This document shows positions 1 to 64,000 of a DNA stretch of 64,000 nucleotides, in pieces. The notes beneath the pieces were generated by a model that worked only from the letters and a program-made list of their open reading frames with translations, had not been told where the DNA came from and made no database searches. The translations under genes and the position numbers were made by a program. The stretch's first letter is position 1. Each line of letters begins with the position of its first letter. The DNA is taken from NCBI GenBank assembly GCA_032164295.1, contig JAJHTX010000001.1, forward strand, positions 2,480,001 through 2,544,000. The letters are read 5' to 3'. This stretch comes from Inonotus obliquus (Eukaryota; Basidiomycota; Agaricomycetes; Hymenochaetales; Hymenochaetaceae).

Positions 1-21
1 CGCTAATCTTATCACACACAG

Positions 22-911
22 TCAATACTAGAATTTCTTGACAAATCCCGCTCTGCAATGTCACGCACGCACACAGTTTCCTCAGCTCCAGCTCCCGCAT
101 TAGCCCCAGCAACCATCGCTCTCTCCTCTATAGCGTCCCTCCTGATCGACTTGTTGCATTCCGACTCTGCAGACCCAAACAATCTCAAATACTACATTGA
201 CGCCTCCCAAGCTGCTCTAGCACGTTCAGCGGAAACACTTTTACCATTCTTCACCGGTCGACGCGAAGCTCTCGACTCATATATCACTTCCAGCCAAAAC
301 GCGCAGATCCAAGCCTCAGAAAGGACAAGGAAGCTCTGGGAAAGTAAGAAGGCTGATGCGGATGCGTTTATATCGGTGTATGCGGCTGCCGGTAAGGCAG
401 ATGGTGCTCTTACATCAGAAGAGAAAGCTGCGCGTGAGCAGTTTAAGGCTGTTGCACATGAGTTGTGGGATTTGAAGCTTAGGAGGGATTTGTTGACTCT
501 AAACAAGGAGATGATTGGTCCGTTTGCTTTGGGTGAGTACGCCACTCAGGAGCAGAACATGCTTCCTCTGACGTTTAAAATCTGCTCACATGATTGGCGT
601 TTTATTCTATTCCAGGCGATCAAATCTCCATAGTGGATTTACACCTCGGACCATGGCTTGCACGTATTGCAACTCTATGCGAAGGTCTTCCAACAGACGA
701 CGGAGATACTATCATTTCAAAAATTGAAGCACGTATAGGAGATGGATTTACTCTTCCTAAAGATTTTGAATCCGTCGTTTCACCTGATTTGGGTACGGAT
801 CCGACATTACTAATTACACCTGGAGCGAAAAGGGTGAAACTTGCTGTGTTTTGGGATGAGATGAAGGGAAGGACGAGTTGGAAGAAGGTTTATGGAGAGG
901 GTTTGCATTGA
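22..911 (+). CDS. GST-like protein, 3' part (5' end outside window)
   Basis: Partial gene. Bases 1-21 look like the end of an intron (branch-like CTAAT at 3-7, acceptor CACAG ending at 21), and the frame opens at 22, so the ATG at 58 is probably internal. Exons 22-532 and 616-911; the intron 533-615 has GTGAGT and TTCCAG, and the join gives FALG-DQISIVDLHLGPWLARI. That segment resembles the C-terminal helical domain of glutathione S-transferases (the ISIVDLHLGPWL helix). The N-terminal thioredoxin half would lie upstream of the window. Residues before it are Ala/Ser/Pro-rich and helical. A substrate cannot be assigned. Alternative: a GST-fold protein without transferase activity. The family call is moderately supported; the frame and splice are well supported. 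Confidence 0.6.
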
Positions 912-1736
912 TTTTATTATGATGATGGGAACGGAAACGGAAACGAGTTGACTGAACTGACTTTTGCTTGGAGGGGGGGAGGGGAGGGTGGAGGATAATC
1001 CGTAAACCGAACTCGCACCGTGCTGCTCTTGCCGGCCGGAAAGGAGGCACCGCTCTTGACGAAATCCAGATATTGCAAAGGAAAGAAAAGAATTCCATTG
1101 AGTAGAGTATTGTGGTATAGAATGTATATGTTAGAAATAGAGAAAGAGAAATCAACGGGGAATAAAAGGAAAGAAAGTTCAAGGTGAAGCAGGTAGAAGA
1201 AGCATTCAAGCAGTGTAGTAGGAAACAGTCCAGCCGAAATAATTTTACTCGATGGATAATAAAAAGAAAAGCAGTTCAAGTTCAGAAGTCGCAAGTTGAT
1301 AATGCTGGAATCTAAAATAATGAAGAATGAAGAATGAAGGGAAGAGCCTAAGAGACTGGATGAAGAGTCGCTCAAACGATGTCAAGTTCAGAAGATGGAA
1401 ATTGGAAATTGGGAAATGCAAGAATAAGAAGGGGGAAAGGAGTGACGAACAAAGAACAAATAAGAAATAAGAAAGAACAAAGTAGATTAGAAAAGGAGAG
1501 AAATCCACTTGTGAATAATACAGGCGACTGACTTGTCAACTCTCAACTCAGCAAATTATTGCGTATTTTTTGGTGTTTGTACCTGATACAACTCTGGAGA
1601 GGTGTCGGGGGAAGTGACGTATTCGTTTGTCTCGTTTGTCTGCGCCGGAGGAAGGCCCGGGGGTTCCAACCCCAAAAGCTAGAACGAAAATAGTGTGATC
1701 CATCCATCCAAAAGCATTCAAAGCCAAGGTTTTGCT
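912..1736. other. Intergenic region between convergent genes
   Basis: It holds the 3' flanks of the GST-like gene and of the GT31 gene. It is purine-rich on the plus strand (GAAAGAAA-type runs). The open frames here are Ser/Phe/Leu-rich translations of this bias, and I see no gene. Confidence 0.6.
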
Positions 1737-4319
1737 TCATGATGGTGGTTTATGACCATGCCCAAACAAAATCGCTTTCCTAGTTTCATTCCCCATCGAT
1801 CCATTCATCAGCCCATTTAACCCAGTCTCCTCTTGCGCCTCCGTCCCCGACGAAGAGGAAGAAGGCATACTCAAAACCCTCTCCCTATCCGTCATCTCGT
1901 CACCTTCCAAAAGCGCCAGGGCCGTCTCCAAAAACCAAGGATTCTTCTTAATAAAATGTACCACAATCGTTCCCCCCACCCGTTTCTCTTCATACCTCTT
2001 TCTCCTTCCTTCTCTACCCATCCAAGCATCTTCAGCTGAGAATCCCGTATTTTCTTCGTTTAATAAGGACATGTTGGAGCCTTCGACTAAGGCTTCGATG
2101 CTTTGTTGAGTTGTTAGGTTTGAGAGGGGTGGATCGTATCGGACACCGAAAGTGGATACGGATGAGTAGGCCCACGATGTTGGTGAAGCTGCGTCGTCGA
2201 GTATGGGAGCTGCGGCTGTTGGAGATGGAGGTGATGGATCTTTGAAGAGCGAAGGTCCTGAGAAATATGAAAGAATACTTCGACGGATCCTTGTAACTTC
2301 AGAAGGGAAAAGGAACCCATGCGAGTATCTACCATCCAATGTCAGGACCCAAAATGAATAAGAAAGGAGAAATAATAACCACTTACACTGTACCTGCTCG
2401 AGGGTGATCATAAATCCAACATCTCTCACTCTTCCATCGGATCTCAAGAGCCTGAGGGTGTGCTCTCATCCATTTCGCGACTTGTTTATCCTCTGCCCCT
2501 TTTGTCATACCCTTCACCACCGGATCATTAGCAACCCATTCCGCCAAACGCCAACTCAAAGCATACAACTCTCCTGCCATAAACTGATTTTTCACCAAAT
2601 AACCCCAGTAAACGAGGGGATCTTCACGTGGTGACGGTATGGAAAATACATGTGGTACCGGGGCTCGGGGTTCATGGTGTGCTATTGCGGTTGTGGTAGT
2701 CGAGTTCACATTGGAACTGGTAGAAGTTGATGTGGATTCATCTGACTCCGATACTTCACTGTGCGGAACATCCGACTCGGAATCCCGAGATGTCAAGTTA
2801 TCCGTGAGCGAGTGTTTCGTCTTCGTGTACAACTCTACTCGGAGCCGAGCCTCCAACTCGGCAAGCATCACAAACGAATCATCATCCACTTTAACGACAA
2901 AGTCTGGGCGCACCCATGGCTTTCTCTGACTGGCTACTGATGCTTCTCTGCGAACCTGAATAGGGTCGTGCTTCGCAATAGGCAGCGTTCGATTCGCGGT
3001 GGTATTGGAGTATGTGAAACTTGGCACGAGGGTGGTATTATAATCGTCCGGTAAAGGTGGGACCCATGCCTCCTCCGCAGCCCAGGAAAAGAACGCATGT
3101 GTTTTTCCGGAATTCATGTTCTCAGAAATAGGCAGAATGATCATATCATTGTACGCTGACAAGCCAGTGAATATTAGCAAACCCCGTGAATACCGAGTAC
3201 AGCAGAAACTCACTTTCAGCTTCTAGCTGAATGCGCTTTTCCCAACTGCTCCGTGGTTTGCCGACAACGAACCGTACAACGGTTCGGCTTGTTCCTCGAC
3301 CTCCGTCACCCGCACCAGCACCGTTCCGGCTGCGCTCATGGCTCGCCCACGTGCTCCGAACAAGCATGCGCCGCTCCACGGCAGCGTCCATAGTGAAAAT
3401 CCCCAAGAATAAACCAGCGGGAGGATAGTCGTCAATATTCGGAGGTGGAAATGTGTTGTCAAAAACGGACGATAAGGAAGAGATATCGGATGGCGCCAGA
3501 GAGTTGAAAGGGAATGCTGGTGAATAGGATGTGGCACCAAGTGAAGGAGGTGCAGTAGACACGGAGGGTATTGAGCAGTAAGCGCGCCATGGCAATGGCT
3601 CCTTGTCGGGATTAAGGATATGAATTAGAAGGAGAGTAAGTAAAATGCTGAAGGTGGTGAGAACGAGTAGTGTTAAGAGCTGTAAAGCAAATTTCAAATA
3701 GTCAGCACGTCGTCTGAACCGCGTTAGCTGTAGCACTCACAATCGATGTAGGCTGTGTAGGGAAGAGAGGATGGCGAAGAATGGCTCGTATGAATCTCCT
3801 TATGGATCTTGGGCGGTACCAGCTCCCCCGTCGACGTCGTCTTCTCCGTCCTTCCCGAGAGGCGACCCACCAACGCTGACCATCATCATTCCACCAACGA
3901 TTTCTCCTGTTACGTGGAAGTAAAGGACTAGTTGGTTCACTATCCGCATCTGATGTGCATGAAGAACTCTGGGCAGATGAGAAAAACTGAGGAAGTGGGG
4001 AGCCGCTTCGGGAGGGTATTGGAGTGGGTACTACGGATGAAGATGATGAGGAGATGCGGCCAGGCTCGTGCGAGTGGGATGGGTGAAGAAGGAACTCGGA
4101 GGAGCCACGGTAGGATGGGCCTGGTGCGAGGGAAGTTGAGGAGGACGCGACGTATACGTTGTGGTCGCGGGAGGAGTGAAAGCAAGACTTTGGAGTCTCT
4201 GTTGAATCTGTACTGTCTGAACTGTCGTAGTCGTCCTGTCGGGGGCTAGATATGGAGAGTCTTGGGTTTTGTGAAGAGCGGGAATTTCTTGTGGAGAGGA
4301 TGTTTAGACGAAAGGGCAT
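1737..4319 (-). CDS. GT31-family (beta-1,3-galactosyltransferase-like) type II membrane glycosyltransferase
   Basis: Predicted 801 aa from four exons: 3741-4319, 3214-3679, 2387-3155, 1737-2328, with introns of 61, 58 and 58 nt that all keep phase. The N-terminal ~190 residues are Ser/Arg-rich and presumably cytosolic. One hydrophobic anchor follows at residues ~194-215 (LLTLLVLTTFSILL). The lumenal part has the GT31 hallmarks: a region ending VRSTWASH, the stretch NDMIILPISENMNSGKTHAFFSWA, and the metal-binding acidic motif VKVDDDSF (DDD at ~439-441). A further conserved block is VYWGYLVKNQFMAGELYALS. GT31 enzymes transfer Gal or GlcNAc in the Golgi; the acceptor here is unknown. The residues ~460-510 are a Ser/Thr-rich insert of low complexity. 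The start was chosen at MPFRLN; an in-frame ATG upstream at 4478 is less plausible because it would add a second hydrophobic segment. Confidence 0.85.
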
Positions 4320-5064
4320 TTCCAAGAGGGAGACGAGACGAAAGGAGCGTGTAGGAGATAAATAAAGGGAGACGCAGTTGAAGGCGATGGAAGAGAGATG
4401 CAAAGTAGTAGAGCAGATTATTTGATAATTCCCACGCATAGCAGCGGCTAACATTATTGCACCCAACATTGCCTCCATCGTCGCCCGCCCTGATATTTCT
4501 GATCGTTCTTTCTGAGCGCTCCAGTTTATTGTTGTTTATACATGAAGTAGAATAAGTCAACTGGAATCAACTCGGGTAGCAACTGAAGACTTGTTCGATC
4601 ATCCGCAGCAGCAGCAGCACCTGGCGATCAGTATCCAATACTCTTGTGTTGTCCTGTACGCTGGTCTTGGAGGCTGCATCTGCGTGGGAAAGGATAATGA
4701 TTGCATCAGTGACCAGGATGCGAGTATCTGCAGCGAATAGTATTATGTAATACTGCCGCGTAAGTTTGTCCGCGCTGCCATAACCAGTTCACGCCGGCGA
4801 TCTCTGACCTTCCAGATTACATAATAAAGTGATGGGGCTATGACGCCTGGCTTGCATCGGTACTCGGTCGATTACTTCTGAATTTTCTTCTACTTTATAC
4901 CATGAAGATGAAGAAGAGATGGTAGTACTTCTGCAAAAGAGACAGTCAACAACAGGTGCGTTGTATTCATTACTCGCTACTTCACTCAATGTACTAACAT
5001 CCTCCCGTCTTATACCGAACACCCTCTTGCACCATCGCACCTTTGTTATCGCAACTATCCCTCC
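4320..5064. promoter_or_regulatory. Divergent intergenic region (GT31 - / mucin-like +)
   Basis: It separates the starts of two divergently transcribed genes and presumably contains both promoters. A short frame starting at 4919 (MVVLLQKRQSTT, then GTGCGT) might be a first exon of the mucin-like gene, but I find no AG acceptor between 4960 and 5064 that would join it. Confidence 0.4.
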
Positions 5065-6971
5065 ATGTCCTCAACACCATCCTCTACATCCCCTCCTACA
5101 TCCACGCTCGACGGCCCGACCTCATCCGGTAACTCCGTTCCCACATCTTCCTCTTCTCAATCCTCCGACTTTACCTCCCCCTCACCCACCGCCTCTACCT
5201 CCATGTCCACTCCTTCTTCCCTCCCTCCATCTTCCTCTCTTACAGATTCACCTACATCGTCTCCGGATTCCCCGACAGTCACTCCAACAGACACTACCTC
5301 CTCCGAGTATGTCATGACATTTATGTATTTTCCACGGCAATTTACCCACTTTTTGCCCAGGCCTGCCACACCCACGGAAACCACCACTGCCTCAAGTGAG
5401 GTCCAGACTTCTTCTTCCGCCTCTACCTCTGAACCACCAACGACAACAATGTCATCAGTTTCTGACTCTACCACATCTCTTACCTCAGTGTCATCATCAT
5501 CCGACCAACCCACTTCTGACACAGACGTCACTTCACCGACGATCACAACCACCACCACTGACACCACTTCGGATACTTCAGTCCCGCCGACTACGGATAC
5601 GACAACAACGGAGCCAACTACTTCGACTTCGGATCCTCCAACCACCACTCAAGAGACGTCAACACTGACAACTACATCCGTCCCTCCAGAAACAACCGAA
5701 TCTACATCCACTCTGCCCCCAAGCACCTCTACATCGACTACGGTATCGAGTGATGCGGTGCAAACACCAACATCCACGACCGTTATAGAGGCTAGTACCA
5801 CCTTTGTAGCTCAAGAGTGAGTTATTTGTGAGAATTGGTTGCAGCCGATCTCACAATTGTAACTATAGGACCACTCTATCAAGTACCGTATTCTTCACAG
5901 TCACTTCTGGTGGTCAGACAATGACGAGTGCTCCTTCGGAGTTCACTTCTACGCTTACTTCTACAAATTCCGCCGGCGAGGTATCTACAATAACCCAGAT
6001 AGCGGTAAACCCCACTTTAAGTTCAGGAGATGATGGAGGGAACTCTGAGTGCGTTTCGTATCTCTGTGTGTCAGTCAGCGCTCAATTTGCTTTAGGTTTT
6101 TCAAGAACAAGGGAGCGGTCGCTGGAGTCTTTCTCATCATCGGCCTGGCAGCAGCGTCAATATGCATTTGGATTATATTTTCTGTCCGCCGTCGCCGCCG
6201 AAGACGTCTATTGGAACGAGAAGCAGCAATAGCTGCTCCCAGCGGCCATCGCTCTCCGCTAGAAGATGAAGACGACGAGCCTAAAATGGCACAAAATACT
6301 TCAGCACCAGTCACATCCCATCCACCTTCGGCTTACTTTGATGACGGGCCCGGGCATCGTGTGAACGAGTCCGTTTTCGACCCGTATGTAGGTTATGCGC
6401 ATCATCCGGGTGGAAATGTTGGGAGAATAGATGGCTATGTTCCCGCTCGTACATCAAGCCCACCCCCGGGAGGCGACTATAGACTCGGTGGCCATCATCG
6501 GCAGCCGAGTGCAAATAGTAACAGCAATACGAGCGGGGAGAACGGCGCGCATAGTAGGACTTACAGTTTCAGCTCGTACGAGCCATTGCTTGCTGCGGCG
6601 GGAATCGGGAACAAGACGCCGCCGGACACTCCGGGACCTACTCAACTGGCAGGTCCGAGTGGAAGCGGTTCTGGGACTGGGCGTGCACCGACTCCACCTC
6701 CGCGTAGTCCTCTAAGGCCTTCATTGTCAAAGAGGCCCGAAGGGGATGAAGCACCAGACGAGAGGCTCGACCCCACTATGGGAGCTCGTCTCACTCGCAT
6801 GGACACGAGTGCTTCCGGGATTCGAGACGACCAGGATTATTCGAGACCTGTGCTCGGGGTGAGGGATTTGCATTAATACCACCCTCTTTCTCTCATCGTC
6901 ATTCTTGTTTACAGGTTCGAAATCTGCCGAGCAACGTCAGTATCAGTGAATATTCGGACAATGGAAAGTAA
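5065..6971 (+). CDS. Mucin-like Ser/Thr-rich single-pass membrane protein
   Basis: Predicted 565 aa from exons 5065-5306, 5361-5816, 5869-6048, 6096-6858 and 6915-6971. Residues 1-~290 are Ser/Thr/Pro-rich, typical of a heavily O-glycosylated ectodomain. A transmembrane helix follows at ~300-323 (AGVFLIIGLAAASICIWIIF), then a stop-transfer cluster of seven arginines and a ~240-residue cytosolic tail rich in Gly/Pro/Ser. The first intron (5307-5360) is 54 nt and in frame, so an unspliced message would also be translated. I treat it as an intron because it has GTATGT..CCCAG ends and interrupts the Ser/Thr repeat. No signal peptide is visible at the chosen start, so a short upstream exon may be missing. 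The last exon restores VRNLPSNVSISEYS after a GTGAGG donor. Role unknown; the architecture recalls fungal surface sensors, but no WSC or other domain is seen. Confidence 0.7.
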
Positions 6972-7571
6972 CACGCCCATCCCACTTTTGCATATTTTTG
7001 GCTTTTTGTCTTTCTTGATTTCGCGCTACGTTTTATTCTTTTCGTCATCGCTCGTTCGCATGTTGCACCATACTCTTTGACTGCTAATTCGCATCCTTCT
7101 TTATCTGTTATCACTTACCATGCTGCATTGATCCCCTTCCCCCTTCCCGGCATACAAAAAACGAGTTACGACCACGATCTCCCGCATTTATAGTAAATAA
7201 CGTCGCACAGAATGGACCAAAAACTCATGATGGACAGGCATACACACACATGGACTGCAGGCCCTTTTGGCTTCTATCATGATGGACTGTTGTAGTTACT
7301 GGTAGTTTAGTTCTTCGTATACTAGTATATTTTGTTATTCTTGGTGGTGTGGACGTCCTTGCCTACAAAGGAAAGTTGTGCAGATCCCCACCCACGACTC
7401 ATCTTTGAATTGAACTGCATGCATCCATCTTATCAACCCAATGCATATGAATAGGACATATTTCTCAAGCTATCTATGCAGAGCGGTATCTTTGCAGTCC
7501 AATGGGGCTCACCTCCGTATCTCCTTATCCTTCTCTAGCTTCAATCCAGGTACACGCATCGTTCTTCGTGA
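6972..7571. other. Intergenic region
   Basis: 3' flank of the mucin-like gene and presumed promoter of the hydrolase gene. It is AT-rich around 7315-7345 (ACTAGTATATTTTG). I see no coding signal or RNA gene. Confidence 0.5.
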
Positions 7572-8846
7572 ATGACAGACGCCGCCGAAGTACAAGCACA
7601 ACTCGCTATTTACGATGCACCGATACTCGGTATGACAACACGTCCGCGGGTTGACAGAGCTACCGAGTATGGGAATGCAGAAAGCTGGTGGGTGGAGTAT
7701 CCAGACGGGCTTGTCGATCTTTCGCGCTCTGTGCATCTACTTGCGGTCGGTGAAGCCTTAGAGACGGAAACGCGTCTGCCGAATAATATCAAAGTATCGG
7801 ATGTCAAGGACTCACCGGAAAGGAAGAGCGGTCAGGTAGATATTGAGGTGGATGGAGGTAGGAAGATTCGAATTGATGCAAAGAGGAGCGCGCTGGTTGT
7901 TGTCGATATGCAGAAGTGAGTGGCAGAATGATTTGCGGAAAGCTCGGAACGAAGAAAGCTGACGGAGAAGGTTGTAGCTTTTTCTTGCATCCTGATCTAC
8001 GCGCTCATCCGAAAGGTCTGAAATGTGTTGATCCATTACTTGGTATGATTCCGCCTTTGCGGGAGGCGGGAGTTAAGATTGTATGGGTGTATGCACATGC
8101 GCTACCTTCTATATTTGTGTTCTGACTGAAGACGTATATACTTGTAGGAACTGGGGACTAACAGAACACGAACTCCATACGATCCCTCCGAGCCTTGTAC
8201 GCGGCTTCACGAAACCTGGTCGAAGTGGGTTTGGTGCGGAGCTCCCGGGCGGGTTCGGTCCACTACTCATGCGTGGTGCGAAGAACTCTGACCTGTATGG
8301 ACCGCTACAAACGGAATATGAGAAAGGGAAGGAATTAGGAACGGATGTTTGGATTCATAAGAACAGGTGGGCATCCTCTAGTACTGACTCGATAGATAAT
8401 TTGAACCAAGTTGATGCGTTTTGTTTGTAGGATGAGTGGTATCTGGGGCCCGCAAAGCTCGCTGGATTTGTATCTCCAAGAAGAGGGCATTGAAACGTTG
8501 TTCATGTCTGGCGTCAACGCCGACCAAGTAGGTTCTTCCCCCGACTACTGCGCAACTTATCGAGATTGAGCGCTGATCTCTGTTGCGCGCATGCAGTGCG
8601 TGTTAGGCACGACGATTGATGCATACTACCGTGGGTACGATATTATTCTTGTACAGGATGCAACAGCGACCACTTCTCCTGATGGAGGGTTTGAGAATGT
8701 ATGCTATAATGTTGGAAATGTGCGTAAATTCAATTGTTCTCTTACAGCGTGTTTAGTGTTCTACTGCTAACGCTGGACTCTGTTTCTAGAGCTATGGATT
8801 TGTCACCGATAGCAAACGCATAATTGAGGGTACTCAGAAGATATAG
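7572..8846 (+). CDS. Isochorismatase-fold cysteine hydrolase
   Basis: Predicted 316 aa from six exons: 7572-7915, 7978-8088, 8148-8366, 8431-8527, 8597-8719 and 8790-8846. Splicing restores the family signature. The strand ALVVVDMQNFFL carries the catalytic Asp (exon 1/2 junction), the segment IHKNRMSGIWG supplies the conserved Lys, and SGVNADQCVLGTTIDAYYRGYD carries the nucleophilic Cys (exon 4/5 junction). Together these give the Asp-Lys-Cys triad of the isochorismatase/nicotinamidase superfamily. An N-terminal extension of ~105 residues before the core is common in fungal members. Substrate is not predictable; ureidoacrylate, biuret or nicotinamide-like amides are possible in this superfamily. 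The third exon begins at 8148 after a GTATGC donor, which gives KIVWVNWGLTEHEL; the alternative GTGTAT donor two bases earlier breaks the frame. Confidence 0.85.
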
Positions 8847-9382
8847 GGTGCTTGTGTCGTGAACACCAACTGGAGTCGTATAATCGATTGAAATGTACGA
8901 TGACGATGAAATACACGCTGGATTTCTTGTGTTACTTGGCATGTTTTCCCTTTGGCTTCGGACGTGGTTGCTGCCATGAAGTTAATGCCATCACCTATTG
9001 CGTATCATTCAAGCTGTGCAGTTGGGCGGCAACGGATGTATTGGGAGCTGGTATCGCGTCCTCCGGGTCCGCAGTGACGGACAAAGTTCCGATTTGCCCC
9101 ACTGGATAAGGCAACTGCGAATGGATTCTTGTACTGCGGACTGCGTTACAGGTTAATCAGGACGATAGCTCGCTAAGCGTGCCACTGGGCGCACAGGTTG
9201 GCTCTAGCTATCCGGACGTTTAGCCGATCTAGAATTAATTTCGTCCCTTGACGCGCTGGTTGTGGGCGGCAAATGGTTTGTGTATATATTCTAGTTCGCC
9301 ACTTCCAGGGAAAAGATCAACTTCTTAGAATTTGCTTCCTTTTTCATTAACACTCACCACTCTTCTTTTCTTCTTCTCTGCA
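8847..9382. other. Intergenic region
   Basis: Between two co-directional genes. A frame at 8852-9109 has no resemblance to known proteins and no splice support. Bases 9330-9382 are pyrimidine-rich (TTCTTCTTCTC) just before the RTA1 start, typical of a fungal core promoter or leader. Confidence 0.5.
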
Positions 9383-10944
9383 ATGGTATGTCTTCTCTGT
9401 GATTTGGAAAGTCTCCGTTTAGATTGACAGAGCTTTGAATTAGGGTCTCCCTGAAGGTGTTACCGTAGACGACCTCCAGTATGGGTACATCCCAGCAACG
9501 TGGGTATGCGTAATCTTTGTTGTGTTATTCTCCATCTCGACTGGTAAGTGCCACTGGCATGAATTTCAATCGTCACCAATGTCTAACCACATCATTCTTA
9601 TTTTTCTCAGCTACCCATGTTGGACAAACAATCTACTTCAGGACATGGTACATGATACCCACCGTCATACTCGCTGGCATTGGCGAGATCATTGGTTGGG
9701 CGGCCCGTCTTTGGTCAAGCAGGACTTACCTCGGGAATGCGGAAGACCCATACCTCATGCAGTACGTTCCTCTCTTTCATGAACATGCAATTAGAATTCT
9801 CACATAGCCGATTGTGATCCCTTTGTTTTCTCTATCACAGAATTTGCGCGACCATTATTGCACCGACTCCGCTTCTTGCAGCAAACTTTGTCACTCTAGG
9901 ACTGATTATTGGGTACCTCGGATCGCAGTACAGTCGCTTGTCGCCCAAGTGGTGTAAGTATCTGTTATCTCATCTTAATCTTCGTGTCTCATTGGTGCTT
10001 GCTATCTTTCCCCCCGATTAGATACCGCTGTTTTCTGCACGGCTGTGAGTATCCGGATTTCTGTCTACTAAGGTTATCTAATAATAATATCGCAGGAAAT
10101 ATCCGCTCTCGTTGTGCAAGCTGCAGGTGGAGCGATGGCAGCTGGTGCCGACGACGGCGATAGGGACGCTTCTAAAATGTGAGTGTGTTCGTTCTTATAC
10201 ATCTTGATTCATAACTGAGAAATATGGGATGACAGGGGTGGTAACATCATGCTTGGAGGCATTGTCTTACAGCTAGGTTAGTTGATACTTTCTATCTAAG
10301 AGTACATGCGCCACGACAACTTGAATGCTGACACCCTGGCTGTATTCTAGTCGCTATCATACTATATTCGACTCTCGGTACCGAGTTTATCGTTCGTTAC
10401 TTCAAGGATAGGCCGGTCCGCAAGCTTGTCGAACCCATTAGGAGACCGATCGACCAGAAGCTACAAATTATGCTTGGTGCTCTTGTGTTCAGCACACTTT
10501 GTTTGTTCATTCGGTAAGCTCAAGTCCGACCCGATCGTTTTGTTATAAGAAACCTAACGCCTTCATTCGTCAGTGCTATTTATCGGACCTTGGAGCTTGC
10601 GGAAGGTTGGGGAGGTCGTATCCTCAGAACCGAAATCTACTTCAGTCAGTCTCATTTCATTTCTATTCACGCTCCGTTCAGACCCACTGACGCCGGCGTA
10701 ATTTTATAATAAAGACGTCCTAGACGGTGCAATGATCGTACTCGCTATCTACACTATCAACTTCTTCCACCCTGGATTCCTATTAGCGAATACTGTCTAC
10801 GCTGTAAAGAAGACAGTTAAAAGCAGCGCACAGAGTTCGTTGGATGATGTTACGCTTGCGCAAGGTGGATATGATGCGTCTGCTTTGGAGATGGGGAAGG
10901 TTAAGAATTATGCGAGGGTTGGTACTAGAGAGGTTGATAGATAA
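9383..10944 (+). CDS. RTA1-family seven-transmembrane protein
   Basis: Predicted 325 aa from ten exons: 9383-9385, 9444-9543, 9611-9761, 9841-9953, 10022-10044, 10096-10178, 10236-10276, 10351-10513, 10574-10644 and 10715-10944. The first coding exon is only the ATG, immediately followed by GTATGT; splicing gives MGLPEGVTVDDLQYGYIP. The rest alternates hydrophobic helices with the RTA1 pattern: a TM1 segment ending STATHVGQ, then TVILAGIGEIIGWAARLWSS, IIAPTPLLAANFVTLG, a loop with VQAAGGAMAAG, and a C-terminal helix followed by NFFHPGFLL. RTA1/RTM1 proteins are plasma- or vacuole-membrane proteins associated with resistance to lipophilic toxicants and with sphingoid base export in yeast. The role in basidiomycetes is inferred only. 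The intron before 10715 ends in the weak acceptor ATAAAG, but the join NVLDGAMIVL is convincing. Confidence 0.88.
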
Positions 10945-11061
10945 TGGTGTTGATATTTTCTTCTCTTCTCTTCTCCCCCCTTTTTTTCTCCGCCTTTGCT
11001 TTTCTTTTGCTCGTCGTTTCGTCTTTGGGAAAACTTACATTGCGATTAGAATAGTTATTCT

Positions 11062-11078
11062 TCTCTCTCTCTCTCTCT
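11062..11078. repeat. CT dinucleotide repeat
   Basis: Uninterrupted TC/CT run of about eight units in the 3' flank of the RTA1-like gene. Confidence 0.85.
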
Positions 11079-11378
11079 TTTCTCTTTCCTCTGTTCTGGT
11101 GATTTCTGAACTACTTTATACGGACTTCTACATTCTATCGGACTTACGGACTTCCATAGTGGAACCCTCGCACGACTTGTAATGATTTTAGTATTTAGTG
11201 TATTTGTTCGGTTAAAATTAGATGATGAGTTGGAATTGTGGTTCCAAAACACAAACGGGGCTAGGAAAGGTCGACTATATATATGGCATCTTAGCACCAT
11301 GTAAAAGTAAGCTGACATAATCAGGATCTCTGCTCTGCAAGCCAAGTTTATTATTGACGTGACGCGCTGCTCGCCGCG

Positions 11379-11410
11379 ACGCGTCCTTTCGCTACTTACT
11401 CATAACGCGT
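11379..11410. promoter_or_regulatory. Two ACGCGT (MCB-like) sites upstream of DHFR
   Basis: ACGCGT occurs at 11379-11384 and 11405-11410, that is 77 and 51 bp before the DHFR start codon. ACGCGT is the MluI cell-cycle box bound by MBF in ascomycete yeasts, which drives S-phase genes. A role here is inferred from the motif and from the same motif cluster at the DNA ligase gene in this window. Confidence 0.5.
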
Positions 11411-11455
11411 CCTCACCTCTTACTAGCAACTTCGTTCACTCCGACACACATATCA

Positions 11456-12224
11456 ATGCCTTCCCTGACACTTATAGTCGCTGCGACACTATCAAACGGT
11501 ATAGGCCAAGCCGGGCGCCTTCCATGGCGGCTCTCAAACGACATGGCCTATTTCGCCCGAGTTACAACGGCTGCACCTCATGGCTGTATGAACGCGGTTA
11601 TTATGGGTAGGAATACGTGGGAGAGTATTCCTAAGAAGTTTAGACCGTTGAAGGAGAGGGTGAATGTTGTTGTTAGTGGTAATTCGAGGTATTTAGAGTT
11701 TGAGTAAGCTATTAGAAAAATAATTGAGTTTTGTGATTCCGGCTGATGTATTATTTTTTCTTTGCAATTGAATAAGAGATGATTCGACTTCGACGAATGT
11801 GGTGCAGAATGATGGTGTTAGAGCGATGGTGAAGCCTAGTCTTGAGGAAGCGATTTCAAGCGTGTCGAGTTCTTCAGACTTGTCGACGTCTTTACATCGA
11901 ATATTCATTATCGGAGGAGCATCACTTTACAAAGCATCTCTCGACCTTGCCTTACCAACATCGATGCCATCCATCAATTCATCCTCCTCAAATCCCATAA
12001 AAGCAGATCGGATTTTGATAACACGGATATTTTCACCTTCGTTCGAGGATTGTGATGTGTTCTTTCCTGAGTTTCGAGAGTTGAAGGGGGAGGATGGGAT
12101 ATGTGTTTGGAGGCGGGCTGAGCATGAGGAACTTGAGGAGTGGGTTGGAGGTGAGGTTCCGAGGGGGAAGCAGCAGGAGAAAGGGATTGAGTATGAGTTT
12201 CAAATGTGGACACGGAGGGAATGA
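11456..12224 (+). CDS. DFR1: Dihydrofolate reductase
   Basis: Predicted 231 aa from exons 11456-11703 and 11777-12224. It reduces dihydrofolate to tetrahydrofolate with NADPH, as needed for thymidylate and purine synthesis. The DHFR fold is clear: an N-terminal strand LTLIVAATLSNGIGQAGRLPWRL (substrate loop GxxxxLPW), SNDMAYFARVT with the active-site acidic residue, NAVIMGRNTWESIPKKFRPLKERVNVVVS, and later RIFIIGGASLYKASL, the NADPH-binding IGG motif. Two loops are longer than in bacterial DHFR, as in other fungi. The acceptor used is the AG at 11775-11776 (AATAAG); the AG two bases later would break the frame. The gene converges with the bL36 gene, leaving 68 bp between the stop codons. Confidence 0.95.
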
Positions 12225-12292
12225 AATGTGAAGGATGTAAAAGATTATATCATCTCTGTATACATTACGTCCCCGTACGCCTTTCTAAGCTT

Positions 12293-12673
12293 TCAGCCTT
12301 GTCGCTAGACATACCAGAACAATTAATGAGCTTTCCGAATGACGAGACGAGGAGAGGGGTACAAGAAAAAAATAACACAATGACGGACCTGTTTATGTTT
12401 GGGGTTCCGAGAACAGATAACGTATACTCTTCCTTTGCGTTTCACCACTGCACATCCATCGCATAAGAGTTTGACAGAGGAGCGGACTTTCATGCCTCGT
12501 GTGAGGGCGGGGATGGAAGCGGAGCGGGAGGAGACCGAGTGTCCATGAGTGGGGAGTGCATTCGAGACGCGAGATGGTAATCGTAGACGATGGCGAAGAC
12601 CGAGGAGAGATGAGAGCTGGGTGGTGCGAGGCGCTAAGGAGCGCGACGAGAATAGTGAGCGTAGCGTTGACAT
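12293..12673 (-). CDS. RTC6: Mitochondrial large-subunit ribosomal protein bL36m
   Basis: Predicted 98 aa. Exon 1 is 12389-12673; exon 2 is 12293-12304 and encodes only RQG and the stop. The donor is GTCCGT and the acceptor TCTAG. The C-terminal ~38 residues are the bacterial L36 core: [19 protein letters not shown], then [16 protein letters not shown], with the Cys-x2-Cys ... Cys-x4-His zinc-ribbon ligands. The N-terminal ~58 residues are rich in Arg/Ser/Leu and lack acidic residues, as expected for a mitochondrial presequence. Without the 12-nt last exon the protein would read into intron sequence, so the KHKQRQG ending supports the splice. Divergently paired with the transporter gene at 12982. 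Confidence 0.92.
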
Positions 12674-12981
12674 TGTTGCTGCTGGACGATGAAGTTCCGA
12701 AGCGAAGCTGAGATCTGAGTTACCGAGTCTAGTACTTTGAGTGCCACGTGATCGACAAATGGGTGCAGTGCGGTGTGTGTGGTGTCCGAGTGTGCAAGCA
12801 CACTTTTCCTCCTTCTATTACGATCAGGACGGACGCCTTCTGTATTCGCTCTTCGTATGCCACGATAGCACGTAGAGAACCAGGATCACCAATCTTTGCT
12901 CCCCAAACGCTGTCCTTTCCGATCCCTCAACACCCCTCTCTCCTCTCCTCTCCTTCAGGCTTGTCGTACGAGTGATCTGGC
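12674..12981. promoter_or_regulatory. Divergent promoter region (bL36m / DMT transporter)
   Basis: A 308-bp gap between two divergently oriented start codons that presumably holds both promoters. Pyrimidine-rich at 12910-12960. No other gene seen. Confidence 0.45.
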
Positions 12982-14395
12982 ATGACAAGAGTTCAAGCTT
13001 CCGAATCAGCTGGAGGAAGGCGGGCGATCATAGTATTTGTCTTGATGCTCATTGCGTTTGTAGCGGAGAGCCAACTGACTGAAGTGAGTTGTTCATCGGA
13101 TCTGGATTTGGAGGATAATATTTCTGATGAGCGCTTTATTAGTATGTTGAATCAGACCTGAATTATAGACGCCCTTATTTGCTGTTGTAAGGAGACAGTG
13201 ACTAAAGAGACAAGTAATCTGATAGCCTTATGCGTAGGTATATCGCTCATACCTCACTGGCATTTATCTTTCCTCTCCACCTGCTATATTTACGATGGAC
13301 GACCTCACTTCCTATGAAAGCATACGTTCGCGGACTTGCTAGAGCTATTAATGCACATCTTACAGCGAAGTTTACGCCAATCTCGTCGGAACCGGGAGAC
13401 TCTGCTGGATCGAGGTTTCCTAGCTTGAAGTGTTTTACGATCATCGCATGGTGTACGCTGGGTATAACGTTTCCGGCATTGTTATGGTTTGCCGCTCTTA
13501 ATTATTCCTCGTGAGTTTATGTATCCACCTTCACCCTCAACCGCCACTCACACGAGTGAATAGTGTGAGCGACGTCACAGCTATCTGGAACTCGAATGCT
13601 TTCTGGGCATATGTAATTCAAGTCAAGCTGACGCATTCTCATTGGGAACCAAGACGGTTAGCGGCAGTGATTGTAGCGAGCTTGGGGGTTATGGTGGTGA
13701 TATACGGGAGCAAACAACCTTCTGGTTCATCGGACGCTGACGACGTCAAGGCACCGCTCTTCGGGAACATGCTTACTCTTGTTGCATCCGTTTGTTACGG
13801 GTTGTATCAAGTACTATACAACATGTATGCGGTACCGCCTAGCGAGGCAGAGGATGAAAGAGGAGCCTGGCAGAGATTATCGTTCTCGTCGAACAGTATT
13901 GATGAGGCTTTGGCGGAAGACTCTGAAGGAATCACACTTGTTGGCGATATCGTCTATCCTCCACCATTTGGCCTGTACGCCAATGCTTTGACTACCGGTA
14001 TAGGTATCATCACCGTCTTTCTCCTTTGGCTACCGTTGCCTATTTTACACATTACAGGCGTTGAGCCTTTCGCATTGCCCAGTGATGTTAAGACATTCGT
14101 GGCCATCGGTGGTATCAGCGTGACTGCTTTGATGTTCCTTGCGACTTTCATGGCAAGTACTCTTGTTCTAAGCCAGCCTCAATCTTACTTATGCTTACGA
14201 TTTTCATAGATCTCGTTAGCCGTCTGGGGACCAATCATTACCTCAGTGGGCAATCTCCTCACTATCGTTCTGGTCATAATATCCGACCTGATATTCGGGA
14301 ATGCTATCGAAACATTGACTATATGGACTATGGTAGGATCGAGCATGATTGTATGCGCTTTCGCGGCGCTTGCATACGAATCGCATAAAGCTTAA
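12982..14395 (+). CDS. DMT-superfamily (SLC35F-like) membrane transporter
   Basis: Predicted 397 aa from exons 12982-13083, 13143-13186, 13238-13510, 13564-14152 and 14210-14395. It has about ten hydrophobic segments in the drug/metabolite transporter pattern: IIVFVLMLIAFVAES, a short exon TEYVESDLNYRRPYLLLYIAHTSLAF, the diagnostic SSVSDVTAIWNSNAFWAYVI, and an internal repeat IVASLGVMVVIYGSKQ. This layout fits the fungal vacuolar/SLC35F5-THI74-like branch rather than nucleotide-sugar transporters. The substrate is unknown. The last intron (14153-14209) starts with GCAAGT, a GC-AG intron. A GT donor four bases further in would shift the frame of ISLAVWGPIITSVGN, so the GC donor is required. 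Confidence 0.85.
14153..14209 (+). other. GC-AG intron
   Basis: Last intron of the DMT transporter. Exon ends ...TTCATG, intron begins GCAAGT and ends CATAG; only this join keeps the transmembrane frame. Confidence 0.85.
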
Positions 14396-14682
14396 GATAC
14401 CTTGCCTGATATGTAACTATTGTGCATTCATTGACTCACTTTCATTGTTCTGCAATTTTCATTTCTACTTGTGATGAGTTCAACGCAGCCTGGTAATATT
14501 AATGTATATAGATATTAGATATATATCAATGAATGACATACCAAGATCCAAGTAAATACCCGCGTGCATACGTAGTTTTCACGACTATAAAGGCAGAACG
14601 GTTTGACTTATTTTGTTTATGATTTTTTATTTCTGATCCAATTCAGTGGCAGTGCAAGATCGACGTTCCGAATCGTCACTCG
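14396..14682. other. Intergenic region upstream of DNA ligase I
   Basis: 3' flank of the transporter gene and upstream promoter of LIG1. AT-rich near 14505-14530 and a TATA-like ACTATAAAGG near 14583. No gene seen. Confidence 0.5.
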
Positions 14683-14821
14683 ACGCGTTGTGACTCCTTC
14701 GCGTATGCTTGTCATCAGACGCGTCTTTCCCCGTGTACTCACGCGTATGGGCAGACAGCAAACTCTTGGTGAGCACATCACTTCTTCCTCTCACTCTCTT
14801 CTCAAATTGACAAAGACGCGT
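14683..14821. promoter_or_regulatory. Cluster of ACGCGT (MCB-like) sites at DNA ligase I
   Basis: ACGCGT at 14683-14688, 14719-14724, 14741-14746 and 14816-14821, with a fifth at 14930-14935 inside exon 2. In budding and fission yeast such boxes recruit MBF and give S-phase transcription; CDC9 (DNA ligase I) is a classic target. One copy per ~4 kb is expected by chance, so four in 139 bp is a strong local excess. Some sites overlap the predicted first exon, so transcription may start inside or after the cluster. Confidence 0.6.
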
Positions 14822-17800
14822 ATCCAGGAACGTTCTTTGAAATGCCAAAGGGGATGAAATCCGCGCCTCCGCAACAGGCGAGCTTGAGTGAAGTATGGAG
14901 TGGCAGGGGTAAGAAAGTGAAGAAAGTTGACGCGTCGCTTGTTGCTTCCTCGTCGAAGTCGGAAGATAAGGATGTGAAAATGGGTGAATCCGAGAATGGT
15001 ACGTTACAACCACTTGTATTCCATTAGATTGTCTCTAAAGCCATCCGGCGGGTAGGAAAGCCGTCATCTCCAAAGTCACTCCCGAAATCACCCTCAGCGG
15101 CTATTGAAAGTAAGCGACATATTATCCTGTTTTTCTGGCTTGTGGCTTACTATTAACCTGCAGAAGAACAAAGTCGCCCAAGTAAGAAGCGAAGGATTGT
15201 CGCTTCGGATAGTGAATCACCCAGTGATAGTGAAGTAGGTGAGTGCACTCCTCCCACGGGCGCTAAGTTGCGGTAACTTACTTTCGTCGTGACTCTCAAG
15301 GTTGCATCGTCAGGGTTAAGATTACCATGTCAACTTACTGTTCTTGAAGCAGCCTAATCTGAAACGATTGACCAAGGGCTCGAAGAAATCGAAGGCCGCA
15401 CCGTTAGCAGATGAACCCGTGGTCGACAATGAAGAACCACCGGCAACAAGCGAACCCGATGAGCTGGGCGAAGAAGAGGCCGAAGAAGACGAAGCGGAGA
15501 ACGTTGAAGAGAAAGCAGTAGCGTATAAGAGGTACGTTTACGGCTTCTAGTCATCGGGCATGAGTACTAACCTATATCCACCCAATAGTGCGGAGTGGGC
15601 CGTCTCGAGAGTCGATGATGTCGACATTCCGGGCGGTTGGAAAACTGGAGAGCCGTATGTCCTTTTATATTTATTCCTTTGCTTTGAGATCTCATTCTCC
15701 TGTAGTGTTCCTTACGCAGCGCTTGCAAAGGCATTTTCGTTGATTGAAGCCACGACGAAACGAATTGAAAAGACAACCCTACTCACTGCACTACTACTGC
15801 TCGTCATACGCCGAAGCGCACCAGGCGACTATAAATCCTTACTGCAAACTGTGTATTTATGTATCAACCGAGTAAGTAACATTGCCAGCTTAAAGAAATG
15901 CCCTGATGCTAAATTACTATCCAGCTGAGCCCCGACTATGTTGGGGTTGAATTAGGCATCGGTGAAAGTCTTTTGATAAAAGCCATTGCCGAATCTACGG
16001 GTCGTAGCTTGTCTGTTATAAAGGCTGACCTGAAGAAAGAGGGTGACCTGGGTCTGGTAGCAATGGTATGCTTCGCGTGGTTGGCCGCACTTTAACCAGT
16101 CTGATATAGCACTTTCTCAGAACTCGAAGAATAGCCAGAAAACCATCTTCAAGCCCAAAAGGCTCACTGTGCCATACGTCTTTACAAATCTTCGGGAGAT
16201 TGCTTTGAGCGCAGGTCATTCGGTGATTATCCTCCGTTCTACCGTACTCTCTTTCGTTGAAGGTGATCCGTCTGTCTCTAGTCCCAATCTAAAAAGGTAT
16301 CAATCATTACAAAACTTCTCGCCGCTTGCCAGGGACACGAGGCCAAATACATTATTCGAAGCTTAGAGGGCAAACTGCGAATAGGTAATGCCGAAAGATC
16401 AGTAGTAGTTGCTTTGGCCCACGCCGTCGTTTTGCACGAGAAAGAGAAGGGTATGTTGAGAGCCACAAGTACCCACGCCATAAATGCTAACTTGTAGTAT
16501 CAATCCATTAGCTGGCAAGAAGTGGAGTCAAGAAAAGCTCGTGAGTCGACTCGAGCAAGGTGCTAATATCTTGAAGGCAGTTTACAGGTAAGACAACGCT
16601 GGCTTATTAATCATATGGCTAAAAGTGTTTCGTAGCGAATTACCGACTTACGATGAAGTTGTACCCACACTCCTTGAGTCTGGGATCGACCATCTTCAGG
16701 AGAAATGCAAACTCAAACCAGGCGTCCCACTGAAACCCATGTTGGCAAAGCCGACAAAAGCGATTGGTGAAGTCCTCGATCGGTGCGAAGGCAAGAAGTT
16801 TACGTGCGAGTACAAATACGATGGAGAGCGAGCTCAGGTGCGTTATAAACCTGATATTGTATTCACAACTCTTGCCGACCCAGTATCTCAAGGTTCATAG
16901 ACTAGAAGATGGGACTATCGCCGTCTTCAGTCGAAATTCGGAGGACATGAGTAAGAAGTACCCTGATCTTGTTGAACAGCTGCCTCGCGTGAGCATCCTG
17001 TTTTTCACGCTACACTTACCATTATTCATGGAACGATAGTGCATCAAAGACTCAGTGAAGTCTTTCGTCCTCGATTCCGAAGCAGTTGCTTTCGATGTGA
17101 AAGAGGACAAGTTGATGCCCTTCCAAGAACTCAGCAAGCGAAAGAGGAAAGACGTCAAGGTGGAAGACATTCAAGTGAGGGTCTGTCTGTTCGCTTTTGA
17201 CCTACTTTACTTGAACGGGGAGGTACGTTGATTTGCGACCTTCTATGTTCGTATGCTAACTCTTGTTGTTCAAGCCTCTGTTGCGGAAATCGCTCTCGGA
17301 ACGTCGCCAGATCCTCCGTGAGCACTTCCAGCCTGTACATGGAGAGTTTGGTTTTGCGAAATCGTCCGACGGAGAGACGACAGATGCGATCCAGGCATTC
17401 TTGGATGAGAGCGTCAAGGACGGCTGTGAGGGTCTTATGATTAAGATGCTCGAATCGGAGGCGAGCTATTATGAACCCAGCAAGCGGAGTGTCAACTGGC
17501 TCAAGGCAAGTGCATTCAATCTTCTGTACCATTTGAAGCACCCAAACAATTTCTCGTGTAGCTTAAGAAGGACTACCTGGCCGGCGTGGGCGATTCACTT
17601 GACCTTGTCGTCGTAGGCGCCTACTACGGCAAAGGCAAGCGGACGAATGTCTACGGAGCCTTCTTGCTCGCATGCTATGATCCAGACTCCGAAGAATATC
17701 AGACGATCTGTAAGATTGGTACTGGGTTCAGTGATGAGGCACTTCAAGCACACTATGAGACATTGAAGCCTCTGGAGATGGAGCAACCCAGAGGCGATAT

Positions 17801-18195
17801 AAAAATGGGTGGTGCAAAGCCGGACGTCTGGCTTGATCCAAAAGTCGTATGGGAGGTGCTTACAGCCGATTTGAGCATGAGTCCAGTATACACTGCAGCT
17901 CAAGGTCTGGTGAGTGAAATATGTTGATTATTTATTATTCCTCTTGAAACTAAGCAGTGGCTGTAGATTGAAGACCGAGGTATTTCGCTGCGTTTCCCCC
18001 GGTTTATCCGCATAAGGGACGACAAGTCCGCAGATGATGCAACTGGTCCTGAACAGGTAACATCCTCTAAGAATTGCATTGTCATTGAGCCTGACTCATT
18101 CGGACTAGGTCGCCGAAATGTACGAGCGACAGACTCTGGCGCAGACGAAAGGTACAAAGAAGAGGCGAGGGGACGCCGAGGATGATTTTTGGTAA
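14705..18195 (+). CDS. LIG1: ATP-dependent DNA ligase I
   Basis: Predicted 831 aa from 18 exons: 14705-14768, 14828-14998, 15056-15109, 15164-15234, 15353-15531, 15589-15654, 15706-15871, 15925-16065, 16121-16222, 16282-16450, 16512-16587, 16636-16837, 16893-16988, 17040-17222, 17275-17505, 17562-17909, 17967-18056, 18109-18195. It seals nicks between Okazaki fragments. The catalytic motif [11 protein letters not shown] places the adenylated Lys at ~480. Motif V NWLKLKKDY and the OB-fold segment [16 protein letters not shown] are present. The exon 1/2 join creates a canonical PCNA-interacting box QQTLGTFF. Met1 precedes a basic, hydrophobic peptide ([15 protein letters not shown]) like a mitochondrial presequence; Met15, just before the PIP box, would give the nuclear form. 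The intron 17506-17561 is GC-AG. The stretch 15235-15352 is longer than other introns and may hide a small exon. Confidence 0.93.
17506..17561 (+). other. GC-AG intron
   Basis: In DNA ligase I, between NWLK and LKKDYL. It starts GCAAGT and ends TGTAG; it interrupts conserved motif V, so the join is certain at protein level. Confidence 0.9.
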
Positions 18196-18395
18196 GATGT
18201 TTTCTGCATCTAGTATTGATTCTGAATCAGCATATAATCTTTGGAAAAATTCGGGAGCATACGTTGCGGGCGCGCGTGTCAATAAAATGCATAACAATTA
18301 CGATAGCGAGGTAAAAGATTCAGTCTAAGGTCTACAAGACAAATACCATAAAATACTACTCCTCACTGTAAATCCTATGTCCATGGTTATTTGCC

Positions 18396-19048
18396 CTATG
18401 GCTTCTTTGCATCTTTTGCAGCAGCTTCAACTGCTTCCACAACTTTACTCGTAGCTTTCTCTGGGCTACCGAGTGTCTTGTCTTTCCCGCCTAGGTACCA
18501 GTAGTTTACGAATCGTGCGTCTTGTACAAGCTGAGCCGTCGCGTTTGTAGCGTGACACGCGAAGAGGAGGTAGTTTCGGGGTTGTACACGCCATGCTAAC
18601 CATAATTCGTAGTATTGGATCAGAAATCCAGCAGTGAGCATAACAACTCGCAGATCAAACATGTGGTACCGCTCACCGAAACGCATGAAAACCATGCTGC
18701 GAAGGTGATGCATGAGTTGTCAGAAGAAGTCGAGAGGAAAGTCAAGAGGCCAATGATCAGACGTACGAGTAGCACGCGAGTGCGGTCGTCATGCTGCCGG
18801 AGATGATCTCCTCATCTTTTTTCAAGTCGGCTAAAGCGGCAAGAGGAAGGCCCCAGTTCGCTACCTTTGTAGACGTTAGCTGGCACGCGACGACGGCCAT
18901 TGTGTGATACAGGACATACCGGTCCCCAGAAATGAGTACCTTTGGCAAAATCAGCAGGAACACAACCAGTAATAGTTAAGGTACACTCACTGAAGAAGTA
19001 TTGACGACCTGCAGGAGACTTTAGCCAATTTACGAAAGTAGAGGCCAT
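18396..19048 (-). CDS. MPC1: Mitochondrial pyruvate carrier subunit MPC1
   Basis: Predicted 131 aa from exons 18991-19048, 18920-18939, 18767-18864, 18677-18696 and 18396-18595; two exons are only 20 nt. It is a subunit of the inner-membrane heterodimer that imports pyruvate into the matrix. The spliced protein shows the MPC1 signature: [59 protein letters not shown]. These cover the amphipathic helix and transmembrane helices. The C-terminal ~35 residues are Lys/Ala/Glu-rich and not conserved. It converges with DNA ligase I (200 bp between stops) and diverges from the gene at 19281. Confidence 0.93.
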
Positions 19049-19280
19049 TTTGTAGAAAGGAAGAAGAGAAGAAGAGCGGGCAATGAGCAAAGTGAGTTGG
19101 GGAGAATTGGTATTACGTAAAGGAGTACATGCTAAGCCGAGCGAATACTTGTCAAATGAATATTTAATTATTTATTAATTGACGAGATTTCCTCCTCCTC
19201 CTCGTCCTTTCTTCTTGTCCACCATCTCTGCCCCCTTTCCTGATTTTCTTTTCCACCGTCCTCTGTGTCGTCGTTCAACG

Positions 19281-20858
19281 ATGCAGGGCTACTCTGGCAC
19301 AATGGCCGCACCCTACACCGCATACATGTATGCAGCGCCAGCATCGCAGACTGCTCCCATGTACGCTGTACCGCCCTTAGGTCCTCACCACCAGCTATCT
19401 CACTCCCAAAGCTCCCGCTATGACCCCACTCTCCCTCCACCTCCTCCTGGCGCATATATGTCCCAAATCAATGGACCGCCCGTCATTCCTCCTGATCCGC
19501 GGCAGCCAGCTCCGCGCCCCCGTCATTTCACGGACCGTTCTGCATCCGACCCTACTAAGAAGCCCCTCAAGTCTGCGATGAAGAAAACGGCCTCTGGCTC
19601 GGGTGGTTCAGGTCCGAATGGTAACCTTCAACGATCGCGTACGGTACCAGCAAGTGACGCGGATGGGTACCGAGGACGCGAACCAAGGCCAACCTCGGGC
19701 AGACTTTCGAGGAATCAATCTCTATCTGGCTCGGAGAGGCCAGTACGCGCGACGTCGGTATCCCGAGTCCGCTCGCGCTCCCAATCGCGCCATAGATTCA
19801 CCCCTGGTGAGTGGAATACATCGGTATTACACGTATTCTTACGGTCCACTCATTCACCGGATGGTCCGCGCAGGCCACCTCATTCTCTCTCTTAGTGGGA
19901 CTTGCAGGTACGATTATAGCGACCAGTAATGGTGCCGATGCATGTTTACGTATATTCCCCTTCAGAATGAACCTATCAAGCGTTATTTTTCAAGAAACTG
20001 TTGATAATATCCGGGAGCGTGTACTCACTATGTGGCCAGACGGAGTAATATTGCAAACGTACCGTGACGAAACGAACGAATATTTGATTCAATTCTGTGG
20101 AAATCCTTGGTCGGCAAAAAGTAGTCTAGGATCGATAGCCATGAAGATGATTCTGGAGCTATTTGCAGTACTCGCTCGGCAGGTACGAAATTTTAATCCA
20201 ATCTCCGCGATTTATTTTAAAAATTCGTAACCTGAAGGGCTACACTTGCACTTCTACCATTGATTCTGGGCATACAGTACGTTCTATCCGTTACTTACGC
20301 GTTCTGGATGATTCCTTAATCTCTCTTTTTCAGGTATCGTCTCCCCGGCTAGTATTCACCCGTGGACAACCGGACCCTTCTGCAGAATTCGCCATGATGG
20401 TTTTCTCAAACAACAGGAAGAAGATCAAACTTATCAACCATGCACCTCCATTCTGCGACTCGCTCACCGCTGTCCTTCGTGACGCATTTCCTCGCAGAAT
20501 CCGTAGATCATCTTGGGATGAAAGTGATATGTACGTTCTTCATCTATACACACTTAATATCACCATCTTTATGTTTATTTCGTCCATCGATACCTATACG
20601 ACAGGTACGTGATCGAAATGAGCAGGCTTGACTTTGACAGTGAGTTCTAAACCAACTTTCTCTCTATCTTGATGAGCCTTCTTACTAACGTTTTTAATTA
20701 TTTTAGACGTTTCGGATCTCATGATTGCAATCATACTTGAACACGCCGCCGCGTCGGCTCTGAAACTCGAGGGCTCCATTCCCCTGTCGCATTCGGGCTT
20801 CTGGAGCTTCCTTCAAGGTCGAAAGGAGCTCTGGATCTTCCGCCGCCTCACCCTCTAG
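19281..20858 (+). CDS. Lineage-specific hypothetical protein
   Basis: Predicted 407 aa from exons 19281-19806, ~19908-20182, 20238-20276, 20334-20530, 20605-20639 and 20707-20858. The N-terminal ~175 residues are Pro/Ser/Gln-rich and disordered, with an SR-like patch (SVSRVRSRSQSRHR). The folded C-terminal part contains VDNIRERVLTMWPDGV, FCGNPWSAKSSLGSIAMKMI, GYTCTSTIDSGHT, PRLVFTRGQPDPSAEFAMMVF and a final GRKELWIF. From memory this resembles a large uncharacterised family in agaricomycete genomes; no function is known. The acceptor of exon 2 is uncertain because AGs at 19895, 19907 and 19919 are all in frame; I chose CAG at 19907. The later junctions are clear. Confidence 0.65.
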
Positions 20859-21304
20859 TACTCTAGAGCGAGTATCACTTCGCCGCCCTATCTGATGTGT
20901 AGTTGCCTCGCGCTGGTGCCCACCTTGCCATCCTCGGACGTCCACTAGCGGAGATTGATGAACTCGAGGGCATTTCATAAAACACCTTCTTCTTGGGCTT
21001 AAGGATCTCGAACATTCCTGTGTTTTATCTGGGCATATCATTTTCCACCGTAAAGATTATAATGACTTGATGGCCGAACTTAGATTTCATTTCGATTGCT
21101 CTGATCAGATCTCTCACAACGTTAGCTTGTCACTTTGTAGTCATCCATGTATACTGCTCTGTGTGTATCTGTGTTATCTGTATATGTATTGTCAAATGTC
21201 CTTCTCTTCTCTATATTTCTATTAACTGCTTCCGAATAAATGGAATGAAACCGAAATGAAAGTGGATTTGTTGTGTATACTACAAGGAGTCCAAACACTA
21301 CCGT
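20859..21304. other. Intergenic region between convergent genes
   Basis: 3' flanks of the hypothetical gene (+) and the EED-like gene (-). AT-rich, with TGTATATGTATTGTCAAATG near 21180 that could be a 3'-end signal. No gene seen. Confidence 0.5.
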
Positions 21305-23393
21305 CTAATGCGTCTCAGATGAGGTCGGAGCTCGTCTGACTTGCCTGCCGCAAGGGATTCGCCATATCCATATTCCCTCCTTAGGGCCAACTCCAATCAA
21401 CAAACGTCCATTCTCCGCAATACAACAAGCCTCGTGTTTCAGTGAGCTGGCTTTTCTATTTCCGCTGCTTTTCATCTCTATATCATCTCCCTCCATTGTC
21501 TCTACAGACCAGTGTGGAAGCTCTTCCCTACCGTGATCGGTCGTTCGATTCTCGGCATCTAGACTGAGCTTGCTCGTCGCCTCGGAAAGACCTTCTTTCC
21601 TATACGTAAAAGAAGGCGGCAAACGCGGCTTAAAGTGCCGTACGCTCGCTAATCGTATGCAACCAAGCGAGGGTAAGGCCACTAGAGGTGTATGTGAAGG
21701 ATTTTGGAAAACGAAGGAGCGAGAAGAAGGATGGTGCCGAGGAAGGTTATATTCGGCTATTACTTTGTAAGACGCTGATGAAGAAGGACTATTATCAATG
21801 AAAGCAAGAAACTCGAAGTATTAGCCCGGTGACTTACAACTGTCCTGGTAATCCTTGAGTAATTCGCGTCCATCAGTTCAACCGACTTTACTTGAACTTG
21901 TACCAAGCGAAAGGCTCACAGAGGCACATCCTCGATATCTTGATTGCCAAATCTCACTATTCGGAGGAAAGAAGCGATCCAAGCCAAGCCATTTCCATAA
22001 GACGAGAGTCCCTGGTTCCGTTTTGAGAGGATCAGGTTCTTTCAATCGCGGAAATACGTCTGCACAGCTTGACAAGAGCATATCATTGCTCATCCTTTAT
22101 CCATTTAGTACCACAGGAACTCGATTGAGGTAAACGAGCGTACCAAGCGATGGATAACACTTGAGCATTGTGAATGGCCGCACTACTGAACAGTGGCTTG
22201 TCTTCGCGCGATATTCGATCACCCGATGTCACCGGACAGTACCAAAGTTTCACTGCGTGATCCATCTATACAAGGGTTACAAAGGTATCTATTATGCCTG
22301 CACGAGGCAACTTACACCACAAGTTGCGATGATAGGGTACAATGGATGGAACGCCTGATGAAAGGGGTCCATTCAGCGCAGAAACGACGTTCTACAATGA
22401 ATCTTCTTACTGCATCAAGGACAGGCGCCTGATGTCCTCCAGGAGGTCCACCAACAAGAATTGCTGTACAGAGTCCATAGTCAGTTCCTTCCGGTTCGTT
22501 TGATCGAAGGCCGAAGGGGGAGCCGCCTAGAGCCATCGTCGACTTCCCGGGCCAACGAGGATTATCAACTTTACAGTCGGCTCTCTTCGTAAGATCGTAT
22601 ATCCGACAAGTATGATCGTGCGACGTTGAGGCTAGAATACATGGGTCGCTCGGGTGTACGGCCAAAGAAGTTATTTTCTGTTAGTCGATGTCAGGGCTGA
22701 TTCATTGACGAGTGAGGACGAAATTTCGTGACGTACTCCCCCGTGTCCCCTTAGGACACCATGGTAACTGGCCTTTTCGACATTATAGAGATACAAAATG
22801 CTATTGGCAGAAAACGTGATGAGAGGCCAGAACTCGTCTGCATTCTGCACCATACACCATGTCGCGCAAGCTATTTCAGGTTCTTCCTACAATTAATTTT
22901 CACCATAAGCGGAACAAGCATGACAGAAAACTTTTCCTGTACTCACAAGTCTTCCCTTGTCCCCAAATCTAACGTGCACTCTCGGAACTTCGATGTTGCA
23001 TATTGGTAGATACGGCTGATGCGGTCTACTAAGGAATAGACGCAGTTTTGAACCTCCGCCAACGGCGACCACACCAGACCACTTGTCACAGATCTTCTGC
23101 CATTGAGCAGCTTTGTTTGGCTCCGAAGAGAATTCACCGTTCCACAACGAGCTTAGCGACGAAACATCCCATGGGAATATCGATATCGCGCGAAACGCTC
23201 TTGATCCTTCAGAAGCGCAAGACTGAAATAGAAGCACAAAGTCAAGAGAATCCTCAGTTCACAAGATCAAGGACAACCAGCGGGACGCGTACTTGCTGAC
23301 TTTTACTTCGAGCTTGAAAGGATGATCATTTTTCAGCGACTCGTACCAAGCCTCAAGAGACTCTTTGCGGCCGTTGTTCTCATCTTGCACCAT
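21305..23393 (-). CDS. EED: WD40-repeat protein resembling EED/ESC (PRC2 subunit)
   Basis: Predicted 545 aa from nine exons: 23301-23393, 22947-23252, 22737-22886, 22411-22677, 22316-22354, 22144-22265, 21920-22094, 21838-21853 and 21305-21774. WD40 blades are visible: ITSLAVHPSDPCILASTSHDHTCRIYDL, VGGPPGGHQAPVLDAAFHPLYPIIATCGMDHAVKLW, and a late blade GLDRFFPPNS...RGCASDYQDSSSYKVIAEYNLP. The run HPxxPxxLxSxSxDHxxRIxDL followed by GGHxxxVLxAxFHPxxxxIxTCGMDHxxKLW matches the layout of EED/ESC, which reads H3K27me3 and activates the PRC2 methyltransferase. The long insert between blades is fungal. Exon 8 is 16 nt and is needed to restore DYQDSSSYKV. The first exon (MVQDENNG...) is the least certain part; two donors (GTCAGC or GTAAAA) keep frame. 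A generic WD40 protein remains possible. Confidence 0.7.
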
Positions 23394-24156
23394 TTGTGAA
23401 GGAGTGGTAGAAGAGAAGTCAACTCACCTGGAGCCAAAAACAGAACAAGACAGAAACGGACTCATGACAAATAAGTTCTCACGATAATAAAAATAGAAAA
23501 GGATTGTGCCCGAAATCGTTCTTGCCATATAGCTACAATCCGTAGCAGATTTGAATGTACATATGCACCTGAACACAAAGAATAGAGAGTAAAAAGAAAT
23601 AATAAACACATCGGAGGATTAAAAAATGTGGTGTCAAGAGATAATTGAGAAGGAGATCGTATTCTAGGATACAGCAAGGTGGGGACTCAAATGCACGAAC
23701 TAGGGTGGACCAGAAGCTGGATTTTCGCAGCAAGAAAAAGAATACCAAAGGGAGCTGAATGGAGAACGAGGCAAAGTATATCGGGCACAAAAGGGCATTG
23801 CAAAGCAGTGTACATCCACGGACCGGAAATCAAGGAAACCAGCGGCATCGATGCACACGAATGAAATACCACATCCTTCTCCAAACGCGACACCTATAGT
23901 AGACGGAAGAGGAAAAGTGGCCGGAAAGGCACGCATCAGCATCCCGCTCTCACAGCCAAATACCCGCTCGTCTGACATTACGGATTAAAAAGGTGCATGA
24001 TGTACTGCCAGCAGTCGTAATCGGTGATGGTGAGCGTGGTGGTAATAATAGCAAGTCTGATTCCTCGGTCCGAATTGTCAAAGAAGCATGGAATAGGGGC
24101 GCCTAGGTTCGTATGTCATGCTTCCTTCTTTGCAATGTAACACGAAGAATATATCA
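23394..24156. other. Intergenic region between EED-like and PPZ-type genes
   Basis: Upstream of the EED-like gene and downstream of the phosphatase gene, both on the minus strand. AT-rich at 23460-23640. The short frames on either strand (for example 23679-23864 +) have no splice partner or similarity I recognise. Confidence 0.5.
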
Positions 24157-25934
24157 TTAGGCAGGAGGAGGGGAGGATGCAGCGGCAATACTGGAACAAG
24201 GGTCAGGTGAGAGCTGTGGCTTAGAGAGCAAACAATTACGAACCTCTTCCTCTTTGCTTTGGACATCTCCTTACGCAACGCAGGTCCATCCAAAGGTTTG
24301 AGTAACTCGAAGGCGCATAATAGATCTTCCGATACACTATGTAGGGTGATTAGCGAAATGGAAAATCGCGTGTAATTCGGTGAAATTCACCTCATACAAG
24401 CACCATAATTGTCAAATTCTATACAAAGTAGATCAGTAAACCATGTGCTTTCAGTGATAAACCGCTCACCTCCGCAATAGTTGGGCGCACTGAAGACTGT
24501 GACAAGGGTTCGGTCATTCCAGAACTCATACCCGTCCTCAACTACCATATGCGCTCGGCAGATCAAGTCCATATCATATCGCCCAAGGAAGTCGTTGATG
24601 ATCGACTTCCCAAAACAATAACTTACGCCCCGCTCGTTGTCCTCCCACTCCACTGCACTATCCGAAGGGTCGGACCACAGAAGGTCATTAAGGAGACCGT
24701 AATCTGGGACATCTGTTGGTCGCTGAATTCGCTTGATGTCCTCAAGTGAGGTCATTGATGGAGAGAGACCGCCGTGGACACAGAATATCTTGGATGCGAC
24801 GACAGCGGCGATAGGTAGGCAGTTGAAGACATCGATGAACAACTTCCACGTTTTGATGTTACATCGTCTCTTGCATTCGTCGTAAAAACCATATACTGAA
24901 AAAAGAATACGAGGCATGTGATCAGCGTGCATTGCCACTTAGTGAGATAAAGCATGTCCATTGACGTACCTCGCGTCACATTCGCGCATTCGTGATTTCC
25001 ACGTAACAGGAAGAAGTTCTCGGGATATTTGATTTTGTAACAAAGCAGCAGAAGAATCGTTTCTAGACTCTGTTTTCCCCGGTCGACATAATCGCCAAGG
25101 AATAGGTAGTTTGCGCTTGGAGGAAACCCGCACATCTCAAACAACCTAATGAGGTCCGAATACTGACCATGTACGTCTCCAACGATCTTTACAGGGGGCG
25201 AGAGCTCGATAAGAGTCGGCTGAGCCAAGAAGATGTCGCGTGCAGCGTAACAGACGGCTGTGATTTCCGCATTCTTCAAACATAGCGATTTGCTGATCTT
25301 GCCCGTATAACCAACATCCAACAGACGCTGAATCATATCATCCACGTCGAACGATTGCTGAGGCTGCTGTTTTAGCCTGTCCTTGCTCGAGATCCCATTT
25401 CCAATGGAGGTGGCTGAGTCTGTTTGTGGAAGACTCTCGGGGGCTGATCCAGGTGTGGGAGTGGCCTGGTTTGACAAAATAGTTGCAGCGCGCGGAATGT
25501 CAAGTGGAGGGAGGTTTGATTTCCTTCTGTAAAGCAAAATGCTTAAGCGCCGATCTCTTCTCGACTGGAGCAGTAAAGACGCCACGGAGAATTGGAAAAA
25601 CGTACGATGGATGAGATTGGCCGCCTCCGGCACCACTTGCGTTCCCATCCGGTAGGTTGGTTGAAGACGTGAGTGGGCCACCCACTGTCGACCCCGGCCC
25701 TTCCGAAGCGCCCGAACCAGGCGCTGAACGTGTATCTGGAGCCACACCGTTTGGGGCTGCCGAGCGAGAATTAAAACCTCGTACGGTACTCGAACCATCA
25801 TCGTCGTTCTCGGCAGTCAGTGAGCCAGAATCAGAAGGCGAAGGAGCATTTGGGTCGTTGTCTTGTAGGTCTGAATCCTTCTCCTTTCCCTTATCCCGAC
25901 CCTTCTTGGACCGTTTGGATTGGGTTTGGCCCAT
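24157..25934 (-). CDS. PPZ1: PPZ-type serine/threonine protein phosphatase (PP1-like)
   Basis: Predicted 488 aa from exons 25606-25934, 24970-25526, 24470-24895, 24391-24418, 24244-24336 and 24157-24190. It starts [11 protein letters not shown], a likely N-myristoylation signal (Gly2) with a basic patch, followed by ~160 Ser/Pro/Gly-rich residues. This N-terminal extension separates PPZ enzymes from PP1. The catalytic domain (~170-470) has all metallophosphatase motifs: [10 protein letters not shown] (~226), GDYVDRG, RGNHE, HGGLSP and [21 protein letters not shown] phosphatases regulate potassium and sodium homeostasis and cell-wall integrity in yeast and are inhibited by Hal3. The end is formed by a 34-nt exon giving [11 protein letters not shown] after the AKRKR region. 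Confidence 0.93.
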
Positions 25935-26361
25935 CTCTGACGCGGAAGCAGCGTCGGGATGAGGAGAATGCGACCTGGCCCTGTGGAGGCGGGAAGCAAG
26001 TGCGGAGAAGAGACCAGGCGCCAGGGTGGAAGAAATGAAAAGTAGGGATGGTGAGGAAGGATGTGGAGTATGAAGATGAGGTGAAAAGAAATAGAGACAG
26101 TACTACAAGGTAGTACTAAGACTAAGGGTGTGCTGGTGCTAGACTGAGATGATGGAACGGGCCATAGCCAACTTGGCATGTCACGTCACGCTACAGCGAT
26201 CACTTCAGCCCAAGGTCACTCATCTTAGTTCACTCGAAGAGGTATTTCACTCTTTCAGTCAGACAAAAAAATACGTGCATATACCCATAATATTGCATGG
26301 CAAATGTTCATTGCATAATGGATAAGCACAATGAAAATAAAACAAATCATACACTCATTTC
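25935..26361. other. Intergenic region (PPZ promoter / RPS11 3' flank)
   Basis: Between two minus-strand genes. It contains the 5' leader and promoter of the phosphatase gene and the 3' flank of RPS11. No further feature recognised. Confidence 0.5.
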
Positions 26362-27123
26362 TCAGAACTTTCCAAACGTCTTCGTCGCCGCTTTGCTCTT
26401 CATCACACGGAGGACGTTGAATCGGACAGTCTTCGAAAGAGGTCGGCATTGTCCTTGTGGTCAAATCAATAAAATCAACTCCAGAATCACCAACGAATCC
26501 ATAGGAACGTCACTTACCAACAGTGACCATGTCACCAATCTCCACACGGAACGCCGGTGATAGATGCGCCGCAAGGTTCTTGTGTCTCTTCTCGTAACGG
26601 TCTACAATCATTCATGACATGGTGAGTTCCCCGCGCAGACGACAGTTGGGAAATGCGAATCAAAACCGCCACTCACTGTATTTAGGAATGTAGTGAAGGT
26701 AGTCTCGGCGAATGATGATGGTTCGGTTCATCTTAGTTGACACGACTTTCCCAGTAAGAATTCGCCCGCGAATAGACACGTTGCTGGTGAACGGGCATTT
26801 CTTGTCTAAATGTCATACATTTCAGGGAACAACGGAGAGAAACGAGTTTGAGCATCCACGCACCAATGTAAGTGCCATTAATGGCTTCAGGCGGGGTCTT
26901 GAAACCAAGACCAACATCCTTATACCACCGCTTCTCCTTCGTCACTACCTTCTTGCCAACTATACAATGCTAAGCTCTCCGACCATCCCAATAACGCGTC
27001 AACAGACCTTTAACTTTGGCATTTTGGAAGAGATGTTGCTTTTGGAACGCCCTTTCAATCTAACAATGGAGTCAATTCGGCGCAAGGCGTGATGCACAAC
27101 ATTGGCTTTACCTGCTCGGCCAT
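26362..27123 (-). CDS. RPS11: Cytosolic 40S ribosomal protein S11 (uS17)
   Basis: Predicted 154 aa from six exons: 27112-27123, 27008-27059, 26864-26959, 26677-26805, 26518-26601 and 26362-26453. The first exon encodes only MAEQ, then splices to [17 protein letters not shown]. The full uS17 pattern follows: [102 protein letters not shown], ending KTFGKF. The length matches eukaryotic S11. Five introns in such a short gene is typical of basidiomycete ribosomal protein genes. The introns are 58 nt or little longer where checked, and I saw no convincing box C/D snoRNA in them. Confidence 0.97.
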
Positions 27124-27684
27124 GCTGTATGAAAGTAAGGATGGAAGGACGTGTCTAGCAGATGCGCTGTGCGCCGGGTGTTTCTCTCAAACTTTCACTT
27201 CGTCCCAAAACCCATTTAGTTCGGCTAACTCCGTCGAAGTAGAACTATACAGCACCCAAGTCGTTTACATAAACCTTACCAATTTAGTGATCTCTCCCGG
27301 GCCATCGATCGAAGACAACTTCGACGAAGAGAACGTCGACAAAAGTGTCCTTCTCGTAATACCCCCTCGTAATACCTGTATAATTTATATGCGCACGTAA
27401 CTGCACTCAGTGGATCTGATGACCTGCTTATGATAACTACCGGCTCAAAATATACCTGTTGCACCGATCAGAAATACTATGTACATAGACGTCTTGCAGC
27501 TAGAAACTCTGGGTGCAATATTGGTGGAATGAACAGTATTCCCGCCCAAGCGGCCGGGTAGGATTGTGAAGTAGTGAAATAACTCTCAATCCATACTGCC
27601 TATACCACATTATAACGATGCTACACATTTCCTCTATCCAAGAATCAACGCTCAAAATCTATACAGAAGAATAACAGTATTAAA
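27124..27684. other. Intergenic region (RPS11 promoter / IDI1 3' flank)
   Basis: Presumed promoter of RPS11 and 3' flank of IDI1. A short plus-strand frame at 27089-27400 overlaps the RPS11 start and is not supported. No other feature seen. Confidence 0.5.
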
Positions 27685-28801
<1,117 letters not shown>

Positions 28802-29070
28802 GTAACCGCCTTACCTATAGCTCATGGTACTCGGACCACTTGGAGCACCGGCGAATCCCGAAACGCGTCCTTGTTGTAGAAGAACACGTGCTATTCATTG
28901 GCCAATTGAGTCTCGATAATTTTCTAGTTCTACTACTTCCTGATAAGCTGAGAATGGTCTGAAACACGCATGGAGCGTTTGACAAAGTTCGATTATGGTT
29001 TAGAACTATTATGGACCAGCGATCAAAGCCTTGAGGGACTGAAAGGTTTGAGACGATATTGATACCTGCA

Positions 29071-32000
29071 TCATTTGATTCTAATCTTCAATTGACCGTA
29101 AGCAGAGTCTTGGTTAATAGTTATGAGATCTTTCGTTGCGAGTACTTTTGAGCGGAGAAAGAAACCAGAAGAGCATTCCCAGACAGACGAAATTAGCGGC
29201 AGCATTTTAGTACTTCTCCTACTATGCGAAGAAGGTAACTGCATGCACATACCAAGACAATGATGGAAAGCAGCAACAGCGACACGACGGGTGCTCGTCT
29301 TGGGGGGAACGACGTCGTCAAATATGAGAGTAGTCTGACCACCGGACAACGCCTGGGCTTGCATCTTGCAGTACCTTGTTGCCTAACAGTGAGTAACCAC
29401 CTTCAGGAATCAAACAAAGCTTACTCCAGGAAATTATACGACGTTCTTTCAAGCGTAATGATGTTTTCGGTATCCTGTGTATCTTGCGCGGTGACCCCCT
29501 CATTTGTCACTTGAGAATTGCATTTGTTACCTTTTGTAATATCTACGACTGAGTTTCTCATACCGTCAAATTGGAAATCGTCTGATCCCCTCTGTGCACT
29601 AGGAGACATCCCGAAGTTCAGACCGACCATGCTGCCACTGTGGCTCGGTAGGATCGAGAGAGAGCCCCGTCTACTTCCCGAGCGTGATCGCGAACGCATG
29701 ATGCGAACATCCGCGTTGTCCAAGCTTATACGGTCACCACCGTTTTCTCCTGCTGGAGCGAACCCTGCGCCAGCGGAGGAAGATGTTCCTGCAGCATTGT
29801 CCCATGGGAAGAACGCGTTACGCTGCGTTCCGGAACTCGGATTGAACTCAGCGGCATCGAAGCCGAGGTGCGATGAAGGATGTTGACCTCCATCCCTTCC
29901 TCTTTCGGGTTCCTGGAGGCAGTTCAGTCGTGGATGACGAAACGTTGGAACGTATCTCACTGACCTCTGAAGAACGGATTCGGGTCGTGTCATCAAAGTT
30001 GACAGGTTCATGAAAATCGCCGTCTATTGGTTGAATGCAATGGCTTGGTATTAGGGCTTAGAGAAGGGAAAGAATGTACTGACCCATAAATCCGAAATCG
30101 TAATCCATGGGTGCGTAATCGTTATCTCCAAGGCCATATTGGACGTCGGGTTTCTGTATGCCGCGCGAAATCTCGGAGCCAGGGGATATTTTCCTTCGTC
30201 GCTTCGTAGATCGTCCATCTTTAGGCATATTGAGCAACAGGAGGCTAAATTGCTGCAGATTCTTCATACCATGATCCTCCAGATGAATATTCCCAGATCT
30301 GGATTCGACTTGCACCCGATAGATCTCGAACCAGAAATTGGTGAGTGTAGGCGCCGTAACTGACGGACAGGTCGTGAGACTATCGATAAAGGAAGGATAG
30401 GTATGAACTCACGTCCTTCGGGAGTTCCCCATATGAGGTCCTCGAGGGCTTTTCCGCCTTCTTTCTCGAGCCTTTTTCGCTCCATCTCAAGGCGAAGAAG
30501 TCTCTGCCTCTCGACATAATGTTCCCGGGCAGCCTAGAGACACTGAGCCATCGTGGCTGATTAAGCAAATGACTCGACATACCCTAAGTTCTTCATCTGA
30601 GAGCTCAGTCCTGGCGTCGAGCAAAAGCCTAACCCTTTTCGGCTTTCGCTGCGGGCGGGTGTCTGCGATATTCTGACCTTCGACGAGCTCGGGTAGCTCG
30701 ACTTGATTGTCGTATGCTATAAGCTCTTCCACAAAGGAGCGCGGAGCAGAAGCTTGACTGAGATGGGTCGCTACTGAGCGCGGTGTTAGCCCCAGACGTT
30801 CGCCACTAGCCGGGGGTAAATTCTCTTTAGGGCGATTAATTCATAGGCTGCCTGTCTTGTAGATTAAACAGAACTTTGTATACCTTTATCTGATTCTGCG
30901 AGCGACTTTCACCTTCGTTGAGTGCTAATGAGGGAACTAAAGCCATAGGAAATGCTCACTCGTTTCCTAGTTGAAGTATCCTTGTCCTTAGATATAGCCG
31001 ATACCGGTCTATTTGAGTAGTCAAAGTCATGATCCAGGCCCAGGTCGAGACCACCGCCGACGTCGAAATCGGGCTGCTGATCTACATCCATCGGCGCGCT
31101 ACAAGCAGGAAATTTGATTAGCATGGAATCTAAGTCATGAGACTTCTTACGTGCCCGAGAGCCGTGCTGGGGATGTCCGCTCCCCAGCCTTCTCCAAGTT
31201 CTCGCGCGAGTTCATCTCCGATGTCACCAAGAGCCATATCAAAGTTGTCACTAGGTCCGAACATATTGTCATCAAATCCGAAGGACCCAAAACGCAGAGC
31301 ATTATCTATCTGAGAGGATGAGGCATCGATGCCGCCCAAGAATGAAGCGTTAGCATCAAAAGAGGTCGACAGAAGGTGCTCATGATGTTCATCCAGAGTG
31401 TGCAAGTTAGCTCTGCCGGTCTCAGGAGGCATCAGTGACGTCTTGGACTTGCCCTTTGATTTTGATTTCGACTTGTTCCTTCCGAAAGTGAAGTCTTCGT
31501 CGTCGTCATCATCATCGTCTTCGCCGCCCTTTTGCCGTTGGGTACCGACTGGAAATTTGTCAAATATATGCACATGTAATGGTAGTTACTCTCACATCCT
31601 GAAATATCGGCCCAGTCCTGTTGATGCGTACAGAACACATAAGAATTGATGCGAAGCAGCCAGATGCCAGGACTCACAGCAAACGCATCAAATTCGAAAG
31701 CGACCGCAATTGACGGATCCGCTGCAAGTGTGAGAGCGTCGGGTCTGGGCAATGGATGAAAAATGATATCCTTGCATGACCAAAGAGGACGAACCGAACG
31801 GTAGGTTGACCCATCTGAAGCTGAGCTTCGGAGAGGGCACCAAGTGCATGTATTTCTTGTACAGCTTTTTTGAGGTGAGCAAAGCAGTTGCTGACGTCAG
31901 TCACGAAAATCTCATGTTTTACTGTCGCTGGCTTGTCAGCAAGTCTTCTGAAATGAATGAAAAGAGTGGCGGACTCTTGTATACCCTGGGCATATCTTGA

Positions 32001-32246
32001 GCAGGAAACGGAGAAAAAAAGGGCATGCACTGACCTAGCGACGCCGACCATGAGATTACTTGATAGACGAAGAGCGAGAGGTTCTGAAGGATGAGAAATA
32101 AGGTCACATAGTTGAGGAATATCTGCAGACTGTATTGAGCGGCGGGGAAGCTTCTTGAAGGAGGATTTGGAGCCGAGAGTAGCAGCCAGCCAGAGGAGAC
32201 CGAAGCCACTGTCGCGCTTGGCTAGGAGTTCAGGAGAGAAGAACAT
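29071..32246 (-). CDS. REC8: Meiotic cohesin kleisin subunit Rec8
   Basis: Predicted ~769 aa from about 16 exons: 32035-32246, 31975-31985, 31795-31921, 31678-31744, 31596-31617, ~31155-31548, 30960-31098, a possible 12-nt exon near 30890, 30583-30822, 30413-30533, 30084-30359, 29965-30023, 29564-29912, 29425-29509, 29253-29374, 29071-29144. The N-terminal kleisin domain reads MFFSPELLAKRDSGFGLLWLAAT, then LALRLSSNLMVGVARVYKIKHEIFVTDV; the LALRLSSNL motif marks Rec8/Rad21 proteins, and the GFGLLWLAATLGSKS start favours Rec8. The middle is acidic (a run of seven Asp at ~31500). The C-terminal winged helix gives NFLEYCKMQAQ...VAAFHHCLVLATKDLITI. Rec8 closes the cohesin ring in meiosis. The junction after STALG is not solved: the strong GTAAGA donor gives the wrong frame, and only a weak GC donor (GCACGT) works. 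Confidence 0.85.
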
Positions 32247-32702
32247 TGGGGAGAGAGGGAGAGAGAGAGCAGAGGGGTTATAAACAAAGTAGACTATATG
32301 CGTCCATGTCATATGTTGCTTCTTTCGTGGTGTAATTGGATGTCATACTTCTTTTCAGCTTGCATGTTTGACATATTTGGCATTATTCTGTCGGTAAGCC
32401 GGGAATACCGGGTTGTATTATAAATCACAGAGATTCTCAAGGCGAGCCTGCCCATAGACAGAGGCGCGGTTTCTCTAAAGAGGTCGCTGGTCCCCGTGGC
32501 TGCACTAGCATAGTAGTCCCGCTTCATGATGACCAACACTCGAGAGCATTGCCCGGAGTATGTGACTTGCACACAGGCCTATCACACACATCCCCAGCAA
32601 GGAGGCAACCCACTCGTCGGGAGTAACCTCAAGCCTCAAGAGACGTGCACACACAGGTGGAACATTGAATAGCGTAAGTACTACTGAGATGCGCGGCCGC
32701 TA
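32247..32702. other. REC8 upstream region / LYR gene 3' flank
   Basis: Both neighbours are on the minus strand. It carries the REC8 promoter; I see no ACGCGT site here. A frame at 32309-32572 (-) has no recognised similarity. Confidence 0.5.
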
Positions 32703-33040
32703 TCATCGCATTGGAAGTATCACCTTGAGTTCTCTTCGCCCCGCCGAGATTAGTGTTTGTATCTTGTCCTGATAATTCTCCTTAAATGTCGTGTAACCAT
32801 AGAAAATCAAATGCTTACCAAGTCCTGAACATCTCTATTTCTTTCAATCTCCTGCCGAATCCATCGCACAGTCTCTTTCCTTGCAGAAGGATCTGGAATG
32901 TCTAGCGAAGAATCTTTGTGAGCTCTCATCCAAGACGACAGAGAAACAAATGATGCTTTACGTCGAGCTGCACGAATTGCAAATCTGTAGAGAGAAAGTA
33001 CGTCTGCTTGAAGAACAAAATGTCTGAGTGATAAGTGCAT
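32703..33040 (-). CDS. LYR-motif mitochondrial protein (LYRM2-like)
   Basis: Small gene with exons 32962-33040, 32819-32913 and 32703-32768 (79 aa), or, if the in-frame 48-nt segment 32914-32961 is retained, 95 aa. The N-terminal LSLRHFVLQADVLSLYRFAIRAAR contains the Leu-Tyr-Arg motif with the preceding helix. DPSARKETVRWIRQEIERNRDVQDL and a final LISAGRRELK match the single-domain LYR family. These small proteins work in mitochondria as adaptors for Fe-S cluster delivery and assembly of respiratory complexes, usually with acyl carrier protein. The spacing resembles LYRM2. The 48-nt segment has GTAAAG..CAAAG ends and splits the protein where family members have no insert, so I favour splicing. 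The 5' end is uncertain. Confidence 0.75.
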
Positions 33041-33243
33041 CCAGTCTGTGTCGTATAGAGTAACAAGTGCCTCGGACGGGAGATGAGATGGAGAGAGAGG
33101 AGAAAGAAGATATTCGCGGTGATTGAATTTCGTAAAGTTACACCGCGGCTATTTCCTTTCTTGTCACCAAGCCCACTCTCAGACTTAGCAACATCACTCA
33201 ACTCATATCCAGTACACCCCAGCCCTCCACGACTTCAAATATC
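33041..33243. promoter_or_regulatory. Divergent promoter region (LYR protein / RD-rich protein)
   Basis: A 203-bp gap between divergently oriented start codons; presumably a shared bidirectional promoter. Confidence 0.45.
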
Positions 33244-36200
33244 ATGTCAACCGCACTCGAATCCTCGAATGAAACACCTCACGATTCATCCAAAAATGTC
33301 TCCTCTATCGAATCCCTCGCTCAAGTCCTCGCAAAGTCCACAATACAGTCCAACCCGCAAGACACGCAAGCTGTCGTTCAGCAGCCAGAACTATCCACCT
33401 CCCGTTCACGCATCATCTACACCAGAAAACAGCTTGTCGGTCTCAGTCAATCACCGCTAGTCAAACCTCCTGATGGCATGCCCGAGTTCAAAATATGGTT
33501 TGGGTCTGTCACTCTCTTTCTCCCTCGCTTGACGTCCTCGTTAAAACTGTTACCATGCACCCAGAGAGCTAAACGAGCAGGCTCTCTCTTCCACGAGAAA
33601 AGATACCGATTCCACCTCCACTAATGGCTCGATGCGAGAAAGAAGGTGAGTATCGTCTCTGCTGCTGGATAATTCCTTCTTCACAGAGTTCTTTCACAGG
33701 TTTAGACGAGAGCCTGAGGACGGAGGTGAATTTTCTCACTGCTCAGTGTTTCTGCCGTCCATTTCTCATTCTATCTCCCAGATGGTTCAACCAGGCCACC
33801 ATTTAGGTCCGGGCTGTCTCAACCCTCTCAGATGGGCAACTTCAAGCACCAGCCATTACGTGCTAACGACCGGGACCGCGATATGGATTTGCGTTCGGTG
33901 CGGTCATATAATGCCGGACCAGGAATGACCGTGACTAACCGAACTATGTTGCCAGCTGTCCGATAGATATGATCGTGAAAAGGCTACCCGTGGTGAACGT
34001 ATGGGTCTAACATCACATTCCACCCTATTACGAAATCGCGACCGAGACTCTGCTCCTCATCTAGGGCCAGGTCGGATGCAATTCACTCACAATATATGTG
34101 CATTTATTAAGTTCTTTTTGGTTCAGACCGTGACGGGACACGCAATTTGGCAAGGAAAAGAAATGGGGAAAGCAAGGAAGACTGGCGTCGTGGTGAACTC
34201 GTTCTTGATGTATCTCCATTTCTTGTCGTTGACTGTTGCCATCTCAGGTGCCGAACCACCGCGGTCTGGACGTGATGAAAGTAGGCAAAAATTTCTAAAT
34301 GATTGTATTGCAATCCACTGACACTATACACCGTACAAATTGCCAATAGACAATCCACGTCGTGATCGTGATCGTGATGATCGTGAACGACAGAGATCGC
34401 GTGCTCGCGAAAGCTCAAGAGCGCGGGACAGCCCACCGTCTACGAGGCGAGACCGAGAGGATCAACGAAAAGATCGGGATAGGGATCGCTTTGACGAGGC
34501 TGATGAGGATCGAAAGCGTTGGCGTGAGGATGGCAAGCGTGAGGATAGGTTGAACCCTCGCCGTGAAAAGGATGCTGGACGGGACCGTAGCCGTGAACCT
34601 GCCCATGAACGTGATGGCTGGAGCATTGCTGACGAGAAGAAGCGAGGAGCACGCGATCGCAGGCATGACGATGTCAGGGAAGAGAAGAAGGAACGAGAGA
34701 GGGAGAAGGAGCCTGCGTGGATGGAGACATACGTACCGCCGGTCACGTCAACCTCAGGTATTCTTGGCGGCAAAGGCGGGGAGGGTGAAATAGACAGCAT
34801 ACAAGCTTGGAAGAAGGACATGAAAGAACGTGAGATGAAGGCGAAAGGACTGGTTTCTGAAACTACTGCTCCATCGGCGTCCTCGACCGAACGTACACTT
34901 GACGACGCGAAGCCTTCTCAGACATCTTTGGCGGCACAAGACAACGCTCCGATGGACGAGATCCAGCTATTCAAGAAGATGATGAAGGAGTCACAGCGTC
35001 CTGCCGGTGGAGATAAAGATGAAAATGGAGTTCTTGATACTTCGGTGAAGCACATAGATAATGGTATTTCTGGCTCGATGGGAGTTCACGAAATGCGAAC
35101 CTCTACATCTGCAGGTTCGTCCTTTCTATACTGAATATGTCGACAGTCAACTGAAAACATGCCACAGGAACTGATCACATTGCTTCCGCGGCCGCCGTCT
35201 CGTCATCCAACGGGCTATCCGGCTCAGTTGATCCCTTACTCGCAACGAAATCAACCGTATCTCTCAAAGGCCCTACCTCCATTCCTCTGGCTGCTTCTCC
35301 GACCGGCGCCGGCGCACTTCCTAATGTTCCTAGTCATTCTCAGCCCTCTGGCCTTTCTAACGGGCCTCGTCTTCTATCATTGAAAACTCCTGATACCGCG
35401 ACTTTCCACGAGCCAGTGAACAAGGACACCGCTTCATCTGCACCAGCATTTGATCCGCCCCGTACTTCGCGACTTTTGGCTTTCGGTGCCCAAACTGCCA
35501 AAGTCACTGCCCAGCCTAGTCCTCAGAGCGCTGCGGCGGCCGTACAGATGGGCCGTCTCCAGCAAATGGACCCAATGTGGCCGAATCAAAGAAGACCATC
35601 CGTCTCTCCTGCAATACCTCAATCGGCTTCTCAACAATCCGTATATGATAAGGCTACCTTACATTCACAAGTCCTTGCAGGTGGCCAACTGGAGGTGAAT
35701 ACCACAGACTTATCACGGAGGGCGGGTCTTGAGCAACTCGGCTACAATTCCATGTACGACAATGCGCCGCGATCAGGGAATCCTCTGGATGCGACCAGGG
35801 AGATCATTAACATTGATACAGCCCGATCATCCGTTTCCCTCGGTGCCTCAGATAGAACTCCGTTCATATCTCAAGCAGATTCCTTACAGCACCTGACAGA
35901 TGTTCGCCGGAACCCGACACCGCCGACTTCCGGATATGGTGTCACATCACCGATTTCGCCTTTCGAAAGTCAGCTGGGGGGCGCTCAAAACACGTACTCC
36001 ACGGGGAAAGGGAGCCGTATGGCGAAACACTTTGAACGACAGAGGGACCAAGGGGTCGTTCATACTGGCCGAAACTTGCCAAGTACAGGTTTGGGAACCA
36101 ATGGTTTGTTGTCGAATCGTCAGGAGCAATCTTCTCTAGGCAACCCCGCTGCTGCCGGGGAGGCTCGTAATATTCAAGATCTTCTGACTATGCTCAACAA

Positions 36201-37240
36201 CTCTGCTCAGGTGAGTAACTGTACTCTGCGGCTGTAGGCGCCTCTGATTCTGACTGCTCGTAATATCAAAGGCACAACGTGGGCAGTTGAACCAAAGTAT
36301 GGGTCAACATCAGCCATCCCAGCCCATGCATATTGGACCTGTCAATGGTTCCCTAGGCCGGATCGATCCCTTGCTTGATTCTGACGATGGGCGATTCGCC
36401 CCAGATGGAATGGTTCCAGGCTTGCGCCCTGCTGTACCTCCTGCACCTCGAAACAGAGATATGAACGCTGGAGGTATTTATGCGAATCAACTTGATGATC
36501 CCGTTGCATTCAACGCAAGGCTTGGTCCTCAGCAGCGCACTGGCCTTGAACAACTTTTAGCTGGTCAGATACCGTCACAGTTCAACGGACATGGGTTGAA
36601 TGCCGGCCGGGGTGGTCTCAATCTGCAACAACAGCAGACATTGCGTGGTGGACCTTCGCCAATCGGCAATTACAATCCTGCCCAAGGCTTGCCACAACAG
36701 CGCCTTCCTCCTGGTCTTGCAAACTTGGGCAGCCGTCCTCCTCACGAACCTTCCCAATTCTTAGGCGGTGGAGCAGGGAACTATGGTGGTGTACCCTCGC
36801 AACTTCACGCTGGATTGCAACACAGTAACAACCCTCAGGCATTTAGTCAGTTTCAAAATCCAGGTTTGGGAATGGTTGGGAATCAGCCCAATCTTCGTGG
36901 TCAACCTGGACTCGGTCAGCTCGGTCAGCTCGGTCAATTGGGCAATGGCCTCAATGGCATTGATTTCCGTGGAGGCCCAGCAACGCCCACCCAAAACCAA
37001 CTTCTGGGTCTCGGTGCGCCTAATCTTGGGCAAGCGATGCGCGGTGGACCTGGCTTTCCTGCCCAACAGATTCATGCACCGAATCAGCTACACCCATCCA
37101 TGAATGTTCGTCAGCAGCACAACCTGCAGCCTCAGATGCTTCAACAGATGCTTCCACAACAATTACAGAGTATTCCGCCTGGCCAACATAATCCTAACGA
37201 CCTGATGGCCCTTCTCATGGGCAACGCTCACAGAGAGTGA
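33244..37240 (+). CDS. Large RD/RE-rich protein with candidate eIF4E-binding motif (4E-T-like)
   Basis: Predicted 1156 aa from ten exons: 33244-33503, 33565-33645, 33700-33725, 33782-33897, 33956-34070, 34127-34189, 34248-34280, 34350-35114, 35168-36210 and 36272-37240. Near the N-terminus IIYTRKQLVGL contains Y-x4-L-hydrophobic (Tyr59, Leu64, Val65), the consensus eIF4E-binding motif, followed by KPPDGMPEFKIWFGELNEQ. Then comes a highly charged region of Arg-Asp/Arg-Glu repeats (~240-400), the segment PAWMETYVPP...GILGGKGGEGEIDSIQAWKKDMKE, a linker DEIQLFKKMMKES, and a long Gln/Pro/Gly/Asn-rich tail with GQLGQLGQL repeats. This order (eIF4E site, charged domain, Gln-rich tail) recalls metazoan 4E-T, which represses translation in P-bodies. 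That function is inferred; an RNA-processing role of the RD/RE repeats is the alternative. Confidence 0.75.
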
Positions 37241-40200
37241 TACATACAATCACCTGCTTTTTTTCTCCGATAGTTATAACTCTTCTTCTTTTCTTTCCGC
37301 TTTTTCCCCTTTCACTTTTTCTTTCATCATGACCGTAAATGCTAGCAAGAAACGTCTGCATCCGTATTCATTTCTTCTTTCTTTTCCCGTATAACTCTTG
37401 CCACGCAATTCATTCATTTTGATCTGTACATTCCCTTTCTTTCCTCACGATACTCTCTCACCTCTCTCTCCTCTCTTAGCTCTTAGCCTATATGTATCGT
37501 AACATCCTGTCCGTCGTGTTCGTTTCTCCTGGTCCCTGGCAGTGTTCGGTCCTGAATCCGAAAGCTAAAAGTAAGCGTGCGAGTCAGGTACGAGTGAGTA
37601 AGGTTTATGTCCACATGTGACGTTGGGAAATGATGGCGCCCGTCTTGCAAGCGCAAGCAACGGATTTCGATTTCTGTTGGTGATTTTTCTGTGTTCTGTG
37701 TTCTGTGATGGAACTGAATAAAAATAAACAGGCGCTACTTGAGTTCCGTAGAGACTTGGCGTGGATAAGCAGGGATATTTCGAGCGAGTATCAGGTGTGG
37801 ATTCTTGGATTCTGGAATTCGAAAATATTTGTTGTTAGCTGAGAGCTGAGAGAAAAGAGGAAAGAGAATGAACGAATTGCCCGCATGCATTGGGAAATGA
37901 AATCCCTGTCGTGTGAGATGGATGATGAGCTGAGGTGAGTAAGACAAGTAAGATTAGTACTAGAGTAGTGAGAATTATGAAAATGGAATCAACCTACATA
38001 ATGATGAACGATGAATGATAGAAGTAGATTTTATAGCTTTCTTTGTAGCTCCCATCGCCATTGCCATCACCGAGGTAACCGCAACCGCTGATCTGCGATA
38101 AACTTGAATTGGACTTGACTTTGAGCCATATAAGGCGTTGAAGCATACAGGAGGAGGGTCCCGCTGGGTTACTGGCAGGCATCGTAGCATCGTAGCAAGG
38201 ATGCGCAATTCAGTACCAGTCTCCAGTCTCCAGTCTCCAAGGCTTTAGCGCGGAGAATCCAACGACGAAGCGATCTCAATCGACGATATCCGCTGTGGTT
38301 GTATGATACATTTTATGTTTTACGTGGGATGCTGGATGCTTCACAGCCACACGGCATAAATATCCACTTTTGGCTCCGAGACCGTTTGATTACATTACGT
38401 AAGTATTCTTGCTCAAATCTCAAAACTATTTGTGTCTTTCAAAGGGATTCTGAAATTATACGAGTACTGTTTGGTAAGTCGAAGAGAGGGCTACAAAGGA
38501 ACGACATATCCATTTTTGTTTACTTTTACTCTCGCCTATTTGGTTGTTTTTCTGATATCTGTGTGTGGACATATGGAAGAGTGGAGGATCCGTTTTTCTC
38601 TCATGACGCGATCAGTGACGACTGAGGATGATGGTCGGTTTCGCCTCCCGGAACGAAAAGACTTGGCTTGTTCAGTAAACGTACGATACGCTTTGAGAAA
38701 GAAAGTATACCCTGCCCCTGTTGCAGAGTGATGACTACCGAGACTTGAGTTAAGTCCGAAAGGCTTTTACAGAAGGAATTGGCACTGACACGGGTGTCCC
38801 TGACCAAGGATGGTGTGTATGTATCCGATACATAAAAGGTATTTCTTCCTTCATATACCGAGAAGACGTCCTTTCCTTTGTACCCGTGAAGTTAAGCTAG
38901 TGTGCATTGAAGTGTGGGAGTACTTGCTGCATACAAAACAAAAGTATCCGAAGCCGAAGCCCCAACCCATGTACTGTACTTACTTACCCGAAGATGAACC
39001 TTACCGGGCTCGGCGAAGATACCGAAAACGGGAGTATATCTCCAGACGTCGGTAAACGGACTTTCTTTCGTTATTTATCATATTTATAGTCGGGGATGCG
39101 GGAGTAGCGGGACAGAATGCTGTGTCAATTTTGATTTCACTCAGCCGTTCCGTTCACTCCATTCAATACTTAGCGCCGAGAGTAGGAACGGAACAAGGAG
39201 TGACAACGTTGAGCGCAGTTTCATCGTGGAAAATAAATTGTAGTTTGTTTGGAAAACTCGGTAGATTTTGACTTTGAGTATGGGGTGAATCAAGGCTCGC
39301 ATCGTCCGTTCTCTTCGTGGAAATACCCTCTTGATCTTCGATTTCCCATGAATTCAGCACAAGTCGGTCTTAGGCTACGACCGTCCAATCTTCATATGGA
39401 AAACTAATCGATATCACCTACATACTCAAAAACCTGGCGCTGGGAGGAGAATAGGAGGATACGTATCTCCTAGACTTGTATATCTAACTGGTCCACGTTT
39501 GATGAAACGAAATCTAACCCAGCGGCGTCTTGGTAGACGTGAATGGGTATGATTTACAAAAGGAGTTAGACTGATCTGCATCGTGTTATTTCAGTACTGC
39601 TATAAAGTTAGAGACGATCGATAATAATTACAAGGGCTGTTGCCAGGTCTTTCTGTTCGCGCAGAAACAGCGATTTGGGAATAAATAGAACATGAATTGA
39701 GAGCGGGTGACAAGATAGATATCCTGAAGGAATGGAGACTAGAGAGTGGCTAAACATTGGGCGGCGTTCCTGTACGTCGTCGAAGGGGTTACAAGAGGAA
39801 AGTGAGGTGAGGACGTGGAGACCGGGCGCCCAAGAAGGTGTATTAGCCGCTATGCGAAATCCGCGATAACCCGCACCTGAAATCAATCGATTCTCCTCGT
39901 GGCCTGTCTCGGAGGAATATTCGACAAGGGGTCAGCCCAGACAAAAGCATGTCAGGGCCCTCTGCCTAGGATCAGTGTCAATCACAAAGAGGTGGGCAAA
40001 TAACTGCTTTCAGTGTGCAGTGGAATCAAGACATCGAAGGAGAGATATATCAACTGTCTTTTAAGCCTAGTGCGGAATTCCGAGTTACAATAATACTAAT
40101 AGGAGGGAGGTCACGAAGCATACAGTTTGCCTGCAGGCAGGAACGTGGTGTACGATTCAGCGTTCTAGCTTCCCGTTCCTTCAAAGAGCCGGACAACACG

Positions 40201-41666
40201 CCTCACGCACACTTCGTTTGATCTCCCTGCATCCCCTCCAGTAGATAACTGTCGCCACACTCGTTCTGTGCACAGTTTTCCGCCCACTTTTTTTCTTACC
40301 TTCAGAGGATCCTCGAGCGGTCCACCTGGCCCGCTCGCCCCGCCCTTCCCTTCCTTCCGTTGCGAAAAGCCACGTCCTCAGGAGACACAGCATCGCCAGC
40401 AACAGACGACCTATCCAACGGTCTTCAGCCCCAGTCATTCATTAATTTGACCTCTTTTCTTGCATCTTGCACATCCCGTCTTGCGCATCTGTCTATCCAA
40501 TTAGTGCCTTCATTTTTTCCTGACTCGTAATCGCTCTTTTCTTCTTGACACCCTATAATCATCGTATACATACCCCATCATCAATCTTGTTTGAAAACTA
40601 TTCAACAGTGGCTTTATCTTGCACTTGTGAGTGATGGTCTGCTCCATGAGAAATGGAGAGTATATGCTGACAAGGGAGCATTGGTGGGAAGTGTCTTGAT
40701 TTTGTATCACAGGATACAATAAAACGGGACAAAGATTTCATTGATCAAAGGTGAGAGAGACGGAACGCCAGGGAGGCGGAAGACTGAGAAGATTTGGATT
40801 GACAGAGAGGCAAAATAATTTGAGGGGAGAAGAGATGTGAGTATCATCTTGATTTATTTACGGCTTGAAGTGGTGGACGAGGAACGTGGTGAGGAGGGAC
40901 GTGACGAGGGGTGACAAAGTGACTATATTGTGGGAAATAAGTACTTTATGGAGATGGTTGTCAACCCGGCGAGAGCCGAGACCGGGACGAAAGCGGCAGG
41001 GTAAAAGTGACCCAAAATCGATGTGATATTAGCGAGGGTGTATCAGATCGCAGATGTATTCAAGCACGCACCTCTTGCATGCCTTATAGGGTCCAGCCAT
41101 CTCTCTTCTTCCTCCCATTCTTCCCATCTCCCTATCCATCCCTCCCCGCCGCCGCCGTCCTCGACCACTCCCTTCCTCGGTCGACGGCTAAGCCTTCCTC
41201 TCAGGTGTCCGACGCGACACACCTTCTTTTCATTTAACGCTTACGATTTCTTATCTAACGAGCATCATCTCTCCTCTGTCACTAAAACAGTCTTACTTCT
41301 GTCGCGTGTGTCGCCTACCTCTTTTTCTTTTCTTCCACAGCGTATGATTTGCGCTGCTCATCGTGAGTGATACTTTTTGCCGTTGTACATCGTGGATGGT
41401 ATTCGATTGTGGTTTTACGGTCACTGTTGTGCTGGCTGGACATTTCAATTCAAACTGGCCCTGACCTGATATGGTCCGACCAGTCTGTGCCACCCGTTAT
41501 ACATCTTGTCCTCCATCCACCTTCTTCTCCCTGTCTTTAAGTGTATTTCTTGAAGTCCGCGTCCTTGGTCATCTCCACGTCTTTGTGCGCGATAGCGACG
41601 AGCCGTGGCTTATTACAAGACTCTTCACTATAATCTCCCTGCTTAATACCCTTCTACTCTTACACT
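37241..41666. other. 4.4-kb gene-poor region, cyclin upstream sequence
   Basis: The longest stretch without a convincing gene. The left ~250 bp are pyrimidine-rich 3' flank. Frames at 38299-38731 and 38810-39055 (+) and 37975-38208 and 39608-39886 (-) do not resemble proteins I know, lack splice partners and overlap one another. From ~41080 to 41666 the plus strand is pyrimidine-rich and includes upstream ATGs (41343, 41471), so it may be a long cyclin leader with small upstream frames. No tRNA B-box or other RNA gene was recognised. A non-coding RNA or a missed lineage-specific gene is possible. Confidence 0.55.
38216..38238. repeat. Short tandem repeat CCAGTCT x3
   Basis: Three consecutive copies of the heptamer CCAGTCT (after ACCAGTCTCC) in the gene-poor region. 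Confidence 0.8.
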
Positions 41667-43169
41667 ATGTCTGCTACGTTCTTTACAGTGGCTAATTCTC
41701 CATCTTCTCCTTCCAGTTCTCCGCTTGCAGAACGACGATCTACCGTCTCTTATCCTTTTCTCAGCATGAAGGACGTATCTTCTATTTCCACTCGCACCGC
41801 TAGGAACCAGTTCTATTCCAAGAAACGACCATCTCCTCACCGCGACGGTATTCAGAAATCCCGCTGCAAGGACTCTCCAGCCCCTTCTCGCAAGACTCCA
41901 GCTATCTTGAAAGCCGAGCTACAGCGGATACGACACCGTGAGGCTCAACTAGCTGCCTTCAGGAGAGAAGGCATTTACGTTGAGGAAGAGTACCGCGAAG
42001 AGATATGCCGTTATATGCGAGAAATGGAGGTCAGTCGTTGAAAAGTGACTCATTTACGCGAGTGGCTCCCGTTCTAAATGTCAAGTGTCAATGAATAGGA
42101 CTACACAATGGGCTCTGCTTCAGCCATGGATCAGCAACCGGAAATCAAATGGGCCATGCGGCCTTGTCTCGTCGACTTTCTAATCGAGATTCATTTTACT
42201 TTCCGACTTCGTCCTGAGACTCTCTACCTTACCATGAACATTGTCGACCGATATGTTTCGCGTCGTATCGTGTACACGAAGCATTACCAATTAGTTGGTT
42301 GCGCGGCGTTGTGGATAGCAGCGAAATTCGAGGATGCGAAAGAACGAGTGCCAACACTAACCGACCTGGTTGGGATCTGCCGCGATACCTATGACGAATC
42401 CGCCTTCATCCAGATGGAAGGACACGTTCTTGCTACCATTCAATGGACGCTGGGTCATCCAACCGCAGAAGCTTGGCTTCGATTCTATTGCTGTGGCTCT
42501 TTTGAAGAGAGCACGAAGGTTCAGCATGTCGCAAGATTTCTCATGGAAGTTACCCTTTTCTATCGCGACTTCATCAAATTCTCGCCTTCGGCTATTGCCC
42601 TCGCATCGCTCATACTTGCACGTCACATTTGCCAGGAACCCCGACGGATTTACGATGAGCCCGATTCTGTGATCGAAATCATTGAATTGCTCGACGGTCG
42701 ACTCTCGAGGAACATCGCAGATTTATCCGAGAACCTTGTCAGAAAGTATTCGTATGGCTTTTACTCAAAGGCATCGACTATCACTGTGCAATGGTATTTG
42801 ACGGGCAATCGGTTCGTTCGTCAGGTTATACCTTGCCTTCTCCCGACGACGCCGGTCTCGCGGAGCCCGCTTTCTGCACTCAGTACCCCGATGAGTTCAA
42901 TGTCCGTGTCCACGGATTCCTCTTCGGATGACATTGAAATGCCCGCTACGCCGACGAGCCCTGCATATGCCGGTGATCCTTTTTTGGTGTCGCAACCTCA
43001 CCATACTTCTAAGAGCGACAAGGAGAATATTCCGGTGGCTTACGATCAGACAGTGACGACGAAGTATACAAATGCGGCAGATGACAGTACTTCACATGAG
43101 TATTACCCGCGGGCCCCGCTACAAGATCGGAACATCCTTGCACCCTCTCCTGTTCGCCAGGTCTCATAA
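41667..43169 (+). CDS. Cyclin (B-type/G1-like, cyclin N- and C-domains)
   Basis: Predicted 477 aa from exons 41667-42029 and 42099-43169; the join gives CRYMREMEDYTMGSASAMDQQPEIKW. The cyclin box begins MRPCLVDFLIEIHFTFRLRPETLYLTMNIVDRYVS, equivalent to the MRxxLVDWL helix that docks the CDK PSTAIRE helix. It continues YQLVGCAALWIAAKFED and the cyclin C-domain FRDFIKFSPSAIALASLILA-type helix. Upstream is a Ser-rich ~85-residue tail with SRKTPAILKAELQRIRHREAQ; downstream a ~140-residue Ser/Thr/Pro-rich tail with several SP/TP sites and a DKENI segment. No clear D-box (RxxL with context) is seen at the N-terminus. The Thr/Pro-rich tail could act as a phosphodegron. It could be a G1 cyclin or a diverged B cyclin. 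Confidence 0.9.
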
Positions 43170-43946
43170 TGCAGACTCTGCAGAACTCACTCGTTGCGCT
43201 ACATGTATCCTATCATGTCTGCCGCTTGCTGGTCGTCTCGATCCATCCGTGATCGCTCTTCCGTCTGTCCTGAAACGTCAACTTTCTCGTTGCAACTCAA
43301 AATGTACTCTACCATATAGCTCAATTGCCACCAAAATGGCACCCTCCGCGCACATTTTCCCTGTCTCTGCAAGCTCAATCATCCCATGCATTCCATCATC
43401 TCAACGGTCTGTCTCACTGCACTCATCACACTACACATTCCCATCCGCGGATTGGAGGATACAGATCCAAACGACAGGGGCACATTTCCCTCAAAAAATG
43501 GATGGTTTCTTTTTCACTCGGGTTTTCCGTGTCTGTGTTCCAAGTCGAGCGGTCTAATCCTCCTTTACAACAGTATCCCGTCTCGCATTTTCTCTTCTTG
43601 CGCTTCAGTCCGACAATTACACCTCACCATCATTGCAACATTCACTCAGTATCAGTACCATTTTTGCTGCATTCGCCACTTTAGTATTCCTTGAAGTCGC
43701 TCCCCTTATATCCACCCTGTCCCCCTTTACCCCCCCTTACAACTTTTTACCCAAGCCAGGCTTCCTATCCCGTGTCTTTCTCTCCTTCATTGTGTGCGTT
43801 AGCCACGGTTTGGGTTCTCAGGCTGTCTTTGATTTATTCTTTTTTAGTTCCATAGTCCGCAACCGTGTCAAATGAACTCTCTTCAAGCCATTCATTTTCT
43901 CGTGCACATTATATTGACCCTTATTCACAATTTTTTCCTGTCCCAT

Positions 43947-43966
43947 TGTCTGTCTGTCTGTCTGTC
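43947..43966. repeat. TGTC tetranucleotide repeat
   Basis: Five perfect TGTC units in the presumed cyclin 3' region. Confidence 0.85.
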
Positions 43967-45384
43967 TCTTCTGCGTCATTGTCACTGCCGCGTGTTGCAA
44001 CATCCGCGTACACCTCTTTCTTCAATGTGTTATTTTCCAAACAAACAAAGTGTGCCTTTTTTCCCCGATAGCATTTTTCCCCCTTGACAACAATCAGAAC
44101 GCAAACGGTGGTATTTTATTTAAAAGATGGATGTAAAAATGCAGAGTCTCACGAGTGAAAAGAGAAGATAGGGAAGAGCTTGTCTTGTGAGGAGAGAAGC
44201 GGATGCAGTAGAAGAGTATAGGGTAGGCTAGTACTGAAGAGGAAAACAGGTGAAAAAGAGCAATGAGACCGAAGAGACATTGGCAGTCCATTTCTTTATT
44301 GCTATGGAATTGTGCGAGACGGGATGATGATGTTTGCAGGTGACGAGACACGAGCTCAGTGACACTAATTTGCGCGATGTAGAGCTCGCGCAGTTGGTTG
44401 GGAGAGATATTCTTGCGCATAGTCCATTTATCAGTGGGAAGGTGAACCTGTCATGGGCGGGCCAGGAGCGGAGATTCGATGTGGATGTATATATAGTAGA
44501 TTGATGGCCGTGCAACGATGGCTACTAGTGACTCTTGGGTGACCTGAATGCTGATTGCTTGCTCTCAGTACTTATGATAGTAGTGATACTTTTTTATCAA
44601 AGCAGTAGAGAACGTTTTAGCAGTTTCGTATGACGTCAATATTGTCGATCGTGTTTCATACATAAATGGAGATTGACCTGAATACGGGTGGATGGCTTAC
44701 GTATACTTTCTTACATGCTATATTATATACTGTACATCGGGACTTCGGGAAGAAAGGGAAGGCAACAAGTGAAACGCCGTGAGGCTGTGAATGTGATTGG
44801 ATTCGATTGGCCGAGTCGGATGGATAACGTGGTGAAGCTTCTCAACCCTTTCGTTTGTCACATCTCACATCGAGATCTACTCTTTCTTTTCCCGTCGTCT
44901 GGAGTGAGAACGACAACGATCAAATGAAATGAGGATTCTTTTTTCTATGCATCTCATCTCGTTTCTGGAGAGTGCTTTCGTAGTTCAGCATTATTATTGA
45001 CAATCAGTAATATATAAACTATACAGCTGTATACAAGCACCGTTTCTCGTCTGATCCAAGCCTTTTGGTATGGATGTTCCTGTGAAGGGGTAACAAAGTC
45101 TTGTATATTTCTTCTGAAAGGAATATGTTTATACGGGCCACCTTGGAGGTACGTAGGAGTTTGCGTCATGAGATTTCTCTTTCTCTTGTTCGGAACCGCT
45201 GGTATAGGGCTCATGTTACTTTGTATACTGATAACTGATACTGATACAGGATTGATGCGCACTATGCGCACTTAACACAAACCAATGACGCCATGCGCTG
45301 GTATCCTGGGTATTGAGTTCTTATCCACATGCTCTTCGCTCTTTGGTAAACAAGATTGGAATTTTTCAAAAAGAGCTCCTCCTT

Positions 45385-45402
45385 GATACTGATACTGATA
45401 CT
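45385..45402. repeat. GATACT hexamer repeat
   Basis: Three perfect GATACT units; related CTGATACTGATAC sequence lies nearby at about 45230-45245. Confidence 0.8.
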
Positions 45403-45543
45403 AATGAATGGAAGAGAAGGGAAGGGTTAGTTGTCAAGATGATAAAATCCTGCTTTTCGTTTCTTCCTACATACAAGTACACCCCCTATTGCATACACTT
45501 CAAAGAACGATGACGCTCCTTCTTACGCACAACGCACATACCT

Positions 45544-47454
45544 TTACTCCAGTTTCCACTGATTGCCCTCAAGCTTGATACCCACAGGCCGCTTTTCATC
45601 CAAACTGATCCGACCGGCGTGTAGGATTGCGGTTGTAAGCACGGTATTGGAAATGGTCGGGAGACCTTGAGAGTCAAAGTCATTCGGTTGATTCTCCCCT
45701 GCGTTAACGGAATGAGCAGCGTCAATGAATTTCTCGATGGAGATATATCCGTATCCCCGCTGTCCGTCGAAATGACCACTCTCAGATGGCGAGTATTTCA
45801 TGCTGACATTTTATCATGCTTGAGAACCAGCTGACCAGCGAAGTTTTCGGGAGGTAACTTACTAGAATGGGTTATAGCTGATGAAGGCAGGGACAAAGAT
45901 AAACGAGACATAATCAGGGACCGGACAGTTAGCCGAGGGAGGAATGAAAGACGTACAAGGACTTTCCGGTGTCGTCAACTGTTATGTCGTATCCGCGGTG
46001 TGCTTGGTCAACGGTGATATCTCCCTTACGGGTGAAGTAAGCGGAACAAAGTCATTCCAGCTCAAGTATGACTGCACGACTGCATTCTTACCTTCTCCCC
46101 CATGTAGTACCAATGTTGTGCGGTATGCACACCTGATTTGAGAGGTGCCGTCCACGAGGCAGTATATACTGCTGTTCCTTTATGTTTAGGGCTGGATAGA
46201 GATTGCCAATCGACGAGTAATGTGATGGTATCTTCGGTATTCTCAACACAGTTGTAGGGTTCCCCTGTTGCTATACCGGTGGCTGCGCTTGCAATTACAC
46301 GTGTTGGTATGGCTTTGTCCTGTAGGATCCAACAGCAGATATCGATGTGGTGAGATGAGAGGTAGTAACTGGGCACTGGCGTGAGTGTTCCTTCCTTGTT
46401 CGTAGAGGATAATAAAGTACATACCTAATGTCGCTGTCCTTTCCTGCCCATAAGCGGAACGTCTCAAGCTGGCTCTTCGGTTGACTCATCCATGCGCTGA
46501 AGAAGTTGAATTGTCCGAGAGATGCAGCGCGAACTTTCGCATCGCTGTACACCGGGTCAAACCTAGAGTCGTTTGATGAGAACTACGTAATGCGGAGGAG
46601 ACGGGCTGAGTACCTCTTGTGATGCTCAACGAAGCACACAACGTTGTTCCGTTTTGCCGCCTCGATGAGCTCGATGTGGTGTTCCAGCTTCTGAGTTGCC
46701 GGCTTCGTAACAAGGACGTGGAGACGGCGTTCCAGAGCATAGAGCGCTATCGGGAAGTGGGTATCTGTAATGTGAATCCTGAGCCCCTCTCATCGCCACG
46801 GACTCATTTCAATGAGCGTACTATCAGGTGTGAATATGATGACCGCGTCTCCTGGCTGAAGGGCATCGATAGCGGCTTTGTACGCCTCGGCGTCAACCTT
46901 TCCCTCTTCCGGATATGCCTTGAATCTAGAACGATATACGTCAAGATCATCAGGATCCGATGCCCGTTCGACGTACGATGTGTCTAAATCCTTGTACACG
47001 TTCCCAATATTGGTCTGCAAGTGATTACGGATGGCAGGGAACTTGTTGCCATTAACGCCGACCATGGAGAGGTCATCGACCTTCTTCCGTCTGCGCAAGT
47101 CGAAGAGCGTCAAAGCTACGACCTTCCGGGTCACAAACATCAACCAATCCGAATTTTGTTGGAAATGACTATTGCACATACACCGATCTAGATGGATCGT
47201 TCAGTCTGAGGTAGACAATGAAGTCCTACTGGGTACTTGCCTTCTTGTCAGACTTTGAAGCGCCAGTCTCCGTCCATCCTGTGGTGTACTCTCCCTAGCG
47301 AATCGCTATGAGCATCCACTCTTTGCGATGAATATTACAGAAGCGACTCACGGTGCCGCCTGTAAATCCAAAAGTTATGAGCACGGTGAACCAATCCAAA
47401 TGAATCAAGCAACTTACACATTAGGACATTTAAGTCTTTCTTGTTCGTCGACAT
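45544..47454 (-). CDS. Gfo/Idh/MocA-family oxidoreductase, D-galacturonate reductase-like
   Basis: Predicted 437 aa from eleven exons: 47418-47454, 47352-47359, 47241-47294, 47182-47187, 46822-47122, 46614-46764, 46425-46562, 46092-46368, 45957-46024, 45863-45877 and 45544-45802. Exons 2 and 4 are only 8 and 6 nt; both are needed to build the Rossmann strand NVLMCGTGEYTTG and the [18 protein letters not shown] join. Later motifs are [33 protein letters not shown] (the EKP-like Lys-Pro of the family), [49 protein letters not shown] and YNPFYMKYSP. It probably reduces a sugar acid with NAD(P)H; the D-galacturonate reductase label is from memory of basidiomycete annotations and would link it to pectin use. 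The intron 47188-47240 is GC-AG. Confidence 0.85.
47188..47240 (-). other. GC-AG intron
   Basis: In the oxidoreductase gene, after SDKK; it starts GCAAGT on the minus strand and ends CATCTAG before the 6-nt exon ATCGGT. Confidence 0.8.
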
Positions 47455-47829
47455 GGTGCTGGTTAATATCGATGTAGGTAGAGATGAAGGATAGAGAGAG
47501 AGAAGAGTCTTGGTACAGTGGTTTCACCGACACAGTATATATGCACGGTCAGTGTAAAAGTGATCAGGCGGCCCACGCGGGCCGGAGTGTCTTCCGCTGA
47601 CCCGAGGTCCTACCGTACAAATAACAACAAACTGAAGTTCACAAATCACGAAAACTGCTGGAGCTGGATGTTCAAGACAAGGCACACAAAAAGCAGAACA
47701 GCTTGTGGTATATATACCAACCGTAAGGACTTACATGATGCGACCTATTCTGAGTAAAAGGTGGAGAACGGAAAGCTAAAGCAAAGGACACGATAATGCC
47801 TCATTCATGATACTCCATAAGACCACAAA
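47455..47829. other. Oxidoreductase promoter / SMD2 3' flank
   Basis: Between two minus-strand genes. Contains GTATATATAC-like sequence near 47708-47720. No gene seen. Confidence 0.5.
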
Positions 47830-48461
47830 TCACGCCTGGTGTCGCAAGACTGCAGGGGGTAAACCAATTAGAAACACGAGAAACGAAGTTCAGCGGTGAA
47901 TACACTTACTCAAGATTACAGAATCACCCCTGGAGCCAAGTAAGATACGTTAACTTCGCCGTTTCATCCGCGTAAATGACAGAAAGCACGTACCGTAAAA
48001 ACATTTTGCTAATGAACCGATCTTTATTCACCGGCTTCTTGTTCTTCCCTTTCGGCACTTCCACCCACATCTAAGGTATAGGCACCAGGTGTCAGAGCAC
48101 GTATGCCGTTAGTAAACAGAAGACTCGCCTCTTTCACGTTTTCCAAGACCTGTGTGTCAAGTGGATAAGAGACTTGGTTGAATGGCCGACATGAAGACAC
48201 CGCACGCACCATGTTAGTATGCCTGTCAAAGGCTTTTACGCGTGCTAAGAGCTTCTTGTTGTTCCTCAAAGAGATCAGCACTTGGTGATGATTCCTGACG
48301 GCTTGCAAGAGAACCGACAGAGGGCCTTGTGAGATCTCGTGCTCTTCAAGCTGTCGGATTTGGGTTTCATTGAGCTCGGATTTGGTTGTGTTGGCGAATT
48401 CACTAGAGGTCGACTCTAGTGTCAATATGAGTCAACTGGAGGGAGACGTGACTTACCTCAT
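47830..48461 (-). CDS. SMD2: Small nuclear ribonucleoprotein Sm D2
   Basis: Predicted 111 aa from six exons: 48457-48461, 48210-48402, 48129-48149, 47994-48070, 47910-47929 and 47830-47849. The first exon is ATGAG (5 nt); the last two are 20 nt each. SmD2 is part of the heptameric Sm ring of spliceosomal U1, U2, U4 and U5 snRNPs. The spliced protein has Sm1 ([46 protein letters not shown]), the SmD2-specific insert [23 protein letters not shown], and Sm2 (FLRGDSVILILRHQA). The intron 48071-48128 begins GCGAGT, a GC-AG intron. Divergent from NOP7 across 164 bp. Confidence 0.95.
48071..48128 (-). other. GC-AG intron
   Basis: In SMD2 between VLENVKE and MWVEVP; starts GCGAGT, ends CCTTAG on the minus strand. 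Conservation of the flanking residues in all SmD2 proteins fixes the join. Confidence 0.9.
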
Positions 48462-48625
48462 TTTGTATAGGTAGGTCGCCTATGTTGAGGAGTTGGACGA
48501 TGTTAGTGGTCAAGGTTGGATCTGGAAGGGTACTGCAAAGCGTGGGAAGAAAATTTGTGAGATCCGTAGTTCTGCACCCGTTCTACACCCAACCTTCCCT
48601 TTCACTCCAATTTTGACACAGAAAT
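48462..48625. promoter_or_regulatory. Bidirectional promoter (SMD2 / NOP7)
   Basis: Only 164 bp separate the start codons of a splicing-factor gene (-) and a ribosome-biogenesis gene (+), so a shared promoter is likely. No specific site identified. Confidence 0.5.
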
Positions 48626-50716
48626 ATGGCTCGACTCAAACAAAGGGGAAAGGCTGGAGCAGCAAAAGCCTACGTGACTCGGTCAGCTGCAGTCAAAAAG
48701 CTTCAATGCTCGCTGGCAGACTTCCGAAGACTCTGCATCCTGAAAGGTTGAAAGTTTCTTGTCGAGTTGGAAAGCAACTGTTACTGATATAGTCGAAATA
48801 GGTATCTTTCCTAGGGAACCTAGGAACAGGAAAAAAGCAAACAAAGGGTCATCCGCTCCTACGTCGTTCTATTATGCGAAGGACGTTGCATACCTGGCGC
48901 ACGAGCCTGTGCTACAGAAGCTTAGGGAACACAAGGCATTTGCGAAGAAGCTTTCAAGAGCTTTAGGGCGCGGAGAATGGAGCAGCGCAAAAAGCATCGA
49001 AGAAAATAAACCTGTCTATCGGCTTGATCATATCATTAAAGAGAGGTGCCGTATCTTCACATTCTAACCCTACCATCCTATAACTGGCTTGTCCGCTTAG
49101 GTACCCTACTTTCATAGATGCCGTTCGTGACATAGATGATGCTCTTTGTCTTATATCGCTCTTTGCGTCTTTGCCTTCGAACGGTCGAGTACCTCCCTCT
49201 TTGATTGAAAATTGCGCCCGATTATCTGCCGAATGGCAACTATATATCATGCATACGCGCGCTCTCAGGAAGACGTTCTTGTCAATAAAGGGCGTGTATT
49301 TCCAGGCAGAAGTGATGGATCAGAATGTTACATGGCTGGTGCCTTATCAGTTTACACAGAATGTGAGTTACCCTCCAGAGCGAGACTGGGCGCATGCGTG
49401 CTAACGGAGTATGGTTCAGATTCCGTCCGACGTCGACGTACGGGTTATGCTAACATTTTTGGAGCTGTATCAGACCCTTCTCGGGTTTGTCTTCTTCAAA
49501 CTTTACACGGATGCGGGGCTTGTTTACCCGCCGCCGCTCGACTCTGAGAAGGATGCGACAGGAGCTGGTGTTGGAGCTTTCGGATTACAAGAGGCGGATA
49601 AGCATACTCTTACAGCCGCGAACGGGAATTCGAAGCCAAATGGCGATGGAAGGAAAATTCTTGCTAAAGATGTTCGTCAGACAATCAAGGAAATTTCCAG
49701 CACTGCTGTCAAGGACCGCGATACGATTTTACCGCTGGTAGAAGAAGAAAACAACAAGATGGAGGCAGAGACAGAGGATGATTTTGTCCCTCAGCCGTCA
49801 AAGACAAACCCAGAGGAGACATCCACTTTGACGACTCTGCGGGCACTTTCATCTTTACCTGCGTCGACCGTCACGAAGCTTTTTGCACCCTATGTTTTCT
49901 TCCTTCCAAGGGAAATCTCCCGTCCCCTCTTCGAGTTCATAATTCGATCGTTTGGTGGACGTGTTGGTTGGCCAGTGTCGTCCGGTTCAGGATCACCGAT
50001 CGATGAATCTGACGAAGCCATCACGCACGTAATCATTGACCGACCTTTGGTCGACAGCAAGCTATCGTCGGAGGAGAAGGAACGTCGACGACGACGCAAA
50101 TACGTTCAGCCTCAATGGGTCGTTGATTGCGTCAATGCAGGCAAAATACTACCAGAAGCCCCGTACCTCCAAGGCGCAACTCTTCCGCCTCATCTCAGTC
50201 CGTTTGGTGAGGGATCTGGAGCTTATGATCCTCAGGCTGCCGAGGCGGACAAGACCGCTATGAGTGTATCGGACAGCGGTGATGAAGCAGAAAGTATTTC
50301 TGATGGGGAGAATGACGAGGATATGCCTAAGGAGGCTCTCGATGCAGTCATTGAACGCACAGATGGCGATACTGAGCAATTACGGGCAGCTGAACTACAG
50401 GCAGAAGTGGAAGGAGTGGACTTCGGGACTTTTGAAAAGAAGGTCAGCAAGTTGACAAAGAAAAAGTCAGGAGATGTGGACCCGGATCGGACGAACGAGT
50501 TGGAGATGAATAAGATGATGATGAGTCGGAAACAGAGAAAGCTGTACGAGAAGATGAAGTACAGTGAGAACAAGCGGTCGACCGAGGTACAGTCAATCTT
50601 GCTTATGACATTGTCTATGACCACTCATATTATTCACCATTCCTCAGAGAGAGAAGTTGGAGCAGAGAAGGCGGGCGCTGAAGAAAGAGAGAAAGAAGAT
50701 ACAGGATACTTCGTGA
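48626..50716 (+). CDS. NOP7: Pescadillo homolog, ribosome biogenesis factor
   Basis: Predicted 620 aa from exons 48626-48746, 48802-49045, 49101-49362, 49420-50586 and 50648-50716. NOP7/pescadillo acts with Erb1 and Ytm1 (PeBoW) in 27S pre-rRNA processing and 60S assembly. The N-terminal pescadillo domain is clear: [93 protein letters not shown] and [24 protein letters not shown] domain follows at ~362-455 with Trp at [15 protein letters not shown]. The C-terminus is acidic, then Lys/Arg-rich coiled coil ending [12 protein letters not shown]. Length is typical. Confidence 0.96.
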
Positions 50717-50950
50717 TGCTTTCGCTTTCGATCTCTATTTGTTTTTGTAGATTTTGTTGAGGTATTATTTATTTGGTAGTGTACGTAAAGTCACGCACGG
50801 ACATGAAACTGAAAATCTAGAACGCTTGACTTTTCACCCTCATTAGTCTACTTTCCCGTTCCGTTGGTTTCTTATTAATACTACAACTTCTCGTCGTGGA
50901 CAAACTGGAGTATAACGCGGCCTTTTCAGTCCTCGATTCGCTGCTAAGCG

Positions 50951-53900
50951 ATGGTAGGCAGCAAATCGCGACCACCATCGCGACCAGTCACCAGGCAGTC
51001 CGCCGACAACCAGAATCCACCGTCTTATTCTGACCTTGAGCATGGTCGGAATCAGGCGTCCCAGGCATACATGGCTGCGACGACGATGACGACTGTGACG
51101 ACGACTGTACAGACAACTACCTTCTTTTCTTTGCCACTTTGGAGGCGCCGCACGGGGCCTCCCATGGCATTCCCGGCTAAGTCAGAAGGTTCGCATGCGA
51201 CGGAATTGCAAGGGCTAGCCACGGAAGACGGACGGATCGCTCGCTCAAGTAGCTACAACGTCGACTATAACAAACAGCTACCGGACATACCACCATCTGA
51301 GGAATTGGTTGATCCTACATTTGCGCGTCGGAATACTGGAATGATGTATTTTCCCACTGTTCAGCAAGATTCGGAGTCAAGCGCGAAGAGCACAAGGTCG
51401 TCTCGCTCGTCAACCTTGCTACCTCCGCAAGCTCAGTCGACGCGCACTCTCGCGCAAGCGGGTCTTGGTATCGGTCTTCCTCATGTCATGCCGTTAGCTG
51501 CTAGCTCAGCTCGGAACGCTTCACAACCTCCCGCTACGAGACCGAGTACCGCACCGAGGCCCATACGCCTGGGCACAAACCAAGAAGTCCGACGCGTCAA
51601 AAGCTTTTCACGATTCCAGACTGGACCTAGTACTGCTGCTCCAAGCACGGAAGACCGGGGCAGCTCAGTTCCACGGAAGAAGAGCACAACGCTGAGCGTT
51701 CCATCCGGTGAAAATTCTAGTCGTGACCCAGCTAGTGATGTTACCTTTGCATTACCGTCAAGTACCCGTCCGGAGTCGAAGCCCTTGATGAGGAGACCTT
51801 CATTTTGGAGTAGGAGGAGGGTGCAGTCGCTGAGAGCTTCGGATGAGGCACCATCTAATCCTAATACCCAACAAGATTCCGGTCTTGCACCTCCGCTTGC
51901 TTTACCTGCGTTTCAGCCAATTTCTCCAATGTTTCCGGAAAGGCCTGTGCAGTCATCCCCTGGGCCGTCTCCCCGTTCTCCCAGCTTTCAACCGTCTAGC
52001 AGGCTGAGGAGAAGGCACTCGGAGCGAAGCACGTCATCTCATCATTCACCTCTTTATGACTCGAGTTTCTCTGAACATCCTCCTCCCATTCCTCCGCGCT
52101 CTCCTTACCGCCCGGCCTCATCGCAAAAGGGAGCCAATGGAACCTTTTCGTCGATTCGAGAGCCGCAACCTCGCCCTGTACAAAATTCCATCACTACTTC
52201 ACCAGCGATTTCTCGACTTCCCGTGATAGACCAGCGACAGTCTCGACCACGGTCAATGACGAATCCTAACGTCTTGCAACGTCTCTCGATGGGGTTTTTC
52301 AATACTTCCTCTCCATCTACTCCCATTTCATCTCCATCAGTTTCTACGCATATAATGGATGAAAATTTCTCGTCATCTCCCAGAGAGTCTCGCACCTTTC
52401 CTAGACGCTCTTTCTCAAAATCAGCTGTTGAGATCCCGAAGCCACGGACAGACGAAGAGTCTCCCGAGGTATTCTTAGGGCGACTCGAAGCAGCCGTGAG
52501 TAAAGCTGAGATCGCAAATATTCTTGCGGCAAGGTTTGTTCACCATCCATGCCGTTATGATAGCAAAACTTACTGGCCTTGGTTTCCTAGCGGAGATTCT
52601 TTCTATTCTGCCGCTTTAAAGGCATACATCGATCGTTTCAACTTTACGAATGACCCGCTTGATATTGCACTTCGGAAACTGCTTATGGATGTGGGCTTGC
52701 CGAAGGAGACGCAACAGATTGATCGCGTTATCGAGGCATTTGCTGCCAGATACATGGCATGCAACCCGAATCTCTTCGTATCTCAGGGTAAATACATCAC
52801 ATCTGACATTTGAAAGATCCACCTGAACAACCGGTTCCTACTAGATCATCCGTACATCCTTGCGTTTAGCTTAATCATGCTCCACACGGACGCATACAAC
52901 AAGTCCAACAAGCGAAAAATGACGAAGGCAGACTATATAAAAAACACGAAGCTCGTAGGAGTGTCTACAGAAGTTCTTGACGTAAGGACTCTACCCGCCT
53001 ACAATCGCATGATTACGCTTAATCACTAAAAACCTAGTATTTCTTTGACAACATCGTGTTTGCACCGTTCATATTCATAGAAGACCCCATCGACGTGAAC
53101 GGACAGCGCGGTTTCACTCAAGATGGCAAATCACCTGTTTCAGGGAGCGGCCAGGGAACTCCTACCTTAAACGGGTCTGGGCTATCGGTGATGGGCAAAT
53201 CTAACAAAGTTGATGCATACTACCTTATTACGCGGGTAAGGGAAAACATACAGCCTAGTAAACTTCTCACTCAAGTGCCTCATAGAATCTTCTCCATGGT
53301 CTTCGGGTTGATGTGGAAACGTTCATTCCTCTGCGGAATCCATTCTCTTACCAAGGGACAGCGGGCTCGTGGAATGAGGCAGAACTCCGCAGGTCTTTCG
53401 CTCGAGCAGAAATGATTGACGTCGGTACTGTAGATCCCAGGAGGTCATCTACATTGCCGTTTTTCACAATGAATGTCGGCGGCGCGTCTGGCGCTCCTGT
53501 TAATGGCTTTGCTCCCCCTGTGGTATCGGAACAAGAGTGTATTCATCTGGAGTACTCGGCATTAAGGGTAACGAAAGTGGGTCTCCTCAACCGGAAGGGT
53601 AAGCGATTCCGCCCAGAATCGCCAGTATATTGCTAAATAATGCCATCTTAGATGATCTGTTGGGCGGGGGTAAACGTGCATCTAATAGAAGGTGGAGAGA
53701 GGTCAGCGTGATTCTGACCGGATCACAACTTCTCTTTTACAGAGATGCTGCGCTGGCTTTGAATCTCATAGTCCAGTCTCACTCCCCGGACAGTGAAACA
53801 TTCCCGGGTCAGTCTTCTTTCCTTAAGCCGGATGAGTTACTGTCCGTGAAGGATGCGATTGCTGTTTATGATTCGTCTTACGGCAAGGTATGGACAATAT

Positions 53901-55134
53901 TAATATTCACTGGTCGTATTTCTTCCTCTGACATTATGCTTGTTCTCGACAGCGAGATTACGTAGTGCGCCTTGTCATGTCGTCAGGCCGACAGATACTC
54001 TTGCAAACGGAAAACGAGATGCAGCGCAATGAATGGATTGCACACATCAACTATGCGAGCGCATTCAAGACAGCGGGGATCAGGATGCGTCCTGTTAGTG
54101 CGACGGAAAACGCCAGGATGGATCGTAGCTCTTATACGCGTGATGCTCCTCTCATCCCATCGGAATCCTCGACGTCTATTTCAGATGGAACAACCGAAGG
54201 CAACTGCACTACAACCACAGATACCCCTGATGCCGATGGTGGTAAACGAAGCCAAGAACACTCGGTCGACTTTGCAACAAATCTGCATTCTCGCTCAAGA
54301 ATTGTCCTAGGCAAAATACGAGAGTTCGAAGCGAAGATCGAGGCGGCGCGGACACAGCTTGAGTCGAATATAAGACTTGTCCATAACCTGGCTATTCTCA
54401 CACCATTCCAGCGATCTACTCGCGATCGGCTTCAGGCCGCGGTGGTCAATCTGTCTGGACACATCAGGCAGCTTCGCCTCGAAATAGTCAAGGCAACTTG
54501 CTTTCGAGATGTTCTAGCAGCAGACCTGGCATCTGAACAACGAGAGCAGAAATGTCGGAGGCAAGAAGATATTAGGCAGAGAGGTGGTCAGGATTGTATG
54601 AAAAAAGTTCACATTCCCTCGGTATCACTGTCTATGCACGAAGAGGCGGCCTTGTTCAATGGGCCTAGTCAATCTTTGTCTCGCAGTGATGTGTCCGACC
54701 TATCGCATGGGCAGCATGACTCTTCCATCTGCGAGTCGTTTCATTCCGCGCTTGACTTTGGCTCAGATTGGCCACGAAACAATCGCCCCCGTGGTAGTCT
54801 ACAGAAGGACAGTCCAACAATACAAAGCCTTGAACCAGTTTCGCCAGTTTGCACACCCTCCCATGAAATACCTCCAGGGAGTGTGAATGGATCAGGCTTC
54901 TTTGCGACCCCGTCCGCCGTTACACCTTCTGTTGATATCTCATCACCGCCGATCCCAGTGGCAATCAACCCTGTTGCTAGCCATAGAGTATCAGAGGAAC
55001 AAGCAGAGGAATGGGACAAGACACGCGCCGCTCGGCGGGTATCTCTAGTCAAGGTTCCCGCGACTCTGAAAGCTACGGACAAGATTGGGCATCCGACGAC
55101 TGGGCTTCAGACCAATCCCTTGACGGAGTCATAA
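50951..55134 (+). CDS. SYT1: Sec7-domain Arf guanine-nucleotide exchange factor with PH domain (SYT1-like)
   Basis: Predicted 1300 aa from exons 50951-52787, 52845-52981, 53038-53235, 53286-53598, 53652-53887 and 53953-55134. The first ~500 residues are Ser/Pro/Arg-rich and disordered. The Sec7 domain (~505-680) has LLMDVGLPKETQQIDRVIEAFAARY, with the catalytic glutamic finger at ~586, and HPYILAFSLIMLHTDAYNKSNKRKMTKADYIKNT. A split PH domain comes after (DDLLGGGKRASNRRWREVSVILTGSQLLFYRD, ending EMQRNEWIAHINYASA), then a coiled-coil-like helical stretch (~950-1020) and a disordered tail. SYT1-type GEFs activate Arf/Arl1 at the late Golgi. The exon 1/2 join uses the AG at 52844 and gives FVSQGDHPYILAF. 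Part of its 3' end is duplicated at 59746-60460. Confidence 0.93.
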
Positions 55135-55811
55135 TAACCATGCAGCTGCCATGACTCAATGGACAGCGACCTTAACTATACATAATCCTTTTATTTCGAT
55201 GAGCTATTGTGGGATTGGATTAATTATTCGATTATTTAGCGCAGATGGACACTTCAACGGGAATTAATAATCCTACTGGCGTAGGATGTATTTACAACCA
55301 TGCCATGGAATCGTGCATTATGTAATATTTCCCCAATATCGTGTTAATAATCAAAATTGTCTCATATGCATCCCAAGTATGGGAGCCTCCATCCTTTTCA
55401 ACCCAAAATCCTCACGGACAGAACCTCCTACAAACGCCATGCCTTCACTTGCCGCGAGAGTTGAAGATGATTAGTGATTCCAGACCGACTTCTCTTACAT
55501 AATCAGCTAAAAAGTCTTCTCAAGTTCGAGTTCTAATCAGCGGGGCCGCCCAGGCGCTTACTTACCTCTCTGGGTCAGGATCGGATAAGACTGTTCGGTG
55601 TGCCAATCAATTTACTATCACCAATTATTCCACATACTTTGTTGCCTCCGTCCTTTGAGGTACGCGAAGTGTTACCTTACCATTTGTTCCTATTCTCATA
55701 TCAACCGACCGCTCTGCTTACGTGAAGTCGTATCTCGAAGTATTAGGTACATCTTCACTATACACAAAGCATATCGCCTGACTAGACATGTTGCCATTCA
55801 AGGGTTTTAGC
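55135..55811. other. Intergenic region upstream of RdRP copy 1
   Basis: 3' flank of the Arf-GEF gene and promoter of the first RdRP. AT-rich (for example TTAATTATTCGATTATTTAG at 55220-55240). It has only weak local similarity to the matching gap before RdRP copy 2. A second ATG at 55788 is in frame with the RdRP but absent from copy 2. Confidence 0.5.
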
Positions 55812-58800
55812 ATGGAGGTCTTCATGTCGAACGTCAGTCTTGCAGCCGACGAGATCCAAATTGTTTTTGAGATCGCCAAGATCGTACACGACCTTCCGCA
55901 CTTTAAGCCGTTCAACATCGGTTCGCGGCTGAACTTCTACGTACGTCTCCATCACCCAAAGAGACACCGAGCCCGGGCGGCATTGTATCGTAGCGGGATT
56001 GTCGTTTTCCCTCTTGAGGACGTAGGCAAGCTCTTCCTTGAGCTCTGTGGGGGTGCCATAGCCCGCTTCCCTGTCACCATTGGTCGTCAACAGATCATTT
56101 TCCAGAAAGGCATGAAGAAACCAACGAAGCGGGTTGTAGACAGTCTCCGCAAGCGTCCCTTTCCAAATCTTCAGGAATTGCAAGAACAGCAAGAGAAGAG
56201 CGCATACATAAACGCGTCTGTTGTCCATCTGACCGAGGTACAGTTCGGCTGGGAGTGTCGAGATGGTGTCTTTTCCGTAGAACACGTCATAAACACCCCT
56301 TGCCAAATACACTTCAGTCGAGAGCGTCGAGAATTCGAGGTTTTGCTCAGTGGCGGTTCCGTGTCTTGCGAAAATATGGTAGTATCCTTCTCCCAGGTTC
56401 GGTGTATTTCCGCAAGTACGGACACATATGGAGCTTCCATGCTCTTTTCTCTCTTGCATGCTCCTAAATTCGAGTTTGGCCCGAGCCTCCCGATACTGGA
56501 GGAAAGACTCATGTCCAGCCTATTATATCAAAAGGAACAACGAACCAGGCAAAGGAGGATTTCTTTGGAAGGCGACGCTCACCGTCGTCTAGCGCCATAT
56601 GTTTCGATTGCTCTGCGAGTCCTATGCTCGCCTTCAGAGTACCGAACTTTTGCAGATCTTTGGCACCATTCGGAGACTCTTTTGCCTATGATACGGACCG
56701 ACTACCATGATGAGAGGAGGGACATCTTCTCCCATGCAGCCGTACAAGAAGTGCATCGCTGGTTGGAACAACTGAGCTGGCCCCTCGCGTTCCATGTTGA
56801 TGCCCTGATGCGAAACTTGACCATGGATCCAAAGGAAGTTCTGGAAACCAAGCCGGACATTGAGAAACTCGCCAAGGAGGAAGGAGATTCTTATTGTGCG
56901 GGTTTCGTACGCTTCTTCGGAGAGCAGCTCCGAATGCTGTGGTTCTCAGAAGAATCCCAGAACCAGGAATCGATTAAAGATTGTTTCAAGCTCTGCCGAG
57001 AAGAGTACAAGCATGTCCTCTTATCTGAGGATGAAGACCTCTTTAATTGTTTACATGTCTACGTAACTCCCACCTCCCTTCGCTTGTGTGGCCCCTTTCC
57101 AGAACGGACCAATCGAGTCATACGAAGGTACCCAAATCACAAAGACCATTTCGTGCGAGTCGCATTCGTGGATGAGGATCTCCTGCATTTAAGGCTTGAT
57201 AATCATATAGATGGACGAGCTTTCATCCATTCCCATGTAGGACGGACTTTACGCGATGGGTTATCCATTGCCGGAAGGCGTCTGGAGTTTCTACATTACT
57301 CCCAGTCAGCGCTGAAGGATCATGCTGTCTGGTTCATATACCCGTTTTATGATGAAACAAGCAGACGTCGCATCGACGCAGGAACGATTTTAGATGAGCT
57401 TGGCACATTCAATAACCTTTCTTTCGACAGGAGGCTAGTCTATTGTCCAGCGCGTTACGCAGCTCGGATCGCGCAGGCATTCACGACAACGGACAGCTCG
57501 ATCACCGTTGATCCTGGAGAAATCATCATCGAGAATGACATCAAGTCTCAATCGGGGTCTTGCTTCACGGACGGCGTCGGGACCGTTTCACCAAAGCTAG
57601 CAAATGAGATGTGGAAGATACTACGCTCGAAGAAACGTCGAGGTTTTCGATCCGCAGACCATCCATCTCCTCGAGCTTTTCAGATCCGGTTTCGAGGTTC
57701 CAAGGGTATGATCAGTGTTGACCATACACTTTCAGGCAGAGTCCTCGTATTGCGACCGTCCATGATCAAGTTTGAGGCGGCGGAAAGAGAGATTGAGATA
57801 GCTGGTGTATTCAACAAACCGGGAAAGATGTTTCTGAATCGACCTTTGATAATGATACTTGAAGGCCTTGGTGTACCCGCGGATGTTTTTCTGAAACTGC
57901 AGAGAGAAGCCGTGCAAAACGTCATGCAATCCACGAGTTCCTTAGAGGCCACATCTACCATGTTAGACAACTACGGACTTGGTCAGTCATTCAGGCTCAC
58001 GTCGTGCCTCCGAAATTTGTCGAAGTTGGAAGCAAATCGCGTACCCGTTGACGGTTTCTATGCTAAAATCATACGGAACGCCATCTTTCACATTCTGCGC
58101 GACCTGAAGCATCGAAGTCGTATTCCCGTGCCAGGATGGACTCTGGTTGGTGTTGCGGACGTCCATTCTTACCTGAAAGAAGGAGAAGTTTTCGTTTGCA
58201 TCGAGGAGAAAAGAGGCGTTAGGAAATTCTTACAGGGGCTAGTCTCTATCTCTCGATCTCCAACGATCCATCCGGGAGATGTCCAGCTTGCCCGTGCAAT
58301 AGGCCCACCTCCAGCTGGTTCTCCTTTTGCGAAAGAGGCTCTGCAAAACACTCTTGTATTCTCCACAATGGGTGGGTGATAGCTTTATCTTTCACCTTCA
58401 ATGGGATGCTTACAGGAATCGCATTCATACCACGAAAAGGCAACAGGTCCCTGCCGTCCTGTCTAGGCGGAGGAGATTTGGACGGAGATTTATACAATAT
58501 AACATGTTATAGCGAACTAATACCACCTCGGACAATTAGGCCGGCATGCTATGATCCCGCGGTGAGGAAGGAAGTCGAGCATCCGAGCAATCGGAACGAC
58601 GTGATTGATTTTATTAGTGACTATATTGTTGCTGATGTGAGTCACAGAAGACCTGTACATGTATATCGACATTTTTATGACGATTTGTGTTCTAGAACGT
58701 GGGGATAATAGCGACAAACTGGCTACTCATAGCCGATCAGAGTTCTGAGGGCATTCATGATGGTGACTGTATGAAGCTTGCCGAGTTGCATAATGCCGCC

Positions 58801-59559
58801 GTGGACTACGCAAAGAGCGGAAATGCCGTACCTATGGAGGGTGTTCCTCGACCACTCCCTCTAGACAGACCAGATTGGTCAGAACCTGAGACGGGTCAAA
58901 CTTCGCCTCTAAACACTATCCGGTACTATCAGAGCGAACGGGCGATTGGTCAACTGTACCGCGATATTGACCTCTCTGACGCTTCGCTGACCTCCTTATT
59001 GGAGCACTCTGGCACAAACAAGCTAGCCAACATGATCCGCAAGCTCCCACTGTTCGAAATGCACGAGAAACCTCCCAATGAGCGTGATGAATTGTGGCGG
59101 GCTGTGAAATCGAAGGTTCAGGAATTTACGGAGGACCTGGACATTCCACCCGACGAGTCTACTTACATTGACAACCTTTTCCGATCGTACTCACAGGAGC
59201 TACGATGTATATGTTCGGCAAATTCATTGAGCAATAGACGTGATTCGCAACTCAGTGAGGCGGAGGCTTTCATCGGAACAATCACAGCGAGGACGTCCCA
59301 GCGCAAGAGGCGAAGAAATCTTATCGCAAAGCTCAGGGAGCATACTAATCAGCTGGTTACGGACGTGAAGTACGAAATTGCCGGAGACGATGATGCTCCT
59401 AAGCTGGATCGTTTGCGAACGGCGTGGGCCTCGTGGCAATTGTCCATACGAAAGATCAAGCAGAAGAAGTTTGGGGCACCAAGCTTCTTTTGGGTGGCGC
59501 TGAGCTCAATATTCGACGCCATCAAGTCTATTGAAGAAGAGGAGGAAGAGGGCAACTGA
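55812..59559 (+). CDS. RNA-dependent RNA polymerase (QDE-1/RDR family), copy 1
   Basis: Predicted 1214 aa from exons 55812-58371, 58416-58636 and 58696-59559. Cellular RdRPs of this family make double-stranded RNA for RNA silencing (quelling). The catalytic loop is SCLGGGDLDGDLYN with the metal-binding DxDGD at ~874-878. Upstream conserved blocks include AGTILDELGTFNNLSF (~530), CFTDGVGTVSPKLANEMWKIL, QIRFRGSKGMISVDHTL, RPSMIKFE and the segment PGWTLVGVADVHSYLKEGEVFVCI. After the loop come IVADNVGIIATNWLLIADQSSEGIHDGDCMKLAELHNAAVDYAKSG, the usual post-catalytic region, and a helical C-terminus ending in a Glu-rich run. I start at MEVF because copy 2 begins there too; an in-frame ATG eight codons upstream is possible. 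No N-terminal RNA-binding domain is recognised. Confidence 0.93.
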
Positions 59560-59745
59560 AAGAGTTCATGGAAGTAGGAGTGGAAACATCCAGAGGTTCC
59601 ACATGTATTCGTATAAGAGTATATGTGATACAGTTGAACAATTGCAAAGAAACATGGTAAGTAGTAGGCCGATATCCGATCCAAATGTCAATAATGATGG
59701 GCATTACAATTTCGGGGCCAGAAACGAGAACGATAGGGAACCTCT

Positions 59746-60460
59746 AATATTTTGCTAACAATGTCACCCTATAATAGACAATCTATTAGATGGTGGTAAA
59801 CGAGAAGGTGGAGAGAGGTCAGCGTGATTCTGAAACACAACTTCTCTTTAACAGAGATGCTGCGCTGGCGCTGAGTCCAGTGACTCCAGTCTCACTCTCC
59901 GGACAGTGAAACATTCCCGGGTCAGTCTTCTTTCCTTAAGCCGGATGAGTTACTGTCCGTGAAGGATGCAATTGCTGTTTATGATTCGTCTTACGGCAAG
60001 GTATTTACATAATATTCACTGGTCGTATTTCTTCCTCTGACATTATGCTTGTTCTCGACAGCGAGATTACGTAGTGCGCCTTGTCATGTCGTCAGGCCGA
60101 CAGATCCTCTTGCAGACGGAAAACGAGATGCAGAGCAATGAATGGATTGCACACATCAACTATGCGAGCGCGTTCAAGACAGCAGTGATCAGGATGCGTC
60201 CTGTTAGTGCGACGGAAAACGCCAGGATGGATCGTTACGCGTGATGCTCCTCTCATCCCATCGGAATCCTCCACATCTCATCGGTCAATCCTGTTGTTGG
60301 CCATAAGTATCAAAGGAGCAAGCATAGAAGGGGACAAGACGCGTCGAGGCTCCCGCGACTTTGAAAGCTACTGATAAGACTGAGGTCATCGAGGCGAATG
60401 AACGGTTCCCTGTGGTTTTCTATCATAATTTGTGTTAGGATTGGATTATTATTATGTACA
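59746..60460 (+). pseudogene. Decayed duplicate of the Arf-GEF 3' end
   Basis: Matches exons 5 and 6 of the SYT1-like gene and the intron between them (copy of 53640-54180), including the PH-domain segment and the acceptor TCTCGACAG. It carries small deletions (about 12 nt after GGTAAACG, several bases in TCTGA-CCGG, and 7 nt before TTACGCGTGATGC), which break the frame. It then jumps from the copy of ~54175 to that of ~54960, losing ~780 bp. It ends near 60385 with weaker similarity to ~60460. It has no Sec7 domain and no start, so it cannot make a GEF. Confidence 0.88.
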
Positions 60461-60998
60461 ATATTAATGGTAGTATTATATAATACTCCTTTTGCTTATA
60501 TAATTCAAGGACTCGGTTCGTCACCGCCGTGCCGCCGTTTAGTTCTCTTGGGCAGTCATCCTTAAGCTCGAGTACTACAGTGCTAGTTTTCATCACCATC
60601 TCTCACCATATGCGTACTATTTGTGGATGTCTTGCAGATGTCGCGTTCTCATACTTGTTCAGGTGATGTCCCCGAAGGGATATGAGCTTGCTTCTCAATC
60701 AAACTCGTGCAAAGAATACTGGAACTCTCGAGTCCCAACCTAATAGATGGGCGCTTAACTCTGGGTTAATTATGTATATAGGGACGCAGACGCGGATGTT
60801 CCCAAACCGCTTTCAAGCTCCTATCACCCTCTTCCCATTCTTCATTACCTTTACTCCAGACGGTGTCCTGCCGATACGTACAGAAGATTGGTCCTCCCGT
60901 TTACAAACAGAGCCATACCTTGAGACACCAGGCGGGTATCGATGATGCTTGAAATAAGACACTCGTGCTGACGACACCCCCTTTCCAGGTGTTTCGTC
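60461..60998. other. Region upstream of RdRP copy 2
   Basis: Presumed promoter of the second RdRP. A plus-strand frame at 60682-60945 has no recognised similarity. AT-rich at 60440-60500 (TATTATATAATACTCC). Confidence 0.5.
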
Positions 60999-63900
60999 AT
61001 GGAGGTTTTTGTGACAAACATCAGTTTCGCAGCCAACCGAATTCAAATAATCTCTGCTATTGCCATGGTTGTGCACCACCACTCAGACTTTGAGTCATTC
61101 AACGTTGATTCTCGGCTGAACTTTGACGTGCACCTCCATCACCCAAAGAAACACCGTGCCCGTGTGGCATTGTATCGAACTGGTACTGTCACTTTTCCCT
61201 TAGAAGACATTGGCCGGCGCTTCCTTGAACTCTGCGGAGGCAGAAATCCTCGCTTGCGCATCATCACTGGTCGCCAACCAATGACTTTCCAAATAAGCAG
61301 GAACAGTCCGCGGCAGCGAGTGGTGGATAGTATTCGCAAGCTTCCGTTTCAAGACCCTCTGGAATTACAGGAACAAGAAGAGAGGCGTAGGTACCTCAAT
61401 GCAACTGTTGTCCATCTGTCCGAGGTCCAGTTTGGCTGGGAATGTCGGGATGGTGTCTTTTCTGTGGAGCACGCTATTAAGGCCAATTGCAGAATGCACT
61501 TCGGACAAGAACGGCGAGAATTCGAGATTTCGCTCGGGGATGGATTCGAAAATTGCGAAAACATTGTGGTATCCTTTTCTCAGGTGGAACGTATTACCGC
61601 GACTCTTGATACTTTTGAGGCTTCCGTGCTCTTTAGTCTACAACATGCGCCAAAATTCGAGTTTGGCCCGATTCTCCCGATACTGGAGCAAAGGTCCAGA
61701 TTTCAACGTTCTGATTATCAGCAAGCCAGGCAAAGGAAGTGCTCATTGGAAGGCGACAATCACCATCGTTTAGCGCCCTATGCTTCGCTCGCACTGCGTC
61801 TCCTATGCTCACCGTCAGACTACCGGATTTTTGCCGATCTTTGGCACGATTCCGAAACGCATTTACCTGTATCACAGATCGATTACCAAGTGGAGAGCAG
61901 AGACATATTCTCATCTGCAGCCCTACAGGAGCTGCACAGCTGGATGGAGCAACTGACATGGCTTCTCGCATTCCATATCGATGCTCTGTTACGCAATTTG
62001 ACCATGGATCCAAAAGAAGTTTTGGACATCAAGCCAGACATTACGAAGCTCATGGCCGAGGAGGACGAATCGTTTTGTGCGGGTTTGCTTCATTTTTTCG
62101 GAGAGCAGCTCAGAATGCTGTGGTTTTCTGACGACTCTCAGTCCCAGGAGTCGGTCAAAGATTGCTTTCTGCGCTGTCGAGAAGATTACAAACATACCCT
62201 CCTACCCGAGGCGGAAGACCTCTTTCGCTGTTTGCATGTCTACGCCACACCCACCTCCCTTCACTTGCATGGTCCCTTCCCAGAACAGACTAATCGCGTC
62301 ATACGCAGATACCCAGATCACAAAGACCATTTCGTACGAGTCGCCTTCGTGGACGAGGGTCATTTGCGATTCAGATTCGATGGTCACATAGATGGACGAG
62401 CTTTCATCCATTCCCATATGGGACAGATATTACGCAATGGGTTATCCATTGCCGGAAGGCGTCTGGAGTTTCTACACTACTCCCAGTCAGCGCTGAAGGA
62501 TCATGCTGTCTGGTTCATATACCCGTTTCATGATGAAACAAGCAGACGTCGCATCGACGCAGGAACGATTTTAGATGAGCTTGGCACATTCAATAACCTT
62601 TCTTTCGACAGGAGGCTAGTCTATTGTCCAGCGCGTTACGCAGCTCGGATCTCGCAAGCATTCACGACAACGGACAGCTCGATCACCGTTGATCCTGGAG
62701 AAATCATCATCGAGAATGACATCAAGTCTCAATCGGGGTCTTGCTTCACGGACGGCGTCGGGACCGTTTCACCAAAGCTAGCAAATGAGATGTGGAAGAT
62801 ACTACGCTCGAAGAAACGTCGAGGTTTTCGATCCGCAGACCATCCATCTCCTCGAGCTTTTCAGATCCGGTTTCGAGGTTCCAAGGGTATGATCAGTGTT
62901 GACCATACACTTTCAGGCAGAGTCCTCGTATTGCGACCGTCCATGATCAAGTTTGAGGCGGCGGAAAGAGAGATTGAGATAGCTGGTGTATTCAACAAAC
63001 CGGGAAAGATGTTTCTGAATCGACCTTTGATAATGATACTTGAAGGCCTTGGTGTACCCGCAGATGTTTTTCTGAAACTGCAGAGGGAAGCGGTACGAAA
63101 CGTCATGCAATCCACGAGTTCCCTAGAGGCCACATCTACCATGTTAGGCAACTACGGACTTGGTCAGTCATTCAGGCTCACGTCATGCCTCCGAAATTTG
63201 TCGAAGCTGGAAGCAAAAGGCATACCAATCGATTCCTTCTATGCAAAGGTTATACGGAATGCACACTTTCACATTCTACGGGACCTCAAGCATAAAGCTC
63301 GTATTTTCGTGCCAGGATGGACCCTAGTTGGTGTAGCGGACGTTCACTCGTATCTAAACGAAGGAGAAGTATTCGTTTGCATTGAGGAGAAAAGGGGTGT
63401 GAGGAAATATTTGCAGGGTCCAGTCTCGATCTCTCGATCTCCAACGATCCATCCGGGAGATGTCCAGCTTGCCCGTGCAATAGGCCCTCCTCCACCTGGT
63501 TCTCCTTTCGCGGAAGAGGCTTTGGAAAATACCCTTGTATTCTCCACGAAGGGTGGGTGATATCTTCCTTGTATTCCTACCTTTGACAGGACACTCACTG
63601 GAGTCATCTTCATCTCATAAAAGGCGAGAGGTCTCTGCCATCCTGTTTAGGCGGAGGGGACTTGGATGGCGATTTGTACAACGTAACGGATTATAGGCAA
63701 CTACTACCACGTCGGACAAGTTCGCCGGCATCGTATGATCCTGCGAAGAGGAAAGAGATGGACCATCCGAGCAGCCGGAACGATGTAATAGATTTCATAT
63801 GTGACTATATTGTCGCGGATGTGAGTGATGAAAGTCCTATCTGAAAATTGACACGCCGGATGACGATATGCGTTCTAGAACGTGGGGATAATAGCGACAA

Positions 63901-64000
63901 ACTGGCTACTAATTGCTGATCAGAGTTCTGAGGGCATTCATGATGGTGACTGTATGAAGCTTGCCGAGTTGCACAGCGCCGCCGTGGACTACGCGAAGAG
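60999..64000 (+). CDS. RNA-dependent RNA polymerase, copy 2 (3' end outside window; damaged intron 1 acceptor)
   Basis: Exon 1 60999-63552 (851 complete codons) is fully open and aligns with copy 1 along its length, with the same conserved blocks (AGTILDELGTFNNLSF, CFTDGVGTVSPKLANEMW, QIRFRGSKGMISVDHTL). The catalytic loop LGGGDLDGDLYNV lies in exon 2 (to 63820, GTGAGT donor), and exon 3 starts at 63879 and runs off the window. The acceptor used in copy 1 (TTACAG|GA) reads TCACTG|GA here and there is a one-base deletion before GGCGAGAGG. The nearest upstream AG (63588-63589) leads into the wrong frame. The only AG that restores the catalytic frame is AAAAG at 63622-63623, which would drop about eight residues (equivalents of IAFIPRKG). 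It may be functional with that site or a young pseudogene. Confidence 0.8.

Follow-up and report, generated by a model that had tools for sequence, protein, structure and literature searches.

The window, a stretch of 64,000 nucleotides of the Inonotus obliquus genome, contains two genes for RNA-dependent RNA polymerases (RdRPs), which lie in direct tandem on the forward strand. Copy 1 occupies positions 55788..59559 and consists of three exons (55788-58371, 58440-58636 and 58696-59559) encoding a protein of 1214 amino acids. Its spliced translation is unbroken, the introns are of the GT..AG type, and the PF05183 profile matches exons 1 and 3 with 400.8 and 81.5 bits, respectively. Copy 2 starts at 60999 and extends past the window end (64000) to about 64742, with exons 60999-63552, 63624-63820 and 63879 onward; it encodes 1204 amino acids. 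The spliced translation of copy 2, including the genome DNA beyond the window, is also unbroken, and its exon 1 matches PF05183 with 400.3 bits. The DLDGD catalytic loop is located at residue 874 in copy 1 and 864 in copy 2. Both copies thus combine the PF05183 domain and DLDGD with an intact frame, as is characteristic of eukaryotic RdRPs of RNA interference. The solved structures matched by the RdRP profile are chains of RNA-dependent RNA polymerase 2, which we take to be plant RDR2, and of QDE-1. The closest proteins to the two RdRPs belong to Sanghuangporus baumii (61-64%), followed among named organisms by Phellopilus and Coniferiporia (7994 and 7998 candidates, those sharing most words, were scored). 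The two introns show 72% and 79% ungapped identity between the copies, with 3 and 4 gap events.

The gene upstream of copy 1 features a Sec7 domain (PF01369, 61 bits), and a later ORF has a weak PH match below the cut-off; these two ORFs appear to constitute a single gene. The 3′ flank of copy 1 resembles that of copy 2 until about 59745, and homology to the upstream gene begins at about 59757. Read by eye, the interval 59745..59757 is the approximate position of an ancestral duplication junction, and this one junction likely reflects the direct tandem duplication of an approximately 6.1-kb unit.

A broken remnant of the Sec7-domain gene (59748..60391, forward strand) is found between the RdRP genes. 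Its source is 53627-55096, and about 790 bp are missing internally. The best-kept part, 59851-60272, is partnered by positions 53739..54171 of the Sec7-domain gene on the same strand, with 405 matches, 15 mismatches and 5 gap events (96.4% ungapped identity over 420 aligned positions). On the copy 2 side, the remnant contains stop codons in all three forward frames and is non-coding. Its edges align at 87% on the left (6 gap events) and, beyond the deletion on the right, at 89% (9 gap events), values of little weight, since shuffled DNA reaches about 80% under the same scoring. The 5′ flanks of the RdRP genes (55135-55787 and 60410-60998) are 82% identical without gaps, with 79 gap events, and 20 shuffles averaged 79.5% and reached 83.6% at most. 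As these flanks align no better than shuffles and the remnant is 96% identical, the neutral remnant is young and the adjoining DNA is saturated. This juxtaposition is accounted for by homogenisation of the remnant. The remnant could also have arrived separately and late, but its unit-like order would then be unexplained.

Silent divergence between the two copies

The original prediction described an ungapped alignment of 57258-57900 with 62439-63081 at a constant offset of 5181 with about five mismatches. The alignment contains exactly 5 differences in 643 positions, namely at 57296, 57348, 57471, 57476 and 57881. The identical core, announced as 57476-57880 (about 405 bp), proved to be 57477-57880 (404 bp), position 57476 being itself a mismatch. 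The divergence reported upstream, synonymous positions included, was confirmed as well: 100-column windows of exon 1 from 55862 to 57261 are 68-85% identical, and pS and dS over 55788-57255 amount to 0.52 and 0.89.

The values of dS were calculated by the Nei-Gojobori method with the Jukes-Cantor correction, using our own script. The sliding dS analysis, suggested as a check together with the prediction, shows that silent divergence is not uniform along the gene. It is 0.887 over 55788-57255, falls to 0.020 over 57256-57880 (3 silent differences per 150.7 sites, 95% interval 0.004-0.058), rises to 0.280 over 57881-58061 (silent 10/43) and reaches 1.057 over 58062-58247, with the fall and return all within one exon. 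The end of exon 1 (58248-58371) has a dS of 0.198 and exon 2 of 0.818; exon 3 shows 0.286 (58696-58860), 0.305 (58861-59340) and 0.117 (59341-59559, silent 5/46). These discontinuities are observed directly and are highly significant. The longest run of codons with identical silent sites comprises 128 codons, whereas the maximum in 10,000 shuffles was 60 and the mean 23; the top silent segment, 57207-58023, was equalled in none of 5000 shuffles; and the comparison of silent differences in the tract (3/151) and upstream of it (168/322) yields a Fisher p of 2e-32.

The main tract covers 57256..57880 of copy 1 (forward strand, residues 490-698) and 62437..63061 of copy 2 (forward strand, offset 5181). 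It lies upstream of the catalytic loop, as had been predicted, in what is presumably the first of the RdRP's two barrel domains. On the left, the tract ends sharply at 57255/57256; on the right, identity declines gradually over 57881-58061. The tract sequence was found in at least two places in the genome, 5181 bp apart and on the same strand. The protein search detected no third close copy, and a third genomic copy acting as a common donor was found by neither the genome nor the protein search. The donor could not be read from GC3, which is alike in both copies, or from amino-acid polarity, for which the tract offers one polarisable difference.

The bounded drop in dS supports the gene conversion originally proposed, but not its description as a single tract, since several homogenised segments exist, one of them outside the gene. 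The second segment is older and patchy and is located at the 3′ end of copy 1 (about 59038..59547, forward strand), its partner in copy 2 lying beyond the window at approximately 64221-64730. Its 140 same-residue codons show 9 silent differences, and the score of 59038-59545, computed with the first segment removed beforehand, was equalled in 0 of 5000 shuffles. Two short patches on the forward strand are weaker and suggestive, namely 58248..58325 (25 codons, 1 silent difference; equalled in 152 of 5000 shuffles) and 58735..58908 (51 codons, 6 silent differences; 194 of 5000). A fifth patch of the scan, equalled in 3392 of 5000 shuffles, counts as nothing.

In the exon 3 part 58984-59340, stretches of about 50 bp without a difference are interspersed with tightly clustered differences, many of which change amino acids. 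Over 59038-59187, pN is 0.19 and pS is 0.22; positive selection is not claimed for an exon in which identical runs and clusters alternate in this way. The pattern is read as patchy conversion across a fast-evolving linker, and either this or paralog-specific selection on the linker may underlie it.

Origin of the near-identical segments

In protein trees of the N part, the core and the C part, copies 1 and 2 are sisters, and the segments differ in branch lengths only. Since this holds for every segment, flanks included, the lineage had apparently already separated from Sanghuangporus when the duplication took place. Attaching copy 1 or copy 2 in the N part to a single S. baumii protein (four tests) or to the group of S. 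baumii A, B and P0003 (two tests) was rejected in all six cases (p<0.001). These topology tests reject the idea that the two copies are orthologs of different S. baumii proteins.

The path between the copies, relative to the path from copy 1 to S. baumii A (P0001), is 0.52/1.03 (51%) in the N part, 0.0095/0.36 (2.6%) in the core and 0.17/0.53 (33%) in the C part, as obtained from our own sums of branch lengths in the protein trees. Scaling by the divergence from Sanghuangporus divides out amino-acid constraint, which is therefore not the cause of the plateau. Copy 1 and S. baumii A are 79% identical in the tract and 46-61% in four N segments. Thus, 21% of the tract residues differ between these two proteins, yet 99% are shared by copies 1 and 2.

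A second, more distant RdRP-like pair (L027/L028) is arranged in direct tandem on contig C4 at about 486-499 kb. Its copies are 81% identical over 3839 aligned columns, with 100-column windows of 61-93% and a longest identical run of 45 bp; in terms of total DNA identity, not dS, no plateau was found over the aligned part. The C4 pair is also accompanied by a flanking repeat of 826 columns, 92% identical, with a 170-aa ORF in both copies.

Interlocus gene conversion, acting as a mosaic of events, is by far the best account of the plateau, and we regard it as very probable. The silent identity is bounded and far above that of the flanks, a homologous template is present in the genome, and the effect goes beyond selective constraint. 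The reading is based on a single assembly of one strain.

An artefact of assembly or polishing, in which reads of one copy overwrote the middle of the other, is very unlikely. Short-read polishing can erase the few differences between near-identical tracts located 5 kb apart, which counts in its favour. However, the window sits in a 4.36-Mb contig (C1) of a 36.07-Mb assembly of 30 contigs, the tract retains four differences in its interior and ends gradually on the right. Furthermore, the segments are homogenised to different degrees and ages, both reading frames are intact, and the remnant, at 96% identity, has indels of its own.

Still less probable is a recent tandem duplication whose divergent blocks are imports from a strongly differing allele or relative. 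Its appeal lies in the similar youth of the remnant (15 mismatches per 420 positions) and the tract, but the near-identical blocks differ in age: the silent counts of 3/151 in the tract, 5/46 at 59341-59559 and 10/43 at 57881-58061 rule out one age for all of them. The divergent N part is, moreover, about half as deep as the Sanghuangporus split, which is very deep for an allele. Purifying selection alone, with an RdRP core unable to change, fits the location of the tract in the more conserved part of the protein but can be practically dismissed, as 21% of the tract residues do differ between the two fungi, silent sites are frozen as well, the C4 pair lacks a plateau and the remnant is non-coding. 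At silent sites it would hold only under a constraint acting on the DNA or RNA itself.

Under gene conversion, the unit of about 6.1 kb, consisting of the 3′ part of the Sec7-domain gene and one RdRP, would have been duplicated in tandem after the split from Sanghuangporus. Divergence of the copies would then have brought dS to about 0.9 in the 5′ exon and erased all recognisable similarity upstream of it. Breaks in one copy would afterwards have been repaired with the other as a template, which would have overwritten parts of the sequence in several events of conversion between direct repeats 5.18 kb apart. The latest overwriting would have affected about 0.63 kb of the RdRP middle, and an earlier one the 3′ end; the gene remnant would have been overwritten too. 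The molecular step would presumably be a non-reciprocal, directional transfer with repair as its trigger.

The locus is similar to known cases of interlocus (ectopic) conversion between tandem paralogs, with sharp tracts of several hundred bp in older direct repeats, divergent flanks and mixed ages. There is no difference in mechanism; what stands out here is the family of genes involved and the possibility that one module has been used repeatedly. Recursive ectopic conversion of paralogs is described in work on Aspergillus flavus and A. oryzae (PMC12844118), where fungal paralogs of one chromosomal region have likewise been converted repeatedly. That work associates the process with gene splitting, gene loss and elevated mutation, whereas both RdRPs of the window are intact. 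Four RdRPs each were reported for S. vaninii and S. baumii, with RdRP-3 and RdRP-4 as sister clades, in a paper whose main text does not contain the word 'tandem' (PMC9769868). Duplication of fungal Argonaute genes is discussed in another paper, with neither 'gene conversion' nor 'tandem' occurring in its main text (PMC4290597). No report of conversion between RdRP paralogs was found in the part of the open-access literature covered.

Low-divergence segments in other fungal RdRP pairs

Protein pairs from this and other fungi were scanned for segments with fewer differences than predicted from the per-site variability of 33 reference RdRPs. The 22 pairs were chosen by eye, non-exhaustively, from the best 120 of 149 matches and a further 101 matches; two RdRPs of one species were taken as a same-contig pair when their contigs had the same length. 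They comprise six same-contig pairs, seven within-genome pairs of unestablished linkage and nine cross-species pairs, two of which are copies 1 and 2 of the window versus S. baumii A. Locus tags, such as PHLCEN_2v11752/11754 in Hermanssonia and NLI96_g2800/g2801 in Meripilus, make adjacency likely in Meripilus, Cerrena and Hermanssonia only, and the models of the Hermanssonia proteins are incomplete or fused. The null model treats sites as independent, and the overlap between pairs was noticed post hoc.

The window pair has the strongest segment (residues 491-749), with 4 differences observed versus 39.1 expected, a score of 29.8 and no equal in 2000 simulations. It is followed by the Hermanssonia pair P0022/P0049 (626-815; 13 versus 46.1, score 23.6) and the Meripilus pair P0047/P0068 (618-811; 3 versus 25.3, score 17.8). 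A strong block overlapping residues 618-749 is therefore present in three of the six same-contig pairs. The Wolfiporia pair P0134/P0140 (717-978; 5 versus 22.8, score 11.3) overlaps this region partially, and the segment of the Vararia pair (1167-1198; 0 versus 9.8, score 11.8) is outside it. Cerrena 1740/1741 has no low block (score 6.7, met in 306 of 2000 simulations). An earlier version of the scan with eight pairs placed the same pairs on top.

Among the 16 comparison pairs, the top score was 10.1 (Cerrena 1740/3286, 311-348; met in 14 of 2000 simulations). In six of the 16, the best segment, although weak (met in 90 to 1772 of 2000 simulations), lies in or overlaps 618-815: C. weirii 607-672, Rhodofomes 704-710, Peniophora 719-749, Trametes cingulata/sanguinea 718-752, Rhodofomes/Daedalea 704-777 and copy 1/S. 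baumii A 765-810. Because of these weak dips, the site-rate model may slightly underrate conservation at 618-815. Hermanssonia A and B are unresolved as sisters in the N-part tree and are sisters in the tree of 618-815 (SH-aLRT 99); in both trees, Meripilus A and B form a sister pair.

These protein comparisons leave room for a tentative and rather doubtful generalisation, namely that tandem RdRPs of Agaricomycetes could undergo modular concerted evolution. The middle part (residues of approximately 490-815, ahead of the catalytic loop) would be homogenised repeatedly in independent pairs and the N-terminus would remain free, so that paralogs might specialise there and share the polymerase module. 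The Vararia, Cerrena and C4 pairs show no sign of homogenisation in the middle region. On a simple reading, conversion requires sequence identity and hence mostly succeeds where the RdRP is most conserved.

Implications for RdRP evolution

The mechanism is ordinary, and the point of interest is its possible recurrence over one RdRP module. Should this module be homogenised in fungi that are not related as well, the question arises whether selection or mere sequence conservation directs the homogenisation. A homogenised core and a drifting N part would leave the copies with a shared polymerase core and different N-termini. With 404 identical bases in common, small RNAs of one copy could act on the other. 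RdRP counts and trees serve to infer the evolution of RNA silencing in fungi. If tandem copies overwrite each other's middles, trees of the RdRP domain would assign duplications too young an age and cluster paralogs by species, and the N-terminal part would tell a different story.
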